Assembly: GCF_014131695.1 (NCBI RefSeq)
Contig: NZ_CP036346.1
Coordinates: 2,294,001 to 2,358,000 of the forward strand
Source: Thomasclavelia ramosa DSM 1402
GTDB taxonomy: Bacteria > Bacillota_I > Bacilli_A > Erysipelotrichales > Coprobacillaceae
Direction: 5' to 3'
DNA length: 64,000 bases
Shown here: positions 1 to 64,000 of the stretch, piece by piece
Layout of the letters: the number at the start of each line of letters is the position of its first letter
Numbering within the stretch: position 1 is the first letter of the stretch
Program-made: the position numbers and the translations under genes
Notes under the pieces: model-generated
Database searches by the model: none
Seen by the model: only the letters and a program-made list of their open reading frames with translations
Told to the model about the DNA's origin: nothing

Positions 1-377
1 TACTACAAGTATTAGAAGATAATGATTTATCATTTGAACATACTCCTTCAGGAATTGATACAATGACAATTGTCGTTGAGACTGAATCTTTTATTGATAA
101 AGAGCAGGAAATTTTAGCCGGTATTCATCGTGCAGTTCAACCAGATTCAATTGAATTAGAATCTGATCTAGCATTAATTGCAATTGTTGGGCGCGGAATG
201 AAAGATGGTCGTGGAACTGCTGCTAAAATCTTCACAGCCCTGGCTCAAGAAAATATTAACATAAAAATGATTGATCAAGGTTCATCAGAATTAAATATTA
301 TTGTTGGTGTAAAAAATATTCATTTCAAAAATGCAATTCGTGCTATTTACAAAATGTTTATTACTGAAGAAAAATAA
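1..377 (+). CDS. Aspartokinase, C-terminal ACT part (partial)
   Basis: The gene enters from the left edge; the reading frame is open from base 3 and stops at TAA 375-377. The visible piece is the regulatory tail of an aspartate kinase, which phosphorylates aspartate in the first step toward lysine, threonine and methionine. It has two ACT-like stretches. The last runs from LALIAIVGRGM through the glycine-rich DGRGTAAKIF and the IKMIDQGSSELNI segment that closes the effector pocket in this family. The N-terminal kinase domain lies outside the window. An in-frame ATG at 63 is internal, since coding similarity continues upstream (HTPSGIDTM). No terminator is visible before the IS end that begins 27 bp downstream. 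Confidence 0.85.
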   Translation, partial: LQVLEDNDLSFEHTPSGIDTMTIVVETESFIDKEQEILAGIHRAVQPDSIELESDLALIAIVGRGMKDGRGTAAKIFTALAQENINIKMIDQGSSELNIIVGVKNIHFKNAIRAIYKMFITEEK

Positions 378-404
378 AATTAATATAAAAACATCCTCCT
401 AATA

Positions 405-442
405 TGTAGTGAACCCCTCTGTTTGGGCAATGATGCGTACCC
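405..442 (+). repeat. Left terminal inverted repeat of the IS
   Basis: Imperfect 38-bp end beginning TGTAGTGAACCC and running to GTACCC. It pairs with the reverse complement of 1688-1724 with a few mismatches. Confidence 0.8.
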
Positions 443-477
443 TCTTTACTGGGCAAACCAGTAAGGAGGGTTTTTAT

Positions 478-1650
478 ATGAAATATGATTATGGATTTAA
501 GTTGAAGTGTGTTGAACTATATAAAAATGGTCGATGGCATGAAACACCAGAAGGAATTGGACAAAAAAACTTTAGAAAAGGAATTACTACATGGGTCAAA
601 ATCGCTGACTTACATGGAATAGATGCTTTAAAACATCCTACCACCTGCACTGAGTATACTGTGGAAGAAAGATACGCTTTAGTTGCCAGGGTTCTAGCTG
701 GAGAATCTCAAAAAAAGTGTTGCAATAAGTGCTAATATTAATCACAGTCAATTGTCAAACTGGGTAAAACGATATAAAATATATGGATATAATGGTCTCG
801 ATTTAAAGAAGGGACGACATAGTAAGGAGCAGCCTCTGAAAAAATCTATAATATCAAGTGAACTTACTCCTCCTGAGAAAGAAGAACTAATACGTTTAAG
901 AGCAGCAATCGTTAAAGAAATTCGCGAAAAAGGATATCGATTAAAGCATCTTCTAAAGGCATGAGATGATGAAACTGATAAAAGAAATCTTTGACCAAAA
1001 TAAGGGGACGCTATGGAATTCGTCAAGTTCATAGAGAGCTTCTAAATCGCGGTTATCTGGTAAATCATAAGAGAGTGCAACGACTTATGCATAATATGGG
1101 ATTATTAGGTAAACGTCCTAAAGAGAGATACCATTCTTATAAAGGGAATGTAGCAGATAATATTATTAATAGAATTTTAATGCGAGTAGACCATTACAAA
1201 AATGGACTACTGATGTATCTCAATTCAATTTTGCATGGGGAAAATGTTATATTTCTCCAATATTAGATAGGTTTACAAATGAGATTATTTCCTATGATTT
1301 ATCACCGCATCCTAATCTTAAACAAATTACAGATATGCTGACTCAGGCATATGAAAAGTTTCCCATCCTTGAAGGATTGATTTTCCACTCAGATCAGGGA
1401 TGGAAATATCAACATGCTCATTATATCAATTCATTAAAAGAACACAGTATAATACAATCAATGTCTAGAAAAGGAAACTGTTATGATAATTCGGTAATGG
1501 AAACTTTCTTTGGCCGATTAAAAAATGAAGTCTATTATGGGTATGAAAATGAATACAATTCATTTTCAGAGTTTTCTACTGCAATAAAAGAATACAGAAA
1601 AAACAAAATGGATGCCACCTGTTTTGTACAGATTAGCATCCATGGCATAA
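478..1650 (+). pseudogene. IS3-family transposase (orfA/orfB), frameshifted
   Basis: The remnant starts at ATG 478 behind a good SD (AAGGAGG). OrfA carries two helix-turn-helix stretches and breaks at a run of seven A around 710-716; one A fewer restores the frame into SANINHSQLSNWVKRYK. OrfA then ends at 964. The orfB part continues as RGRYGIRQVHRELLNRGY, the usual IS150-type HTH_21 region. It changes frame again near 1185, where WTTDVSQFNF becomes readable. The three catalytic blocks are all recognisable but in different frames: WTTD, FHSDQG and the E of NSVMETFFGRLK. Near 1595 a short stretch expected between IKEY and the QKK segment appears to be missing. No intact transposase can be made, so transposition would need a helper copy elsewhere. 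Confidence 0.85.
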
Positions 1651-1687
1651 TTTTTTTAAAACTAAATTTAAACGTGTCCAGAAAACT

Positions 1688-1724
1688 GGGTACACATCAC
1701 AACCAACTAGAAGGGTTCACTACA
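1688..1724 (-). repeat. Right terminal inverted repeat of the IS
   Basis: Reads GGGTAC ... GGGTTCACTACA on the plus strand. Its reverse complement matches the left end at 405-442 with a few mismatches. Confidence 0.8.
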
Positions 1725-1881
1725 TTTAATGGGGCTGTCTTTATATTATCAATAATCTATATCTACCCTTATAAGTTTTAGAACATCATAATAGAGATAA
1801 ATCAATTTTAATCTAATAAATATAAATATTTATCAATTTAGCGTATTTTTAAATCTTGCTAATACTAGATGGCTAATTTAA

Positions 1882-1906
1882 AAAATATTAATTTTTTTAA
1901 TATTTT
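1882..1906 (-). terminator. Weak AT-only stem-loop at the end of the surface-protein gene
   Basis: AAAATATTAA at 1882-1891 pairs perfectly with TTAATATTTT at 1897-1906 around a five-base loop. The stem has no G-C pairs and only a short T tract, so it is a weak terminator at best. Confidence 0.3.
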
Positions 1907-3677
1907 ATTTTTCGCTTAGACTATTAGCCTTACTTTTCTTTCTGTTACATCCTATTACGATACTTCCTGACATCATAAGTGTGACCGCTAAGACACCTAT
2001 ATTATTAATATCACCTGTTTGTGGCACCTTACTAGAATTAGAAGAATTTGTATCATTATTTGTCTTATCTACTGGTTTATTTTCTGGTATAACTATTCGT
2101 TCTATTACATCAATTGTAATTGTCTTAGTTGATGAAGCACCTTGTTTATCTGTTACTTTATAAGTTACATTATATGTTCCTTCCTTATTTGTATTTACAT
2201 CATTTGCTGCAATATTTGCTTCCGTTAACTTGATTATTCCATCTTCATTATCATATGCTGTCACATCTTTCAGTGGATCAAATGTATCTCCCACTGTCAG
2301 TACTTTATCTTCTGCCACAATTGTTGGTACTTTATTAATAACAGCGGGTGGTACGTTATTCTGTACAACTTCTACGTCTACAAATTTGCTTGAATAATCC
2401 GTCTTTTTATCGAAATTCAACTGTTCTGTAAAAATCGATAATTTATATTCTCCTGAACTAAATGATTTAGAATTCAATCCAATTTGATTTAAATCAATCG
2501 TCATTGTTCCTACATTTACTTTGTCTAGATTATCTTTTATATTCCCATAATACATAACATTATTATTTTCATCTTGAACTACAACACTCAAGTATTTTCC
2601 GTTTCCTATTGCTTCAAAATCAAAAGTTATCTTATCACGTTCGGTCTTAATATTTTCTATATTTAATTTTTGTTTATCATCAAGTAATGTTAATTTAAAC
2701 TCATTTGTCTTACTATCGTTGACTGCTTTAATACCAATAATCTCTTTTTGATTATGACTTTTAACCAGCATAACTTTAGAAGTGTCTATGTTCATTGCTG
2801 GACGCATACTTTGTACTGTGTACATATTTCCATAATTTAATCCTCCAGCACAATTTGCACCATATACACTGTTACTATTTAACACAAATACAGGATGATA
2901 CCGCATTCCATTTTCCATTGGCTTTGTCCAATGTTCCTCATATGAACGTATTAAATAATTTTTATCATCAGAACTAACACGACTTTTATCTCCAGTATGT
3001 AATCCAAGAGGTGCTTGATTTCTATTAAATGGAACACTGCTAAAACCATAACACTTATTGGTAAGCTCTTGTATACTTAAAGGAAACCATTTACTAGCAG
3101 TCATTTCTGTAGTACCTAATTTTTCCAAACCAACCGCTACATTTTGTGCATCTTCACTACTTTTTGAAGAAAAAATAATGCCCTCATTTTCAATTGACGA
3201 AAACTTATTTTTCATTTCATCTTCCATATTAGTCTTTAAATCACTTTTGTCCCATTCATAGCCTTTTTGCCAATATATAGGAGTTTCCCCTGGCTTTACA
3301 TTACTATAATCAAAACCATAATCATTTTCACGATACCAAAAACTAGTTCCAATAGTCTTATCAGAGAACAAAAACATAGTACTATTTGCATTCTTACTAA
3401 AATCCTTATTATCTGAATCTAGGAGTTGCCATTTCAATGCTGAACCATCCGTATCTTCTCCATAGTAGATATAATCACCTTGCCAATTATCCTCTAAACT
3501 CTCTGTATAAATCGGGTCAAATAGTCCCCCACGTTGAGACTGTATCATTGACATAACATTCTGATGAACCAGCGTATTCTTTTCTAAAGCAAATACTGTA
3601 TAATTATTTCCAATAATATTTATAAGTCCTACTACAAAAGATAATCCAACTATTAATATTCTTTTTAAATACAACAT
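1905..3677 (-). CDS. Cell-wall-anchored surface protein with DUF5011/Ig-like domain
   Basis: Secreted 590-residue protein. It has an N-terminal signal peptide (hydrophobic IVGLSFVVGLINIIG, then FALEK). A long central region (about 60-300) begins YYGEDTDGSALKWQLLDSD and resembles the DUF6273-type module that follows the consensus of a button-like surface domain; this assignment is tentative. A bacterial Ig-like/DUF5011 domain lies at about 450-530 (VGDTFDPLKDVTAYDNEDG ... GTYNVTYKVTDKQG). The C-terminus carries a sortase signal, VPQTGD, followed by a membrane helix and a basic tail (NRKKSK). Family knowledge says such proteins are covalently attached to peptidoglycan. It starts 16 bp behind the Rrf2 regulator gene, so the two are probably co-transcribed. 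The ligand is unknown. Confidence 0.8.
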   Translation of the reverse strand: MLYLKRILIVGLSFVVGLINIIGNNYTVFALEKNTLVHQNVMSMIQSQRGGLFDPIYTESLEDNWQGDYIYYGEDTDGSALKWQLLDSDNKDFSKNANSTMFLFSDKTIGTSFWYRENDYGFDYSNVKPGETPIYWQKGYEWDKSDLKTNMEDEMKNKFSSIENEGIIFSSKSSEDAQNVAVGLEKLGTTEMTASKWFPLSIQELTNKCYGFSSVPFNRNQAPLGLHTGDKSRVSSDDKNYLIRSYEEHWTKPMENGMRYHPVFVLNSNSVYGANCAGGLNYGNMYTVQSMRPAMNIDTSKVMLVKSHNQKEIIGIKAVNDSKTNEFKLTLLDDKQKLNIENIKTERDKITFDFEAIGNGKYLSVVVQDENNNVMYYGNIKDNLDKVNVGTMTIDLNQIGLNSKSFSSGEYKLSIFTEQLNFDKKTDYSSKFVDVEVVQNNVPPAVINKVPTIVAEDKVLTVGDTFDPLKDVTAYDNEDGIIKLTEANIAANDVNTNKEGTYNVTYKVTDKQGASSTKTITIDVIERIVIPENKPVDKTNNDTNSSNSSKVPQTGDINNIGVLAVTLMMSGSIVIGCNRKKSKANSLSEK

Positions 3678-3693
3678 TCAGTTTCTCCTTATT

Positions 3694-4089
3694 TTAAATC
3701 AAATCTAAAATTTTTATTTTCTTTAAATATTCTTCAAAATGTTTTTGCATTGTACAATAAACTTTTCGAACAGGGCAAGTTTCTGTAGCAAATCTGCTAC
3801 AATATTTATCTTCCTCAAGACAACTGTTAATTCTTATCGTTGGCTCAAATATATCTATAATGCTAAAAATACTTATATCCTTTGGGTGTTTTTTTAATTT
3901 AAATCCTCCCTGTATCCCTGTAGCAATGCTAATTATTTCATTATCACTTAGTTTCTTCCCGATTTTAAATACTGTACTTTGGGGAATCCCAAGTGTTTCT
4001 GATAATTCTTTCGACTGGACAATATCCTTTTTTATAGCGATATATAGAACTATTCGTATTGCATAATCAGTAGAAACCTTCAACTGCAC
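3694..4089 (-). CDS. Rrf2-family transcriptional regulator
   Basis: DNA-binding regulator of the Rrf2 (IscR/NsrR/CymR) family. A winged helix occupies residues 1-65 (VSTDYAIRIVLYIA, then ELSETLGIPQSTVFKIGKKL). The sensor loop has Cys90, Cys97, Cys105 and Cys112, with spacing resembling the three-Cys [2Fe-2S] site of this family. The frame stays open to 4197, but I place the start at GTG 4089. It has an AAGGAGG ribosome site about eight bases upstream, and the protein then begins VQLKVSTDYA, as Rrf2 proteins do, giving the usual 131 residues. The 24-bp inverted repeat at 4110-4133 sits just upstream and is a likely autoregulatory site. The gene runs straight into the surface-protein gene, suggesting redox or iron control of that protein. 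Confidence 0.85.
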   Translation of the reverse strand: MQLKVSTDYAIRIVLYIAIKKDIVQSKELSETLGIPQSTVFKIGKKLSDNEIISIATGIQGGFKLKKHPKDISIFSIIDIFEPTIRINSCLEEDKYCSRFATETCPVRKVYCTMQKHFEEYLKKIKILDLI

Positions 4090-4109
4090 CTCGTTTTCCT
4101 CCTTCCTTT

Positions 4110-4133
4110 CTAACTTAACCGATGTTAGGTTAG
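4110..4133 (-). promoter_or_regulatory. Putative Rrf2 operator (24-bp inverted repeat)
   Basis: Half-sites CTAACTTAAC and GTTAGGTTAG match as an inverted repeat at 9 of 10 positions around a CGAT centre. The site lies immediately upstream of the SD for the GTG start of the Rrf2 gene, where binding would block transcription. Confidence 0.55.
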
Positions 4134-4347
4134 TTTCAAAATCCAGAAAAGTACAGCTATCTTTCCGATGGAAAATAAAGTAGACATTATTTTCCACTTT
4201 ATATATAATAATTAATAGAAAAATACAGTTATATTTTTATGTGTTTCTAGCATAATTATTGGAAATAATACACGGAAATAAAAGTCTACCATGTTTGTCA
4301 ATCGTGGATAAAAAAATCTACCTTATTTTACAAATACTTCTATTTTT

Positions 4348-4953
4348 CTATTCTTTTTTTAATTCATACCGATTTACCCAATTAGAAAATGTCGTATGAT
4401 TGGTACTTAACCGTCTTGCACACTCTCTTTTGCTTATCTGTTTTTCCTTATAACACAAATAAATCTCTTCAAAATTTTCTGGATAAGGTAATTGAGGGCG
4501 TCCAAATCTGACCCCTTTTTCTTTTGCAGCCTTAATCCCTTCTGCTTGTCTTTGTTTTGTATTTTCTCTTTCTATTTGTGCGACATACGACAATACCTGC
4601 AATACTAAATCAGCAATGAATTTTCCTGTAATACCATTAACTTGATTTCTAGTATCTAAAAGTGGAAAATCTAACACAATTATCTCCACTTCTTTCTTCT
4701 TTACCAAATATCGCCATTGTTCAATAATTTCATCATAATCACGTCCTAATCGATCAATAGATTTAATATAAAGTTCATCACCTTTTTTTAGTTTTTTCAC
4801 CAATTTCTTATAACCTTTTCGATTAAAATCCTTACCAGATTGTTTATCGATGAACATTTGTCTAGTACCTAATCCAATTTCTTTCATCGCAAATTTTTGT
4901 CTATCAATATTTTGATCTTTGGTTGATACACGGATATAAGCGTATTTATTCAT
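4348..4953 (-). CDS. Serine recombinase (resolvase/invertase family)
   Basis: Small serine site-specific recombinase, 201 residues. The catalytic domain begins YIRVSTKDQ, with the nucleophile Ser10 and Arg8. The second arginine cluster is DRLGRDYDE (Arg68, Arg71). The long E helix (LVLQVLSYVAQIERENTKQRQAEGI) is followed by KGVRFGRPQ and a C-terminal helix-turn-helix (SKRECARRLSTNHTTFSNWV). Length and architecture fit Tn3-type resolvases and Hin-type invertases. The start ATG 4953 has an upstream GAGG-like SD (AAGGAGGAATG context). No transposase or invertible segment is recognised beside it. The palindromes in 4980-5030 upstream could be its crossover site or its promoter control. Confidence 0.9.
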   Translation of the reverse strand: MNKYAYIRVSTKDQNIDRQKFAMKEIGLGTRQMFIDKQSGKDFNRKGYKKLVKKLKKGDELYIKSIDRLGRDYDEIIEQWRYLVKKKEVEIIVLDFPLLDTRNQVNGITGKFIADLVLQVLSYVAQIERENTKQRQAEGIKAAKEKGVRFGRPQLPYPENFEEIYLCYKEKQISKRECARRLSTNHTTFSNWVNRYELKKE

Positions 4954-4995
4954 TCACATTCCTCCTTATAAGAAAATAATACTTAGAGAATAAAA

Positions 4996-5027
4996 AAATG
5001 TATATATCTATTTAGAAATATACATTT
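4996..5027. repeat. Perfect 10-bp inverted repeat upstream of the resolvase
   Basis: AAATGTATAT at 4996-5005 pairs perfectly with ATATACATTT at 5018-5027 around a 12-bp centre. It lies 42 bp upstream of the resolvase start, where res sub-sites or an operator would be expected. The site is AT-rich, so chance cannot be excluded. Confidence 0.4.
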
Positions 5028-5140
5028 AATCAAATATAAATGAAATTTTATAATTACAAACAAGTATTCTCTATTTATCAACAATATTATTCATTTTCTA
5101 TACCTCATAATATTGATTAACATAGATACTTCAGCACAAT

Positions 5141-5191
5141 AAAAATACATCCAAAAATTGCTTTTGATGCAAATCATTGAAATGTATTTTT
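5141..5191. terminator. Possible bidirectional terminator after nox
   Basis: AAAAATACAT at 5141-5150 pairs perfectly with ATGTATTTTT at 5182-5191. The enclosed 31 bp contains a smaller TTTGATGCAAA hairpin. It lies just behind the nox stop on the minus strand. Confidence 0.4.
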
Positions 5192-5198
5192 GTTATTT

Positions 5199-6527
5199 CT
5201 ATTTAGCAGTTAATCCAGCCATTGTTATATAATTATAAGGTTGATTAAAATGTGGCAAGAAGAAGATATCAAGCAATGCCAATTTATCAATTGTCAAATG
5301 CTCTTGAATCGCTAATGAGAACATATGAATTCCCATCGAAATATCATATTTTGATGCCATTTGACACCCTAAAATCCGCCTTGTTTCTTCATCATAAACA
5401 ATTTCTATCATTACTTCTTGATTTTCTTTTATAAATGCCGGTTTTTGAAGATCACGATATGATACTGAAGTAGCCTTAAAACCTAATTTTTTTGCTTTTG
5501 ATAAAGTTAACCCCGTTGATACCATCTTTAAATCATAGATACAAATTCCATTTGAGCCTTGAACTCCAATACTTTCTAGTGGTTGACCACAAACATTATG
5601 AGCAGCAACAATTCCCGAACGAACTGCATTTGTTGCCAATGCGATATAGTTAACATCATCAATCGTATTATCATAAACAGTCGCACAATCGCCAATTGCA
5701 TACACATCTTTTAATGATGTTTCTTGTTTTTTGTTTACTAAATATGCCCCGTTAGAATATAGTTTAAGTACATCTTTTCCTAACTCATTATTAGGTTTAA
5801 AGCCAACCGCTAAAATAACCATATCTGCAGCATATTCACCTTTATCTGTTACAACTGATTCAACTTTTTGATTACCCTTAATTTCTAAAACAGATTGATT
5901 GAATGCCAATTTAATTCCATGTTCTGTTAAATTTTGATTCATTAAATCAGTAAATGAATGGTCATAATACGCTCCAAGGCAAGTATCAGCACAATCAATT
6001 AAAGTAACCTCTTTATCACAACGTCTAAATGCCTCAGCCAGTTCTACACCAATATAGCCACCACCAACTACTACAATGTTTTTTAACTCAGGATTATTTA
6101 ATTTTTCAATTACATCTTGAGCATTTTGATATAATTTTACCATTTGAACATTTTCTAAATCACTACCAGGAATCGTTGGACGCATTGGTAAAGATCCACA
6201 TGCTAAAATTAATTTATCATAACTTTCTTGATACTCTTTACCGTCCTTACCTTTTGCATAGACAATCTTTTTTTCATAGTCAACATGTTCCACTATCGTT
6301 TCCATGTATATAATTGCACCTTTTTCTTCCAATAATTCTTTACTTGAATAAAATAGTCCTTCTGGTCCATCAATTTGTTTTCCGATCCATAATGCCATTC
6401 CACACCCTAAAAAACTAATATTGCTGTTTCCATCAAAAACAACTACGTCATCTTCATAGTTATCTAGAATCGTATTAATCGCAGCTGTTCCTGCATGATT
6501 TGCCCCAATAACAATAATTTTACTCAT
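5199..6527 (-). CDS. nox: NADH oxidase, water-forming
   Basis: Flavoprotein of the CoA-disulfide-reductase/NADH-oxidase family, 442 residues. It reduces O2 to water with two NADH, regenerating NAD+ and removing oxygen in fermentative bacteria. The FAD-binding N-terminus is [18 protein letters not shown]. The single redox cysteine is Cys42 in [13 protein letters not shown], which carries the sulfenic acid in streptococcal Nox. The NAD-binding Rossmann motif is [18 protein letters not shown] (about 153-170) and the second FAD motif is VYAIGDC. Length matches the family. It is preceded by a promoter with a Rex-like inverted repeat, and separated from glpK by a strong terminator, so it is a single-gene unit. 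Confidence 0.92.
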
Positions 6528-6557
6528 TTTTTCAGTCTCCTTATTTTTTATATTATT

Positions 6558-6587
6558 ATCATACCCATCATTTGTATTTATTTACAA
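6558..6587 (-). promoter_or_regulatory. nox promoter with Rex-like inverted repeat
   Basis: On the minus strand TTGTAA (6582-6587), an 18-bp spacer and TATGAT (6558-6563) form a sigma-A-type promoter. TTGTA-N6-TACAA (6572-6587) overlaps the -35 box. It resembles, but does not match perfectly, the Rex operator (TTGTGAA-N4-TTCACAA type), and Rex controls nox genes in other Firmicutes. Confidence 0.4.
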
Positions 6588-6625
6588 CTGATATGCACCA
6601 AAAAATTAGGAAACTATAACTACTA

Positions 6626-6650
6626 AAATAAAAAAGAGAGCCTTGCTCTC
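6626..6650 (-). terminator. Intrinsic terminator of the glycerol operon
   Basis: On the minus strand GAGAGC-AAG-GCTCTC (6636-6650) is followed by TTTTTTATTTT, directly behind the glpK stop codon. Confidence 0.9.
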
Positions 6651-8144
6651 CTAAGCATCTTTCCACATTAACGCAAAACGTACAGCCTTAGCCCATCCTT
6701 CCAGACTTTTTTCACGTCTAGATTTGTTGATCCTTGGAACAAATTCATAATTTAATTTCCAATTATTCTTTATCTCCTCTTTACTAGCCCAAAAACCTGT
6801 TGCTAAACCTGCCAAATATGCTGCTCCTAATGCTGTCGTTTCTACAACCTGTGGACGATGAACTTTACAATTTGATATATCACTTTGAAATTGCATTAGA
6901 AAATCATTTTGACTTGCCCCACCATCTACTTTTAAACATCTCAACTCAATCCCAGTATCTTCTTGCATTGCTTTTAAAACATCATTAGTTTGATATGCAA
7001 TAGATTCTAAAGCTGCTCTAATAAAATGTTCTTTACTGCAACCTCTTGTCAGTCCAACAATAGTTCCTTGAGCATAAGGATCCCAATATGGAGCACCCAT
7101 TCCTGTAAAGGCCGGCACTAAATAGACACCATTAGTATCTTCAACTCGATTAGCATAATCGCTTGACTGAGGTGTACTTTTTAACATTCTAAGGCCATCA
7201 CGCAACCATTGCATTACTGCTCCGCCAACAAAAACACTGCCCTCTAAAGCATAACTAACTTCATTGTTATCACTTGCTGCAATCGTTGTAATCAATCCGT
7301 TTTTAGAATGATATATTTCATTACCAGTGTTCATTAGCAAAAAACACCCTGTTCCATAAGTATTTTTAGCTTCGCCCGGTTCATAACAACATTGTCCAAA
7401 TAAAGCTGCCTGCTGATCTCCAGCAGCACCCGAAACAGGAATATGTCCACCCAAAATTCCTTCTTTTGTATATCCATAAACGCAACTTGATGGTTTAACT
7501 TCAGGCAACATACTCTTAGGTATTTTGAAATATGCTAATAATTCATCATCCCAGCACAGCTGGTGGATATCAAACAACATAGTTCTTGAAGCATTTGTAT
7601 AATCAGTGACATGAATTTTACCACCTGTTAAATTATAAATCAGCCAAGTATCAACAGTACCAAATAGTAATTTATTTTGATTGGCTAATTCTCGAGCGCC
7701 ATCGACATTTTCTAGGATCCAAGCAATTTTCGAAGCCGAAAAATATGCGTCAGGAATTAAACCAGTCTTAGCAATAACCATTTCTTCTAAACCATCTTTT
7801 TTTAACTGCTCAATCATTGCTGCAGTTCTTCGACATTGCCAAACAATCGCATTATAAATAGGCTCCCCAGTATCTTTATTCCAAACAATTGTAGTTTCTC
7901 GCTGATTAGTTATTCCTATTCCTGCAATTTCGTCAGCTTTAGTATTATTCAATGCCATTGCTTCACTGGCTACTGCTAATTGTGAAGACCAAATTTCCAT
8001 AGGATTATGTTCTACCCAGCCTGGTTGAGGAAAAATTTGTTTAAACTCACGTTGAGCCATCGCACTTATATTTCCTTTTTGATCAAATAAAATACAACGT
8101 GAACTAGTCGTTCCTTGGTCTAAAGCCATTACATATTTAGCCAT
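6651..8144 (-). CDS. glpK: Glycerol kinase
   Basis: FGGY-family kinase that converts glycerol plus ATP to glycerol 3-phosphate in the cytoplasm. The protein is 497 residues from [16 protein letters not shown], which holds the phosphate-binding DQGTTSSR of the first domain. Other family landmarks are [19 protein letters not shown], the [11 protein letters not shown]-like segment [14 protein letters not shown] and the ATPase-core [16 protein letters not shown]. The open frame reaches 8180, but the ATG at 8144 is chosen because GGAGGAG precedes it by about nine bases and glycerol kinases begin here. It overlaps the DUF1667 gene by 8 bp and ends the glycerol operon. A conserved phosphorylatable histidine for PTS control is likely in the [11 protein letters not shown] stretch (inference). 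Confidence 0.95.
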
Positions 8145-8517
8145 AAAGCTCATCTCCTCCAATCGATTTTGTTGCAACAATATCTATCCCACTATCTAAA
8201 ATATTAGCAACAATTATTTCATTCATACTAATTGGGGCTTGTACTTCGATTTCCTTTAGTATCTGTATACATTCAAAAATTTTATCTTTGGCAATTCCCC
8301 CATTACTCTTAACACTTAACATATAAGGACTATTTTTCACTCTAATTGTCGTTGTTAGAATTCTAGTAGGATTAGAAATTTCTGCTAATGCATATTTTTT
8401 ACCACGGATACAACGATTACCTGTAACCACATATTCCTCATCAATATACCGAACTTCTAAAGCACACCCTAACGGACAATTTATACAAGTCAGTTTAATC
8501 ACTTCCATATCATTCAT
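8137..8517 (-). CDS. DUF1667 protein of the glycerol-oxidation operon
   Basis: Small 126-residue protein with a cysteine cluster at the N-terminus ([14 protein letters not shown]) and another Cys in [14 protein letters not shown]. The pattern C-x2-C-x3-C ... C looks suited to an Fe-S cluster or zinc. DUF1667 proteins are known to sit beside glycerol-3-phosphate-dehydrogenase-like FAD enzymes in Firmicutes. Here the gene overlaps both neighbours by 8 bp, implying translational coupling and a protein made in proportion to them. The likely role is a small electron-transfer or assembly subunit of the dehydrogenase; that is inference. Confidence 0.8.
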
Positions 8518-9754
8518 CCTCCAATGTAATTAAGATTTTTTTAATATGTTCGTTTAACCAGTCTTTTTTTATTACAATTTGTTCCATTTCACCAGGTGCA
8601 AGTACTAATTTACGTTGATGAATCTTCCTATCACCATCTAGATACAATGATAGATATTTATTTTGATAAACCTTATCAACTCTAAAACGAACAATAACAT
8701 TATCGTCATTATTAGGATGAATTACTGAAGGAACTACATAGCGAATACCACATTCATATGAAATCGTAATAGTTTGACACAAAACAAGATGGTCTCGCAA
8801 ATATTTAGCCGCATTTATTCCCGCCAGCTTTGCCTCATTAGATACATAATCAACTAAATCATGAACATGCAGAACATTACCACAGGCAAATATCCCCGGT
8901 TGATTTGTCTGCAAATAATCATCAACAATCGCTCCCTTAGTTAAACTTGAAAGCATAACATTAGCTTTAGTACTAATTTCATTAGCAGGAATCAACCCTA
9001 CCGAGAGTAATAATGTATCACAACAAACGCGTTCCTGACTGCCTTCTATTACGTTAAGATTTTCATCCACCTTTGCAACAATAACAGCCTCAAGTCGTTC
9101 CTTTCCTTCAATATCAATAATTGTATGTGACAACTTTAAAGGAATATTATAATCATCTAAACATTGAACAATATTACGTTTCAACCCACTAGAATACGGC
9201 ATTAGTTCGATAACCATCTTTACATTTGCACCTTCAAGTGTCATTCTTCGTGCCATTATTAAGCCAATATCTCCTGAACCAAGAATTACTACTTCTTTCC
9301 CCGGCATATAGCCATCAATATTAACAAAATATTGCGCTGTCCCAGCACTATAAATACCACTTGGACGGTAACCAGGAATATTTAATGCCCCACGACTCCG
9401 TTCACGACATCCCATAGCTAAAATTATTGCCTTAGCATGAATCATAAATGTCCCACTTGTTCCATTCATCGCAGTTATAACCTTGTCATTCAAGTCAATT
9501 ACTACTGTATTTAATAGATAGGGTATTTTTAATTCATCTATTTGACGTCGATAACGTTCAGCATATTCCGGACCAGTTAATTCCTCATTAAATGTATGTA
9601 AACCAAAACCATTATGAATACATTGATTTAAGATTCCCCCTAAACACTCATCACGCTCAATAATAATTAAATCTTTTACACCTGCTTCATATGCCCCTAA
9701 AGCAGCGGCCATTCCCGCCGGTCCACCACCAATAATCACTAAATCTTTATTCAT
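8510..9754 (-). CDS. FAD/NAD(P)-dependent oxidoreductase, GlpB-position subunit
   Basis: Pyridine-nucleotide-disulfide-type flavoprotein, 414 residues. The FAD motif is LVIIGGGPAGMAAALGAYEAG at the N-terminus. The NAD-binding motif is VVILGSGDIGLIMARRMTLEG (about 153-173), and a second FAD contact is GIFACGNVLHVHD. A CxxC redox pair of the thioredoxin-reductase type is not seen. A lone Cys lies in LGGILNQCIHNGFG, as in the alpha-type subunits of this group. Family context places it as the partner that passes electrons from glycerol-3-phosphate oxidation to NAD or another acceptor. It overlaps the upstream dehydrogenase gene by 8 bp (ATGAATAA) and has its own AAGGAGG site. Confidence 0.85.
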   Translation of the reverse strand: MNKDLVIIGGGPAGMAAALGAYEAGVKDLIIIERDECLGGILNQCIHNGFGLHTFNEELTGPEYAERYRRQIDELKIPYLLNTVVIDLNDKVITAMNGTSGTFMIHAKAIILAMGCRERSRGALNIPGYRPSGIYSAGTAQYFVNIDGYMPGKEVVILGSGDIGLIMARRMTLEGANVKMVIELMPYSSGLKRNIVQCLDDYNIPLKLSHTIIDIEGKERLEAVIVAKVDENLNVIEGSQERVCCDTLLLSVGLIPANEISTKANVMLSSLTKGAIVDDYLQTNQPGIFACGNVLHVHDLVDYVSNEAKLAGINAAKYLRDHLVLCQTITISYECGIRYVVPSVIHPNNDDNVIVRFRVDKVYQNKYLSLYLDGDRKIHQRKLVLAPGEMEQIVIKKDWLNEHIKKILITLEDE

Positions 9755-11186
9755 GATTGACCTCCTTATTTAATCCCACCAAATAGGTTGAATGTTTACC
9801 ATTTTTAGTAATAGTAAAAATATCCTTATTTAATTCCTGACTTAATAATTTCATTGATTTATTTAAACAAAAACCGGATTGACATTTTCCCATCCCGACA
9901 CGAATTCGTCTTTTTAATCCATCGATCGTAGTTGGGGATAGTGGACGATTTATTGCTTCAATTATTTCTCCAGCACTAACATTTTCACAAAAACATACTA
10001 TTTGGCCATACAATGGATTCTTTGCAATCAATTGGTTACGTTTTTCAAGTGGCAATTCCATCACCTTAGTAATTCCTTTGCGATATTTAATAAAATTTTC
10101 TTTAGCTTTTGCAGGATACTTTTCGCCAACTAAATCATAAACATATTTGCCAATCGCTGGAGCACTTGTTAATCCCGGTGATTCAATTCCCGCCACATCA
10201 AAATATCCTGGATTATCTAGATCCTCTTTAATTATAAAATCTCCTGTTGTATTATGAGCCCTTAATCCAGCAAAAGAAGTTATTTGATTTGCATAAGGAA
10301 CCTGCTTAATGCTTAAAGATGCGCGATCAACAATATCCTTTTGTCCTTCTATCGTTGTATTGATCTCTTCACGATTACAATCAATTGCATCAGGACCAAT
10401 CATTAAATTACCATGTACAGTTGGAGTAACCAATACCCCTTTTCCTAACTTAGTCGGTAATTGAAAAATCGTTTTGCTTACCATTGAGCCAACGGTTTTA
10501 TCAAATAAAACATATTGCCCTTTACGCGGAACTATTTTCATTTTCTCATTGCAAATTAGGTTATGAATCAAATCACAATTAACTCCCGCAGCATTAATAA
10601 CGATCTTACTTTGATAACACTTATCCATAGTTTTAACAATATAATGATCAATATTTTTTTCAATTCCCACAACTTCTTGAGTAAATTTAAATTTCACACC
10701 ATTAGCATAAGCATTTTCGGCTAATGCCAAAACAAGATCAAAAGGGCAAATAATGCCACCAGTTGGAGCATAAAGACCTTTTAAAACATTAGGATTTAAA
10801 TTTGGTTCCATCTCAAGTAATTCTTTAGTATCTAAAACTTTCAATCCTTTTACCCTGTTTATTAAGCCTTGCTGGTATAATTCTTCCAAAGCTTCAAATT
10901 GACTTTCATCAAAACATAATACTAATGAACCATTTTGGACAAAGGGAATATCTAAATCTTTAGCTAACTGCGGCATCATTAAATTCCCTTCTAAATTTAA
11001 TTTTGCTTTCAAGGTTCCGGGTTTAGCATCGTGACCAGCATGAACAATTCCAGAATTGGCTTTAGATGTACCTACACAAACATCACTACCTTTTTCAAGA
11101 ACAAGAATTTTGCGTTGATCTCGAGACAATTCACGAGCAATCGCACAGCCCGTTACTCCCGCTCCAATAATAATTATGTCTTCCAT
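9747..11186 (-). CDS. Glycerol-3-phosphate dehydrogenase-like FAD oxidoreductase with BFD-type [2Fe-2S] domain
   Basis: DAO-family flavoprotein of 479 residues, probably oxidising glycerol 3-phosphate to dihydroxyacetone phosphate. The FAD motif is IIIIGAGVTGCAIARELSR, followed by the substrate-domain block SGIVHAGHDAKPGTLKA. The GlpA-type signature FAGLRAHNTTGDFII occurs at about 325. The C-terminus is a BFD-like iron-sulfur domain with CFC ... CQSGFC cysteines (about 405-450). The frame opens at 11207, but ATG 11186 is preceded by AAAGGAG at proper spacing and gives the conventional N-terminus. It is the first gene of the four-gene glp operon and follows a terminator-like leader hairpin. 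Close relatives include L-2-hydroxyglutarate oxidases, so substrate is inferred mainly from glpK. Confidence 0.85.
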   Translation of the reverse strand: MEDIIIIGAGVTGCAIARELSRDQRKILVLEKGSDVCVGTSKANSGIVHAGHDAKPGTLKAKLNLEGNLMMPQLAKDLDIPFVQNGSLVLCFDESQFEALEELYQQGLINRVKGLKVLDTKELLEMEPNLNPNVLKGLYAPTGGIICPFDLVLALAENAYANGVKFKFTQEVVGIEKNIDHYIVKTMDKCYQSKIVINAAGVNCDLIHNLICNEKMKIVPRKGQYVLFDKTVGSMVSKTIFQLPTKLGKGVLVTPTVHGNLMIGPDAIDCNREEINTTIEGQKDIVDRASLSIKQVPYANQITSFAGLRAHNTTGDFIIKEDLDNPGYFDVAGIESPGLTSAPAIGKYVYDLVGEKYPAKAKENFIKYRKGITKVMELPLEKRNQLIAKNPLYGQIVCFCENVSAGEIIEAINRPLSPTTIDGLKRRIRVGMGKCQSGFCLNKSMKLLSQELNKDIFTITKNGKHSTYLVGLNKEVNHE

Positions 11187-11204
11187 AAAGTGCTCCTTTC
11201 TAAA

Positions 11205-11234
11205 CAAAAATAGGGACGATTAAAAAATCCCCCT
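11205..11234 (-). promoter_or_regulatory. Terminator-like hairpin in the glycerol-operon leader (possible attenuator)
   Basis: On the minus strand AGGGGGATT (11226-11234), a TTTT loop and AATCGTCCCT (11212-11221) form a stem with one bulge. ATTTTTG follows, and the hairpin ends about five bases before the SD of the first glp gene. GlpP-controlled antitermination at such a leader hairpin is established for Bacillus glp operons; its use here is inference. Confidence 0.5.
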
Positions 11235-11322
11235 GCGTAACTTTTCCTATTTATAATTTTATCACAAACAACTCGTTTAAACACCATATATAATTATTAT
11301 TACTTGTTTTTTTAAACATAAA

Positions 11323-11350
11323 TAAAAAAGCAGAAGTTTTCCTCCTACTT
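11323..11350 (-). terminator. Terminator of the EamA transporter gene
   Basis: On the minus strand AGTAGGAG pairs with CTTCTGCT (11329-11349, two G-U pairs) and is followed by TTTTTTATT. Confidence 0.8.
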
Positions 11351-11355
11351 AAAAA

Positions 11356-12225
11356 TTATTCAGTTTGCTTCCCGTTAAAAACAATCAGACCAGTAATTGC
11401 ACTTAAAATAATGAAACATCCAATTAATTTAACGATTGTTAACTGTTCATGGAGAATAATAATCCCAAAAATAACACTTGTTACCGGTTCAAACATACTT
11501 AAGATTGACGCTGTAGCTGCACCTAAATATCTAACCCCCTGTTGTAAACAGATAATTCCAACGATTGATGTTAAAACTGCAATCAAGAAAGAATAGCCAT
11601 ATGCTTCAACTGGTAAAATCAGTTCAAGCTGACCACTGATCAGTCCAATCATTAATAATGAGATTGAAATAACGATTGCAAAATAGAAATTTAATACATA
11701 AGGATTCAAAGACTGTAATCCTAACTTTTCAATACCTACCATATAATAAGCAAATGTTATACCTGAAAACAGAGCCAAAAATAGTCCTAAAAAAGATGAA
11801 CCACCCAATTCGATAAAAAATAAAATTCCAAAACTAGCTGTTCCTAAACATATTTTAACAGCTTTAGATAATCTCTCTTTATAATAAAAGAAACATATTA
11901 ATGAAACAAACATCGGGTAAAGAAAATGAAGTACCGTAGCACTCCCAACTTGAATAAAACTGTATGAAGTATATAGTGCCGCTACAGTCAAAGCATTACC
12001 AATAATTCCTACTAAACAAATATTCTTTAACTGATGTAAAGTTATTTTATAAGGCAATCTTTGGCATTTCATAATTAAAAATAAGATTGGTATTACAAAT
12101 AAATGTCGAAAAAAGGCCATTGTAATTCCATTGCTCCCCATTGAATAAGTTATTTTAGCAAGAATCGGGGTAAAGCCAAAAATAACTGCTGATAAAATTG
12201 TTAAAAAATATCCTTTAGTTTTCAT
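11356..12225 (-). CDS. EamA-family (DMT) transporter
   Basis: Integral membrane protein of 289 residues with about ten hydrophobic helices in two EamA repeats, the layout of the drug/metabolite transporter superfamily. The first repeat starts GYFLTILSAVIFGFTPILAK and ends near FFIELGG. The second carries LGAATASILSMFEPVTSVIFG, the conserved segment of the second EamA domain. Substrate cannot be read from the sequence; family members export amino acids, nucleosides or other metabolites. It follows the GH1 gene after a 40-bp gap that contains a strong terminator. Expression therefore depends on read-through or a promoter not obvious to me. Confidence 0.85.
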   Translation of the reverse strand: MKTKGYFLTILSAVIFGFTPILAKITYSMGSNGITMAFFRHLFVIPILFLIMKCQRLPYKITLHQLKNICLVGIIGNALTVAALYTSYSFIQVGSATVLHFLYPMFVSLICFFYYKERLSKAVKICLGTASFGILFFIELGGSSFLGLFLALFSGITFAYYMVGIEKLGLQSLNPYVLNFYFAIVISISLLMIGLISGQLELILPVEAYGYSFLIAVLTSIVGIICLQQGVRYLGAATASILSMFEPVTSVIFGIIILHEQLTIVKLIGCFIILSAITGLIVFNGKQTE

Positions 12226-12235
12226 TTTTCCTCCA

Positions 12236-13723
<1,488 letters not shown>

Positions 13724-13736
13724 TTATGTCATGTAC

Positions 13737-13764
13737 ATTTTAACTGATTATTCAGATATTACAA
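13737..13764 (-). promoter_or_regulatory. Putative promoter of the first GH1 gene
   Basis: Minus-strand TTGTAA (13759-13764) and TAAAAT (13737-13742) are separated by 16 bp, about 30 bp before the start codon. Confidence 0.4.
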
Positions 13765-13772
13765 AATTTTTT

Positions 13773-14936
13773 TCAACTCTTGAAAAAATTGTTATTACTC
13801 TTTTTATTAGTTAATGCCCAGGCACTAATAAACGAAGCAATTGGAACAGTTAATACGATTCCTAAAGTACCAGCAATTCCTTGAGCAAATTCTATTGCAA
13901 TATAATTAGAACTTAATAGTTGTTTAATGTCGACATTGTATGAAAATAAGACTAATAATGAAACAAATGCACTACCAGTAAATGCTAAAATCAAGGTATT
14001 TGTCATCGTACCAATCATATCTTTACCAATTTCTATTCCTGAATCAAAAATTTGTTTTTGAGTCAAGTTTGGCTGATGATGAAATAATTCTGATAAGGCA
14101 GAAACAATTGACATTCCAACATCCATAATTGCCCCTAATGATGAAATTAAAATCCCTGCAAATAAAATATCTTTAATCGATAATCCCGTAGCTTGATTAA
14201 TTAACACAAGACTTTCTGCCTCATCAACACTAAAACCATTAACTTTTAGTACTAATGACATTAAATAAAATCCCCCTGCCGATAAAACTACCCCTAAAAC
14301 TGTTGCCACAATTGCACTGTAAGTCTTTTTAGAAGCACCATTTAACAACATTAATGTAACAATCGTTGATAAAGCAACACAGATAATACTCATTAATACT
14401 GGTGAGTAACCTGAAAATACAGTTGGCAGTAATAGAAAAATTACTAAATATAATGTATAAGCTAATCCTAAGATTGCTTTAACCCCTTTTCCGCGCCCAA
14501 TTGCAATGATAACAAGCAATAATACACAAGTAAAAATAATCATTCCTAAGCCACGATCAAAATTATAAACCGTATAATACGAGTCTATTCCATCTGGTTC
14601 ATCAGCTGAGATAATCACTTTCGAGCCAATCGCAACTTCAACATTATGAGCAGCTGTTAGATAATTATCGATCTCTACTCTTTTTCCTGCACTTTTTCCT
14701 TCAAGAATCTCAACCACAACTACTTGTTTTCCAAGATTTATTTTTAAATCTTGATCATATTCAAGATTACTGCTCGTTATTTCTACTATCTTCCCGCTAA
14801 CAAAATCAGTTGAATCGTTATTAACCCGAGAATAATCCTTAGCTAAATATTGATTAAAAAAACCAGCTGCAATTATCGTAATGAGCATAATGATAATAAC
14901 AACACGATTCTCTTTTAATTCATTAAATATCTTCAT
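13773..14936 (-). CDS. YibE/F-like membrane protein
   Basis: Polytopic membrane protein of 387 residues. It has one N-terminal helix (VVIIIMLITIIAAGFF) and a short extracytoplasmic beta-rich segment (about 40-125, VSGKIVEITSSNLEYDQ ... VEIDNYLTAA). About eight helices follow, with the conserved AILGLAYTLYLVIFLLLP and the AGILISSLGAIMDVGMSIVSAL block typical of YibE/F proteins. The function of the family is not established; transport or ion movement is often guessed. It lies 46 bp behind the terminator of the phosphoesterase gene and just upstream of the GH1 gene. It ends in an AT-rich hairpin that overlaps its last codons (13768-13790). Confidence 0.85.
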   Translation of the reverse strand: MKIFNELKENRVVIIIMLITIIAAGFFNQYLAKDYSRVNNDSTDFVSGKIVEITSSNLEYDQDLKINLGKQVVVVEILEGKSAGKRVEIDNYLTAAHNVEVAIGSKVIISADEPDGIDSYYTVYNFDRGLGMIIFTCVLLLVIIAIGRGKGVKAILGLAYTLYLVIFLLLPTVFSGYSPVLMSIICVALSTIVTLMLLNGASKKTYSAIVATVLGVVLSAGGFYLMSLVLKVNGFSVDEAESLVLINQATGLSIKDILFAGILISSLGAIMDVGMSIVSALSELFHHQPNLTQKQIFDSGIEIGKDMIGTMTNTLILAFTGSAFVSLLVLFSYNVDIKQLLSSNYIAIEFAQGIAGTLGIVLTVPIASFISAWALTNKKSNNNFFKS

Positions 14937-14949
14937 AAATGACCTCTAA

Positions 14950-14983
14950 TAAAAGTTAGTGGTAATCAATGATTACCACTAGT
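14950..14983 (-). terminator. Terminator of the surface phosphoesterase gene
   Basis: AGTGGTAAT (14958-14966) pairs perfectly with ATTACCACT (14972-14980). The minus strand continues AACTTTTATT. Confidence 0.85.
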
Positions 14984-17496
14984 TATTTTAACTTTTCTTC
15001 TTTTTTTGATTTATAAGCAACTAATGAACATCCCAAAGCTGTAAACAATAATGTTCCCCAAGCAATAAGATTACTATTATCACCGGTTACAACCTTATTA
15101 TTTGTCGTTGTAGTAGAATTATTTGTATTTGATGGCTTAACTGTTGGAAGATTAGTATTTGAACCATTACCTGTATCTGGCTTTTTATTTTCTACATTGT
15201 TAACTAAAACAAATTGTCCTAATGAAGCTGTTTCAATAATAATCCGTCCATCTTTAATTGTATATGTAATCGAATTTAGTGTTATATCATTGTTTTGACT
15301 ATCTTGTACTTGATAGATCAATAACTTACTAGCATCATATCCCTCTGGTAGTGCTAATGATAATTGAACCTTTCCTAATGGATTTATAATATTTCCATTT
15401 TTGATTAGTGATAGATCAAATACTTTAAAATCCTTATCACTACCTAAAATAGTATTTAAGGTATTTTTAATTCCTTGATATAAGTCACCCTCATTCACTT
15501 CAACTGCTGATAAAGTACTGTTTTTTTCAACTGTTCCTACTGGAGCAACTACTCTAATATCATTTGCTGTTTCTTCTGGTACTAATGTAATTTCTTGATT
15601 GTTTGTTTCAACTGATTTATTAATAGTGAATTCATCTAAAGTTGACCATTGATTATCATTACTGTTGTATAAATAAGTTGTTACTTTAAAACTATTTTCA
15701 CTAACTTCAATATTTGAAATTGAACGTTGTTTTGATTGATCCATTTTAGCAACAAAGTCAGTACTAATATTAGTCTTGATATCATAATACTTGCTGCCAC
15801 TTGCTGAATTGGCAGTTAAATATAAGATTCCTTCAGGATCTGTTACACTAGTTAAATCCTCTGTTTCTTGACTAACTTTCATTCCTTTCATCATATTACT
15901 ACGTACATAAACATGGTCATGTCCCATTAAAACAACATCAATACCTAAATCATCAAATACAGGTGTTAATTCTTCACGACGTTTTAAAATAGAACTCTCT
16001 ACTGAATGAGAAGCAACTGAATAAACTGAGTGATGGAAAACAACTACTTTCCAACGAACATCTTGATTTTCCTTAATTGCTTCTTTCATAAATGCTTTGT
16101 GTTCTGCGGTACTTGTATTATTTGTATTGATATTCATAAATAAAGTATTATTATAAACATACCAATAATCAGTTCCTGCTGCAGTTTCCCCTTTAGCAGT
16201 TTCATTTGGCAAATTGAAATGTTGTGTATAAGCATTTGAACTACTATCATGATTTCCGATTGTTGTTGCCTGAGGTACACTTGTTAATTCTTCATGATCT
16301 AAGTAGCCACTGTATTGATTCTCGTCACTTGCAGTATTAACTTGGTCACCAGCTGAAAGAATGAAGTTTGGATTAAACTTATTAATTGAATCACTTAATG
16401 TTTTATCCCATCCTTCTGTATCTTTTGAAGCACTACCACTTGCTCCAATTTGTGGATCACCTGCAAAGATGAAGTTATAACTTCCATCAAAATCTTTAGT
16501 TGTGAAATCATAAATTTTGCTCACTTGATCACCATTAACAACGCGATATACATATTTAGTATTTTCTTCTAAGTTAGCCAATGTTGCTTGGTTATAGTAA
16601 AATCCCTTATCGTTTGCCTGATTATTCGTAGCTTCAACCGTTGTAAATTGACTTGGGAATTCACCATTGATCATAGCTCCTGCTTTAGCCAGCTGAACAG
16701 TTCCCGAAGTATTAGTATTAGCGTACCAGGTAAGATTCATTCTTGTTTCATCTTCACCGATAGTTAAATTAAGCGCCTTTTGTTCAACTGTTGTTTCTTC
16801 TTGGCCGTAATCAACTTGAAGATTATTAAACTCAAAATAGATATCTGAACTGCTCGCACGACCCTGATGTAATTCTACAGCAATCGTATTTTGACCAGTC
16901 TTAATAACATCTTTTAACTGTTCTTTTGTTAGTGAAATAACTCCTTCTTTAGGATTACTAGCATTTGAACCGCCATAAGACATGTTTGATTCAAAGCCAC
17001 CCTCTGGTTCATCAAACGATGCTACCTTAACACCGTTGATATAAACAATTGCTGCATCATCATAATAGAGTTTCCCACTTAGACTACTGAAATCATCTAA
17101 ATTACTAATATTAACTGTAGTTCTAAAGAAGAATGCTGGAATATCATCTCCATTAACTCCATTAATATATTGATTTAATAAAACTGTTGGTACAAAACCA
17201 TCGCCTAAATCTTCTAATTTTCCTTTTTTTGCACCAAATTTTCCAGCTTCACTTTTCCACTCTGAATCGTTATAATCTGCTTTTGTCCAGGCATAACGGT
17301 CAGTTTCAGTTCCCGGATCAACATTATTGTCTAAATATTTCCATGTTGTTGCCGTACTAATCAATTGCGCTGAATCTCCAATTTTTGTTGTTTCAGCATA
17401 AGTTGGTGTAACTTGATAATCTTGCGCTACATATCCAGCCGACATCAACAATGCTAATGTCGCCATTGAAACTTTTAAAACTTTGTTTTTTTTCAT
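14983..17496 (-). CDS. Secreted metallophosphoesterase, probably wall-anchored
   Basis: Extracellular 837-residue protein. It begins with a signal peptide (VLKVSMATLALLMSAGYVAQ). A carbohydrate-binding-like domain follows (about 45-230, FFFRTTVNISN ... HQGRASSSDIYFEFNNL), then a purple-acid-phosphatase-type N-terminal fold (about 235-325). The calcineurin-like core carries all metal motifs: AGDPQIG, SAGDQVN, GNHD, FHHSV and MGHDHVY. A predicted Ig-like tail precedes a Thr/Asn-rich linker. The end has KVVTGD, a hydrophobic helix and KSKKEEK. This looks like a sorting signal, but the usual LPxTG proline is missing. It probably releases phosphate from organic phosphates at the cell surface. Confidence 0.85.
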   Translation of the reverse strand: MKKNKVLKVSMATLALLMSAGYVAQDYQVTPTYAETTKIGDSAQLISTATTWKYLDNNVDPGTETDRYAWTKADYNDSEWKSEAGKFGAKKGKLEDLGDGFVPTVLLNQYINGVNGDDIPAFFFRTTVNISNLDDFSSLSGKLYYDDAAIVYINGVKVASFDEPEGGFESNMSYGGSNASNPKEGVISLTKEQLKDVIKTGQNTIAVELHQGRASSSDIYFEFNNLQVDYGQEETTVEQKALNLTIGEDETRMNLTWYANTNTSGTVQLAKAGAMINGEFPSQFTTVEATNNQANDKGFYYNQATLANLEENTKYVYRVVNGDQVSKIYDFTTKDFDGSYNFIFAGDPQIGASGSASKDTEGWDKTLSDSINKFNPNFILSAGDQVNTASDENQYSGYLDHEELTSVPQATTIGNHDSSSNAYTQHFNLPNETAKGETAAGTDYWYVYNNTLFMNINTNNTSTAEHKAFMKEAIKENQDVRWKVVVFHHSVYSVASHSVESSILKRREELTPVFDDLGIDVVLMGHDHVYVRSNMMKGMKVSQETEDLTSVTDPEGILYLTANSASGSKYYDIKTNISTDFVAKMDQSKQRSISNIEVSENSFKVTTYLYNSNDNQWSTLDEFTINKSVETNNQEITLVPEETANDIRVVAPVGTVEKNSTLSAVEVNEGDLYQGIKNTLNTILGSDKDFKVFDLSLIKNGNIINPLGKVQLSLALPEGYDASKLLIYQVQDSQNNDITLNSITYTIKDGRIIIETASLGQFVLVNNVENKKPDTGNGSNTNLPTVKPSNTNNSTTTTNNKVVTGDNSNLIAWGTLLFTALGCSLVAYKSKKEEKLK

Positions 17497-17542
17497 TGTC
17501 TATTCCCCTTTATTTTTAACACCAACATCTTATCATTCATAA

Positions 17543-17571
17543 AATATAACAACAATACGGTTTACAAAGAC
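17543..17571 (-). promoter_or_regulatory. Possible promoter of the surface phosphoesterase gene
   Basis: TTGTTG and TAAGAT, 17 bp apart on the minus strand, lie about 40 bp before the start codon. This is a modest match only. Confidence 0.3.
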
Positions 17572-17611
17572 TTAATTAAATTAACACAATATCTATTTTA
17601 GATACAAAAAC

Positions 17612-17640
17612 TAAAAAAACGTTACCCAAAAAGTAACATT
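17612..17640 (-). terminator. Terminator of the HAD pair
   Basis: On the minus strand ATGTTAC and GTAACGT (17619-17639, one G-U pair) enclose TTTTTGG and are followed by seven T. It lies about 130 bp beyond the last HAD stop codon. Confidence 0.7.
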
Positions 17641-17765
17641 TCCTTAAAATATCCTCTATTTTTTTACATCTGCTTTACCTAAATGAACATAATATAATTA
17701 GTGATATATCATTATAATATATAATTATTATCCTTATTTTTTAATACCGCACAAATTCATTTCAT

Positions 17766-18449
17766 TTACAAAAAACTGCATACCCGATTTTCCTCAAAAA
17801 TTTTCATAATCTCATTTTTCACCTCGACTAATGATGGTAATACAGCAGATGTACGAGCTAATACTTCTTTACAATCAGGAAGATAATCTGGAATACAAAC
17901 CACTGGAATATTAGCGGCATTTGCTGCCAATATTCCATTTGTTGAATCTTCTAAAACAAGAGCATGATCAGCCGCTATTTTAAAATATTTTAAAACTTTT
18001 AAAAAAATTTCCGGATCTGGTTTACCATGTTCAAGATCATCACCGCCAACAATCAAATCAAAAATATTCTTTAAACCAGCTAAAGCTAAATATTCATTAA
18101 TCTTACTATAGGCAGAAGAAGATGCAACTGCTATTTTTATTCCTTTATTCTTTAAATATGTGATTAATTCAAATAAGCCAGGTTTAATTACGATCCCATG
18201 CTTATATAAATAATCGCTTCTAAGTTTTTTTGATAATTCATGAATCTCTTTTGCTGGACAATCTTGACCAAATTTTGATTTCATCAAAGCATAATGATCA
18301 TTGGCATTGATTCCAATCAGCTTATAGCGAAATTCTTCTTCAATTATGTATCCAAATTGTTTAGCCGCACTTGCAAAACAGACTGCTCCCAATGGTTCTG
18401 TATCAAACATTAAACCATCCATATCAAAAATCACCAATTCCAATATCAT
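17766..18449 (-). CDS. HAD-superfamily hydrolase (beta-phosphoglucomutase-like)
   Basis: HAD subfamily IA enzyme of 227 residues. Motif I is FDMDGLMFDTE with both catalytic aspartates. Motif II is VASSSAYSK, motif III includes the Lys of GKPDPEIF, and motif IV is LEDSTNG. The cap domain is helical (about 15-85). These features fit the beta-phosphoglucomutase/phosphatase branch, in which DxDGLxxD enzymes act on sugar phosphates. Substrate is not determinable here. It is a tandem paralogue of the next gene upstream, four bases away, and has only a weak SD, so it is probably translationally coupled. Confidence 0.85.
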   Translation of the reverse strand: MILELVIFDMDGLMFDTEPLGAVCFASAAKQFGYIIEEEFRYKLIGINANDHYALMKSKFGQDCPAKEIHELSKKLRSDYLYKHGIVIKPGLFELITYLKNKGIKIAVASSSAYSKINEYLALAGLKNIFDLIVGGDDLEHGKPDPEIFLKVLKYFKIAADHALVLEDSTNGILAANAANIPVVCIPDYLPDCKEVLARTSAVLPSLVEVKNEIMKIFEENRVCSFL

Positions 18450-18453
18450 TGTT

Positions 18454-19119
18454 TTATTTAGTGATTATCTTTTCAATTTCTAATTTAACTTCATTCAATG
18501 AAGGTAATGTGGCATATGTTAATTTAGTAATATCTTGACCATGTTTAACTAAGTCAGGTACACAGATCACGGGAATATTTGCATTATGAGCGGCCATGAT
18601 TCCATTACGAGAATCTTCTAAAATCAAAGCTTCATTTTTTTTCAACTCAAAGTGTTCAAGCACTTTTAAAAAGATCTCCGGATCCGGCTTACTATGTTCA
18701 ACCATATTTCCAGCAATAATGTAATCAAAGACATTATCAAATCCAGCAAGATGATTATACTCATCGATTGTCTCTTTACTTGACGATGATGCTAAAGCAA
18801 GCTTAATTTCTTTTTTTTGTAAATAATTTATTAATTCACATAAACCAGGTTTGATTATCATTCCATTTTTTCTTAAATAAGCCATTCGTGTTTTACGTGA
18901 TTCTTTACTAATTAGATCATAAGGATAATCAGCACCAAATTTTTCTTTAACTAATTTTTGGTAATCATTAGCATTCATGCCAATTGAACTTAATCCAAAT
19001 TCTTGATCAATAACATAACCAAATTTTTGAGCTGCATTGATTAAACAATCCATTCCAATTTGTTCAGTATCATACATTAAACCATCCATATCAAAAATCA
19101 CTAATTTTAAATTCATCAT
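18454..19119 (-). CDS. HAD-superfamily hydrolase, tandem paralogue
   Basis: HAD-IA hydrolase of 221 residues, very similar in order and spacing to its downstream neighbour. Motif I is FDMDGLMYDTE, motif II LASSSSKET, motif III HSKPDPEIF and motif IV LEDSRNGI. The SD is GGGGGAAG. Both copies share the phrase IKPGLCELI/IKPGLFELI, showing a local duplication. The placement between phospho-beta-glucosidase genes suggests use on sugar phosphates, though a terminator separates it from the GH1 gene at 19190. Confidence 0.85.
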   Translation of the reverse strand: MMNLKLVIFDMDGLMYDTEQIGMDCLINAAQKFGYVIDQEFGLSSIGMNANDYQKLVKEKFGADYPYDLISKESRKTRMAYLRKNGMIIKPGLCELINYLQKKEIKLALASSSSKETIDEYNHLAGFDNVFDYIIAGNMVEHSKPDPEIFLKVLEHFELKKNEALILEDSRNGIMAAHNANIPVICVPDLVKHGQDITKLTYATLPSLNEVKLEIEKIITK

Positions 19120-19132
19120 TCTTCCCCCAATA

Positions 19133-19157
19133 TAATAAAAGAGCGTTTTTTCGCTCC
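19133..19157 (-). terminator. Terminator of the second GH1 gene
   Basis: GAGCG (19141-19145) pairs with CGCTC (19152-19156). The minus strand continues TTTTATTATA. Confidence 0.8.
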
Positions 19158-19189
19158 CTTATCTTACTATATTTTCTTTAATAATACAA

Positions 19190-20596
<1,407 letters not shown>

Positions 20597-20665
20597 TTAC
20601 TATCTTAGCATTATCAATTTTAAAAATTATTCTTTTTCATATTTATAAAAGGCTTTTCAAAATAT

Positions 20666-20708
20666 GAAAAAAGTGTCACGGTTTATATGGGAGAGGGGCC
20701 GTGACACT
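20666..20708 (-). terminator. Strong intrinsic terminator ending the structured RNA
   Basis: AGTGTCACGG pairs with CCGTGACACT over 10 bp with a 17-base loop. Six T follow on the minus strand. It is about 95 bp upstream of the GH1 start. Confidence 0.85.
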
Positions 20709-20907
20709 ATACATGATATTATATCAGTCTTAAAAAAAGTTGTCTAGACTATTTCAATAAAAAGGAGTTAGGACTGGGATGTCCTAACTTTGTGGGGAGG
20801 GAAGAATAAATTCTTCCTTCATTTTGTGCTTATGCACATTTGGGATAAAGTGGTTCATTACTGAACCGCCCTTATAATAGCATATAAATTTCAAAAAGGA
20901 AATTTAT
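20667..20907 (-). ncRNA. Candidate multi-hairpin small RNA or structured 3' UTR with UCCC loops
   Basis: The gap 20576-20980 holds no gene but six consecutive perfect or near-perfect hairpins. Their arms are 20885-20892/20899-20906, 20850-20857/20862-20869, 20825-20829/20834-20838, 20800-20807/20810-20817, 20766-20774/20781-20789 and 20672-20681/20699-20708. On the minus strand the last has a 10-bp stem and six T, a strong terminator. Read on that strand, single-stranded parts carry CCCCTCTCCC, ATCCCA, CTCCCC and TATCCCAAA, that is, repeated UCCC motifs as in Firmicute regulatory RNAs such as RsaE-type RNAs. No clear promoter is seen, so it could be the 3' UTR of the ATP-grasp operon. It resembles no riboswitch I recognise. 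Confidence 0.45.
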
Positions 20908-20980
20908 TTTAACACAAATTTAACAAATATTGATAATATGGTAATATTTTTAACTTGAACACCTTAAAAATGTATTTAAA

Positions 20981-22186
20981 TTATCGCCAATTACTACCAT
21001 CACATCGCTTCAAAAATTCATTAATTAAATAGTCTAAATGCTCTTGATTTTCTGTTCTAACCATGTAAACATGATTACCCATCGCTGCACTTAAAACTTC
21101 AGGGACATCAACATCAAGCATAATATTTCCACCGAACTGACTAATTAACTGGTCATGATCAAACATATAACCAATATCATTACGACGACCAATATATGCA
21201 ACTAAATATTTCTGCTTTAGTTCTATAAAACATTTATCATAAATTACCATATCAGCCCAAATTGTATAAACGTCACTTTCATAACTGAAATTTATCATAT
21301 CTGGCATATAAGCCCCCGGAGCTCGCATATTGACTTCTAAACCAACTAAATCACCTTTTTTCCCTAAACCTTCTTTATCTGAATCAAGTCTGAAAAATTC
21401 GAAATGGAAAAAACGACTTCTTGTATCAAAAGCTTTAACTACTTTCGTTCCAATTTCTTCTATATCACTACCAGCAACAAAACGATTACAAAAAGCAGTG
21501 TCACAATGCTCATTTACATTATCCATAATTGAATTTAACATAATCGTGCTATTGGCGATTAAAACATTTTTATTACTGTCGGTAATTCCGTCAAAAGTTT
21601 CAACATGTCCGTTGACATATTCTTCCATAATATAAACACGCTCATCTTTAGTAGCAAAAAAATATTCTAATTCTGCTTGATTATTCAGTTTATAAGTAGA
21701 TGTAGCTCCAACCCCATTATCCGGCTTTACCACAACTGGATACCCGACCGCATCAATAAAATTCAAAGCATTTTCAAAAGTATCAATTAGACAATATCGT
21801 GCCACATTCAAACCAACACTTTCATAAACGGCTTTCATCTTTGATTTGTATTTCATCACTGCCAAATCTTCAAATTTAGTACCACTGCATATATTAAAAT
21901 CACTGCGAATTCGTGCATCAGTCTCCAACCAATATTCATTTTGACTTTCAACAAAATCAATTCGACCATACTTACTAATATAATAAGCTACCGCTTTATA
22001 TACTTCATCATAATTTTCCAAACTATTAACACGATAATACTCACTTAAACTTTCTTTTGTTTCATTGCTAATCTCACTATATTGAGCATCTCCAATTCCT
22101 AAAACATTTACTCCACGGTTTTTTAATCGAGAACAAAAGTTATGAAAATATAAAGGAAAATGCGGTGAAATAAATACTACATTCAT
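20981..22186 (-). CDS. ATP-grasp protein, second copy in operon
   Basis: ATP-grasp ligase-like protein of 401 residues. An N-terminal pre-ATP-grasp fold starts FISPHFPLYFHNFCSRLKNRG. The ATP-binding core carries VVKPDNGVGATSTY (phosphate loop), EEYVNG, and the Mg-binding FHFEFF and GLEVNMRAPGAYMPDM. These are the features of carboxylate-amine or carboxylate-thiol ligases, which activate a carboxylate as acyl phosphate. It is a paralogue of the gene at 22936 and lies 12 bp behind an esterase gene. A long structured, gene-free stretch follows. The substrate is unknown; one family possibility is a short peptide or amino-acid conjugate (inference). Confidence 0.8.
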   Translation of the reverse strand: MNVVFISPHFPLYFHNFCSRLKNRGVNVLGIGDAQYSEISNETKESLSEYYRVNSLENYDEVYKAVAYYISKYGRIDFVESQNEYWLETDARIRSDFNICSGTKFEDLAVMKYKSKMKAVYESVGLNVARYCLIDTFENALNFIDAVGYPVVVKPDNGVGATSTYKLNNQAELEYFFATKDERVYIMEEYVNGHVETFDGITDSNKNVLIANSTIMLNSIMDNVNEHCDTAFCNRFVAGSDIEEIGTKVVKAFDTRSRFFHFEFFRLDSDKEGLGKKGDLVGLEVNMRAPGAYMPDMINFSYESDVYTIWADMVIYDKCFIELKQKYLVAYIGRRNDIGYMFDHDQLISQFGGNIMLDVDVPEVLSAAMGNHVYMVRTENQEHLDYLINEFLKRCDGSNWR

Positions 22187-22198
22187 ATGTAATTCCCC

Positions 22199-22936
22199 CT
22201 ATAAAATATGATTTATAAAATACGGCAATTGAATTTGCCACCAGTCCCAATCATGATTAACATCATATCCCCAATAATCAATCCAAGCTGGAATATCCTT
22301 ATTCTCCAATAATTCTTGCATACGATGAGTTGAATAGATCATTTCATCTTCCCAGGCACCTTGACCACAGCATAGAATAATATCACAATGGCGGTACATT
22401 TCTACATATGGATGATCATATGACATTCCTTCTAAATATTGAATAGGACTATTATTATAAAGTCTCTCATCATGATAATTACCAAAAAATAAATCACTAT
22501 CATAATATCCACTCAAACAAATGCATCCTTGAAATATATCAGGTCGCCTAAACATAAAATTAGCTGCATGAGTCGCTCCCATTGAACATCCTGTAGTATA
22601 TATTTTTTGACCAGTACCATTAATATCAAAAATTCTTGGAATTAGTTCATTCATAACATAATAGTACCACTGCTCCATCATATAAGTACGATGCGGTCCA
22701 TTTCCGCCTTCATCAGACCAACATTCCCCATCAATACTATCTAAACAAAATACTTGTATTGATCCCGCTTCGATCTTGTCTGCAATCACACTTACCATAC
22801 CAAAATTCTCAAAATCATAAAACCGACCATCTTGAGCAGGAAAAACTAATAGCGGAATGCCGGTATGCCCATAGATTTTAAATTCCATTTCTCTATTTAA
22901 ACAATTACTATATTCTTTAAAATATTCAACTTTCAT
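22199..22936 (-). CDS. Alpha/beta-hydrolase esterase between two ATP-grasp genes
   Basis: Esterase-D-like alpha/beta hydrolase of 245 residues. The nucleophile elbow is TTGCSMGATHA with Ser118, and the probable catalytic His228 lies in YDVNHDWDWW. No signal peptide or membrane helix is visible, so it acts in the cytoplasm. It overlaps the upstream ATP-grasp gene by one base and sits 12 bp ahead of the downstream one, so it is translated with both. It may hydrolyse or transfer an acyl or ester group on the product of the ligases. That role is inference from neighbours only. Confidence 0.8.
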   Translation of the reverse strand: MKVEYFKEYSNCLNREMEFKIYGHTGIPLLVFPAQDGRFYDFENFGMVSVIADKIEAGSIQVFCLDSIDGECWSDEGGNGPHRTYMMEQWYYYVMNELIPRIFDINGTGQKIYTTGCSMGATHAANFMFRRPDIFQGCICLSGYYDSDLFFGNYHDERLYNNSPIQYLEGMSYDHPYVEMYRHCDIILCCGQGAWEDEMIYSTHRMQELLENKDIPAWIDYWGYDVNHDWDWWQIQLPYFINHIL

Positions 22937-24129
22937 TAACAGACCTCCTTTAATACCTTATCAATAAAATCATTTACTTCATCCATTGTTTCAAAGCGAG
23001 CAGTATATGTATAATTTCCCATCGCTCCTGATAAAATATCCGGCATTCTTTCGTTCATTACAATATGATTACCATACATTGCCATCAAAGCATCATCGTT
23101 ATAATAATATTTCTTGCCATCACGGCGTCCACAATAGATACAATGATAGGAACGATTAGTATAATATTCACTATGATTGTATGTGACCATATCTGCATAG
23201 ATATTATAAACATCAATATCATTAGCCCAGTTCATCATATCTGGCGTATAACCACCAGGTGGTCGCATATTAACTTCTAAACCAATAAAATCACCTTTAT
23301 TTCCTAAGCCAGGTCGATCTTCTAATAATTGAAAGAACTCACAGTGAAAGAATCTAGCGTTCACTGGAAACTCCTTTACTACACTACGCCCTAATTTTTG
23401 TAATTCCTCAGGAATTTTTCGCAAAGAATAATAGTGAATATTACTATGATTATTAACTACATCCATAATTGAATTAGGAAAAACATGTGATGTTTCAAAT
23501 AATACCTGATGCTCATTATTAGCAATTCCATCATATGAAAGAATCAAACCATTAACAAATTCTTCCATAATATATTGGGTAATATGATCAATATTATAGA
23601 ACTCCTCTAACTCTTGATCATTATTAATTTTATATGTCGCAGCTGCTCCAACACCATTGTCAGGTTTAACAACAACGGGATAACCCACTTCACTTATAAA
23701 CTTCCTACCATTTTCTAAAGTATTGACAAGATGATAGCGAGCTGTTTTTACCCCAGCTTTTTGATAATAAGCTTTCATTCCTGACTTAGTTTTAAAAATC
23801 TTGGTAATATCTTCTTTCATCCCCGTATTGACATTAAAATCTGTTCTTAATTTGGCGTCGAGTTCTAACCAATATTCATTATTTGACTCAAGCCAGTCAA
23901 TTTTTCCATATTTACTTGCTAAATATGCTACACAACGATATACATTATCGTAATTTTCCATGTTATTAACATAACAGTATTCAGTAACTGAATTTTTAAG
24001 TTCTTCACTAATACTTTCGTTTGGCATGTCCCCAATTGCCAAAACATTAACACCATGGTTTTTCATTCGATCACAAAAGTTCCAATAATTCTTGGGAAAC
24101 ATTGGTGATATAAATAAAAAATTCATCAA
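22936..24129 (-). CDS. ATP-grasp protein, first gene of the operon
   Basis: ATP-grasp protein of 397 residues, parallel to the 20981 paralogue throughout. Landmarks are FISPMFPKNYWNFCDRMKNHG, VVKPDNGVGAAATY, EEFVNG, FHCEFF and GLEVNMRPPGGYTPDMM. The SD is GGAGGGGT-like. Its product overlaps the esterase start by one base. Two diverged ligases of the same fold in one operon suggest either two similar ligation steps or a heteromeric enzyme. No precursor-peptide gene was found nearby on either strand. Confidence 0.8.
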   Translation of the reverse strand: MMNFLFISPMFPKNYWNFCDRMKNHGVNVLAIGDMPNESISEELKNSVTEYCYVNNMENYDNVYRCVAYLASKYGKIDWLESNNEYWLELDAKLRTDFNVNTGMKEDITKIFKTKSGMKAYYQKAGVKTARYHLVNTLENGRKFISEVGYPVVVKPDNGVGAAATYKINNDQELEEFYNIDHITQYIMEEFVNGLILSYDGIANNEHQVLFETSHVFPNSIMDVVNNHSNIHYYSLRKIPEELQKLGRSVVKEFPVNARFFHCEFFQLLEDRPGLGNKGDFIGLEVNMRPPGGYTPDMMNWANDIDVYNIYADMVTYNHSEYYTNRSYHCIYCGRRDGKKYYYNDDALMAMYGNHIVMNERMPDILSGAMGNYTYTARFETMDEVNDFIDKVLKEVC

Positions 24130-24229
24130 ACCCCTCCTTTATTGTATACAATGACTTTTCATTGCTTAACATAATTATAACATACAAGTTAAAAACATGT
24201 TTAAAATATATTAAATCAATCTTTATAAA

Positions 24230-24262
24230 CAAAAAAATCATCAATTATTATAATCGATGATT
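24230..24262 (-). terminator. Terminator of the type IV pilus operon
   Basis: An 11-bp stem (24236-24246 with 24252-24262, one G-U pair) is followed on the minus strand by seven T. Confidence 0.85.
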
Positions 24263-24265
24263 AAT

Positions 24266-25123
24266 TTATTTAACTGGTTTTAAAGAATTCGCATTAGCTT
24301 CAATAACTGCATAAGTATGTCTTATACCACTCGTGTCGTTCTCACTTTTTAAAACAGCTTTGGCTGTTCCGGTATATTTTGAATAATTTCCCTCTTTAAT
24401 ACCTCCAGTAAAAATATAACGAGTTATTTGAAATTCTTCTTTAGTTTCAGCCATTTCATTTGTAATCCGTTTGCTTGAAACCGTTAAAGTAAATGTTGCG
24501 TCAGATCCATCACCATTTTTACCATGATCATTCACATAAATTCTAAATGAACATAAACTAATATCAATTCCCATTTCTTTTAGTTTGGCTTCATATTTAA
24601 TACCAAAATTCGGTCCATTAGAATCCATTACAACTTTTCCACTCTTGCTGAAATATTCTTCCCACATATCACCAAACAATATTAAAAAACCCCGTCGGAC
24701 ACGATCAGCGATATTATCCATATAATAGACTTCGTCTTTAGATATATACAATTTACCATTTTCATATATAACATAACATGAACCATCCTCTACCTTATAA
24801 CAAAAGAAACCGACATCATCACGTGTATCATTAGGATAGATACTGACCAGCTCCCCTTTCAAGGCCGTTCTTTTTAAAATTTTACCATCGCTATCTTTTA
24901 AGGCAATATCATCTAATTTTGTCGCTCCATTGACTTCACTACATAATTTTTTGGCTTCAACTTGTGCTGCAGTCAATACTTTATCACCCTCAGCTAAATA
25001 TATTTCCTCGTTACTATCACGATAATAATTTGTTAAAGCAGGCCAGGCTAGAGCCGCTAATATCGCAAAAATCATCAAAACAACAACTATTTCAATTAAT
25101 GAAAAACCTCTCTTGCCTTTCAT
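24266..25123 (-). CDS. Type IV pilin-like protein (last gene of the pilus operon)
   Basis: Prepilin of 285 residues with a short leader MKGKRG and the class III signature G|FSLIEIVVVLMIFAILAALAW. The conserved Glu at +5 is present. The mature domain has scattered cysteines (Cys57, Cys98 and later) and a C-terminal region ending VIEANANSLKPVK. A WPA at the helix end is unusual for pilins. It is not abundant-type in size and is probably a minor pilin. It follows pilT by about 20 bp and ends the operon, ahead of a strong terminator. Confidence 0.8.
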   Translation of the reverse strand: MKGKRGFSLIEIVVVLMIFAILAALAWPALTNYYRDSNEEIYLAEGDKVLTAAQVEAKKLCSEVNGATKLDDIALKDSDGKILKRTALKGELVSIYPNDTRDDVGFFCYKVEDGSCYVIYENGKLYISKDEVYYMDNIADRVRRGFLILFGDMWEEYFSKSGKVVMDSNGPNFGIKYEAKLKEMGIDISLCSFRIYVNDHGKNGDGSDATFTLTVSSKRITNEMAETKEEFQITRYIFTGGIKEGNYSKYTGTAKAVLKSENDTSGIRHTYAVIEANANSLKPVK

Positions 25124-25143
25124 TCTCTAGCCCCCTTTATAAT

Positions 25144-26187
25144 TTATTGTAAATACTGTTTAAACTCTGAAATATCACTAGCACACTTTTTAGCTGTATC
25201 TAAAGTTATTTTTCCTTCACGCACTAGATTTGCAAGAGCATGATTTAAAGATATCATCCCTTCTTTTTTACCCGTTTGAATAACAGAATTGATCTGGTGG
25301 CCTTTATTATCACGAATTAAATTTCTAACTGCATCATTAGCACGCATTATTTCTACCGCAGCAACTCGTCCTATTCCGCTTGCATGAGGTAATAAAGTTT
25401 GTGTAATTACCGCATTTAAAACACCTGATAATTGAGTTCTAACTTGAGCCTGTTTATGCTGAGGAAAAATATCAATTATTCGATCAATTGTCTTAGCTGC
25501 CCCAATCGTGTGCAACGTTGAGAAAACTAAATGACCAGTTTCGGCTAATGTAATAACGGCACTGATTGTTTCGTAATCACGCATTTCACCAACTAAAATA
25601 ACATCCGGGTCTTCACGCATAGCAGAGCGTAATGCCATATCAAAATCTTTTACATCTTCACCAATTTCACGTTGATGAATTAATGCTTGTTTCTGTTTAT
25701 AAACATATTCAATTGGATCTTCAATTGTTAAAATATGACAATTTCTCTGTTTATTCACTAAATCAATCATTGCTGCTAGAGTAGTTGATTTACCACTTCC
25801 TGTCGGTCCTGTTACTAAAACTAAGCCTCTTGGTTCCATTGCAATCTGATTTAACACGGTGGGCATTTCTAATTGCTCTAATGTTAAAATTTCATCATTA
25901 ATAACCCTAATTGCAGCACAAATATTAGTTTGTTCATAATAAATATTGACCCGATAACGTTCCTCCCCAACATGATAGACAAAATCTGCATCTTCATGAC
26001 GATCAACATTATCAATCAATCGTTTTGGAATTAACTCCATAATCATTTTGATTAATTCATTTTGAGGAAACTCAATTGGATAATCTGCCAATAAACCATC
26101 CTGACGAACCTTTATTCCTGTATTAGCACTAATATGAATATCTGAACATTTATTATTTCGAGAAGCTTTTAAAATTTCATTTATCAT
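25144..26187 (-). CDS. pilT: Type IV pilus retraction ATPase PilT
   Basis: Hexameric secretion ATPase that powers pilus retraction (twitching, DNA uptake). Walker A is GPTGSGKS at about 127-134 of the 347-residue form. The Asp box is LTIEDPIEY, Walker B is VILVGEMRD and the His box STLHT. The PilT hallmark AxRNLIRxxK appears as AVRNLIRDNK, which distinguishes it from PilB. The frame opens with a GTG at 26196, but ATG 26187 has AGGTG about seven bases upstream. It sits directly behind pilB, so extension and retraction motors are made together. Confidence 0.92.
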   Translation of the reverse strand: MINEILKASRNNKCSDIHISANTGIKVRQDGLLADYPIEFPQNELIKMIMELIPKRLIDNVDRHEDADFVYHVGEERYRVNIYYEQTNICAAIRVINDEILTLEQLEMPTVLNQIAMEPRGLVLVTGPTGSGKSTTLAAMIDLVNKQRNCHILTIEDPIEYVYKQKQALIHQREIGEDVKDFDMALRSAMREDPDVILVGEMRDYETISAVITLAETGHLVFSTLHTIGAAKTIDRIIDIFPQHKQAQVRTQLSGVLNAVITQTLLPHASGIGRVAAVEIMRANDAVRNLIRDNKGHQINSVIQTGKKEGMISLNHALANLVREGKITLDTAKKCASDISEFKQYLQ

Positions 26188-26196
26188 TATTTTCAC

Positions 26197-27867
26197 CTAA
26201 TCACTATATACCTTAATTTTATTTAATTCTGCGACTGTCGTAATTCCATCTTTAACTAATTGTACCGCTTGATCTTGCAATGTTTCTAATCCTTGTTCTA
26301 AATTTAAATACTCTTTGATCTCGTCGATTTCAGCCTTTCTAGAAATCATCCTTCTTACTGTCCCATCAATTAAAATAATCTCATGAACAGCAATTCGTCC
26401 CTTATAACCCGTATTATTGCAATATGGACAACCTTTACCAATTGAAACTTTTTTAATATCTTCACCAACAGCAATCTTATCACTAGCCTTCGCTGGTACT
26501 TCTTCTTTGCATTTCGGACAAATTGTACGTACTAATCGTTGTGCTACAACCCCTACTAGTGAATTAGCGACTAAGTACGGCTCAACTCCCATATCTTCCA
26601 AACGAACGATTGCACTGACTGCATCATTCGTATGCAATGTTGACAATACTAAATGTCCTGTGATAGCAGCTCTAACTGAAATTTCAGCAGTTTCTGCATC
26701 TCGGGTTTCTCCAACCATAATAATATCTGGATCTTGACGCATTAATGATCTTAACCCGACTTCAAAAGTTAATCCCGCCATATTATTAACCTGTGTTTGA
26801 TTAATTCGCGGTAAGTTTTTTTCAACTGGATCTTCAATCGTTGAAATATTGATTTGCCTTTTAGAAATTGATTCTAACAACATATAGAGAGTAGTTGTTT
26901 TCCCACTCCCAGTTGGTCCTGTTACATATATGATTCCATGTGGCATATTGATCATACTTTCAATCTTATTATAATTATCAAGCGTCATTCCGTAAGTATC
27001 ACTTCGTGTAATTGGAGTATTTGAATTTAAGTACCGCATAACGATTTTTTCGCCAAATACGGTAGGAATTACAGATACACGCATATTTAATTCCAATCCC
27101 TCTACTCTTCCTACAAAATGACCATCTTGGGGTAATCTTTTTTCAGCAATATCAAGATTAGATAGAATTTTGATTCTTACAATAAGTGAATTTTGAATAT
27201 TTTTTTGTAGTGTCAAATAATCCACCAACATCCCATCGACCCGCATTCTTATAATTACTTTATCTTCAAACGGTTCAATGTGAATATCACTAGCATTATT
27301 GACATATCCTCGAGATAATAACGTATTAACTAGTTTTACAACAGGTGTATCATCTTCAGATTCATTGAAGAGATCAAGTGTATCTTCAACAACAATAGTA
27401 TTTAACTTAATATCATCTGCAATATCTAATGCTGCAACATCATTATAATAACGATCTATCGCTTTAGATACCTCTGCTTTAGTTGCTAAACAAACATTTA
27501 AATGCATTCCAGTAACAAGACGTACATCTTCAATTCCATAGAAGTTCAATGGATCACTTGTTACAATAGTTAATTGTTGATCAGTTAAATCAATCGCAAT
27601 AATATTATATTTATCAGCCATTGCACGCGGTATCTTTTGTACTGCATCTATATCAACCTTTATTTCGCTTAATTCAATTAACGGTTCTGCCAACTTATCG
27701 GACAAAGCTTCTAACATTTGATATTCACTTACAAATCCCAGATCAATTAAATGTTGACCTAAGCGTTTACTTCGATTAGACTTTTGCGCTTCTAATGCCA
27801 CATTTAATTGCTCATCATTTATATATCCATATTCCTTTAATACTTCACCAATTGGTATATTCCTCAT
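26197..27867 (-). CDS. pilB: Type IV pilus extension ATPase PilB
   Basis: GspE/PilB-family assembly ATPase. An MshEN/GSPII_E N-domain starts IPIGEVLKEYGYINDEQL. Walker A is GPTGSGKT at about 317-324 of the 556-residue form. The Asp box is STIEDPVEK, Walker B is IIMVGETRDAET and the His box STLHTNDA. The C-terminal zinc finger is CPKC ... CPYC (about 448-484). The open frame starts with a TTG at 27888 that overlaps the stop of the previous pilin. ATG 27867, with GGAAGG upstream, is the likelier start. Both Cys pairs of the zinc site are intact, unlike in some GspE relatives. Confidence 0.92.
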   Translation of the reverse strand: MRNIPIGEVLKEYGYINDEQLNVALEAQKSNRSKRLGQHLIDLGFVSEYQMLEALSDKLAEPLIELSEIKVDIDAVQKIPRAMADKYNIIAIDLTDQQLTIVTSDPLNFYGIEDVRLVTGMHLNVCLATKAEVSKAIDRYYNDVAALDIADDIKLNTIVVEDTLDLFNESEDDTPVVKLVNTLLSRGYVNNASDIHIEPFEDKVIIRMRVDGMLVDYLTLQKNIQNSLIVRIKILSNLDIAEKRLPQDGHFVGRVEGLELNMRVSVIPTVFGEKIVMRYLNSNTPITRSDTYGMTLDNYNKIESMINMPHGIIYVTGPTGSGKTTTLYMLLESISKRQINISTIEDPVEKNLPRINQTQVNNMAGLTFEVGLRSLMRQDPDIIMVGETRDAETAEISVRAAITGHLVLSTLHTNDAVSAIVRLEDMGVEPYLVANSLVGVVAQRLVRTICPKCKEEVPAKASDKIAVGEDIKKVSIGKGCPYCNNTGYKGRIAVHEIILIDGTVRRMISRKAEIDEIKEYLNLEQGLETLQDQAVQLVKDGITTVAELNKIKVYSD

Positions 27868-27884
27868 ATATTTCGTCCTTCCTA

Positions 27885-29309
27885 TCAATACATAGAATTC
27901 TTTTTATTAAAATAACTATATGGATTATCAATATCAATTCTATTTCCATTAATATTTGTACCATTGACTAGGTCTATTGTCAGATCAATAGTTTTATTAA
28001 ATGTAATAAATATTGATCTACCACCATTTGTAACATAAACTACATCATCTTTAATATACGCACTTTCCAAATACCAATCTCTTGAAATTATTTGCCAGCC
28101 AGATGATGCTGAAAGGCCTGGAGCACTGCCATCACCATCAAATACTTTTAAATAATATTGTTTTCTTCCATCAACATCCTCATATACCCAACTGCCTACA
28201 GGATACACAACTGTATTTAAATATGCTGGTATTTTGTTAATTTGTTCTTTAGTCAAACTATCTAATTTGTTCATTACCGTTTTTATTCTATTTTTTGTGC
28301 TTAACTCTAAGCAGTCATGTCCACTATCTGTAGTAGGATTCGTTGTTCCTAAATCTTCCCAATAATTTTCATGAATCCCATTCCATCCAGTAGGTCCATA
28401 TCCAGAATCGCCACCTTTATTGTCTAATTGTTTTAAACACTTATAGTAATGTCCATTTTCCGGATAATAAATTACATCATTAACTGTATATGCACTAAAT
28501 CTATCGTAATTTTTATCAATTTTTTTCCATTTTTGTTCTCTATCCGGTTCTGCACCGAAACCATAATTATTTTCTTGAGTGATTAATTGCCACCAATAAC
28601 CTTTATAATAAACAAAATCACCAATCATATAATGTCTTTGAACTCCATCAAATACACCTCTATTATTATAAGTATTTATACAATGTACTTGATCAGCTAC
28701 TGTAATATTATCATTACTTTCATCAGGTTCTTCTACATCAGGCTTATCATTAGTATCTATTATATTTATCCCCTTGATATAATAAATCCTATACGTATCA
28801 TTTACTTCGACCTGATTTGATGCACTAACTAAATAATCTTCTCCTCCAGCCTCAACTTTTAATTTCAAATTATCAAAAGAATAACTTTTAGCAGTACCAT
28901 AGACTAGCTCACTTTTTTTATTAAAATCATACTTTACATCTAGACGATACCCGTCATACCCCTTAACCTTAATTGACACGGTATAATTATCATAGTATTT
29001 ATCATCAAACACCTTTATTCCATCACGATATAATTTACCATCAATTATTGATAAATAGTGCCATCCTTCTCTTTCATACGGTGCCTCGTTATCGATTGCT
29101 AAATCTGTAACATAATTAATTTCATTATCAACATACTCAGCAATTCCATCTAATTTTTGTTTATTTTGATCGCTTAATTTTTGATCTCGAAAAAAATTAA
29201 GTGATGTAACAAGAATCGAGCCAACGATCGTCAAGAGGACCGTAGAGATCAATAAAACAACTGTGACTTCAATTAATGTCATACCATTATTATTCTTAAA
29301 TTGTTTCAT
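27885..29309 (-). CDS. Large minor pilin with CBM5/12-like repeats
   Basis: Prepilin of 474 residues. The leader MKQFKNNNG precedes G|MTLIEVTVVLLISTVLLTIVG, with Glu at +5. Residues 40-175 form a pilin globular domain. From 225 onward there are three or four short modules of one pattern: YMIGDFVYYKGYWWQL ... WKKI (227-264), YTVNDVIYYPENGHYYKC ... YWEDL (274-320), YPVGSWVYEDVDG ... GWQII (369-408) and a partial AYIKDDVVYVTNGGR (418-431). The Y-xxGDxVxY ... W layout resembles carbohydrate-binding modules 5/12 (chitin-binding type 3). If so, the pilus tip or shaft could bind glycans or chitin. It starts 37 bp behind the upstream pilin gene and its stop overlaps the pilB open frame. Confidence 0.8.
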   Translation of the reverse strand: MKQFKNNNGMTLIEVTVVLLISTVLLTIVGSILVTSLNFFRDQKLSDQNKQKLDGIAEYVDNEINYVTDLAIDNEAPYEREGWHYLSIIDGKLYRDGIKVFDDKYYDNYTVSIKVKGYDGYRLDVKYDFNKKSELVYGTAKSYSFDNLKLKVEAGGEDYLVSASNQVEVNDTYRIYYIKGINIIDTNDKPDVEEPDESNDNITVADQVHCINTYNNRGVFDGVQRHYMIGDFVYYKGYWWQLITQENNYGFGAEPDREQKWKKIDKNYDRFSAYTVNDVIYYPENGHYYKCLKQLDNKGGDSGYGPTGWNGIHENYWEDLGTTNPTTDSGHDCLELSTKNRIKTVMNKLDSLTKEQINKIPAYLNTVVYPVGSWVYEDVDGRKQYYLKVFDGDGSAPGLSASSGWQIISRDWYLESAYIKDDVVYVTNGGRSIFITFNKTIDLTIDLVNGTNINGNRIDIDNPYSYFNKKNSMY

Positions 29310-29346
29310 CTTAATCTCCCCTTCCCTCTTTATTTCTAAACTATGA

Positions 29347-30279
29347 TTACTTTATTTTTACCCACTGACTTTGATCAGATAAATTTATTTTTTCGCTAAT
29401 ACTACCATCAAATAAACTATCTACAGTTGCCTTAGCATTACTGAACCCTGCCACATCCACATAGCTGTTTTGATCACTTGTACCAAATGCAAATACTTTA
29501 TAATACCAGCTGCCACGAGCATAAATCAAATTAGTTCGCCATTGTGTTCCACCACTAATTCCTGGTAACTCTGATGCCATTAAAAAATAGCCATCCTCGC
29601 TATCAATTCCAACTTGCCAGATACCGCCACAAAAATATGGTTTAATATATAGTGTTTTATCACCGATACGGGCCTTTTTCTCATTTTGATTAGTTGCGGT
29701 TTGATGAACCTCATCAAAAATCCGATTACATTCATTAATAATATCCTGTTCTAATGTTAAGTGCGCAGCCCCATATCTATTATAGTAATAATAGCGATAA
29801 CAGTCGTTGTTTTTATACCAGCCATTATACGATGCCACATCAATTCCTTGCTCTGCTATCCATTCATCAAATTGTTTAATAGTTGTAAACGAAAGTACAC
29901 TATCTAAAAAATCATTACAATTAGCTACTGTTTGTGGCGTATTTGAAAGATTTATGTTATTAAAATTCAATTTTGATAACATAGTTTGACTATCTTTTTT
30001 ACTTGTAGCATTACTCTGATTTGTCTTAACAGTAATAACTTTATCAGCAACTTTAATAATAACCTTAGCGTCTTCATTAGAAACATTAATATCTTTATCA
30101 GTATTCTCATTTCCTAATAAGGCAGCATACTGTTTATTAGTTATATCTTTATACCGAGTACTATCAGCAAAAACATTTGCAGCAGTAGAAAAACCAACCA
30201 GCATTATTAATGAGGCAATTGAAATTATTGCCAAAGCTACTATTTCTTCTACTAACGTCATTCCTTTATTATTTATCAT
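29347..30279 (-). CDS. Minor pilin (Trp/Tyr-rich)
   Basis: Prepilin of 310 residues with leader MINNKG and G|MTLVEEIVALAIISIASLIMLVG. The globular part has cysteines at about 121, 167, 191 and 226 and a Tyr-rich CYRYYYYNRYG stretch. Its C-terminal third reads WQVGIDSEDGYFLMASELPG ... GSWYYKVFAFG. No enzyme motif is visible. It overlaps the GspK-like gene by four bases (ATGA), so translation is coupled. The length and aromatic content suggest a tip or adhesin-type minor pilin (inference). Confidence 0.75.
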   Translation of the reverse strand: MINNKGMTLVEEIVALAIISIASLIMLVGFSTAANVFADSTRYKDITNKQYAALLGNENTDKDINVSNEDAKVIIKVADKVITVKTNQSNATSKKDSQTMLSKLNFNNINLSNTPQTVANCNDFLDSVLSFTTIKQFDEWIAEQGIDVASYNGWYKNNDCYRYYYYNRYGAAHLTLEQDIINECNRIFDEVHQTATNQNEKKARIGDKTLYIKPYFCGGIWQVGIDSEDGYFLMASELPGISGGTQWRTNLIYARGSWYYKVFAFGTSDQNSYVDVAGFSNAKATVDSLFDGSISEKINLSDQSQWVKIK

Positions 30280-30740
30280 GCGGCTTCACCTCCGTCATAA
30301 TTAATAACTTTCCATATACCGCCTATTTTTTGCATTACTGCTTGAACATTACTGGTACGATCATTATATTCATAAGTAATCTCAATATATATTAACGGGA
30401 TTATCTTTTTATCATTATCCTTTTCTTGCTCTTTATCTACAATATGGATAACCGCTTGGGATACTTCTCCTTTAGCATTTGGTAAGCTGATTTCAGGATA
30501 AATGTTATCTTCAAAAGCACTACTTTTAGGAATTAAATCCGTTTCGTTATCACCAATTGCTTTTATAAGTGAATCTAAAGCACTCTTTGCATATAGATCA
30601 CATTGTAATTGATTTCGATTATCGATCGAACGATTATAACTTGAATAAGCAAATGTTAAAGAGGCCCCTATAATCAATAATAATATCATTACGATCATTA
30701 CCGCCCATGTAAGCCCTGAGCCTTTATTATTCTTAATCAT
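30276..30740 (-). CDS. Pilin-like minor subunit without Glu5 (PilX/GspK-like)
   Basis: Protein of 154 residues starting MIKNNKGSGLTWAVMIVMILLLIIGASL, a pilin-like leader and helix. The expected Glu at +5 after the glycine is absent (Trp there). GspK-type tip pilins also lack this Glu and cap the pilus start in type II systems. It has an AAGGAGG site upstream. Position between the PilO-like gene and the other minor pilins fits a PilV/PilX/GspK member. The role as initiator of the minor-pilin complex is inference. Confidence 0.7.
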   Translation of the reverse strand: MIKNNKGSGLTWAVMIVMILLLIIGASLTFAYSSYNRSIDNRNQLQCDLYAKSALDSLIKAIGDNETDLIPKSSAFEDNIYPEISLPNAKGEVSQAVIHIVDKEQEKDNDKKIIPLIYIEITYEYNDRTSNVQAVMQKIGGIWKVINYDGGEAA

Positions 30741-30757
30741 ATTTAGCCTCCTTCATA

Positions 30758-31390
30758 TCATTTTTCAATCATATATAAATTATATGTTAAAATTGTATAT
30801 TCTTTAGTACTATCCCTATTATAAGTGTACTGTAATTGAGTTAATGCAACTCCTGTATTTTCAGATATCTTACCTATATAACGAGCAATGTTTGTAGGGC
30901 TTCCTGCAACCTTTTGCTGCACATTTGCAACTAACGTTTTAGGGTTTTCTTCTTTTTCTTCGCTCTTATTTGAAGTTGTTTCGCTTTTACTGTTACTTTC
31001 AGCTTTTGCTTCTTGTAAGGCCACGCTAAAAGATTTAATTTCTGTTTCACTAGCCTCATTGATTGTTAAATCAACTGGTGTTAGGTTATACTCAGCTGCC
31101 AATTCTGAAAAATAAACATCTATTTCATAATCATTCATAATCGACATAAATTTATTATGATAATCGACTAACTCATCTTTCGCTTTTTTAATTGCAGCAT
31201 TAACATCTATATTAGTTTCATATACCGCCTTTTTACTTTCCAACTCAAATTCAAGATTATCCCGCTGTTGTTTTAATGTTGTATTTTTTGCCATAGCAGG
31301 AGAAATCATAAAATACCAGCCCACAACAACTACCATTAGTAATACTAAGATATAAATCAAGATTTGTTCACGTCTACTTAATTTATTCAT
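30758..31390 (-). CDS. Pilus alignment protein PilO-like
   Basis: Bitopic membrane protein of 210 residues with a single helix (REQILIYILVLLMVVVVGWYFMI) and a coiled coil (TLKQQRDNLEFELESKKAVYE). A ferredoxin-like domain lies at about 80-210 with a Ser/Glu-rich insertion. This is the layout of PilO/GspM, which with PilN and PilM joins the inner motor to the pilus. It overlaps the PilN-like gene by 8 bp. Confidence 0.75.
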   Translation of the reverse strand: MNKLSRREQILIYILVLLMVVVVGWYFMISPAMAKNTTLKQQRDNLEFELESKKAVYETNIDVNAAIKKAKDELVDYHNKFMSIMNDYEIDVYFSELAAEYNLTPVDLTINEASETEIKSFSVALQEAKAESNSKSETTSNKSEEKEENPKTLVANVQQKVAGSPTNIARYIGKISENTGVALTQLQYTYNRDSTKEYTILTYNLYMIEK

Positions 31391-32027
31391 TGATCCCTCC
31401 TCCTAAACTACAGATAACTGTCATTTGATAAACAACTACCTTTTCTGGGGTTGTACTAGGCATATAGATAGAACCAGAATTACTAGATTCATCTTCTTTT
31501 TCCACTTCTTTATAACCACTATATCTTACTTTTGTAAAAATATTTAGATCCATCAGGTTTTTAACAATTTGTTTTGTGTATGGAACTTGACTTGTTTCAA
31601 TAACCAAGGTTAGTTCCCCGGTTGTTTGTTCATAATTACTTGAAGTAATTTTGCCTTGTAAAGCCGCTTTATAACAAGCATTATAAATATCTTCACTTAA
31701 GTTAGGATAAGAAGCAATATTAGCATTAACTTTTTTTAGATTATCAATTGTTTTTTGAATTTCTTGCAATGAAGCATATTTTTCTTCATAATCACTATCT
31801 TTATAACTTTTTTCTAAATCACTTATTTTTTGTTTAATTTCAGCAATATCATTTTTATAATTACCTTGTTTAACTTTTAAATAGCCAAAAGCACCACCTA
31901 TAATGAATACTAAAACCAAAGGCAAGATAAGATATTTAAGGTATTCTTGGAAAATATTTTTTTTCTTGGTAGCTAGATAATATTGTTCCAGTAGATCAAT
32001 ATCTTTGCTTTTATTTCGCTTGAACAT
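31383..32027 (-). CDS. PilN-like alignment protein
   Basis: Bitopic protein of 214 residues. A cytoplasmic N-terminus (MFKRNKSKDIDLLEQYYLA), which could contact PilM, precedes one helix (LILPLVLVFIIGGAFGYL) and a coiled coil (YKNDIAEIKQKISDLEKSYKD). An alpha/beta domain follows. Order PilM-PilN-PilO matches the classic type IV pilus operon. Sequence similarity to Gram-negative PilN is low, so the name rests on architecture and position. Confidence 0.7.
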   Translation of the reverse strand: MFKRNKSKDIDLLEQYYLATKKKNIFQEYLKYLILPLVLVFIIGGAFGYLKVKQGNYKNDIAEIKQKISDLEKSYKDSDYEEKYASLQEIQKTIDNLKKVNANIASYPNLSEDIYNACYKAALQGKITSSNYEQTTGELTLVIETSQVPYTKQIVKNLMDLNIFTKVRYSGYKEVEKEDESSNSGSIYMPSTTPEKVVVYQMTVICSLGGGINE

Positions 32028-32035
32028 TATTATCC

Positions 32036-32932
32036 CTACCTTTCACATAAACTTCCAATAGCATAAGCATACTTATGGAGTAAGAATTCCTTAGAGTTAC
32101 CACTGTAATAAATCGTATTACTATTAGCTAAGCGCATTGCCCTTATATCGACACTATCACTTACTACTTCAAATAGCATTTTTTCTTCATAATCATCCAA
32201 TCCACAAAAATATACTCTTTCAATATTTTGATTATAATCAGCCGTTTTAATAAACTGCTTAAACTTAATTAAAATATTGCTTACTTCCATAGTAAAGGAA
32301 CTGCTTCCTCGCTCAGAAAACAATCTTGAACGGTTCGAGAAAACATACTTACCTTCCTCAAATAAATATAAAGCTATATCATTACCATTAATCACCGCAA
32401 TAACAAAGTTTCTTTGAGAAAGTCTGATAATATCTTCTATTAACTTATCGATTGCATTAAGAGAAATATCAATTGCAGTTATTTCAATCCCCACATCATC
32501 AAAAATATTTAAATAATCTTCTATCATCTGCTTTTTCATTGCACAACAAAGAATCTCAATCCCTGGTTTATCTACTAATTTATCTTTTAAAATTGTATAA
32601 TCATAGATCAAATCATGTTCACCATTTTCTAAGCTATCAATTTCTTCTTTAACGATTGCATGTATTTCTTTATCCTTGATCTTAGGAACAATTAAATTCT
32701 TATGCACGATTTGTCCACTATCAATAACCAGCTTACAATCACCAATTCCTTTTTTATTAATTATGCGCAATACATCTTTTAAAGCATCTTCATCCATGAT
32801 TGCACCATCAAGCATAGTCCCCTCAGGTAATTGATAATCTTGAAAATCACTAATATCAATTTGATTACTGCCATTACATACACCACTGACCAATTGTGCA
32901 CTCGTATTCGATAAATATATTATATTTTTCAT
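32036..32932 (-). CDS. PilM-like actin-fold pilus protein
   Basis: Cytoplasmic actin-fold ATP-binding protein that would bind the PilN tail. It begins MKNIIYLSNTSAQLVSG. Recognisable parts are LVIDSGQIVHKNLIVPKI (PilM core), EEIDSLENGEHDLIYDY and AIDISLNAIDKL. The frame extends to 32959, but ATG 32932 has AGGGGGGAC upstream and lies ten bases behind pilC. It is somewhat shorter than Gram-negative PilM. Confidence 0.75.
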   Translation of the reverse strand: MKNIIYLSNTSAQLVSGVCNGSNQIDISDFQDYQLPEGTMLDGAIMDEDALKDVLRIINKKGIGDCKLVIDSGQIVHKNLIVPKIKDKEIHAIVKEEIDSLENGEHDLIYDYTILKDKLVDKPGIEILCCAMKKQMIEDYLNIFDDVGIEITAIDISLNAIDKLIEDIIRLSQRNFVIAVINGNDIALYLFEEGKYVFSNRSRLFSERGSSSFTMEVSNILIKFKQFIKTADYNQNIERVYFCGLDDYEEKMLFEVVSDSVDIRAMRLANSNTIYYSGNSKEFLLHKYAYAIGSLCER

Positions 32933-32942
32933 AAAGTCCCCC

Positions 32943-34136
32943 CTACATACTTCCAACATTTTGATACATTGAATAAATTGGTACTAACACAGAAATAATA
33001 ATTACACAAATTACTACTGCTAAAACAATAATCATAGCTGGTTCCAAAATAGCAACCATTTTTTCTGACGCTAACATAGCTTCATAATCAAAATCATCAG
33101 CTAGTGAACTCAGTAAGTCTTCAAGGTTTCCACTTTCTTCACCAATATATACACTTGAAGTTAATTTAATATCAAATCCATCAATCATTCCAATTGCAAC
33201 TGACAATGCCTCACCATTTCTAACCGCTTTAATAGAGTTATCAAACTGCGTTTCAATATATTTATTACCAATCGTAGATTTTACGATCACCATTGCATTA
33301 ACAATTGAAATCCCACTAGAATATAAAGAGCATAAAGTTCTTGCAAATCTTGAGGTATAAATTATTTTCATTAGTTTCCCAATTATCGGCATTTTTAATT
33401 TAAAGCGATCAAACTGATATTTAACTTTTGGTAATTGCAACAATGACACAATTATTAATATTAATACTAGGATGCCAATCAACAGTGCGTACCAGTAACT
33501 CATAATAAATTTACTAATTATAATATTGATTTCTGTTATTAATGGTAATTCCATTCCCTCAAACATACTAAAGAACGATGGTAACACAGCTGTATAAACA
33601 ATCAATAAAACAACAATTGTAACTATTCCTAATATGACTGGATAAGTCATTGCTGATTTAACTTTATTTTTAATCTTATTATCATTTGTAAATTGATTAT
33701 TTAAGACCATCATTGTATCTTGCATGTTCCCGCTCGCTTCACCAGATCTTACCATTTGAATTAATATATCAGGAAAGGCTTTCCCCTGTTCTTTTAATGC
33801 ATCTGATAATGTTTGTCCCTGCTGCAATTTTACATATATATCATTATAAATCGCTTTTAGTTTCTTATTATCTTCACGGCTTGCTAAAATTGAAACCGTT
33901 CGAATCAGCGGTAATCCAGAATTCATCATTGTTCCAATCTCACGACAAAAATTAGCTAATTCCTTCAATTTCATCTTATAATTTTTAGTTTCTTCTTTAG
34001 TTATATCTTTATGAGAAATCAAATACATATCTTTAACACGTAAAAGCTGACTAAGTTCATGCTCATCCCTAGCCTCCGTTTTTCCTGTTATTTTCTTTGC
34101 GTTTATATCACGTGCTACATATTTATAAATTGCCAT
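32943..34136 (-). CDS. pilC: Type IV pilus inner-membrane platform PilC
   Basis: GspF/PilC-family polytopic protein of 397 residues with two repeats of the T2SSF domain. The first holds LANFCREIGTMMNSGLPLIRTVSILA and the second RFARTLCSLYSSGISIVNAMVIV, followed by a conserved EESGNLEDLLSSLADDFDYE. About three membrane helices lie at 170-195, 215-240 and 365-395. It anchors the assembly motor. It starts a few bases after the PilD gene. Confidence 0.9.
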   Translation of the reverse strand: MAIYKYVARDINAKKITGKTEARDEHELSQLLRVKDMYLISHKDITKEETKNYKMKLKELANFCREIGTMMNSGLPLIRTVSILASREDNKKLKAIYNDIYVKLQQGQTLSDALKEQGKAFPDILIQMVRSGEASGNMQDTMMVLNNQFTNDNKIKNKVKSAMTYPVILGIVTIVVLLIVYTAVLPSFFSMFEGMELPLITEINIIISKFIMSYWYALLIGILVLILIIVSLLQLPKVKYQFDRFKLKMPIIGKLMKIIYTSRFARTLCSLYSSGISIVNAMVIVKSTIGNKYIETQFDNSIKAVRNGEALSVAIGMIDGFDIKLTSSVYIGEESGNLEDLLSSLADDFDYEAMLASEKMVAILEPAMIIVLAVVICVIIISVLVPIYSMYQNVGSM

Positions 34137-34149
34137 TTCTCTTCCTCAC

Positions 34150-34914
34150 TTATAAATTAAAAAATGATAGATACACCCTAATTATTTCATTTCCATATAA
34201 TAGTGCTATAAATATCCCTAAACACAAATATGGTCCAAAAGCCATGTGTGACTGCTCTTTTGACTTTTTTGTTACCATCAAATAACTAGCATAAATCCCC
34301 CCAGCTAATAGTCCAATAAAACCAGCTAATAAAGTATTTATCCAGCCAAGCATAAATCCACAAACAAACATCAGTTTCATATCACCACCGCCAAAACAGT
34401 CTGGTATGGCTAATGTCATTAATAACATAAACCCACTAACTGATGCCATTCCAATAACACGACTACTAATACTAATTTGAGGCTCTAAAACTGCACAGAC
34501 AATAACTGGAGCAACCAAAGCAATAACTAATCCATTAGGGATAGTCATAGTATCAAAATCAATCATTGTAATCGTCAATAAAATCATTGCTAAAACAAAA
34601 CTAACTAATGTCATCCAAGTAAAACCATAACGATAAAAGCATAACATTGCTAACAAACCACCACATAATTCAATTAATGGATACCGTGGGCTAATTGGCT
34701 CTTTGCAAAAGCGACATTTACCTTTTAGAAACAGCCAACTAAAAACAGGTATCATATCATATGGTTTTAATGTATTGTGACAACTAGGGCAAAAACTTCG
34801 TCCATTAACAAAATCCAAATCTCGAGGAATTCGATAAATTAATACATTGATAAAACTGGCAATACAGCTTCCCAAAATAAACATATAGATATAAGCTATT
34901 ATCAAAAAATCCAC
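34150..34914 (-). CDS. pilD: Prepilin peptidase PilD
   Basis: Membrane aspartic protease that removes prepilin leaders and methylates the new N-terminus. The methylase part has zinc-binding cysteines Cys42, Cys45, Cys67 and Cys70. The protease aspartates are Asp119 (MIDFDTMTIPN) and Asp178 (FGGGDMKLMF). About eight helices are present and the length (254) is normal. The frame opens at a TTG (34932), but GTG 34914 has AAGGGG upstream. The extended -10 box at 34942-34947 would place the mRNA start within a few bases of the TTG, which also favours GTG 34914. Confidence 0.9.
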   Translation of the reverse strand: MDFLIIAYIYMFILGSCIASFINVLIYRIPRDLDFVNGRSFCPSCHNTLKPYDMIPVFSWLFLKGKCRFCKEPISPRYPLIELCGGLLAMLCFYRYGFTWMTLVSFVLAMILLTITMIDFDTMTIPNGLVIALVAPVIVCAVLEPQISISSRVIGMASVSGFMLLMTLAIPDCFGGGDMKLMFVCGFMLGWINTLLAGFIGLLAGGIYASYLMVTKKSKEQSHMAFGPYLCLGIFIALLYGNEIIRVYLSFFNL

Positions 34915-34941
34915 ATTTTCACCCCTTATCAAACTACTAAA

Positions 34942-34950
34942 ATTATATCA
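34942..34950 (-). promoter_or_regulatory. Extended -10 promoter for the pilD-pilT operon
   Basis: Minus-strand TGATATAAT is a perfect extended -10 box; no good -35 is visible. It lies about 30 bp ahead of the GTG start of pilD and after the pilin terminator. The motor genes can therefore be transcribed separately from the major pilin. Confidence 0.5.
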
Positions 34951-35083
34951 TAAATTAATCTTCCAACCTAACATAACATCATCTTGAACACACTTCTATA
35001 CCAGTAATTTAACTTTTTTCTGATACATCTATAATACTTTCTTAAATTTATAATAAATATCCCTTTAAATAAGTTAATGAAAG

Positions 35084-35114
35084 AAAAACCGGCCATCTTT
35101 AACGACAACCAGTT
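35084..35114 (-). terminator. Terminator between major pilin and pilD
   Basis: On the minus strand AACTGG and CCGGTT with a G-U-rich continuation form an 11-bp stem (35087-35114), then TTTTTC. This partial stop would raise pilin levels over the motor genes. Confidence 0.75.
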
Positions 35115-35140
35115 TTTTATTCTATAATTTATTCTAATGT

Positions 35141-35575
35141 TTAATTTACTTCATCAATTTTAACATCTTTATTTTTCTTAACTGTTGCTTCTATTTTCTT
35201 ATCATCATCACTAGTCCATGTAACTTTGTAAGACGTAGCTTTTTCTTCTTTTGGTGTTACATTAGTAGGTGTCGGCGCAATTGTTACATCTTCTAAACTT
35301 GTTTTCTTAATTGCTTCTTTCTCTATACTTTCATAAGTTATATCATCAGCAGCAGTTGCTTTAGCTCGTGCTTCTTCTGTTTGTATAACAATATAAATTG
35401 AATGTGCTTCTGCAACATATTTTGATTCTTTAGCATCATCAATATATCCCATTACCGCTGGAACAGCAATCGCAGCTAAAATCCCCAAAATTACTAATAC
35501 TACGATGATTTCAATAAGCGTAAAACCTTTCTTATTTTTAGCTTTTTTCAATCTTTTTAATAATAATTCTTTCAT
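35141..35575 (-). CDS. pilA: Major type IV pilin
   Basis: Prepilin of 144 residues. The basic leader MKELLLKRLKKAKNKKG precedes G|FTLIEIIVVLVILGILAAIAVPAVMG, with Glu at +5 and the classic helix. The mature part is small, Lys/Thr-rich and without cysteines, with a tail rich in acidic and lysine residues. It is first in the locus, short and has a strong promoter, an AGGAG SD and its own terminator, all expected of the major subunit. The frame extends to 35599, but ATG 35575 has GGAGGAG upstream. Confidence 0.85.
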   Translation of the reverse strand: MKELLLKRLKKAKNKKGFTLIEIIVVLVILGILAAIAVPAVMGYIDDAKESKYVAEAHSIYIVIQTEEARAKATAADDITYESIEKEAIKKTSLEDVTIAPTPTNVTPKEEKATSYKVTWTSDDDKKIEATVKKNKDVKIDEVN

Positions 35576-35696
35576 TTTTTCTCCTCCGTTTATCATCAAT
35601 GAATGTCTAAAAAGTTCTTAACAAAGTAAAACCGGTATTACCTCCTGGTCCCATGCAATACCGATTCTTTTCTTTCTTAACATAACTTTTTACTAC
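35576..35696 (-). ncRNA. Structured 5' leader of the major pilin mRNA
   Basis: The predicted leader is about 120 nt. Its outer stem pairs AAAAAGTT with AACTTTTT (35609-35616 with 35684-35691). An inner stem pairs CGGTATT with AATACCG (35633-35639 with 35657-35663) and closes a 17-base loop reading GCATGGGACCAGGAGGT on the RNA strand. The sides share a repeated GTTAAG. The loop holds a GGAGG-like element but no start codon at usable distance. It looks like a regulatory or stabilising RNA. I do not recognise a named riboswitch, including c-di-GMP-I or -II. Confidence 0.5.
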
Positions 35697-35702
35697 AGTC
35701 TC

Positions 35703-35731
35703 ATTATATACCCGAAGGTAAAAAATAACAA
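35703..35731 (-). promoter_or_regulatory. Promoter of the major pilin gene
   Basis: Minus-strand TTGTTA (35726-35731), a 17-bp spacer and TATAAT (35703-35708) form a strong sigma-A-type promoter. Predicted RNA start is about 35696, giving a leader of roughly 120 nt. Confidence 0.65.
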
Positions 35732-35815
35732 TTAATATCTTAGACTAATCACACATAATTCAACTATTTTAATGTTTTTCGATAATTTGTGATGAACCCG
35801 TGATAAATATCATTA

Positions 35816-36643
35816 TTAATCTTCTTGATTGTCTGTACAATTATTATTTTTATGTTGCTTTCGTTGTCTAAAATAATTAACAAGTGAATAATAAACAGGT
35901 ATCGTTAAAAAAATTAACCAGGTTGGTGACCAAATATTTTCATAGAATCCCTCATACAAAAAATATAAAATCACTAATACAGGATACGGGAATCTGTTAA
36001 GGTTGCGGTGTTTAACTGCAGAAATTGCCCCTTCAATAATTGGAACAATTAATAAAAATATCCATAATGGATGCCATAACTCCGTGTATAAGGCTATCCC
36101 GATATAAGCAATAATTGCAAGTAATGCAAAAGGAAACTTTGTATAATCTTCATAGTAGTAATCCCAGCCTTTTTCTTTACGAATTTTACGCCATTCTTCT
36201 TGATCATATTTTTTATCATCCACAAACACACCAGAACCATCGATATGAATTCTTGAATCTTCTTTTGGATCCTCAACATGAATTCCATTCCAGCCAACAT
36301 GAACCTCTTCACCATCTTCACCAGTCACATGAATCCCATGTTTTAAACTAATATGAACACTTTCTTTTTTCTTTTGTTTCTTATCTTCTTCTGTTTTTTC
36401 TTTTGATGCTTGTTGATTATTACCACTTTCAAATTCTTTTTGATCTGTTTTTAGTAAATCATCCAATGACATTCCATATAACTTGGCAAGTAAGATTAAA
36501 TTATCTGTATCTGGAGATGCTTCTGCTCTTTCCCACTTACTAACTGCTTGGCGACTGATTCCTAATTCATTTGCTAAAGCCTCTTGTGAAAGATTTTTTT
36601 CCTTTCGCAATCTTACTAATCGATTTGCAATTTCTATATTCAT
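35816..36643 (-). CDS. XRE-type regulator with membrane domain
   Basis: Protein of 275 residues. A Cro/CI helix-turn-helix covers residues 1-60 (NIEIANRLVRLRKEKNLSQEALANELGISRQAVSKWERAEASPDTDN, shown in part). A Lys/Glu-rich linker and a short HGIHVTGEDGEEVHVGWNGIHV-type beta repeat follow. The C-terminus has about four hydrophobic segments (FPFALLAIIAYIGIAL, WIFLLIVPIIEGAIS and others), so the regulator is membrane-tethered. The start at ATG 36643 has GGGAGG upstream; the frame opens earlier at 36679. It probably represses its own promoter through the GCAACCA palindrome. Target genes are unknown. Confidence 0.8.
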   Translation of the reverse strand: MNIEIANRLVRLRKEKNLSQEALANELGISRQAVSKWERAEASPDTDNLILLAKLYGMSLDDLLKTDQKEFESGNNQQASKEKTEEDKKQKKKESVHISLKHGIHVTGEDGEEVHVGWNGIHVEDPKEDSRIHIDGSGVFVDDKKYDQEEWRKIRKEKGWDYYYEDYTKFPFALLAIIAYIGIALYTELWHPLWIFLLIVPIIEGAISAVKHRNLNRFPYPVLVILYFLYEGFYENIWSPTWLIFLTIPVYYSLVNYFRQRKQHKNNNCTDNQED

Positions 36644-36688
36644 AAATTTATTCCTCCCTAAATCACCTACATTATGCAAAATAATGCT

Positions 36689-36695
36689 TGGTTGC
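36689..36695 (-). promoter_or_regulatory. Half operator site for the XRE regulator
   Basis: TGGTTGC, an inverted half-site of the palindrome at 36721-36735, lies between that operator and the gene start. Confidence 0.35.
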
Positions 36696-36720
36696 TCTAG
36701 ATATTCTAGTTTTCAATTTC

Positions 36721-36735
36721 GCAACCAATGGTTGC
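36721..36735 (-). promoter_or_regulatory. Palindromic operator of the XRE regulator
   Basis: GCAACCA-A-TGGTTGC is a perfect inverted repeat with a one-base centre. It lies just downstream of TATAAT (36745-36750, minus strand), across the expected transcription start, so binding would block the regulator's own transcription. Confidence 0.6.
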
Positions 36736-36791
36736 AATATGACCATTATATTATAATTTGTTCGATGAATACACATAAATTATAATATTTG

Positions 36792-36820
36792 TTGAAATAT
36801 TTTCAAATAATGATTATCAT
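36792..36820 (+). promoter_or_regulatory. Plus-strand promoter for a small RNA
   Basis: TTGAAA (36792-36797), a 17-bp spacer and TATCAT (36815-36820) form a good sigma-A-type promoter. No coding gene follows in this direction. Confidence 0.55.
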
Positions 36821-36826
36821 AAAGTT

Positions 36827-36906
36827 AGGTGATACATTTGTATGGTGTAAAACACCTCCTTTCTGGTTAATGGACTGTTCCGTGCTTGCGCAGTCCATTT
36901 TCTTTT
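36827..36906 (+). ncRNA. Candidate small RNA carrying the 16S anti-SD sequence
   Basis: An 80-nt transcript would start at about 36827 and end at a strong terminator (stem ATGGACTG/CAGTCCAT at 36870-36877 and 36891-36898, then TTTTCTTTT). Upstream, GGTGT-AAA-ACACC (36844-36856) forms a small hairpin. It is followed directly by unpaired TCCTTTCT. Bases 36853-36864 read CACCTCCTTTCT, the 3' tail of 16S rRNA in Firmicutes. The RNA could thus pair with Shine-Dalgarno sequences. The surrounding bases do not match 16S, so this is not an rRNA fragment. The gap 36680-37062 contains nothing coding. A short ATGGTGTAA (Met-Val) is unlikely to matter. Confidence 0.5.
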
Positions 36907-36979
36907 ACTAAAAAAACCATTTTTTAAACTATACAAGTATTATTAATAGTATGATTTCTAAAAATCCTTTTGTCTTATC

Positions 36980-37036
36980 AAAATATAAAAACCTCCTAGT
37001 CAGTGTTTAATTATTTACACTGTCTATTAGGAGGTT
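36980..37036. terminator. Two-tier hairpin terminator of the DUF1846 gene
   Basis: Outer arms AACCTCCTA (36990-36998) and TAGGAGGTT (37028-37036), inner arms CAGTGT and ACACTG (37001-37006, 37017-37022). The minus strand continues TTTATATTTTG, ending the DUF1846 transcript. Confidence 0.75.
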
Positions 37037-37062
37037 ATCATATCATTTTTGATATTTTTACA

Positions 37063-38523
37063 TTACAATTTTTTAGCATCATACGTTACTTGAATTCCAA
37101 GGTTACTAAAAACTTTAGCATCCATTGGTCCGATAGAAGAAGTAATGTGCGCTTGGGTCCCCTGTAGTTTAGGTAATTGTTGTAGCGCTAACTTAGCTTT
37201 GTCATTATTAACAGCACTTAATGATAATGCAATCAATATTTCATCACTATGTAAACGTGGATTAACACTTCCTAAATATTCAGTCTTTAAATTTTGAATT
37301 GGACCAAAGGCTGTTGGTGAAATTAAATGTTCATCATCACTGATATTAGCTAAATATTTAATAGCATTGATTAAAATTGCAGAACATGATCCCATGAAAT
37401 CAGATGTACGACCTGTAATGATTGTTCCATCATCTAATTCGATTGCTCCTGCATAACAATTAGCTTCTTTCGACTTTTGGTTTGCAGCCGCAACACACTT
37501 ACGATCTTCAACTACAACCTTTGCCTGATTCATAACAAGTTCTTGCTTATTAACTTCGTCTAATGAACACTCTTCACGAACATAGCGATTCATTGTATTA
37601 TAGTAACGACGAATTATTTCTTGGCGACTAGCTTCCTTACAAGCTTCGTCATCACTCATACAAAAACCTACCATATTAACACCCATGTCAGTTGGTGAGT
37701 TATATGGACTAGTTCCATATATTTCTTCAAACATATTCTTTAATACTGGGAAGATTTCAATATCACGATTATAATTAACAGTTACTTTATTGTATGCTTC
37801 AAGATGAAAAGGATCGATCATATTTACATCATTTAAATCAGCAGTAGCAGCTTCATAGGCTAAGTTAACTGGATGATTTAATGCTAAATTCCAAATTGGG
37901 AATGTTTCAAATTTTGCATACCCAGCTTTAATACCGCGAATATGTTCATGGTATAGTTGTGATAAACATGTTGCCATTTTACCACTTCCTGGGCCCGGAG
38001 CTGTTACAACTACCAGCGGCTTAGTAGTTTCAATATAATCATTTTTTCCAAACCCTTCCTCGCTAATGATTCTTTTAGTATTAGTTGGATAACCATCAAT
38101 CAAATAATGTAAGTACACGGCAATATTTCTTTTTTCCAATCGGCTTTTAAAAATATCCGCTGCTTTTTGACCATCATACTGAGTGATTACTACACTTCCC
38201 ACATATAGTCCCTTTGCTCGATATATTTCAATTAGACGTAAAACATCATTATCATAAGTAATACCTAAATCGCCCCGAACCTTATTACGTTCAATATCAC
38301 TGGCAGAAATTGCAATAACTACTTCTGCTTGATCTTTTAATTGTAATAGCATCTGCAACTTACTATCTGGGGCAAACCCTGGTAAAACTCTTGAAGCATG
38401 ATAGTCGTCAAACAATTTACCACCAAATTCAAGATACAATTTATCACCAAATTGATTAATTCTTTCTTTAATATGCGATGATTGCATCGTTAAATATTTA
38501 TTATTATCAAATCCTATCTTCAT
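37063..38523 (-). CDS. DUF1846 family protein
   Basis: Cytoplasmic protein of 486 residues of the DUF1846 family, a group common in Firmicutes and Actinobacteria whose function is not settled. Landmarks are KIGFDNNKYLTMQSSHIKERI at the N-terminus, VVVTAPGPGSGKMATCLSQLYHE (a P-loop-like GPGSGK stretch, about 175-197), EAATADLNDVNMIDPFHLEAY and a C-terminal AKLALQQLPKLQGTQAHITSS. The frame begins with a TTG at 38535, but ATG 38523 has GGAGG five bases upstream. It stands alone between two terminators. Confidence 0.85.
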   Translation of the reverse strand: MKIGFDNNKYLTMQSSHIKERINQFGDKLYLEFGGKLFDDYHASRVLPGFAPDSKLQMLLQLKDQAEVVIAISASDIERNKVRGDLGITYDNDVLRLIEIYRAKGLYVGSVVITQYDGQKAADIFKSRLEKRNIAVYLHYLIDGYPTNTKRIISEEGFGKNDYIETTKPLVVVTAPGPGSGKMATCLSQLYHEHIRGIKAGYAKFETFPIWNLALNHPVNLAYEAATADLNDVNMIDPFHLEAYNKVTVNYNRDIEIFPVLKNMFEEIYGTSPYNSPTDMGVNMVGFCMSDDEACKEASRQEIIRRYYNTMNRYVREECSLDEVNKQELVMNQAKVVVEDRKCVAAANQKSKEANCYAGAIELDDGTIITGRTSDFMGSCSAILINAIKYLANISDDEHLISPTAFGPIQNLKTEYLGSVNPRLHSDEILIALSLSAVNNDKAKLALQQLPKLQGTQAHITSSIGPMDAKVFSNLGIQVTYDAKKL

Positions 38524-38676
38524 ACTATCCTCCAAATATATTTTATCTAAAATATTCTACTTTATTTAACAAATGATTGCACGACTTTGCATTAAATCCT
38601 TCTTAAAGATAAAAAATTATCACGCATAAAAAGATTTACCCTAAGACAAACATTACCAATATCAATTTCAGCAGTT

Positions 38677-38720
38677 ACAAAAAGAAGTTTAATTTCACTA
38701 AGAAACTAAACTTCTTTTTT
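38677..38720. terminator. Terminator after the phosphotrehalase gene
   Basis: A 15-bp stem (38682-38696 with 38702-38716, one G-U pair) is flanked by A and T runs. The treC stop codon lies within one arm. Confidence 0.8.
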
Positions 38721-40343
38721 ATACAAAGCAACACTTTGATAAGGTTTTAAACAAAGGTTTGTTAAATCAATTTCATTATAATTATTAATTAAAACTTGAT
38801 AATTGATTACATCAAGATTTAGGAGAACATCTTGACCATAAAAATTATTTAAAACAATTAATTCTTGATTATTTAAACTACGTTTATAACCAAATACTTG
38901 TGGATGATTTTCAAGAATAGGAATATATTCACCAGTACTGATTATTTTATATTCCTTTCTCAATTTAATTAGCTTTTGGTAGTGATAAAAAATCGAATCA
39001 GTATCTTTAAGTGCCGCATTCACATTTATTGTTTGATAATTAGTATTGACTTGAAGCCATGGTGTTCCATCAGAAAAACCACCATTTACACTTTCATCCC
39101 ATTGCATTGGAGTACGTGCATTATCCCGTGATTTATCTTGTAAAATTTGATGAATCTCTTTTTCTTCAAGACCTTGATTTTTTAAAATGTGGTAAGCATT
39201 AATGCTTTCAACATCTCGATATTGATTAATATTTGTAAAGTAATGATTAGTCATTCCAATTTCTTCGCCTTGATAAATATACGGTGTACCACGCATTAAA
39301 TGAATTGCCGTTGCCAACATCTTTGCAGAATGAACTCGAAATTTTTTATCATCTCCAAATCTAGAAACACTTCGTGGCTGATCGTGACAATTCCAAAATA
39401 AGGCATTCCAGCCTTGTCCTTCTTGCATTCTTACTTGCCACGTATTCAAAAGTTCTTTCAATTCTTGAAAATCAAATGGCATTGATGTCCATTTTTCTTT
39501 ATTAACATAATCAACTTTTAAATGGTGAAAACTAAAAACCATATCTAATTCTTTATTTTGGGGATTAGTATAACCAATACAATTTTCAACACTAGTGGCT
39601 GACATTTCTCCAACCGTAATACAACCAGCTACTCGACCAAATGAACGGGTGTTGACTTCATGAAGATATTTATGAACTTTAGGCTGATCGCAATAAAATT
39701 GTTTTCCCAATCCATCAGGACTATCTGCAAAAACTCGTTTATCAATATTATTTATGACATCGAAACGGAATCCCCGAATTCCCTTTTTTAACCAAAAGTT
39801 CACAATTTTAATCAATTCATTTCTAACTTCTTCATTCTCCCAATTTAAATCAGCTTGTTTTTCATCATAAAGATGTAAATAATATTCATCAAATTCAGGA
39901 ACATATTTCCAGGCTTTTCCACCAAATTTAGAATCCCAGTTAGTAGGCAAATTCCCATTTTTACCTTTTTTAAAAAAATAATAGTTTTTATATTTCGAGT
40001 TTCCTTTTAAAGCTTCTTGAAACCAAATATGTTCTGTTGAAGTGTGGTTAAATACCATATCAAACATTAAATAAATATTTCTTTTTTTAGCTTCTGCAAT
40101 TAATAATTCAAGATCTTCCATGGTTCCAAAAATTGGATCAATACTATAATAATCTTTGATGTCATAACCACTATCCCGTTGTGGTGAAGCAAAAATCGGA
40201 CACATCCAAATCATATCAATTCCAAGTGTTTGCAGGTAATCTAATTTTTCAGTAATTCCCTTAATATCTCCGATTCCATCACCATTAGTATCTTTAAATG
40301 ATTTTGGATAAATTTGATAGATGACTTTATCTTCGTAATACAT
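38706..40343 (-). CDS. treC: Alpha,alpha-phosphotrehalase (trehalose-6-phosphate hydrolase)
   Basis: GH13 enzyme of 545 residues that splits trehalose 6-phosphate to glucose and glucose 6-phosphate after PTS import. GH13 blocks are present: YQIYPKSFKDTNGDGIGDI (start), DMVFNHTS, GFRFDVIN (nucleophile Asp), GEMSA (acid Glu) and WNCHDQPR. The calcium-like loop DTNGDGIGD is typical of GH13_29. It follows the PTS gene and shares its promoter. The open frame reaches 40367, overlapping treB, but ATG 40343 has GAGG upstream. Length fits the family. Confidence 0.93.
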   Translation of the reverse strand: MYYEDKVIYQIYPKSFKDTNGDGIGDIKGITEKLDYLQTLGIDMIWMCPIFASPQRDSGYDIKDYYSIDPIFGTMEDLELLIAEAKKRNIYLMFDMVFNHTSTEHIWFQEALKGNSKYKNYYFFKKGKNGNLPTNWDSKFGGKAWKYVPEFDEYYLHLYDEKQADLNWENEEVRNELIKIVNFWLKKGIRGFRFDVINNIDKRVFADSPDGLGKQFYCDQPKVHKYLHEVNTRSFGRVAGCITVGEMSATSVENCIGYTNPQNKELDMVFSFHHLKVDYVNKEKWTSMPFDFQELKELLNTWQVRMQEGQGWNALFWNCHDQPRSVSRFGDDKKFRVHSAKMLATAIHLMRGTPYIYQGEEIGMTNHYFTNINQYRDVESINAYHILKNQGLEEKEIHQILQDKSRDNARTPMQWDESVNGGFSDGTPWLQVNTNYQTINVNAALKDTDSIFYHYQKLIKLRKEYKIISTGEYIPILENHPQVFGYKRSLNNQELIVLNNFYGQDVLLNLDVINYQVLINNYNEIDLTNLCLKPYQSVALYKKEV

Positions 40344-40359
40344 ATTTTTCCTCGTTCCT

Positions 40360-42252
40360 TTAATCAATTTTAATAATTTCTGTTTCTAATTTTTTGATGT
40401 TACAATTTTCTTTTAATATACTAATCTTTTCTCCACTTGTAAAAATAACCGGTGAGACTATTGACTTCCCATGTTCTTTAATATAAGCAATATCGACTTT
40501 AGCTAATTTATCTCCTTGTTTTATATATTCACCAACTTTAACAAATGATTCAAATCCTTTACCTTCTAACTGTACTGTATCCATTCCAAGATGAATCAAG
40601 ATTTCTACACCATTATTACCTCTTAGGCCATAAGCATGTTTGGTAGGAAATGTCATTACGATTTCTCCGCTAACTGGAGCTAGAACATCACTATCTGTTA
40701 ATTCAATTGCAAATCCATCACCCATTGCTTTGGTTGCAAAAACTTGATCTTCTACATCCTCAATCTTAATTAGTTTTCCAGTCATTGGTGATACAAATTT
40801 CTCATTATCAATTATATCTGTTTCAATTCCTAAGTCTTTATCTGTTAATTTCTTTTTACCAACAATATATGTTAAAACAAATGGAATCACAATTGCAATA
40901 ATCATCGCAATAGCAAAGTTTCCCATATATTTTGGAATAATTGATAAGATTCCAGGAATTCCACCAACTCCAACTGAAGTTGCCATTGTTCCTGTTGCTA
41001 CCGAAAACGTTGCGGCAATTGCAGAACCAATCATCCCACACACAAAAGGAAACATATATTTTAAATTGACTCCAAACAAGGCAGGCTCAGTAACCCCTAA
41101 ATAACAAGAAATACATGCCGGGATACTAACTTGTTGAGCTTTTTCATTTTTCTTTTGCAAAACTATCATCGCTAAAACAGATGATCCTTGAGCAATATTA
41201 GATAATGCAATCATTGGCCATAAGATCGTTCCTTTAAACATACTTACTAGTTGCATATCAATCGCATTAGTCATATGATGCAATCCAGTAATTACCAATG
41301 GTGCATATACAAAACCAAATAATGTTGCAAATAACCAGCCAAAGTTAGATGTAAGACCACCATAAACCACATCAGAAATAAAGTTACCGATTACCCATCC
41401 AATTGGTCCCACTACAGTATGCGCAACTATTACCGCAGGCACTAACGAAAAGAATGGTACAATAATCATACTAATTGCTTCAGGCGAAACTTTTCTAAAG
41501 AACTTCTCCAAATAAACTAGAGTAAATCCCGCCATCATTGCAGGAATAACTTGTGCTTGATACCCAATCATCTGTACTTGGGCGAATCCAAAATCCCAGA
41601 CTGGTATATCCTTAGCTGCTGTTGAAGCTACTGAATAAGCATTTAATAATTGTGGAGAAACTAATGTAATTCCTAAAATAATACCTAGAATTTGACTAGT
41701 TCCCATCTTTTTAGTTATTGACCAGCAAATACCAACAGGTAAAAAATGGAATACTGCTTCACCAATTAACCATAAAAATGAGTCTACACCACTCCAAAAT
41801 TGTGAAATTTGAACTAATGTTTTTGTTCCATTTTCAAACATTGCAATTGAATCAATCACATTTCTAAATCCTAGAATCAACCCTCCACAGATCAATGCAG
41901 GAATTAATGGAGCAAAGATTTCCCCTAAATTTCCCATTAATCTTTGAAGCCAGGTTTGATTTGATTTAGCATCACTTTTTACTTGCTCTTTACTAACCCC
42001 TTCAATTCCAGCAATCTTAATAAACTCATTATAAAATTCTTGAACATCATTACCAATAATCACTTGAAATTGACCGCCTTGTGTAAATGTACCTTTAGCA
42101 CTCCCCAAGGTTTCAATCTTGTCTATATCAGCTTTACTCTCATCCCCTAAAACAAAACGCATTCTAGTAACACAATGACTAACTGCTCTAATATTTTCTC
42201 TACCGCCAACAAATTCTAAAAGTTTACTTGCATCACTACTGAATTTTCCCAT
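40360..42252 (-). CDS. treB: Trehalose PTS permease EIIBCA
   Basis: Membrane transporter of 630 residues that phosphorylates trehalose while importing it. Domain order is EIIB, EIIC, EIIA(Glc-like). EIIB (1-80) has the phospho-Cys in SHCVTRMRF. EIIC is a ten-helix channel (about 110-460, LAPLIPALICGGLI ... FVLTYIVGKKK). The C-terminal EIIA carries FVSPMTGKLI, GDGFAIE and the phospho-His of EILIHLGMDTVQL. Having EIIA fused is more like treP of lactobacilli than the B. subtilis form. The operon promoter contains two palindromic operators. Confidence 0.93.
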   Translation of the reverse strand: MGKFSSDASKLLEFVGGRENIRAVSHCVTRMRFVLGDESKADIDKIETLGSAKGTFTQGGQFQVIIGNDVQEFYNEFIKIAGIEGVSKEQVKSDAKSNQTWLQRLMGNLGEIFAPLIPALICGGLILGFRNVIDSIAMFENGTKTLVQISQFWSGVDSFLWLIGEAVFHFLPVGICWSITKKMGTSQILGIILGITLVSPQLLNAYSVASTAAKDIPVWDFGFAQVQMIGYQAQVIPAMMAGFTLVYLEKFFRKVSPEAISMIIVPFFSLVPAVIVAHTVVGPIGWVIGNFISDVVYGGLTSNFGWLFATLFGFVYAPLVITGLHHMTNAIDMQLVSMFKGTILWPMIALSNIAQGSSVLAMIVLQKKNEKAQQVSIPACISCYLGVTEPALFGVNLKYMFPFVCGMIGSAIAATFSVATGTMATSVGVGGIPGILSIIPKYMGNFAIAMIIAIVIPFVLTYIVGKKKLTDKDLGIETDIIDNEKFVSPMTGKLIKIEDVEDQVFATKAMGDGFAIELTDSDVLAPVSGEIVMTFPTKHAYGLRGNNGVEILIHLGMDTVQLEGKGFESFVKVGEYIKQGDKLAKVDIAYIKEHGKSIVSPVIFTSGEKISILKENCNIKKLETEIIKID

Positions 42253-42272
42253 CTTTTTTCTCCTTTTTTACA

Positions 42273-42282
42273 TGTACGTACA
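42273..42282. promoter_or_regulatory. TreR-type operator, downstream copy
   Basis: Palindrome TGTACGTACA within ACATGTACGTACAT, downstream of the expected RNA start of treB. Confidence 0.6.
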
Positions 42283-42296
42283 TCTTTTGTAATTAT

Positions 42297-42325
42297 ATAA
42301 TAACTTGTACGTACATGTAAGTCAA
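42297..42325 (-). promoter_or_regulatory. treB promoter
   Basis: TTGACT (42320-42325) and TATTAT (42297-42302) are 17 bp apart on the minus strand. The second TGTACGTACA palindrome (42306-42315) lies in the spacer, so a repressor would occlude RNA polymerase. Confidence 0.65.
42306..42315. promoter_or_regulatory. TreR-type operator, in promoter spacer
   Basis: TGTACGTACA inside the 17-bp spacer of the treB promoter, an exact copy of the palindrome at 42273-42282, 33 bp apart. Confidence 0.6.
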
Positions 42326-42340
42326 TACATTTTTAATAAA

Positions 42341-42366
42341 ATAAAAAAGGAAGCTAAACTTCCTTT
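42341..42366 (-). terminator. Terminator of the MutS-like gene
   Basis: AAAGGAAG (42346-42353) and CTTCCTTT (42359-42366) pair perfectly. TTTATTTT follows on the minus strand. Confidence 0.8.
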
Positions 42367-44138
42367 GTAATTCCAACCATCTTCAATAAATATTGTGCAT
42401 TTGTTGTTTGACTTCGACCATATTTAATTAAATAATCGAATTTAATCTTATCTCCTTGATAATATTCATTAAAATGATAATTACTGCATGAAATCTCATT
42501 TTCTAATTCACATAATTCAAAATCATGAGTTGTAATAAATGTGAAAATATTATTTGTTGACAATTGCTTGACCGTTTCTTGTGCTCCAATGATTCGATCT
42601 TTTGAATTAGTACCTTTAAAAATTTCATCAATTAACGCAATCATCAAATTACCTTGACGATTAGCTTCAACGATTTGTTTTATTCTTAATAATTCAGCAT
42701 AAAATGATGAAATCCCATTAAGATCATCTTCTATTCTCATCGAAGTAAAAATTTGCATCAATGAGCAATCAAATGATTTTGCCATAACTGGTCCGCCTGC
42801 ATACGCTAGTACAAGGTTAATCCCAATCGTCCTTAAAAAAGTCGTTTTTCCAGACATATTTGAGCCTGTAATTACACATACTTGGTGATTCATCATAAAA
42901 CTATTAGCAACAGCTTGTTCATTTGGCATCAATGGATGATAAGCTTCACCAAATTCTAAATATGTAGTTTGATCACCATGAAAATTCGCAAAACAAGTAA
43001 CATCTTTAGTATGGAGTAATACTTGTAAACTCGTTAAAGCTTCAAATTCGCCAATTGCATCTAACCACCGCTCAATTGAACTAGCATATTGCTTAACCCA
43101 ACGATCATATCGTTCTTTACAATTGATATCCCATAACAAAAGTCCATTTAATAAAATGAATGCCAAAAGATTATTCCGTTGCTTAACAGCACTACTAATA
43201 CTTTTTAGTTCATCAAAAGCTATACTTGAAGCCTCTAATCTTGCTTGTAACTCTACCAAAAAAGGTGATGTAAAAGTGGATTGTTTAATCAGATGACTAA
43301 TATTTTGATAATTATTCAAGCAATGTGATAATTTAGAAACTTGCTCAAAAATTATTCCATGACTGTTTAGATTTATAATTGCAATAATCAGTTGTCCAAA
43401 AATTAGCACTGGCACTAAAATTACTGATAACTTGAAATAAAATTCGAAAAGAAACATGACAATGGTAATAATCGTAAGTATCGGAATTAAATATTTAGCA
43501 AACCCCCAGCTCCGTTTAACTTTATTTTTTCCTAAATTATTAACAAAATCCTCAATAATTCGTTCATTAACTTTAGGTTTTTCAAGCATTCTGCCATAGG
43601 TTTCCAATGATAAAACAAAATTATTATTATTCGATAATTCTAAAACAGCTTTTTGCTCTTCAATAATACCTTTTTCATTAAAACTTGTACGCGTTAATTT
43701 ATCAAGCAAACATTTCTTACCACGAATCGTACTTGCAACATTAAAATATTGGAACAATGAATTCTTTCCCACTAAATCTAAATCCTTCATCACCCCAGTA
43801 ACATTATCAACATAGTCTAGTCCCGTTTCATCAAAAGCTTTCCAATCATTATTATAGCGATCTAAATAACGTTGAATTACAATTGCTTGAGCATTTAAAT
43901 AACTCAATCGTTCCGTTATTTTACTATGAATAACTATTAAAATAATAAAAATAGCAATCCAAATTAATGATGAATATACTAATAACTGATTATTAGTAAA
44001 ATTGCCTCCTAATAAAAATCCAACAATCAATAATCCAATAATTAAACGAGCAATTGAAATTTTTAATGACCTACTATCTAAATTCGCTTTTTCTTTTCTA
44101 ATATTGTCTTGGAATAATAAATAATCTTTTTGTGTCAT
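42354..44138 (-). CDS. MutS-family ATPase with membrane segments
   Basis: MutS-related ATPase of 594 residues, but not the mismatch-binding MutS. The N-terminus has hydrophobic helices (ARLIIGLLIVGFLLGG, LIWIAIFIILIVIH) and a further pair at about 220-255. The C-terminal ATPase has Walker A GSNMSGKTTFLR and Walker B IALIDEIFKGTNSKDR, with TTHDFELC as the H-loop. These small membrane MutS-like proteins are known in Firmicutes but uncharacterised. The frame extends to 44162, overlapping treR, but ATG 44138 follows AGGAGGGG. It lies between treR and the tre operon yet has its own terminator, so a link to trehalose is unproven. Confidence 0.85.
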   Translation of the reverse strand: MTQKDYLLFQDNIRKEKANLDSRSLKISIARLIIGLLIVGFLLGGNFTNNQLLVYSSLIWIAIFIILIVIHSKITERLSYLNAQAIVIQRYLDRYNNDWKAFDETGLDYVDNVTGVMKDLDLVGKNSLFQYFNVASTIRGKKCLLDKLTRTSFNEKGIIEEQKAVLELSNNNNFVLSLETYGRMLEKPKVNERIIEDFVNNLGKNKVKRSWGFAKYLIPILTIITIVMFLFEFYFKLSVILVPVLIFGQLIIAIINLNSHGIIFEQVSKLSHCLNNYQNISHLIKQSTFTSPFLVELQARLEASSIAFDELKSISSAVKQRNNLLAFILLNGLLLWDINCKERYDRWVKQYASSIERWLDAIGEFEALTSLQVLLHTKDVTCFANFHGDQTTYLEFGEAYHPLMPNEQAVANSFMMNHQVCVITGSNMSGKTTFLRTIGINLVLAYAGGPVMAKSFDCSLMQIFTSMRIEDDLNGISSFYAELLRIKQIVEANRQGNLMIALIDEIFKGTNSKDRIIGAQETVKQLSTNNIFTFITTHDFELCELENEISCSNYHFNEYYQGDKIKFDYLIKYGRSQTTNAQYLLKMVGITKEV

Positions 44139-44161
44139 AGCCCCTCCTAAAAAAGAACTCA

Positions 44162-44884
44162 TTAAAGTTGAGTCCTTCTTGCAAAATCAACAAATCTAAA
44201 CTTATCAGGACGATGTTTCGAAATCGTATATTGAAACAATGAAGCATCTTCTAAATATGTATAAGATTTCACACATACTAATAGATCATATTCATGCATA
44301 TCTAATAAATTCTTTTCCTCTTCTGTCGCCTTAACAACTGTAAACTCTTTTCTTGCAAAACTGATTTTTAAACCCAATTCATTTTCAATATAATTATATA
44401 GTGAATCAGCAGCAATTGTTTCTGTTATATTAGGAACAATATTAGCATTTAAATAATCGGTATCCAATATTACCCGCTCACCATCAAATGAACGAATTCG
44501 TCTTATTTTATAATAATTACCACTATCCATATATAGTTCTTTTTTCATTTGAACATCAACTGGGTTTAAAGATAATTCAATAACTTTAGTAACAACCTCG
44601 CTATTAATAGTCTTAGCTAGTTCTTTAAAACTCATTACGCCAGAAACTGGAAATGCGACTTTATCAACATCTAAAACTAGTGATCCTTTTCCTTTATTTT
44701 TTTGAATATAACCATTTTTTAATAAAATATCCAAAGCCTTACGGATGGTATCACGAGATGCATTATATAGCTTCATTAACTCATTTTCACTAGGCAAATA
44801 TGAATGTACTTTGATTTCTTGTTTATCTATTTTATCGATTAAATCCTGAGATATTCTTTGATACTTACTTAACACCTTAACCAC
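44162..44884 (-). CDS. treR: Trehalose operon repressor (GntR family)
   Basis: GntR/HutC-type regulator of up to 240 residues. The DNA-binding domain is N-terminal (SYLPSENELMKLYNASRDTIRKALDILLKNGYI). The ligand domain is UTRA (about 85-235, with SFKELAKTI and YYKIRRIRSFDGE), which senses trehalose 6-phosphate in relatives. Start choice is between GTG 44884 and GTG 44875; the latter is better placed behind GAGGTGG. The likely targets are the two TGTACGTACA palindromes at treB, 2 kb downstream. Confidence 0.9.
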   Translation of the reverse strand: MVKVLSKYQRISQDLIDKIDKQEIKVHSYLPSENELMKLYNASRDTIRKALDILLKNGYIQKNKGKGSLVLDVDKVAFPVSGVMSFKELAKTINSEVVTKVIELSLNPVDVQMKKELYMDSGNYYKIRRIRSFDGERVILDTDYLNANIVPNITETIAADSLYNYIENELGLKISFARKEFTVVKATEEEKNLLDMHEYDLLVCVKSYTYLEDASLFQYTISKHRPDKFRFVDFARRTQL

Positions 44885-44909
44885 CTCTGATACATTATAT
44901 CAAATAAAT

Positions 44910-45668
44910 TTATTTGTGACACTTAATTAATTCTTCAATACATCCATCTATCCCGTCAACTAAATATTTGGCAACATTCTTGACTGTTTGATGAGAACGA
45001 TTAAATGTAAAAGAATTTTCAACACTCTTTAACATCGGGATATCGTTCCATGAATCTCCAATAGCTGCCATATCTTCATAAGCTAAGCCATAGAACTCAA
45101 TTATTCGTTTAATCCCCTTCCCTTTAGAGCATCCTTTCGCAGCAAAATCAAGGTGCCGCTCATTTTGATAAACATCAATAACATCACCAAACATATCAAT
45201 CATTTTAGTGTATTCTTTACCAGCTTCGTCATTATTTTTAAAATGTAAAGAAAAAGCTTCAAACTGCTCCCCAACTTGATTAAATGATGTAATTAGTTTA
45301 ACCCGTGGAGATAAATCAAAAGTACGATTAAGTACATACATATCTCCTTGGTAAACAATACTAGTATCGACAGCCTCGTATTGTTCATAAATACTTTGAG
45401 CAATTTTTTTATCTATAAATTTTTGATAAATTAAATTTCCTTCCTTATCTAATATTTTTGCTCCTGAACATAGAATATAAAAATCGTAATCTATCTGATG
45501 AGGATTAAAATCCTCAATTCCTTTATATGAACGACCAGTACAAACTCCAAATAAATTACCTAGACTTTGAAAATGTTTGATGGCTTGAACATCCTCTAAC
45601 CGATAATATGAACCACTCTCATCGTAAAAAAATAGTGTTCTATCAAAATCACTTGCTAATGCTTTCAT
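44910..45668 (-). CDS. HAD-superfamily hydrolase, Cof type
   Basis: HAD-IIB (Cof/sucrose-phosphatase-like) hydrolase. Motif I is ASDFDRTLFF, with Arg in the usual Gly place of DxDGT, a variation in this group. Motif II lies in FGVCTGRS, motif III includes KGCSKGKGI and motif IV is AIGDSWNDIPML. The alpha/beta C2-type cap lies between. The frame opens at 45737, but ATG 45668 has GGAGGG six bases upstream. The phosphorylated substrate is unknown. Confidence 0.85.
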   Translation of the reverse strand: MKALASDFDRTLFFYDESGSYYRLEDVQAIKHFQSLGNLFGVCTGRSYKGIEDFNPHQIDYDFYILCSGAKILDKEGNLIYQKFIDKKIAQSIYEQYEAVDTSIVYQGDMYVLNRTFDLSPRVKLITSFNQVGEQFEAFSLHFKNNDEAGKEYTKMIDMFGDVIDVYQNERHLDFAAKGCSKGKGIKRIIEFYGLAYEDMAAIGDSWNDIPMLKSVENSFTFNRSHQTVKNVAKYLVDGIDGCIEELIKCHK

Positions 45669-45737
45669 TTTCATCCCTCCATTATTTTTAGTACAACTTT
45701 TTTCTATCTCGATTGCTTGATTTTCAAATATTGACAC

Positions 45738-45761
45738 AAGAAAAGGCGTATTACTACGCCT
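45738..45761 (-). terminator. Terminator of the M42 peptidase gene
   Basis: AGGCGTA (45744-45750) and TACGCCT (45755-45761), followed by TTTTCTTG on the minus strand. Confidence 0.85.
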
Positions 45762-46776
45762 GTAGATAAGCCAAAATCAATTCAATCGTATTGTTGATAG
45801 CCTGTTGATGAGAGCGTTCCATCCCATGAGAAGCATGTACTCCCGGTCCAATCAAACCACCCTTAATATCATTACCACCTCGTAAGGCCGCACTAACATC
45901 ACTACCATAGAATGGATAAATATCTACTGCATAGTTAAGTCCTTTAGCTTTAGCAAGTTCAATAAACTTTGAAGTAATCCCATAATCATATGGTCCACTA
46001 GAGTCTTTTGCACATATACTCACATCATATTCACTACATGCTAAATCATCGCCAATACATCCCATATCCACTGCAATCAATTCACTAATATTTTCGGGAA
46101 TACTAGCACTGCCATGCCCTACTTCTTCGTAAGTTGAAATGATCATAATAACATTGTTGGCAGGAACAATATTCTTTTCTTTCAATTCTTTTAAAACAGT
46201 AACTAGGCAAGCTACGCTTAATTTATCATCAAGAAATCTTGATTTAAGAAAACCACTATTAGTGTATGTTGTTTTAGGATCAATAGCAATATAATCACCA
46301 TTATCAATCCCTAAAGCTGTAACATCTTCTTTATTTTTTACAACTTCGTCTAATCGAATATGCATATTTTCACATTTACGAATAGCTGTTTTTGATTCCT
46401 CATATACATGAGCGGCAGGATAATTGCTTAAAATAGTTCCTGTATAAATTTTGTTTTCACGTGTAATTACTCGACAGTATTCACCATCTAGAGTCGGGAC
46501 GATTGGACCCCCAACATTAGTGAAAGCTAATTCTCCATTATCTCTAATACTTCTAACCATTAAGCCTAGAGTATCCACATGAGCACATAAACCAATTGTT
46601 TTATCATTCTTGCCATCAACATAAATATAAAGATTTCCTTTATTATTCATTCCTGTACGATAACCTAATTGTTCAACTTCATTTTTAACAAATTCAATAA
46701 CTTCTTTGCAATAACCTGTAGGACTATCAATATTTAATATTTTAGTTGCAAAATCTATTACATAATTTTCCATCAT
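45754..46776 (-). CDS. M42-family aminopeptidase
   Basis: Dinuclear metal aminopeptidase of 340 residues, family M42 (glutamyl/tetrahedral aminopeptidase type), trimming short peptides in the cytoplasm. Metal ligands can be assigned: His in LCAHVDT, bridging Asp in RFLDDK, catalytic Glu and ligand Glu in STYEEVG, Asp in AVDMG, and His in GVHASHGMERSH. Start is either ATG 46776 or 46773; AAAGGAG upstream suits the second. It ends in a compact terminator at its stop codon. Confidence 0.9.
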   Translation of the reverse strand: MMENYVIDFATKILNIDSPTGYCKEVIEFVKNEVEQLGYRTGMNNKGNLYIYVDGKNDKTIGLCAHVDTLGLMVRSIRDNGELAFTNVGGPIVPTLDGEYCRVITRENKIYTGTILSNYPAAHVYEESKTAIRKCENMHIRLDEVVKNKEDVTALGIDNGDYIAIDPKTTYTNSGFLKSRFLDDKLSVACLVTVLKELKEKNIVPANNVIMIISTYEEVGHGSASIPENISELIAVDMGCIGDDLACSEYDVSICAKDSSGPYDYGITSKFIELAKAKGLNYAVDIYPFYGSDVSAALRGGNDIKGGLIGPGVHASHGMERSHQQAINNTIELILAYLQA

Positions 46777-46830
46777 TTAACTCCTTTATTCTCTTCTTCA
46801 AGTATATAACTAATTACTAATAATTTAAAC

Positions 46831-46933
46831 AATAAAAACAGCCTTATTTACTGATACGTTTTGAATAATTTAAAAGGATTAGGGCTACTCTTTTAAACTT
46901 TCTTTGAGATCGCAGCAATTTTAAGACTGTTTT
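46831..46933 (-). terminator. Structured terminator region after the L,D-transpeptidase gene
   Basis: A long-closing stem pairs 46835-46845 with 46923-46933 over 11 bp (one G-U). It encloses a second perfect hairpin (46869-46876 with 46890-46897). The minus strand ends CTGTTTTTATTG. The enclosed 77 bases are much longer than a normal terminator loop, so this may be a structured 3' UTR. Confidence 0.45.
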
Positions 46934-46939
46934 ACATTA

Positions 46940-48445
46940 TTAATAATAACAAACTACAGGACAATTAACTTCAATACTATTATATAATTGTGAAGCAATT
47001 CCCGTAGGTAAATTAATACAACCATGAGAACCATTGTTCATATAAATAGTTCCACCCCACTTAGAACGCCAGCTTGAAGAATCATGTAACCCGATTCCTT
47101 TATTAAAAGGCATCCAATAAGAAACTGGAGTTTCATATGGCCATGTTCCATCAGGTAATTTTGTTCCCCGAAGAACACGATTTCTTTCCTTATTATATAA
47201 ATAATAGGCACCCGCTGGTGTACGGCGATCAGCAATATTGTATGTACCAGAAACAATATCTGACTCTAATACGATCTGACCATTTTTATGATACCACATA
47301 TGTTGCCCTGATAAATCAATTTCAACAAAAGTATCACCTAATCCACCATTATCCGAAGAAGCTTCACGACCAGTTGTAACAGGTGTTCTGACACCCACTT
47401 TATTGGCATAAATATCTTCTAATAAACCGCTTATTTCCTTACTATTTTGGAGTCTTAAACCATAATTACCACCGCTAACTGTAATCGTCCGATTATTAGC
47501 CCCAACAAAAGTTCGGCTTCCACCAACACTGTTAATTTTCTTCGCTAAACTTCCAACAAAGTCAGTTACTTTTTCTTTAAATACAGCATCATCACGATAA
47601 TAATTACCACTTTCATCTATTGATAACCAAGTAACCAAAGTACTACCATCTAACACTACATCTCCAGAACGTGTTTTATAGGTTATCGCCGCAGATGCAT
47701 ACTTTCTAGCTGCATCTAATAAATTTTGTAATTTCGCATCATTAGCTTTTACAGCGGGTTCTACATAACATTTTTTCTCCGTTAAATTTAAACTTTCTTT
47801 ACCTTCACTAAAGGCTAACTTTATTTCACTAATTAGTTTTTCTTGATCAATCGTTGAACCATTGACCTCGTTGGTGATGGTAAACTCATTATTTAGATAT
47901 TCCACTTTAGCATCGACCGGTGCCACTTGCACCTCTTCTTGAAGATGTCTCAAAGAAGCCACCTTAGCTCTTAAAACTGTTTCATCAACTTCAGCTAGAT
48001 CATTAACTACATTTTTCGATTTATTAAAATAAGCTCCAATCCACCCAAAAGAATTTTGCTTTTTCAAAATATTCTTAACATTATTATTACTATTATAGCG
48101 AACTCCACATTCGCTTCCTGAAACTGTTTCAGTTGCTTCATCATTAAAAATCAATTTTAAAGAACGAGCATCTATTTGTTCCGCTAACTTTTCATTCGCT
48201 TCAGTTAATGTTAAACCACTGACATTGATATCATTAATGTATGTACCACTTAAAAACTTCTTATTGAAATAAAAACTTCCAATTAAATAAATAATGACTA
48301 ATAATGATACTAAGATTCCAATAATAATAATCTTTTTTTGTACCCCTGTTTTTTTCCCTGATCTTACTTTTTTAGTCATTTCTGACTTTTGCTTTGATTC
48401 AATCGTATCGTTTGTGTTACTCATATTTTCCTCTTGTTTATCCAT
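46940..48445 (-). CDS. L,D-transpeptidase (YkuD) with PG-binding domains
   Basis: Membrane-anchored wall enzyme of 501 residues that makes 3-3 peptidoglycan cross-links or attaches proteins. A basic cytoplasmic start and one helix (IIIIGILVSLLVIIYLIGSFYF) precede a PG_binding_4-type region (about 70-330). The catalytic YkuD domain (about 370-501) has the SHGCINLP motif with Cys476 and its His. A segment DTFVEIDLSGQHMWYHKNG opens the domain. ATG 48445 has GGAG seven bases upstream. A 3' structured region follows. Confidence 0.92.
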   Translation of the reverse strand: MDKQEENMSNTNDTIESKQKSEMTKKVRSGKKTGVQKKIIIIGILVSLLVIIYLIGSFYFNKKFLSGTYINDINVSGLTLTEANEKLAEQIDARSLKLIFNDEATETVSGSECGVRYNSNNNVKNILKKQNSFGWIGAYFNKSKNVVNDLAEVDETVLRAKVASLRHLQEEVQVAPVDAKVEYLNNEFTITNEVNGSTIDQEKLISEIKLAFSEGKESLNLTEKKCYVEPAVKANDAKLQNLLDAARKYASAAITYKTRSGDVVLDGSTLVTWLSIDESGNYYRDDAVFKEKVTDFVGSLAKKINSVGGSRTFVGANNRTITVSGGNYGLRLQNSKEISGLLEDIYANKVGVRTPVTTGREASSDNGGLGDTFVEIDLSGQHMWYHKNGQIVLESDIVSGTYNIADRRTPAGAYYLYNKERNRVLRGTKLPDGTWPYETPVSYWMPFNKGIGLHDSSSWRSKWGGTIYMNNGSHGCINLPTGIASQLYNSIEVNCPVVCYY

Positions 48446-48550
48446 CTAAATTCTCCCAATATAAGCGATTATTTTGTCTATTAGCATTCTAGCATTTTCC
48501 CCTTAATTGTCAACCAAAACAGTTGAAAAGTATGGTATTTTTAAGAATTA

Positions 48551-49156
48551 TTAATAATTTATTGGTAAATCATGTTGTTTTTTTAGATATAATCGTAACT
48601 TTTTGATATCTCCATTATGCTGATAACCATGCATTTTAGCAATCTTTGCACCTTCAACATTAGCTTTTATATCGTCAATAAAAATACATTCCTCAGCCTT
48701 TAAATTAAATTTTGAAAGAAAATGTTTGAAGATTTCAAGATCAGGTTTTAATAATTGGTAGCGTGCAGAAATATAAAAATCATCAAAATATTTAAAAGCT
48801 TCGATATTTTGGTAATAATCATCAAATTGGAGACTGCAATTAGATAATAGATAAATATGATAACCTTGCTCTTTTAGTTCTTTAACTAATGCTACCATTT
48901 CAGCAAAAGGCTCAAAATAATCATACCAATGCAATAATGCATGTCTAATCAACTGCGGATTGTCGGTTTTTAATTCCTTAAGAGCTTCTTCCACGGTGAG
49001 TAATCCTTGATCTAGCTTTTGCCACTGTTTTGAAGCAAATAACTCTCTTTCAATCACTTCTTGTTCTAAACTATCATTTGATAATTTACTAGCAATATAG
49101 TGCGGATCCCAACGCAAAATAACATTTCCCATATCAAAAACAATATTTTTAATCAT
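48551..49156 (-). CDS. HAD-superfamily phosphatase (YihX-like)
   Basis: HAD-IA hydrolase of 201 residues. Motif I is VFDMGNVILRWDP (Asp-x-Gly variant of the YihX/epoxide-hydrolase-N group). Motif II is LLSNCS, motif III includes LKPDLEIF and motif IV is IDDIKANVEGA. In E. coli YihX dephosphorylates glucose-1-phosphate; this is the nearest named group. It overlaps the aminotransferase gene by 8 bp and is likely co-transcribed with it. Confidence 0.85.
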   Translation of the reverse strand: MIKNIVFDMGNVILRWDPHYIASKLSNDSLEQEVIERELFASKQWQKLDQGLLTVEEALKELKTDNPQLIRHALLHWYDYFEPFAEMVALVKELKEQGYHIYLLSNCSLQFDDYYQNIEAFKYFDDFYISARYQLLKPDLEIFKHFLSKFNLKAEECIFIDDIKANVEGAKIAKMHGYQHNGDIKKLRLYLKKQHDLPINY

Positions 49157-50330
49157 GCATTAACGCTCCTAAAATAGCGACCCCTTTAATAATCTGTTCA
49201 TTAGTTGGAGTTGAAAAATTCATCCGAAACGATTGGCATGGTTTATTATCATCATCATAGAAAGCATTTCCTGGAACTACTGCTACTTTATGTTCAACAG
49301 CTCTTTTAACAAACTCCGGCATATCAATTCGTTCTGGTAGAGTCACCCAAATAAACATTCCCCCATCAGGAATTGTCCATTTACAATCTGGGCTGAATTG
49401 TTTTTTCATTTCTTCCAACATCAAATTACATTTTTGCTCATATACTGCCTGTAATTTTTTTAGGTGTACCTCCATATCCGTTTCATTTAAGAAACGAGCC
49501 ATTACACTTTGCGCCCAAGCATTTGTATGAACATCATTTGTCTGTTTAGCAACTGTGCATTTAGCTAATAGATCTTGATGACCAATCATAACAGCTACAC
49601 GCATTCCCGGTGCAATAATTTTTGAAAAACTAGCTGCATAAACTACTAATCCTTCATCATCTAATGACTTAATTGAAGGAATTGCATCATTTCTAAATCT
49701 TAAATCACCATATGGATTATCTTCAAGAATCAGCACTTGATATTTTTTTGCTAATGTATAAATAGCTTGACGTTTTTCTAAAGAAGTTGTTATTCCAGTA
49801 GGATTTTGGAAATTAGGAATCAAATAAATAAATTTTGGTTTTTGCACCCCACTTAAAACTGCTTCTAACTGTTCAAGATTGATTCCATCATCTTCCATAT
49901 CAATTCCAACTAATTTGGCACCATTACTTTTAAATGCATTTAAAGCCCCTAAAAAGCTTGGATTTTCACAAACAACTAGATCCCCTTCATTACATAAACA
50001 TTTAGATAAAAAATCCATGATTTGTTGTGAACCAGAAGTAACCATAACACCATCATAGTCTTTCACTACTGTTTCATGCCGTGATAAAAATTCTATTGCT
50101 GCTTTTTTAAAGCTTCCGTCACCTTCAGTAATTCCATACTCTAAAATAGAATTAGGACAAGTATTAAAAATATCATCACTAATTCTTTTTAATTGTTCAA
50201 CAGGAAAAGTCTCACTAGCCGGATTTCCACCACCAAAACTAATAATCTCTGGATCATTCATCATTTTTAAAATTTCCCTAATTGCTGATGCCTTAACACC
50301 ACTGATCCGATTTGAAAATTCAAAATTCAT
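49149..50330 (-). CDS. PLP-dependent aminotransferase (class I/II)
   Basis: Fold-type I aminotransferase of 393 residues. The N-terminal ISFGGGNPASETFPVEQL and VTSGSQQIMDFLSKCL are as in the 2-aminoadipate/kynurenine-type (LysN, AroAT-like) family. The Schiff-base lysine lies in AASFSKIIAPGMRVAV. The Asp and Tyr that hold PLP are in LIPNFQNPTGIT and LEDNPYGDLRF. It transfers amino groups of broad-range amino acids. Overlap with the HAD gene downstream indicates one operon. Confidence 0.9.
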   Translation of the reverse strand: MNFEFSNRISGVKASAIREILKMMNDPEIISFGGGNPASETFPVEQLKRISDDIFNTCPNSILEYGITEGDGSFKKAAIEFLSRHETVVKDYDGVMVTSGSQQIMDFLSKCLCNEGDLVVCENPSFLGALNAFKSNGAKLVGIDMEDDGINLEQLEAVLSGVQKPKFIYLIPNFQNPTGITTSLEKRQAIYTLAKKYQVLILEDNPYGDLRFRNDAIPSIKSLDDEGLVVYAASFSKIIAPGMRVAVMIGHQDLLAKCTVAKQTNDVHTNAWAQSVMARFLNETDMEVHLKKLQAVYEQKCNLMLEEMKKQFSPDCKWTIPDGGMFIWVTLPERIDMPEFVKRAVEHKVAVVPGNAFYDDDNKPCQSFRMNFSTPTNEQIIKGVAILGALMHD

Positions 50331-50444
50331 TTAAATATACCCCCTTATTTGTATACTATTTATTATAAACCAAACATTTACTAATGCAAAGAGCAATAAT
50401 ATGGTTTATAATATATAATAGGATGTACATAAAGGAGGAATTCC

Positions 50445-50780
50445 ATGCAAGCACTTTTCTTAGTTTTACACAAAGTAGAAAAATTAGATGATCTCTTAGC
50501 CGCATTACAAAAAAGTGGTATTAACGGAGGGACGATCATTGAAAGCAAAGGGATGCTTAATACATTAAAAAGTAATGATAATTTTATTATCGAATCATTA
50601 CGAATTTTTCTTGAAGATCCCCGTGAAACAAGCAAAACACTTTTCTTTATTTTAAAAAATGAAGATGTTGAAAAAGCAAGGACCGTTATTGATAAAACTT
50701 TAGGCGGCATCGATAAACCCAATACCGGCATTATGTTTGGTATTGATCTAACCTTTGTTGCTGGACTAAACATTGAATAA
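50445..50780 (+). CDS. P-II-like small regulatory protein
   Basis: Protein of 111 residues with a ferredoxin-like fold as in GlnB/CutA-type proteins (LFLVLHKVEKLDDLLAALQKSGINGGTII; LFFILKNEDVEKARTVID). The T-loop of true P-II is short or changed, so nucleotide control is uncertain. AAAGGAGG lies eight bases before the ATG. It is single, on the plus strand, divergent from the aminotransferase gene and convergent with the next. A bidirectional terminator follows. The opposite-strand ORF is a shadow. Confidence 0.7.
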   Translation: MQALFLVLHKVEKLDDLLAALQKSGINGGTIIESKGMLNTLKSNDNFIIESLRIFLEDPRETSKTLFFILKNEDVEKARTVIDKTLGGIDKPNTGIMFGIDLTFVAGLNIE

Positions 50781-50783
50781 TAC

Positions 50784-50820
50784 TAAAAAACCTTAGCATT
50801 TTATTTTGCTAAGGTTTTTA
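50784..50820. terminator. Bidirectional terminator between convergent genes
   Basis: CCTTAGC (50791-50797) and GCTAAGG (50808-50814) flanked by A and T runs. Confidence 0.9.
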
Positions 50821-50821
50821 T

Positions 50822-51433
50822 TTACCATTGTAACATTGTCATATACTCACTTGGACTGGATAGTGCTTCCTTATATACAGTAATCTTGACCATTTTTTCT
50901 TTTTTTCCATCAATTGAAGCGATATACACACTATCATAATCATTCTCTAACAACAATGATTGTTTATAGTAATCAAGACGTGCATTAGCAATTTGATAAG
51001 AACTCTTTCCTTCACTATCTTTATACTCAACAATATCACCAGTTAAAACAAGAATATACGCTTCATGAGTAGGTACCTCACTGCTGTTATTCAATAAAGG
51101 AGAGCCCTCACCTGGCGGTAATAACTGCATCACTTTATTAAAAACTTGACGATTTGATATTTTATAGTTTAATACTTCTTCATCTGCTTTAATATCCATT
51201 GAAACTTCTTGATACTTATCATCAAAATCCTTATTACTTACAAAATCTAATAACTGAACTTTTAAGACCTGATTTTCAACAACTAATCCACTTAATGTTT
51301 CAGTTATTTTTTTTTCTGGTTGTTCACTTTTTGTCCCACCAAACTTTAAAACTAAAAAAGTTATCAATAGTAACGCTATTATCCCCAATAACATTAACGC
51401 ATTTTTCGTTAATTTCAGAGGTTTTCGTGCCAT
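50822..51433 (-). CDS. Hypothetical membrane-anchored protein
   Basis: Protein of 203 residues with one N-terminal helix (ALMLLGIIALLLITFLVLKFGG) and an extracellular mixed domain. No conserved motif is recognised. The start ATG 51433 follows AGGAGGTG; the frame opens at 51439. It sits 39 bp downstream of the lipoprotein gene and may be co-transcribed. I cannot assign a function. Confidence 0.6.
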   Translation of the reverse strand: MARKPLKLTKNALMLLGIIALLLITFLVLKFGGTKSEQPEKKITETLSGLVVENQVLKVQLLDFVSNKDFDDKYQEVSMDIKADEEVLNYKISNRQVFNKVMQLLPPGEGSPLLNNSSEVPTHEAYILVLTGDIVEYKDSEGKSSYQIANARLDYYKQSLLLENDYDSVYIASIDGKKEKMVKITVYKEALSSPSEYMTMLQW

Positions 51434-51472
51434 AATCACACCTCCTTTTACTTATTATATCATATCTCCTGC

Positions 51473-51913
51473 TTATTTTTCTTTACAAGTTAATTTATTC
51501 TCTTTAGCATTTTTTGTTAATTTTTCAAAAGAAACCGTTCCATCACCATTTAAATCTATTAATCCAACCTCATTAAGTTTTTTTAAATCACCATTTTCTA
51601 TATCAATTATAAATTCCTGACGAACAATTTGATCTTTAGCAGTAAGCTTTATTTCCAACCCATCTATTTCTTTATATACATTTAATTGTGATTCAAGTGT
51701 ACTAACTAAGGTCTCATCATCATAATCCGTATCTCTATAATCATTAATCGTCACATTCACGATCCTGATAACCTTATCGCCTTTAGTTTCATAAGTATTT
51801 TCAATATCGCCATAATCAAAACTTCCTTTACAAACTGTTATACTCTTAGTAGATGAATCACTACATCCAGTTAAAATTCCTGCTATCATCATTACTATAA
51901 ATATTTTTTTCAT
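51473..51913 (-). CDS. DUF1307 (YehR-type) lipoprotein
   Basis: Secreted lipoprotein of 146 residues. The signal peptide MKKIFIVMMIAGILTGC ends in the lipobox LTGC. The remainder (KGSFDYGDIENTYETKGDKVIRI ... GDLKKLNEVGLID) matches the YehR/DUF1307 group, whose function is unknown. It abuts the Nudix gene directly (stop at 51914). Confidence 0.8.
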   Translation of the reverse strand: MKKIFIVMMIAGILTGCSDSSTKSITVCKGSFDYGDIENTYETKGDKVIRIVNVTINDYRDTDYDDETLVSTLESQLNVYKEIDGLEIKLTAKDQIVRQEFIIDIENGDLKKLNEVGLIDLNGDGTVSFEKLTKNAKENKLTCKEK

Positions 51914-52333
51914 TTATGATCCTCTCCGTCTTTTATATTCATCGATCATGTAAGGCTGAATTTCCGGATATGTCCAGCATTCGGGCAGTTCCTTCGATAA
52001 AAATATTTTTTCTATCTCAGAATCAGGTAAATCCGCCATTTTTTCAATTTCGGCATAAAATATTGTTCCAAAAGACTCTTTTGATCCAGTTTTCTCAACA
52101 ACTCCGTAGTCGCAAAGACGTTCAAGCGTATAAGTAACAGCTCCCGTTTCTTCATACAATTCACGTCTTGCACATGCTTCAATGCTTTCCCCATTTTCAC
52201 GATGTCCTCCAGGTATTTCAAATGTCTTTCGCTGTTTATGTTTACAAAATACCCACTGTTTTAAATAACGGCTAATAATTACCGCAAATTTTAAATCATG
52301 CTTCGCTACAGATTCATAAAAAGATACTTTCAT
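51914..52333 (-). CDS. Nudix hydrolase
   Basis: Protein of 139 residues with the Nudix box in full, G-x5-E-x7-REL-x-EE-x-GA (in GHRENGESIEACARRELYEETGA, about residues 44-66). It should hydrolyse a nucleoside diphosphate linked to another group (MutT-like); substrate unknown. A TTC-type N-terminal strand (KFAVIISRYLKQW) leads into the box. Next to the lipoprotein gene with no gap. Confidence 0.88.
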   Translation of the reverse strand: MKVSFYESVAKHDLKFAVIISRYLKQWVFCKHKQRKTFEIPGGHRENGESIEACARRELYEETGAVTYTLERLCDYGVVEKTGSKESFGTIFYAEIEKMADLPDSEIEKIFLSKELPECWTYPEIQPYMIDEYKRRRGS

Positions 52334-52414
52334 CTAAATTCACCTACATTTCTATATGTATAGATTTTATCATATTTAGACTTATTTAGCTGAATTTTTC
52401 AAAAACTTTCAAAA

Positions 52415-52443
52415 TATAAAAACCATGGTAACACTACCATGGC
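52415..52443 (-). terminator. Terminator of the thioredoxin gene
   Basis: CCATGGTA (52423-52430) and TACCATGG (52435-52442), then TTTTTATATTTT on the minus strand. Confidence 0.85.
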
Positions 52444-52452
52444 TTAAATACA

Positions 52453-52758
52453 TTATAATAAATTCTGTAAATGTTTTACAATTTCATTTTCAGGAACAAA
52501 ACCAGTAATCTGGTCAACTGCTTTACCATCTTTAAAAATAATTAAATTTGGAATTGCCTGAACCCCATAACGCCCGGCAATATCACTAGAAGCATCAACA
52601 TTTAATTTATAAAAATTAACCTGCTCCATCTTTTCTGCTAACCCTTCAATAACTGGAGATAACATTTTACATGGTCCACACCAGTCAGCATAAAAATCTA
52701 CTAAAACGATACCGCTAGCAATTGCGTTATCAAATTCATTACTATTTAAAATTTTCAT
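52453..52758 (-). CDS. trxA: Thioredoxin
   Basis: Cytoplasmic thiol-disulfide reductant of 101 residues. The active site is YADWCGPCKM with WCGPC; the cis-proline region is VQAIPNLIIFKDGK. Start ATG 52758 follows GAGGTG; the frame opens at 52767. A strong terminator follows. Confidence 0.95.
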   Translation of the reverse strand: MKILNSNEFDNAIASGIVLVDFYADWCGPCKMLSPVIEGLAEKMEQVNFYKLNVDASSDIAGRYGVQAIPNLIIFKDGKAVDQITGFVPENEIVKHLQNLL

Positions 52759-52804
52759 TTTTATCACCTCATTAACATTATGCCTAATCTATAAATAATT
52801 ACAA

Positions 52805-54361
52805 CTAATTTGCTTTAATTTTATCATATTCTTGTAAAGCAAGCGACATTGGGTCATTATCGTCAAAAGAAATCGAATCACCTTGATAACTTTCACTACC
52901 ATCATTAGAACGCTTAAATCTAGTAATTTGACCCGGATTATCATAGTCAACTTTTAATAATAAATTAGGGTTATTTTCAAACTCCGACAGCTTTCTTTGA
53001 AGAATATTTTTAAATAATAGAATATCATTTTCTGTTCTAATTTCATTCTCACTTTCACCCGGCAATGCATAAGTAAGATATTGATATGTGTCAAGCTTAT
53101 TAATAATATAATAATAATTATCAAACCAACTTTTTAAAAGTGCCGCATCTAACTTTTTGATTACCATTAAATATTCTTGATCCGAAATTTGATAACCTCT
53201 TGTTACCTTATCACCATTATCCTTATAATAAGTAATTTTTAAGTTATGACTGCCATAATCACTTTTTTGTTTTAAAATTTCCTGATGAATTGCCACTACT
53301 GTATCAATTGATTTTTGATCAGTTAATTTACTATTAATCTTGTTGTACCCAAAATTTGAATTAATTTCTACTGCTTTAATATCATGAGGAATATAATTTT
53401 CTAAATATCCTTTTGAACCAATAAAAATTACAATTGTAACTAAAACAATTAATGTTCCCTGCACTATGCACAATACATACCTAATACGTTTTGACTGAAT
53501 AAATTGAATAATAAAAGTCGCAACAAAGGTTGCAATAATATTGATAATAATAAAACTCTTCAAAGATTGAACAGGAATATCCAAAATAGAAGTAATCAGC
53601 CAAGAAACTGAAATAATACAAATTAGTTTAATTACTTCACCAATGATTTTATAAGTGAAACCATGATAATTGTTAACACATTCCCGGTTACTGCTTGCTA
53701 AAAAAGCCATTATAAATATAACTAGACCATAACCAGCATACAGCAAAAGATAATAAGAACTTAAACCACTAAGTCCACCAATAAATAATCGAAAAGCGGG
53801 CAAAATAATACTTACGACCTCCATTGAAAAATCAGCACTAATGATTCCTCTAACAAAAGTCTGATAAACAGAAAATAAACTCATATAAATAATGAATGGC
53901 GATATATTAATAACAATTTGTAGAATAATATCCATAATTACTGATGTCGTTAAATAGGCAGCTAGATTACCTAAACTATAATAAATCCAAATCATTAAAA
54001 TTGCTGAAGAACAATTTTTAAGTACTAATCCTTGTCCTAAAATAACATCAACAATACAATAGATTATGACAGGTATAATTATGCACAATAATCCGCTTAA
54101 ATATCTGATCATAAAACTTTGTATTTTTGTATATGGCAAAGATGAAAAATGAGTCTGTTGGGTTTGATCAAATAAGTAACTTAAATTAACCATCGGAACA
54201 ACTAATGAATAGAGTAAGATAATTAGATAAAACATTCCTACAGGAACATCAGAGTGAAAAGAAATCAGACTGATTACCAAACTTAAAGCTAGAAAACCAC
54301 TAAAAATAACAACTGTATTTTTTAGCTGTTTTAAATCATTTTTTAATAAACTGATCATCAT
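52805..54361 (-). CDS. ABC transporter permease (Ytr-type), second
   Basis: Membrane permease of 518 residues: about ten helices in the N-terminal two thirds (LALSLVISLISF, YLIILLYSLVVPMVN and others), then a 190-residue soluble domain (about 330-518, KAVEINSNFGYNKI ... NNPNLLLKVDYDNPG). Follows the ATPase and a larger permease gene by 2 bp. Together with the YtrA regulator it forms a Ytr-like export system induced by wall stress in relatives. Confidence 0.75.
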   Translation of the reverse strand: MMISLLKNDLKQLKNTVVIFSGFLALSLVISLISFHSDVPVGMFYLIILLYSLVVPMVNLSYLFDQTQQTHFSSLPYTKIQSFMIRYLSGLLCIIIPVIIYCIVDVILGQGLVLKNCSSAILMIWIYYSLGNLAAYLTTSVIMDIILQIVINISPFIIYMSLFSVYQTFVRGIISADFSMEVVSIILPAFRLFIGGLSGLSSYYLLLYAGYGLVIFIMAFLASSNRECVNNYHGFTYKIIGEVIKLICIISVSWLITSILDIPVQSLKSFIIINIIATFVATFIIQFIQSKRIRYVLCIVQGTLIVLVTIVIFIGSKGYLENYIPHDIKAVEINSNFGYNKINSKLTDQKSIDTVVAIHQEILKQKSDYGSHNLKITYYKDNGDKVTRGYQISDQEYLMVIKKLDAALLKSWFDNYYYIINKLDTYQYLTYALPGESENEIRTENDILLFKNILQRKLSEFENNPNLLLKVDYDNPGQITRFKRSNDGSESYQGDSISFDDNDPMSLALQEYDKIKAN

Positions 54362-54363
54362 CT

Positions 54364-56256
54364 TTAACCACCTACCTTTATATCATTAACGATCACGCCA
54401 TCATCACCTTTCTTTAAGGTAAATTCTAATGGATAAGTATAGTTATTTCCTTCTTTTGTAACAACTTCATAGGTACCTTGATAAATAACTTCATCATTAC
54501 TAAAGGCTATAACTGTGCTATCACCGTTTGGATAGACCATATCAATTGTTTCGTGACTAAATTGTGTACTCACTACGGCTTTGATTTGTTCTTCAAACTT
54601 TGTTGAATCACTATTAATATCATCAATAACATCTCGACAATTTTCAATAAAAACAGCTCGTTCGATCAACTCATCGCTAGTAATAAAATTCGTTATTGCT
54701 TCATTACTGCTTATTAAATAATTGACACTATCAGGATTTAATAAATTATATGTTTTAATACTAAATATATTTTTAGGTTTGATTTCTTGATTTGGCAACA
54801 ATTTAATCAATTCTTGAATTTCCTCTTTATTTAAATAGACTGCATGATCATTAACATAACAAATTAAACTTTTTTCCTTTTTTAAACCCTCAGTATAATT
54901 AAGCAGCTTATCAAAATACTTATTTCCTGGTCCATTAAAGAAATCAATTACTGCTTTTTTATTAATATAATAGATACTATAGCTATAATAATCATCATCT
55001 AATCCATGTTCATATTGATAAGTATACATCATTGCTAAATCTTGTTGTTCATCATCATATTTTTCAAAATGAAGGTCATCACGATGTTTACTCAAATAAT
55101 TCAAGAATTCCTTTGTAACCTCATTATTTAAGCTTAAGCTAAGATACTCCTGATTACCAGCTAATTCAGCTACTAAATCAGCAGTAACTTCATATCTCGA
55201 ATTATTAATTCCTGAAAGATATTGCTTATTGGCAATCATAAAATTAGCACCAAAAACAATTGCTAAAACAGGTACATAGATTAATAAATTACGATAAACA
55301 TGTCTTCCTTTAAAAATAATTTCAACGATTATCGCTACAATCATCCCAATCAAAATATAGATCAAAAATAAAAGTGACTGACCTTTGAATCCATATGTGA
55401 TATTAATTTTTGATACTAATAAAATGACTCCAAAACCACATATCGTTACAGCAATAATCAAAATAGCTTTTAAAACAATAATAATTCGGCGAAATACTAA
55501 AGGTTCTCCAATATATTCATTTTCACGATTTTTATAAACATAATAGCTGCAGATTAAGGTAACAATTCCTAAAAATAAATGGAAAAATATATGTGGATAC
55601 GCACTATAAATAAACTGCATTCCAGCAGCTAACGGAAAAGTAAGATAAAGATATGTGTCATTAATTCCAAGATCAAGATTACTTGGAACTAATTTAGGAC
55701 TAATATAAATAAGCCCCAATAATAAAATTACTGGTAATGCATATGCTGCTAAACTAAACACAACTTGTCCCAAACGATTACCAGACAGTGAACAAACTAA
55801 ATAAGTAAGGGTATAATAAATAAATAACAAAAGAAATATCGCCATTATAAATCTTATAAATATATTTCCTTCAGTCCCCGCATTATTTAATCCTAAAAAC
55901 ATCATCAAACCTAATCCCTCAATCAATAATGTAACTAGCGCAATTAAATATCCAGCTAAATAATTTGTAAACCAAACGCATCTTGTCGCCAACGGTAATG
56001 AACACATCATTGATGATTTCGTTTTATTAACTTGATAACTCTGAATAAAACAAGGGTATATCGTTGTTAGAACAACTGCACTTATTCCATATACAACTAT
56101 ACAAATTTGACTAAAACCACTATTAGAACCAGAAATAAGCGATAAAATAAAGACTCCCACAAAAATAATTAATGATACTTTAGCAGGAAAGAGATTATTT
56201 TTAATGATATTTTTTAGTAAGGGAATATTAACCCATGACTTCCTTGAGTTCATCAT
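54364..56256 (-). CDS. ABC transporter permease (Ytr-type), first
   Basis: Membrane permease of 630 residues with about eleven helices and a large extracytoplasmic domain (about 345-630, MIANKQYLSGINNSRYEV ... GDDGVIVNDIKVGG). It overlaps the ATPase gene by 29 bp. The paired, similarly built permease follows immediately. Substrate unknown; the family exports or removes wall-active peptides. Confidence 0.75.
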   Translation of the reverse strand: MMNSRKSWVNIPLLKNIIKNNLFPAKVSLIIFVGVFILSLISGSNSGFSQICIVVYGISAVVLTTIYPCFIQSYQVNKTKSSMMCSLPLATRCVWFTNYLAGYLIALVTLLIEGLGLMMFLGLNNAGTEGNIFIRFIMAIFLLLFIYYTLTYLVCSLSGNRLGQVVFSLAAYALPVILLLGLIYISPKLVPSNLDLGINDTYLYLTFPLAAGMQFIYSAYPHIFFHLFLGIVTLICSYYVYKNRENEYIGEPLVFRRIIIVLKAILIIAVTICGFGVILLVSKINITYGFKGQSLLFLIYILIGMIVAIIVEIIFKGRHVYRNLLIYVPVLAIVFGANFMIANKQYLSGINNSRYEVTADLVAELAGNQEYLSLSLNNEVTKEFLNYLSKHRDDLHFEKYDDEQQDLAMMYTYQYEHGLDDDYYSYSIYYINKKAVIDFFNGPGNKYFDKLLNYTEGLKKEKSLICYVNDHAVYLNKEEIQELIKLLPNQEIKPKNIFSIKTYNLLNPDSVNYLISSNEAITNFITSDELIERAVFIENCRDVIDDINSDSTKFEEQIKAVVSTQFSHETIDMVYPNGDSTVIAFSNDEVIYQGTYEVVTKEGNNYTYPLEFTLKKGDDGVIVNDIKVGG

Positions 56257-57130
56257 ATTCTCCTCCTAAAGTAAATAAGAAAATCTCTTCTAATGATAAT
56301 GATAAAGTTTCATTAATTAAAGGACAATACTTTTCCACAGTACGATTGATTGCTTCAATTTCACCAGCAACGATCAAAGTATGAACACGTCCCATCATTT
56401 GATGAGATAAAACTTTTAATTCTTTCTCTAAAGCATACATATCATCACCACACTCTAAGACGATTTGTAATTTATGATAGCCTTCTTTAAGATGATCTAG
56501 TGCTTCTTCAAAAACAATTTTCCCATTGTTGATCAAAGCGATATGATCACACATACTATCCAATTCATTTAAATGATGACTAGAAATAAAAATTGTCATA
56601 TTTCGCTCACTTACATCTTGAATCAAAATATCCCAAATAACTTTCCGAATATGTGGATCAAGTCCATCAAACGGCTCATCCATGATCAAATATTCAGGCA
56701 TGATCGCTAAAGCCAAAATAAACATAACTTGCTTTTTCATTCCTTTAGAAAATTTACTAAAATTTTCTAAACTATCGTGCTTAAACATTTTCATCAATCT
56801 TAAATACCGTGCCTCGTTAAAACTTGGATAAATCCCTTGATATAATTCTTTAATATCCCGAATATTATGTCCGAAGGTATCAAAAAATTCATCGGGGATA
56901 TATACTAATTTTGCTTTTGCTTCAGGATTTTCATAAATACGCATTCCTTCTAATTCAACAAATCCTGTATCACCTTGATAAGCACCTACTAAATGACGAA
57001 TCAAAGTTGTTTTACCTGCACCATTTTCACCAATAATTCCATAAATTGAACCTTTAGGTATATTTAAAGTAATATTGTCCAAAATTTGTTTGTGATCAAT
57101 TTTCTTTGATAATTCTTTGACTAATAACAT
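56228..57130 (-). CDS. ABC transporter ATP-binding protein (YtrB-like)
   Basis: ABC ATPase with Walker A IGENGAGKTTLI, signature FSKGMKKQVMF (LSGGQ variant), Walker B YLIMDEPFDGLD and H-loop SSHHLNEL. The Q-loop region has YIPDEFFD. The frame extends to 57166, but ATG 57130 overlaps the GntR stop (TAATG) and has GGAGGG upstream. It powers the two permeases that follow. Confidence 0.9.
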   Translation of the reverse strand: MLLVKELSKKIDHKQILDNITLNIPKGSIYGIIGENGAGKTTLIRHLVGAYQGDTGFVELEGMRIYENPEAKAKLVYIPDEFFDTFGHNIRDIKELYQGIYPSFNEARYLRLMKMFKHDSLENFSKFSKGMKKQVMFILALAIMPEYLIMDEPFDGLDPHIRKVIWDILIQDVSERNMTIFISSHHLNELDSMCDHIALINNGKIVFEEALDHLKEGYHKLQIVLECGDDMYALEKELKVLSHQMMGRVHTLIVAGEIEAINRTVEKYCPLINETLSLSLEEIFLFTLGGEYDELKEVMG

Positions 57131-57495
57131 TATTTTCCCTCCCAAGTCTGTTCCATAAATTGGCATAATTGTTCAAAGGTCAAACCAATATATTTACTTT
57201 TAGTAACAATCTCTTTTGTGAGAACTTTAATTTGTTGTTCAAACAACTTCGTTTGATTATTTTGTTTTGAGCTAACAAAACTTCCCTTCCCCGGCAAGGA
57301 ATAAATAAAACCTTGCTCTTCTAAAAGACGATAGGCTTTAACAACGGTATTAGGATTAATATGAATTGATGAAGATAATTCACGGACAGAGGGTAGTTTA
57401 TCGTCCGCCTGCATTAACCCTGTCGTTATATATTCGAGCAGCTGTTTATAGATTTGTTCATAAATTGGAACACTGCTATTATTATCTATTTGCAT
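57130..57495 (-). CDS. GntR-family regulator, YtrA type
   Basis: Short 121-residue GntR regulator without a large ligand domain. The DNA-binding winged helix is at 10-75 (PIYEQIYKQLLEYI, PSVRELSSSIHINPNTVVKAYRLLEEQGFI). A short C-terminal helix region allows dimers, as in YtrA. Its own promoter holds a 15-bp-arm palindrome, its likely operator. Confidence 0.9.
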   Translation of the reverse strand: MQIDNNSSVPIYEQIYKQLLEYITTGLMQADDKLPSVRELSSSIHINPNTVVKAYRLLEEQGFIYSLPGKGSFVSSKQNNQTKLFEQQIKVLTKEIVTKSKYIGLTFEQLCQFMEQTWEGK

Positions 57496-57510
57496 AATAA
57501 CTCCTTTCCT

Positions 57511-57532
57511 ACTACATTCTTACAAATGTAGT
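57511..57532. repeat. Second inverted repeat in the ytr leader
   Basis: ACTACATT (57511-57518) and AATGTAGT (57525-57532) pair perfectly, just downstream of the promoter and overlapping the -10 box. Confidence 0.4.
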
Positions 57533-57577
57533 ATACCAAATATATAACTGTATTACAATATATAATACAGTTATATA
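57530..57577 (-). promoter_or_regulatory. Ytr promoter with palindromic operator
   Basis: Minus-strand TTGTAA (57553-57558) and TATACT (57530-57535), 17 bp apart. A perfect inverted repeat of 15-bp arms, 57541-57555 and 57563-57577, overlaps the -35 box. Within it, TGTATTA ... TAATACA resembles YtrA-type sites. Confidence 0.65.
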
Positions 57578-57624
57578 TTGTAATGCCTTTCATTTAATTA
57601 TTTTTATAATAATGGTTAAATAGT

Positions 57625-57652
57625 TTGCATTTTTTATTATTTCAAGTAAAAT
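57625..57652 (+). promoter_or_regulatory. Possible degV promoter
   Basis: TTGCAT and TAAAAT, 16 bp apart, lie about 27 bp before the degV start codon. Confidence 0.35.
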
Positions 57653-57678
57653 ATGGTTTAGAGATAGGAGGTTTTTAA

Positions 57679-58545
57679 ATGAATAAAGTAGCAATTATCA
57701 CTGATAGTAATTCTGGAATCACTCAGGCTGAAGGTACAAAATTAGGAATCAACGTACTACCGATGCCATTTACTATTGATGGTCAGACCTTCTATGAAGA
57801 TATCAACTTATCTCAAGATGAGTTTTATAAAAAACTAATGACAGATGCTGAAGTTTTTACAAGTCAACCCGTAGTTGGTGATGTTAGTAAACTTTGGGAT
57901 GAAGTATTAAAAGAGTATGATGAAATTGTTCATATTCCCATGTCTAGTGGCTTAAGCGGCTCTTGCCAAACTGCTTTGATGTTAGCAGGTGAATATGATG
58001 GACGAGTTCAAGTCGTTGATTCACAACGCGTTTCAGTAACTCAAAAATGGGATGTTCTGGATGCACTTGAATTATCTAAAGCTGGTAAATCAGCAAAAGA
58101 AATCAAAGAAATTCTTGAAGCAAATAAATTAAATGCTTCTATCTATATTACTGTTAATACGTTAGATTATCTTCGTAAAGGTGGAAGAATCACTCCTGCT
58201 GTTGCAATTTTAGGCGGAATGATGAAAATCAAACCAATCTTACAAATTCAAGGTGAAAAGCTCGATACTTTCTCTAAGACCAGAACAATGTCTAAAGCAA
58301 CTAAAATTATGATGGAAGCAATAAAAAAAGATATTGATGAACGTCTTGATCCAGAAGGAAAAGGAAAGAATGTTCATGTTTGTATTGCATATACATACGA
58401 CGAACAGCCAGCATTAGAATTAAAGAAAGAATTAGAAGCTATTTATCCTGATTCAACAATTATTTGTGACCCATTGTCACTTAGTGTTTCATGTCATATT
58501 GGACCGCATGCTCTAGCCATTGCTGCATGCAAAAAGATTATCTAG
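57679..58545 (+). CDS. DegV-family fatty-acid-binding protein
   Basis: Protein of 288 residues of the DegV/FakB fold, which binds fatty acids for phosphorylation by FakA. The start KVAIITDSNSGITQAEGTKL and PMPFTIDGQTFYEDINL, with SGLSGS at about 94, are as in the family. FakA is not in the window. AGGAGG lies eight bases before ATG 57679. A terminator (58547-58572) separates it from the next gene. Confidence 0.88.
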   Translation: MNKVAIITDSNSGITQAEGTKLGINVLPMPFTIDGQTFYEDINLSQDEFYKKLMTDAEVFTSQPVVGDVSKLWDEVLKEYDEIVHIPMSSGLSGSCQTALMLAGEYDGRVQVVDSQRVSVTQKWDVLDALELSKAGKSAKEIKEILEANKLNASIYITVNTLDYLRKGGRITPAVAILGGMMKIKPILQIQGEKLDTFSKTRTMSKATKIMMEAIKKDIDERLDPEGKGKNVHVCIAYTYDEQPALELKKELEAIYPDSTIICDPLSLSVSCHIGPHALAIAACKKII

Positions 58546-58546
58546 G

Positions 58547-58572
58547 CAAGAAACTTCGTTTCTTGTCTTTTA
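58547..58572 (+). terminator. degV terminator
   Basis: CAAGAAAC-TTC-GTTTCTTG (58547-58565), then TCTTTT. Confidence 0.8.
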
Positions 58573-58577
58573 ATATG

Positions 58578-58586
58578 TGTTATAAT
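58578..58586 (+). promoter_or_regulatory. Extended -10 promoter of the RNase J gene
   Basis: TGTTATAAT (extended -10), about 38 bp ahead of the start codon, right after the degV terminator. Confidence 0.5.
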
Positions 58587-58623
58587 ACTTAAAAGGATAC
58601 AAAATATAATTAAGGAGGTTATT

Positions 58624-60414
58624 ATGCAAGAAAAGCCTAATACAAATAATAAACGACCTGGCAAGTCACCACAAAAAAATCATAATAATAAAAGTAAATC
58701 TCGAAACAACACGCCAAAAAAAGCGGTAAATAAATCAAAACAAACAAAAAATAGTATTGATACTAAGGTATTTGCCCTTGGCGGACTAAATGAAGTCGGT
58801 AAAAATATGTACTGTGTTGAACACGATAATGAATTATTCATTATTGATGCCGGAGTAAAATTTGCTGAAGAAGGATTACCGGGAATTGATTACGTTATTC
58901 CTGATTACTCGTATTTAAAAAGAAATGAAAAGAAAATTCGTGGTTTAATGATTACCCATGGTCATGAAGATCATATAGGTGGAATTCCTTTCTTACTTCA
59001 AGTAGTTAAAATTCCTTTCATTTATGCTACACCACTTGCTAGTGCCATGATTAAAAGAAAGTTAGATGAAAAAAGACTAACTAATGCTACAAAAATTATT
59101 CAAATCGACGATGAGTATCAAATCAAATCTAAATATTTTAATATTGGATTCTTTAAAACAAACCATTCTATTCCAGAATCAATGGGAATTATTATTAATA
59201 GTCCTAATGGACGGATTGTTGAAACAGGAGATTTTAAATTTGATTTATCACCAGTCGGTGATCCAGCAGATTATCAAAAGATGTCTTTCCTAGGTGAAAC
59301 TGGGGTTACTTTATTAATGAGTGATTCTACTAATTCTGAAGTTCCTACTTTTTCAATCAGTGAAAAGAAGGTCGCTAATAGTGTTCAAGAGGAATTTAGA
59401 AAAACAGAGGGACGTTTGATTGTAGCAACTTTCGCTTCCAACGTTCATCGAGTACAACAAATTGTCGAAGCAGCTGTTAAATTTAATCGTAAAATTTTAG
59501 TATACGGTCGTTCAATGGAAAACAACATTCAAGTTTCAAGAGCTATGGGCTATATTAAATGTCCTGATAAGTTCTTTATTAAAAGTGAACAAGCAAAAAA
59601 ATTACCAGATAATGAAATTTTGATTTTATGTACCGGTTCTCAAGGTGAAGCATTAGCAGCATTAAGTCGAATTGCAAATGGAACTCATAAATATGTCAAA
59701 ATCAAACCCGGCGATACTGTTGTCTTTTCATCAAATCCAATTCCAGGTAACGCTTATAGTGTTAATGTAGTAGTAAATAAATTATTTAGAGCTGGTGCTA
59801 AGGTACTAACAAATACCGCTTTCAATAATTTACATACTTCCGGACACGCTTCTCAAGAGGAACAAAAACTGATGATGTTATTGACAAGACCTAAATACTT
59901 CTTCCCTGTCCATGGAGAATATCGCATGTTGAAGATTCATGCTGAATTATCTCAAGATGTCGGTATTCCACCAGAAAATTCATTTGTTTTATCAAATGGA
60001 GATACAATTTTATTGAATAATGGTGAGGCTCGATTAGGTCCGAGAATTCATGTTGAAGATATTTATGTTGATGGTAATGATATTAGCGGCTTATCCACAG
60101 CTGTACTTCGCGATCGACAAATGTTATCTGAAGATGGAATGGTTTCAATTTTAATTAGTATGGATTCTCGTAGTGGAAAATTATTGACAAGACCAGTAAT
60201 TATCTCACGTGGTTTCGTATATATGAAAGACAGTTTTCACATGATTCGTGAAGCTGAGAAGTTAGTTGAAACAAATTTATCAAAATTGTTACAAGGTAAA
60301 ACTACTTTCGGAGAAATTAAGAATACTACCCGCGATACATTATCTTCATATTTTTATCGCAAAACTAAACGGAATCCAATGATTATTCCGGTTATCATGA
60401 ATAAAAAATCATGA
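58624..60414 (+). CDS. rnj: Ribonuclease J
   Basis: Beta-CASP metallo-beta-lactamase ribonuclease of 596 residues, with 5'-3' exo and endo activity in mRNA turnover and rRNA maturation. The metal motif is THGHEDHIGG (His112-His117). The beta-CASP region and C-terminal RNase J domain follow (SSNPIPGNAYSV, HTSGHASQEE, FFPVHGEYRML). A basic, Asn/Lys-rich N-terminal extension of about 45 residues (MQEKPNTNNKRPGKS) is longer than in B. subtilis RNase J. AAGGAGG is seven bases ahead of ATG. Confidence 0.95.
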   Translation: MQEKPNTNNKRPGKSPQKNHNNKSKSRNNTPKKAVNKSKQTKNSIDTKVFALGGLNEVGKNMYCVEHDNELFIIDAGVKFAEEGLPGIDYVIPDYSYLKRNEKKIRGLMITHGHEDHIGGIPFLLQVVKIPFIYATPLASAMIKRKLDEKRLTNATKIIQIDDEYQIKSKYFNIGFFKTNHSIPESMGIIINSPNGRIVETGDFKFDLSPVGDPADYQKMSFLGETGVTLLMSDSTNSEVPTFSISEKKVANSVQEEFRKTEGRLIVATFASNVHRVQQIVEAAVKFNRKILVYGRSMENNIQVSRAMGYIKCPDKFFIKSEQAKKLPDNEILILCTGSQGEALAALSRIANGTHKYVKIKPGDTVVFSSNPIPGNAYSVNVVVNKLFRAGAKVLTNTAFNNLHTSGHASQEEQKLMMLLTRPKYFFPVHGEYRMLKIHAELSQDVGIPPENSFVLSNGDTILLNNGEARLGPRIHVEDIYVDGNDISGLSTAVLRDRQMLSEDGMVSILISMDSRSGKLLTRPVIISRGFVYMKDSFHMIREAEKLVETNLSKLLQGKTTFGEIKNTTRDTLSSYFYRKTKRNPMIIPVIMNKKS

Positions 60415-61229
60415 GAAAAAAAATAAGAACGATTAAACTACTATTATTGATAATCGTTATTATCGGGAGCGGTTTTGGTTATTATTATAGCCGATATATC
60501 GCTCCTGATAGTTATTCTATAAAAAAAACGACTATTACTAATAATAGTTTACCTGATGAATTCAAGAATTTTGAAATTGGTTTTATCAGCGATATTAATC
60601 TCCAAAAAAGTAGTGATGTTACTAGATTAAAAAAAATTGTCACTTCATTAAACAAAGAAAATGTTGATATGGTTATTTTTGGTGGTGACCTCTTTTCAGC
60701 CACGCCCTTTGATAACGATAAGGTAATCGAATTATTATCCAATATAAAATCTAAATATGGTAAATTTGCTGTTCTTGGTGAAAAAGATTTAGCTTCATCA
60801 AATGATGTCAATGCCATTTTAAATGAGGGTGGTTTTGAAGTTCTGCATAACGAATATCGTCCTATTTATTTTAATGGATCTACGATTAGTCTTTTTGGTC
60901 TTGAGGGAACAGGAGAATTAAGTGGTCTAATTAATGAAAATAATAGTGAAAGTTACAAAATAGTTGCAGTTCATGAACCAGATTATTTTAACACGACTTC
61001 AAATAATGAAATTGCTTTACAACTTTCCGGTCATACAATGGGTGGTTATATTCGTCTTCCTTTTATTGGCGGACTATTTAAAAAAACTAACGGTAATACT
61101 TATGTTAGTGGTGAACACACTAAATCAAAAAGTCAATTATTGATTTCTAACGGTTTAGGTATGGAAGACGGATACGAATATCGTCTTTTCTGTCCTAATC
61201 AAATCAATATTGTGACATTAAAAAAATAA
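60411..61229 (+). CDS. Metallophosphoesterase-like protein with degenerate active site
   Basis: Membrane-anchored 272-residue protein (helix LLLLIIVIIGSGFGYYY) with a calcineurin-like fold. Compared with the usual D-x-H, GD, GNHD, H, GHTHG set it has D61-I-N63, GGD93, GEKD (123-126), H188 and GHTM (207-210). Three metal ligands or their neighbours are therefore changed (His to Asn, GNHD to GEKD, second GHTH His to Met). Related enzymes of the YkuE type cleave UDP-diacylglucosamine-like lipids. This one is probably inactive or altered. It overlaps rnj by four bases, so it is co-translated with it. Confidence 0.8.
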   Translation: MRKKIRTIKLLLLIIVIIGSGFGYYYSRYIAPDSYSIKKTTITNNSLPDEFKNFEIGFISDINLQKSSDVTRLKKIVTSLNKENVDMVIFGGDLFSATPFDNDKVIELLSNIKSKYGKFAVLGEKDLASSNDVNAILNEGGFEVLHNEYRPIYFNGSTISLFGLEGTGELSGLINENNSESYKIVAVHEPDYFNTTSNNEIALQLSGHTMGGYIRLPFIGGLFKKTNGNTYVSGEHTKSKSQLLISNGLGMEDGYEYRLFCPNQINIVTLKK

Positions 61230-61250
61230 AGGCTCTAAACCTTTATTTTT
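61222..61250. terminator. Bidirectional terminator
   Basis: AAAAATAAAGG (61222-61232) and CCTTTATTTTT (61240-61250) form an 11-bp stem serving both convergent genes. Confidence 0.85.
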
Positions 61251-62106
61251 TTATTTCTGTCCCAACCCCGCTAGTTGTAAAAATTTCAATTAATAAACTA
61301 TGTTCCAGACGGCCATCTAAAATATGGACTTTCTTTACGTCCTCCTGAACTGCTTCAAGACAATTTTTTAATTTTGGAATCATTCCCCCGGTTATAATTC
61401 CTTGTTCAAATAATTCAGCTGCTGACTCTGTATTAATTACTGATATGCGTGTACTAGGATCGCTCGGATTACGTAAAACTCCCTCAATATCAGTTAAAAA
61501 TACTAACTTACTCGCTTTTAAAGCACGAGCTACACCCGTTGCTACATCATCTGCATTAATATTAAAAGCATTATACTTAGAATCTAATCCTACTGTTGAA
61601 ATAATCGGTGTATAATCCTTTTCTAACAATGTTTCTAGTAAAGTAACATCAACATTTATAATTTCCCCAACATAACCAATGTCATCCCCTTTTGGCATTG
61701 CTTTTTTTACTGTAATCATATTACCATCTTTACCAGATAAGCCAACTGCATGGGTTCCTATTCTTTCCATATGTTGAACTAATCCTTTATTGATCTTCCC
61801 TGACAAAACCATCTCAGCAACTTCTAAAGTTTCTTTATCAGTTACCCGTAAACCATTTTTAAATTCACTTTTAATATCAACTTTCTTTAACCATCCATTG
61901 ATATCATTTCCCCCACCATGAACAATTACCGGTTTAATCCCAACTGATTTTAGAACCGCAATATCTTTTAAAACACTGTGTTTAATAACTTCATTAGTCA
62001 TGGCACTACCACCATATTTAATAACTACGATATCTCCATGGAATTTTTGAATATAACTTAAAGCATCTACTAATACTTGTGCTTTATTTTGCTCAACTGT
62101 ATGCAC
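61243..62106 (-). CDS. argB: N-acetylglutamate kinase
   Basis: Amino-acid-kinase-fold enzyme of 287 residues that phosphorylates N-acetylglutamate in arginine synthesis. Landmarks are VVIKYGGSAM (nucleotide loop), IVHGGGNDIN, GLVQHMERIGTHAVGLSGKDG and the NINADDVATGVARALKASKLVFLTDIEGV block. It has the N-terminal helix of arginine-sensitive enzymes (TVEQNKAQVLVDALSYIQKFHGD), so it may be inhibited by arginine. It follows argJ by 27 bp. Confidence 0.95.
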   Translation of the reverse strand: MHTVEQNKAQVLVDALSYIQKFHGDIVVIKYGGSAMTNEVIKHSVLKDIAVLKSVGIKPVIVHGGGNDINGWLKKVDIKSEFKNGLRVTDKETLEVAEMVLSGKINKGLVQHMERIGTHAVGLSGKDGNMITVKKAMPKGDDIGYVGEIINVDVTLLETLLEKDYTPIISTVGLDSKYNAFNINADDVATGVARALKASKLVFLTDIEGVLRNPSDPSTRISVINTESAAELFEQGIITGGMIPKLKNCLEAVQEDVKKVHILDGRLEHSLLIEIFTTSGVGTEIKK

Positions 62107-62133
62107 ATTATTTCCCCCTTAATTAAATTTTTA

Positions 62134-63357
62134 TTATGAACGATAGTCAGCGTTGATTTTAACGTAATCGTAAGTTAGATCACATCCCCATGCAATCGCT
62201 TTACAATCACCATTATGAATATCAATAATTGCTTTTACTTCGCTGCTTGATAAGATCTTAGTTGCTAATTCTTCACTATAATCAGTCGCCATTCCTTTAG
62301 CCACCAATTGCAATTCCCCAAATTCACTAGCAACGCTCAAATCAACATTATATGGATCAAATTGTTCACCAGAATAACCCATTGCACATAATAATCTTCC
62401 CCAGTTAGCGTCATTGCCATATACTGCTGTCTTTACTAACGGTGAAGTACAAACGCTTTTAGCGATTACTTTAGCCTGTTGAACTGTATCAGCATTATGA
62501 ACTTGAACTTCTAACAATTTAGTTGCACCTTCGCCATCACCGGCAATTGCTTTAGCTAGATATTCATTAACATAATATAAGGCTTCTTTAAATATTTGAT
62601 AATCCTGATCTTCTATAACAATTTCTTGATTTCCAGCTAATCCATTAGCTAATAACAAGACTGTATCATTAGTTGAAGTATCACGATCAACAGAAACCAT
62701 ATTGAAAGTATCAGGAATTACTTCTTTCAATGCCTTATTTAATAATTCCTTAGAAATATTACAATCGGTTGTAATAAATCCCAGCATGGTTGCCATATTT
62801 GGATGAATCATTCCTGACCCCTTACAGCAAGCCCCCAAAGTAACCGTCTTTCCACCGACTTCAATTTCAACAGCAAGATGCTTTGGTTTCGTATCTGTCG
62901 TCATAATTGATTCAGCTACGATTACCCCTGCTTCTTGGCTCTCACTTAATAACGGTTTAACAATTGGTACCCCATTAATGATTTTATTCATTGGTAATTG
63001 CTTACCAATTACACCTGTAGAACAAATTAGAACTTCCTCTTTTTCCAATCCAAAATTATCTGCTACAGTTTGAGCAAACTCTTCGTTACATTTTAAACCC
63101 TCATCGCCAGTACAAGCATTTGCGACCCCACTATTAACAGCAATGATTCTAACATGATCATAATTATCAACGATCATCTTATCCCATAACACTGGTGCTG
63201 CCTTAACAATATTTTGGGTAAAAGTTCCTACCGCTTTGGCATCAACTTTACTATAGATCAATGCTAAATCTTTTTTTGCTTTTTTAATACCAACATGTTC
63301 TCCAGCACCTAAATATCCTTTAGGCGAGGTTACCGTTCCATTCTCAATTATTTTCAT
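62134..63357 (-). CDS. argJ: Bifunctional ornithine acetyltransferase / N-acetylglutamate synthase
   Basis: Precursor of 407 residues that cleaves itself into two chains. The cleavage and nucleophile site is HPNMATMLGFITTD (Ala-Thr bond), within GACCKGSGMIHPN. Conserved YGNDANWGRLLCAMGYSG and the C-terminal YVKINADYRS are also seen. The enzyme recycles acetyl from acetylornithine, so this organism uses the cyclic arginine route. Start ATG 63357 has AAGGGGG upstream; the frame opens at 63390. Confidence 0.95.
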   Translation of the reverse strand: MKIIENGTVTSPKGYLGAGEHVGIKKAKKDLALIYSKVDAKAVGTFTQNIVKAAPVLWDKMIVDNYDHVRIIAVNSGVANACTGDEGLKCNEEFAQTVADNFGLEKEEVLICSTGVIGKQLPMNKIINGVPIVKPLLSESQEAGVIVAESIMTTDTKPKHLAVEIEVGGKTVTLGACCKGSGMIHPNMATMLGFITTDCNISKELLNKALKEVIPDTFNMVSVDRDTSTNDTVLLLANGLAGNQEIVIEDQDYQIFKEALYYVNEYLAKAIAGDGEGATKLLEVQVHNADTVQQAKVIAKSVCTSPLVKTAVYGNDANWGRLLCAMGYSGEQFDPYNVDLSVASEFGELQLVAKGMATDYSEELATKILSSSEVKAIIDIHNGDCKAIAWGCDLTYDYVKINADYRS

Positions 63358-63370
63358 TTTATTTTCCCCC

Positions 63371-64000
63371 TTATAAGATTGCTGGAGCAAGCATTAGCCC
63401 CTCTTTTTCATCTAATCCAAACATAATATTCATATTTTGAATTGCTTGGCCAGCTGCTCCTTTAACTAAGTTATCCATAGCTCCCATCATAATAACTCGA
63501 TTTGTCCGTGGATCAACTTTATAATTAATATCAACAAAATTACTAGCCTTAACACTACGTACTTCTGGTAAGACCCCAGATTTCAATACCCTTACAAAAT
63601 ACTCATCATCATAACATTGATAAGCCTTTGCGACATCCACTTCATTAACTCCCTTTTTAAGTTTTGCATAAGCTGTAATTAAGATTCCTCGATTCATTGG
63701 AATTAAATGAGGCGTGAAGTTTAATAATACTTCTTGATTTGCCGCATAACCTAACTGTTCTTCAATTTCCGGAGTATGACGATGACTTGCAACCCCATAA
63801 GACTTGATACTTTCATTTACCTCGCAATATAAGTTTGCGACTTTAGCCCCACGGCCAGCCCCACTAACACCACTTTTAGCATCAATGATCAAAGTATCCA
63901 TATCAATTAAATCCGCCTTAGCTAACGGATAGACTGATAAAATTGAACAAGTTGGATAACATCCTGGATTAGCTATTAATCGTGCCTGTTTCACTTTATC
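63371..64000 (-). CDS. argC: N-acetyl-gamma-glutamyl-phosphate reductase (partial, C-terminal)
   Basis: Runs off the right edge. Visible are IANPGCYPTCSI with the catalytic Cys, SGVSGAGRGAKVANLYCE and VASHRHTPEIEEQLG, the C-terminal dimer/catalytic region. It reduces the ArgB product to the semialdehyde. First gene of argC-argJ-argB; argJ starts 14 bp after its stop. Confidence 0.95.
   Translation of the reverse strand, partial: DKVKQARLIANPGCYPTCSILSVYPLAKADLIDMDTLIIDAKSGVSGAGRGAKVANLYCEVNESIKSYGVASHRHTPEIEEQLGYAANQEVLLNFTPHLIPMNRGILITAYAKLKKGVNEVDVAKAYQCYDDEYFVRVLKSGVLPEVRSVKASNFVDINYKVDPRTNRVIMMGAMDNLVKGAAGQAIQNMNIMFGLDEKEGLMLAPAIL

Follow-up and report, generated by a model that had tools for sequence, protein, structure and literature searches.

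Several small RNAs (sRNAs) of Firmicutes act on translation through pairing with Shine-Dalgarno (SD) sequences, and a resulting block of initiation has been shown or proposed for the csRNAs, LhrC, RoxS/RsaE, IsrR, and FsrA (PMC3091779, PMC4132741, PMC4409812, PMC9410917). Specifically, the CiaR-dependent csRNAs of streptococci are 51-202 nt long and often comprise a hairpin, an unpaired anti-SD, and a terminator, with initiation block as their proposed mode of action (PMC3091779). In the LhrC family of Listeria, the target's SD is covered by a CU-rich segment that lies single-stranded between two hairpins (PMC4132741), while RoxS/RsaE, FsrA, and IsrR, found in AT-rich Firmicutes, carry C-rich regions and pair with SDs through a pyrimidine-rich segment (PMC4409812, PMC9410917, PMC8216469).

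A locus in the window, i.e., the whole stretch of 64,000 nucleotides that was analysed, shares the plan of hairpin, unpaired anti-SD, and terminator that is a usual layout of SD-blocking sRNAs in Firmicutes. As in the csRNAs, the anti-SD lies unpaired between two stem-loops, the second of which is the terminator; however, the CiaR direct repeat NTTAAG-N5-TTTAAG has no match in the promoter region (36701-36830), the csRNA nonamer [A/C]UCCUAAA[A/C] (PMC3091779) is absent from the sRNA sequences of all five species that carry the element, no CAU is found at SD-to-start spacing from the anti-SD, and the gene is present as a single copy in another lineage. The CU-rich segment lying single-stranded between two hairpins is also reminiscent of LhrC, but LhrC occurs in five copies and contains three CUCCC...UUUU sites, whereas one CCUCCUUUCU site, one copy, and no Rfam match are found here. 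Likewise, RoxS/RsaE, FsrA, and IsrR direct a pyrimidine-rich segment against SDs, and the Fur-like box in the promoter of two species recalls FsrA and IsrR; in contrast to these RNAs, the present one lacks runs of four Cs, has a different structure and no Rfam match, and its Fur box is not conserved.

Within the window, no Rfam family reaches its gathering score, a relaxed threshold yields only matches far below that score, and the literature search returned nothing on sRNAs of this bacterial lineage. As far as Rfam and the searched literature go, the family appears to be previously undescribed and of a functional kind that is already known. If this interpretation holds, the locus defines a single-copy, strongly conserved sRNA family in this lineage, and it opens no new class of mechanism.

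Layout, conservation, and distribution of the locus

Judged from its sequence, the plus-strand locus at 36827-36906 is a real, lineage-specific sRNA gene that is probably non-coding. Its promoter consists of a -35 box TTGAAA (36792-36797, plus strand), which is kept in four species and reads TTGAAC in G003, and, after a 17-bp spacer, a -10 box TATCAT (36815-36820, plus strand), which reads TATTAT in G003, G004, and G007. The position of the -10 box places the start of the predicted transcript at about A36827 and gives it a length of about 80 nt. Near its 5' end, a 35-nt block, GATACATTTGTATGGTGTAAAACACCTCCTTTCTG (36832-36866), contains hairpin 1, GGUGU-AAA-ACACC (DNA GGTGT-AAA-ACACC; 36844-36856), and the anti-SD 12-mer CACCTCCTTTCT (36853-36864), identical to the 3' end of the host 16S rRNA, in which UCCUUUCU is predicted to be single-stranded. 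The intrinsic terminator (36870-36906, plus strand) is formed by the stem ATGGACTG/CAGTCCAT (36870-36898) and the U tract TTTCTTTT; its stem is missing from the list of an automatic scan because the loop is long.

Both flanking genes are on the minus strand: the divergent gene of an HTH_3 (Cro/CI-type) DNA-binding protein (35816-36652), starting at 36652, and the gene of a DUF1846 protein (37063-38520), oriented towards the sRNA and ending at 37063. The independent promoter and intrinsic terminator on a plus strand that is otherwise gene-free, a hallmark of an SD-blocking sRNA, agree with the sequence-only reading of this DNA, which had proposed a plus-strand small RNA gene with its own promoter, anti-SD, and terminator in a gap devoid of genes on that strand; every one of these parts was located, and "strong terminator", as that reading put it, is a fair description.

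The element is found as a single copy at the same place, between the DUF1846 and HTH_3 genes, in five of the nine genomes of the genus (G000, G001, G003, G004, and G007), which indicates that it is not a product of chance; a covariance model built from these five sRNA sequences themselves assigns the transcripts E-values of 2e-17 to 5e-21. In the alignment of the five species, 32 of the 35 columns of the block, from GATACATTTG to CTTTCTG, are invariant, as are all five pairs of hairpin 1 and five of the six columns of each promoter box, while the promoter spacer retains 5 of 17 columns and, of the fourfold-degenerate sites of the adjacent HTH gene, which are near saturation in the same genomes, 4 of 22 are invariant. 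The pairing of the terminator is kept in all five species, even where its sequence differs. One C-G pair has become U-A in G004 and G007, a compensated change that counts as one evolutionary event because the two are sisters on the tree, and the covariation is not significant by itself (60/500 in the shuffle control, with only five sequences). The 12-mer is exact in four species, and G003 carries CACCTCCTTACT, with CUUACU in place of CUUUCU. The joint conservation of promoter, 12-mer, and terminator, proposed earlier as a check of the locus, thus stands in full for the promoter boxes and the terminator pairing (5/5) and falls short for the exact 12-mer (4/5). Overall, the alignment demonstrates purifying selection on the parts of the sRNA, as an RNA, in five related species.

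The remaining four congeners (G002, G005, G006, and G008) lack the element. Of these, G005 and G008 have a short DUF1846-HTH gap that does not contain it; in the tree of the HTH protein, these two species are paired within the sRNA-bearing group (supports 81-100), with moderate support for the deeper fork. Given their nested position, the simplest scenario is that the element arose once, before the seven species diverged, and was lost once, and the absence in G005 and G008 likely reflects this single loss. Beyond the genus, covariance-model searches across 43 genomes of the family and 148 sampled from the order, together with a pattern search of 395 sampled from the class, retrieved no further member; the five weak order-level matches to the model that were examined are plain terminators without CCTCC, and the other weak matches examined outside the genus are terminators or unrelated sequence. 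Similarly, no second copy or relative was found elsewhere in the host genome, and no match in phage records, plasmid records, or viral contigs. A scan of a genome collection with an exact 29-mer gave no match, in a collection that may leave out records close to the window's genome, and a second scan of the collection, with the DUF1846 protein, returned this protein as widespread.

The anti-SD segment and the predicted RNA fold

The 12-mer CACCTCCTTTCT occurs at seven sites in the genome, namely the 3' ends of the six 16S rRNA copies, whose tail is GGATCACCTCCTTTCT, and the sRNA locus, where it is the only hit in the 64-kb window when up to one mismatch is allowed (0.23 expected). The twelve bases shared with the 16S rRNA are flanked there by GGAT before and AAGG after, whereas in the sRNA they are flanked by AAAA and GGTT and, unlike the 16S tail, are provided with their own promoter and terminator. 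The identity with the 16S 3' end, first noticed from the sequence alone, is therefore confirmed against the six 16S genes of the host, as is the claim that the locus is not a stray piece of rRNA. The perfect complement of the 12-mer, AGAAAGGAGGTG, has genomic sites only opposite the 16S ends and the sRNA gene. The motif ACCTCCTT has 15 sites in a sample of 464 kb of the genome, and a terminator follows only the one at the sRNA locus.

As evidence, a promoter match counts for nothing by itself, because shuffled sequences yield equally many (10 found in the window, 10.8 expected). The predicted transcript of the window folds better than its shuffled versions (z -3.9), and the RNAs of all five species fold far better than theirs (z -3.9 to -5.1). 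At minimum energy, the RNAs of G000 and G001, that of the window among them, are predicted to form a 5' stem AGGUG/CACCU; this stem was dropped in favour of GGUGU/ACACC, as the other three species carry AGAUG, which breaks it. For three species, the predicted structure is the GGUGU/ACACC hairpin that leaves UCCUUUCU unpaired, and the two others retain each of the five pairs of this hairpin without change. In this modelled structure, ACACC would be held in the small hairpin and UCCUUUCU, with a few As, would remain unpaired ahead of the terminator, in keeping with the earlier description of an anti-SD lying partly in a hairpin. Predicted folds and alignment thus concur in a conserved, accessible SD-complementary segment, a further feature of SD-blocking sRNAs.

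Candidate targets and alternative readings

The sRNA probably acts in trans, pairing through UCCUUUCU and its flanks with the SD regions of a few mRNAs and blocking the entry of the ribosome. Specifically, UCCUUUCU would be the seed that contacts the SD region of an mRNA; hairpin 1 would then open, and the duplex would extend through ACACC and the flanks on those mRNAs that match further, so that the ribosome-binding site would be covered, initiation blocked, and the mRNA exposed to decay. Target specificity would reside in the conserved bases flanking the anti-SD and not in the anti-SD itself. The first 42 nt of the sRNA pair with translation starts at a mean of -14.6 kcal/mol, compared with -11.6 kcal/mol for internal coding DNA, while 20 shuffled versions of these 42 nt reach a mean of -11.9 and a best of -13.4 kcal/mol at translation starts; any anti-SD would be expected to favour translation starts, so these values indicate capacity only. 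The target statistics derive from the 464-kb sample, about 14% of the genome.

No conserved target emerged when the candidates from this sample were compared with the other sRNA-bearing species. Within the sample, pairing is predicted to be strongest with an EAL/PAS gene (genome 12600-15531), whose start region ACCAGAAAGGTGGTGTT (position 12625) is complementary at 16 of 17 bases; the gene is lacking in the other four sRNA-bearing species and, being confined to this one, cannot explain the conservation of the sRNA. The mRNA of the adjacent HTH gene was also discarded, as its pairing is marginally above that of shuffled sequences (1-14% of which are equally good). Prophage genes tend towards strong SDs. 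The genes with AAGGAGGTGT before the ATG that are common to G001, G003, G004, and G007 have strong SDs and seem to belong to prophages (Pfam assigned them to no clear family); strong SDs being expected there anyway, their sharing proves nothing about targeting. The second-best predicted pairing involves a repeated, probably transposase-like frame with the start region AACCAGTAAGGAGGGTTTTTATATG, present at 478-735 of the window and at genome 484456-484941, in which ACTGG/CCAGT beside the SD may form a hairpin of its own.

With its clear seed, its likely loss from two sister species, and its natural sequence variants, the locus would lend itself directly to testing how an RNA with a near-ribosomal anti-SD acquires specificity for its targets in an AT-rich Firmicute.

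A special form of the trans-acting reading, in which the RNA is an iron-regulated, C-rich sRNA like FsrA or IsrR, repressed by Fur and lowering iron-using proteins, is a long shot. It draws on a Fur-like box, AAATAATGATTATCA (36805-36819, with no strand assigned), which overlaps the -10 box in the window and matches the 7-1-7 Fur box TGATAATNATTATCA at 12 of 14 positions, and on matches to the 19-bp Fur box at 15 of 19 positions in G000 and 16 of 19 in G001. However, the box overlaps the -10 box in these two species only, is absent from G003, G004, and G007, and hence is not conserved along with the RNA; moreover, 49 sites with at least 12 of 14 matches occur in 464 kb, which amounts to a chance site every 9.5 kb or so. 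Fur control of the sRNA is, on this basis, a weak lead.

There is likewise little likelihood that the sRNA is a lineage-specific mimic of the 16S tail, which would tune translation globally by broad titration of SDs or by occupying factors that bind the anti-SD. The identity of the 12-mer with the host 16S 3' end and the on average stronger pairing with translation starts speak for such a role. Nevertheless, G003 keeps the rest of the sRNA despite CUUACU, which suggests that the perfect match to the 16S tail is probably not being preserved; the 16S 3' end was not obtained from the G003, G004, and G007 drafts, and CUUACU was compared with the 16S of the window's host. Furthermore, the bases outside the anti-SD (GAUACAUUUGUAUGGUGUAAU) are equally conserved and would not be needed by a generic decoy, four of nine congeners do without the element, and rivalling the abundant ribosomes for all mRNAs would presumably require very high levels of the RNA. 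A general modulator of many mRNAs, one of the two options (general or targeted) left by the sequence-only reading, therefore finds no support, given G003 and the rarity of complements to the 12-mer, with AGAAAGGAGGTG confined as described and AGAAAGGAGG placed 3-10 nt before an ATG at only two sites in the genome; the targeting of few mRNAs is the better of the two.

It is very unlikely that the transcript is instead the mRNA of a short leaderless frame, (G/A)TG ATA CAT TTG TAT GGT GTA AAA CAC CTC CTT TCT..., beginning 2 nt into the RNA: a GTG or ATG start is present in all five species and the frame stays open for at least 12 codons, but not one of the three substitutions after the start is synonymous, each changing the amino acid (H/Y, K/I, S/T), the frames of the species diverge past codon 12-13, and the leader of only 2 nt has no SD. 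Just as remote is the reading without any sRNA, in which the 12-mer is the antisense of a minus-strand SD (AGAAAGGAGGTG) and the hairpin is simply the terminator of the DUF1846 gene, since, even if most anti-SD octamers in the genome sample, namely most of the other ACCTCCTT sites, resemble an ordinary SD read in antisense, having CAT just upstream at SD-start distance, and the hairpin is flanked on both sides by A/T runs in some relatives and could end DUF1846 transcripts, a proper frame is missing from the minus strand (the single ATG there stands 17 nt from GGAGG, is followed by an open stretch of six codons, and does not persist in G003), DUF1846 has a hairpin of its own in the window (36990-37037), and neither proposal accounts for conserved promoter boxes on the plus strand followed by 35 nt that hardly vary.

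Neighbouring genes and their control elements

Upstream of the HTH_3 gene lies the palindrome GCAACCAATGGTTGC (GCAACC-AAT-GGTTGC; 36721-36735, with no strand assigned), which is kept with compensating changes in relatives and reads GCAACTATTAGTTGC in G008, a species without the sRNA. Its retention where the sRNA is missing suggests that it most likely serves the HTH gene and is not tied to the sRNA; it is a likely autoregulatory operator of that gene. In G004, the HTH_3 gene (G004:C26:19220-19987) has an internal TAG, yet the sRNA is intact. On the other side of the sRNA, the long hairpin AACCTCCTAGTCAGTGT...ACACTGTCTATTAGGAGGTT at 36990-37037 is a probable minus-strand terminator of the DUF1846 gene. 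Lastly, pilus-type genes are located near the HTH gene on the minus strand (32943-35599); their products are a pilus/secretion-like membrane protein (32943), a prepilin peptidase (34150), and a pilin-like protein (35141) that carries an N-methylation motif.
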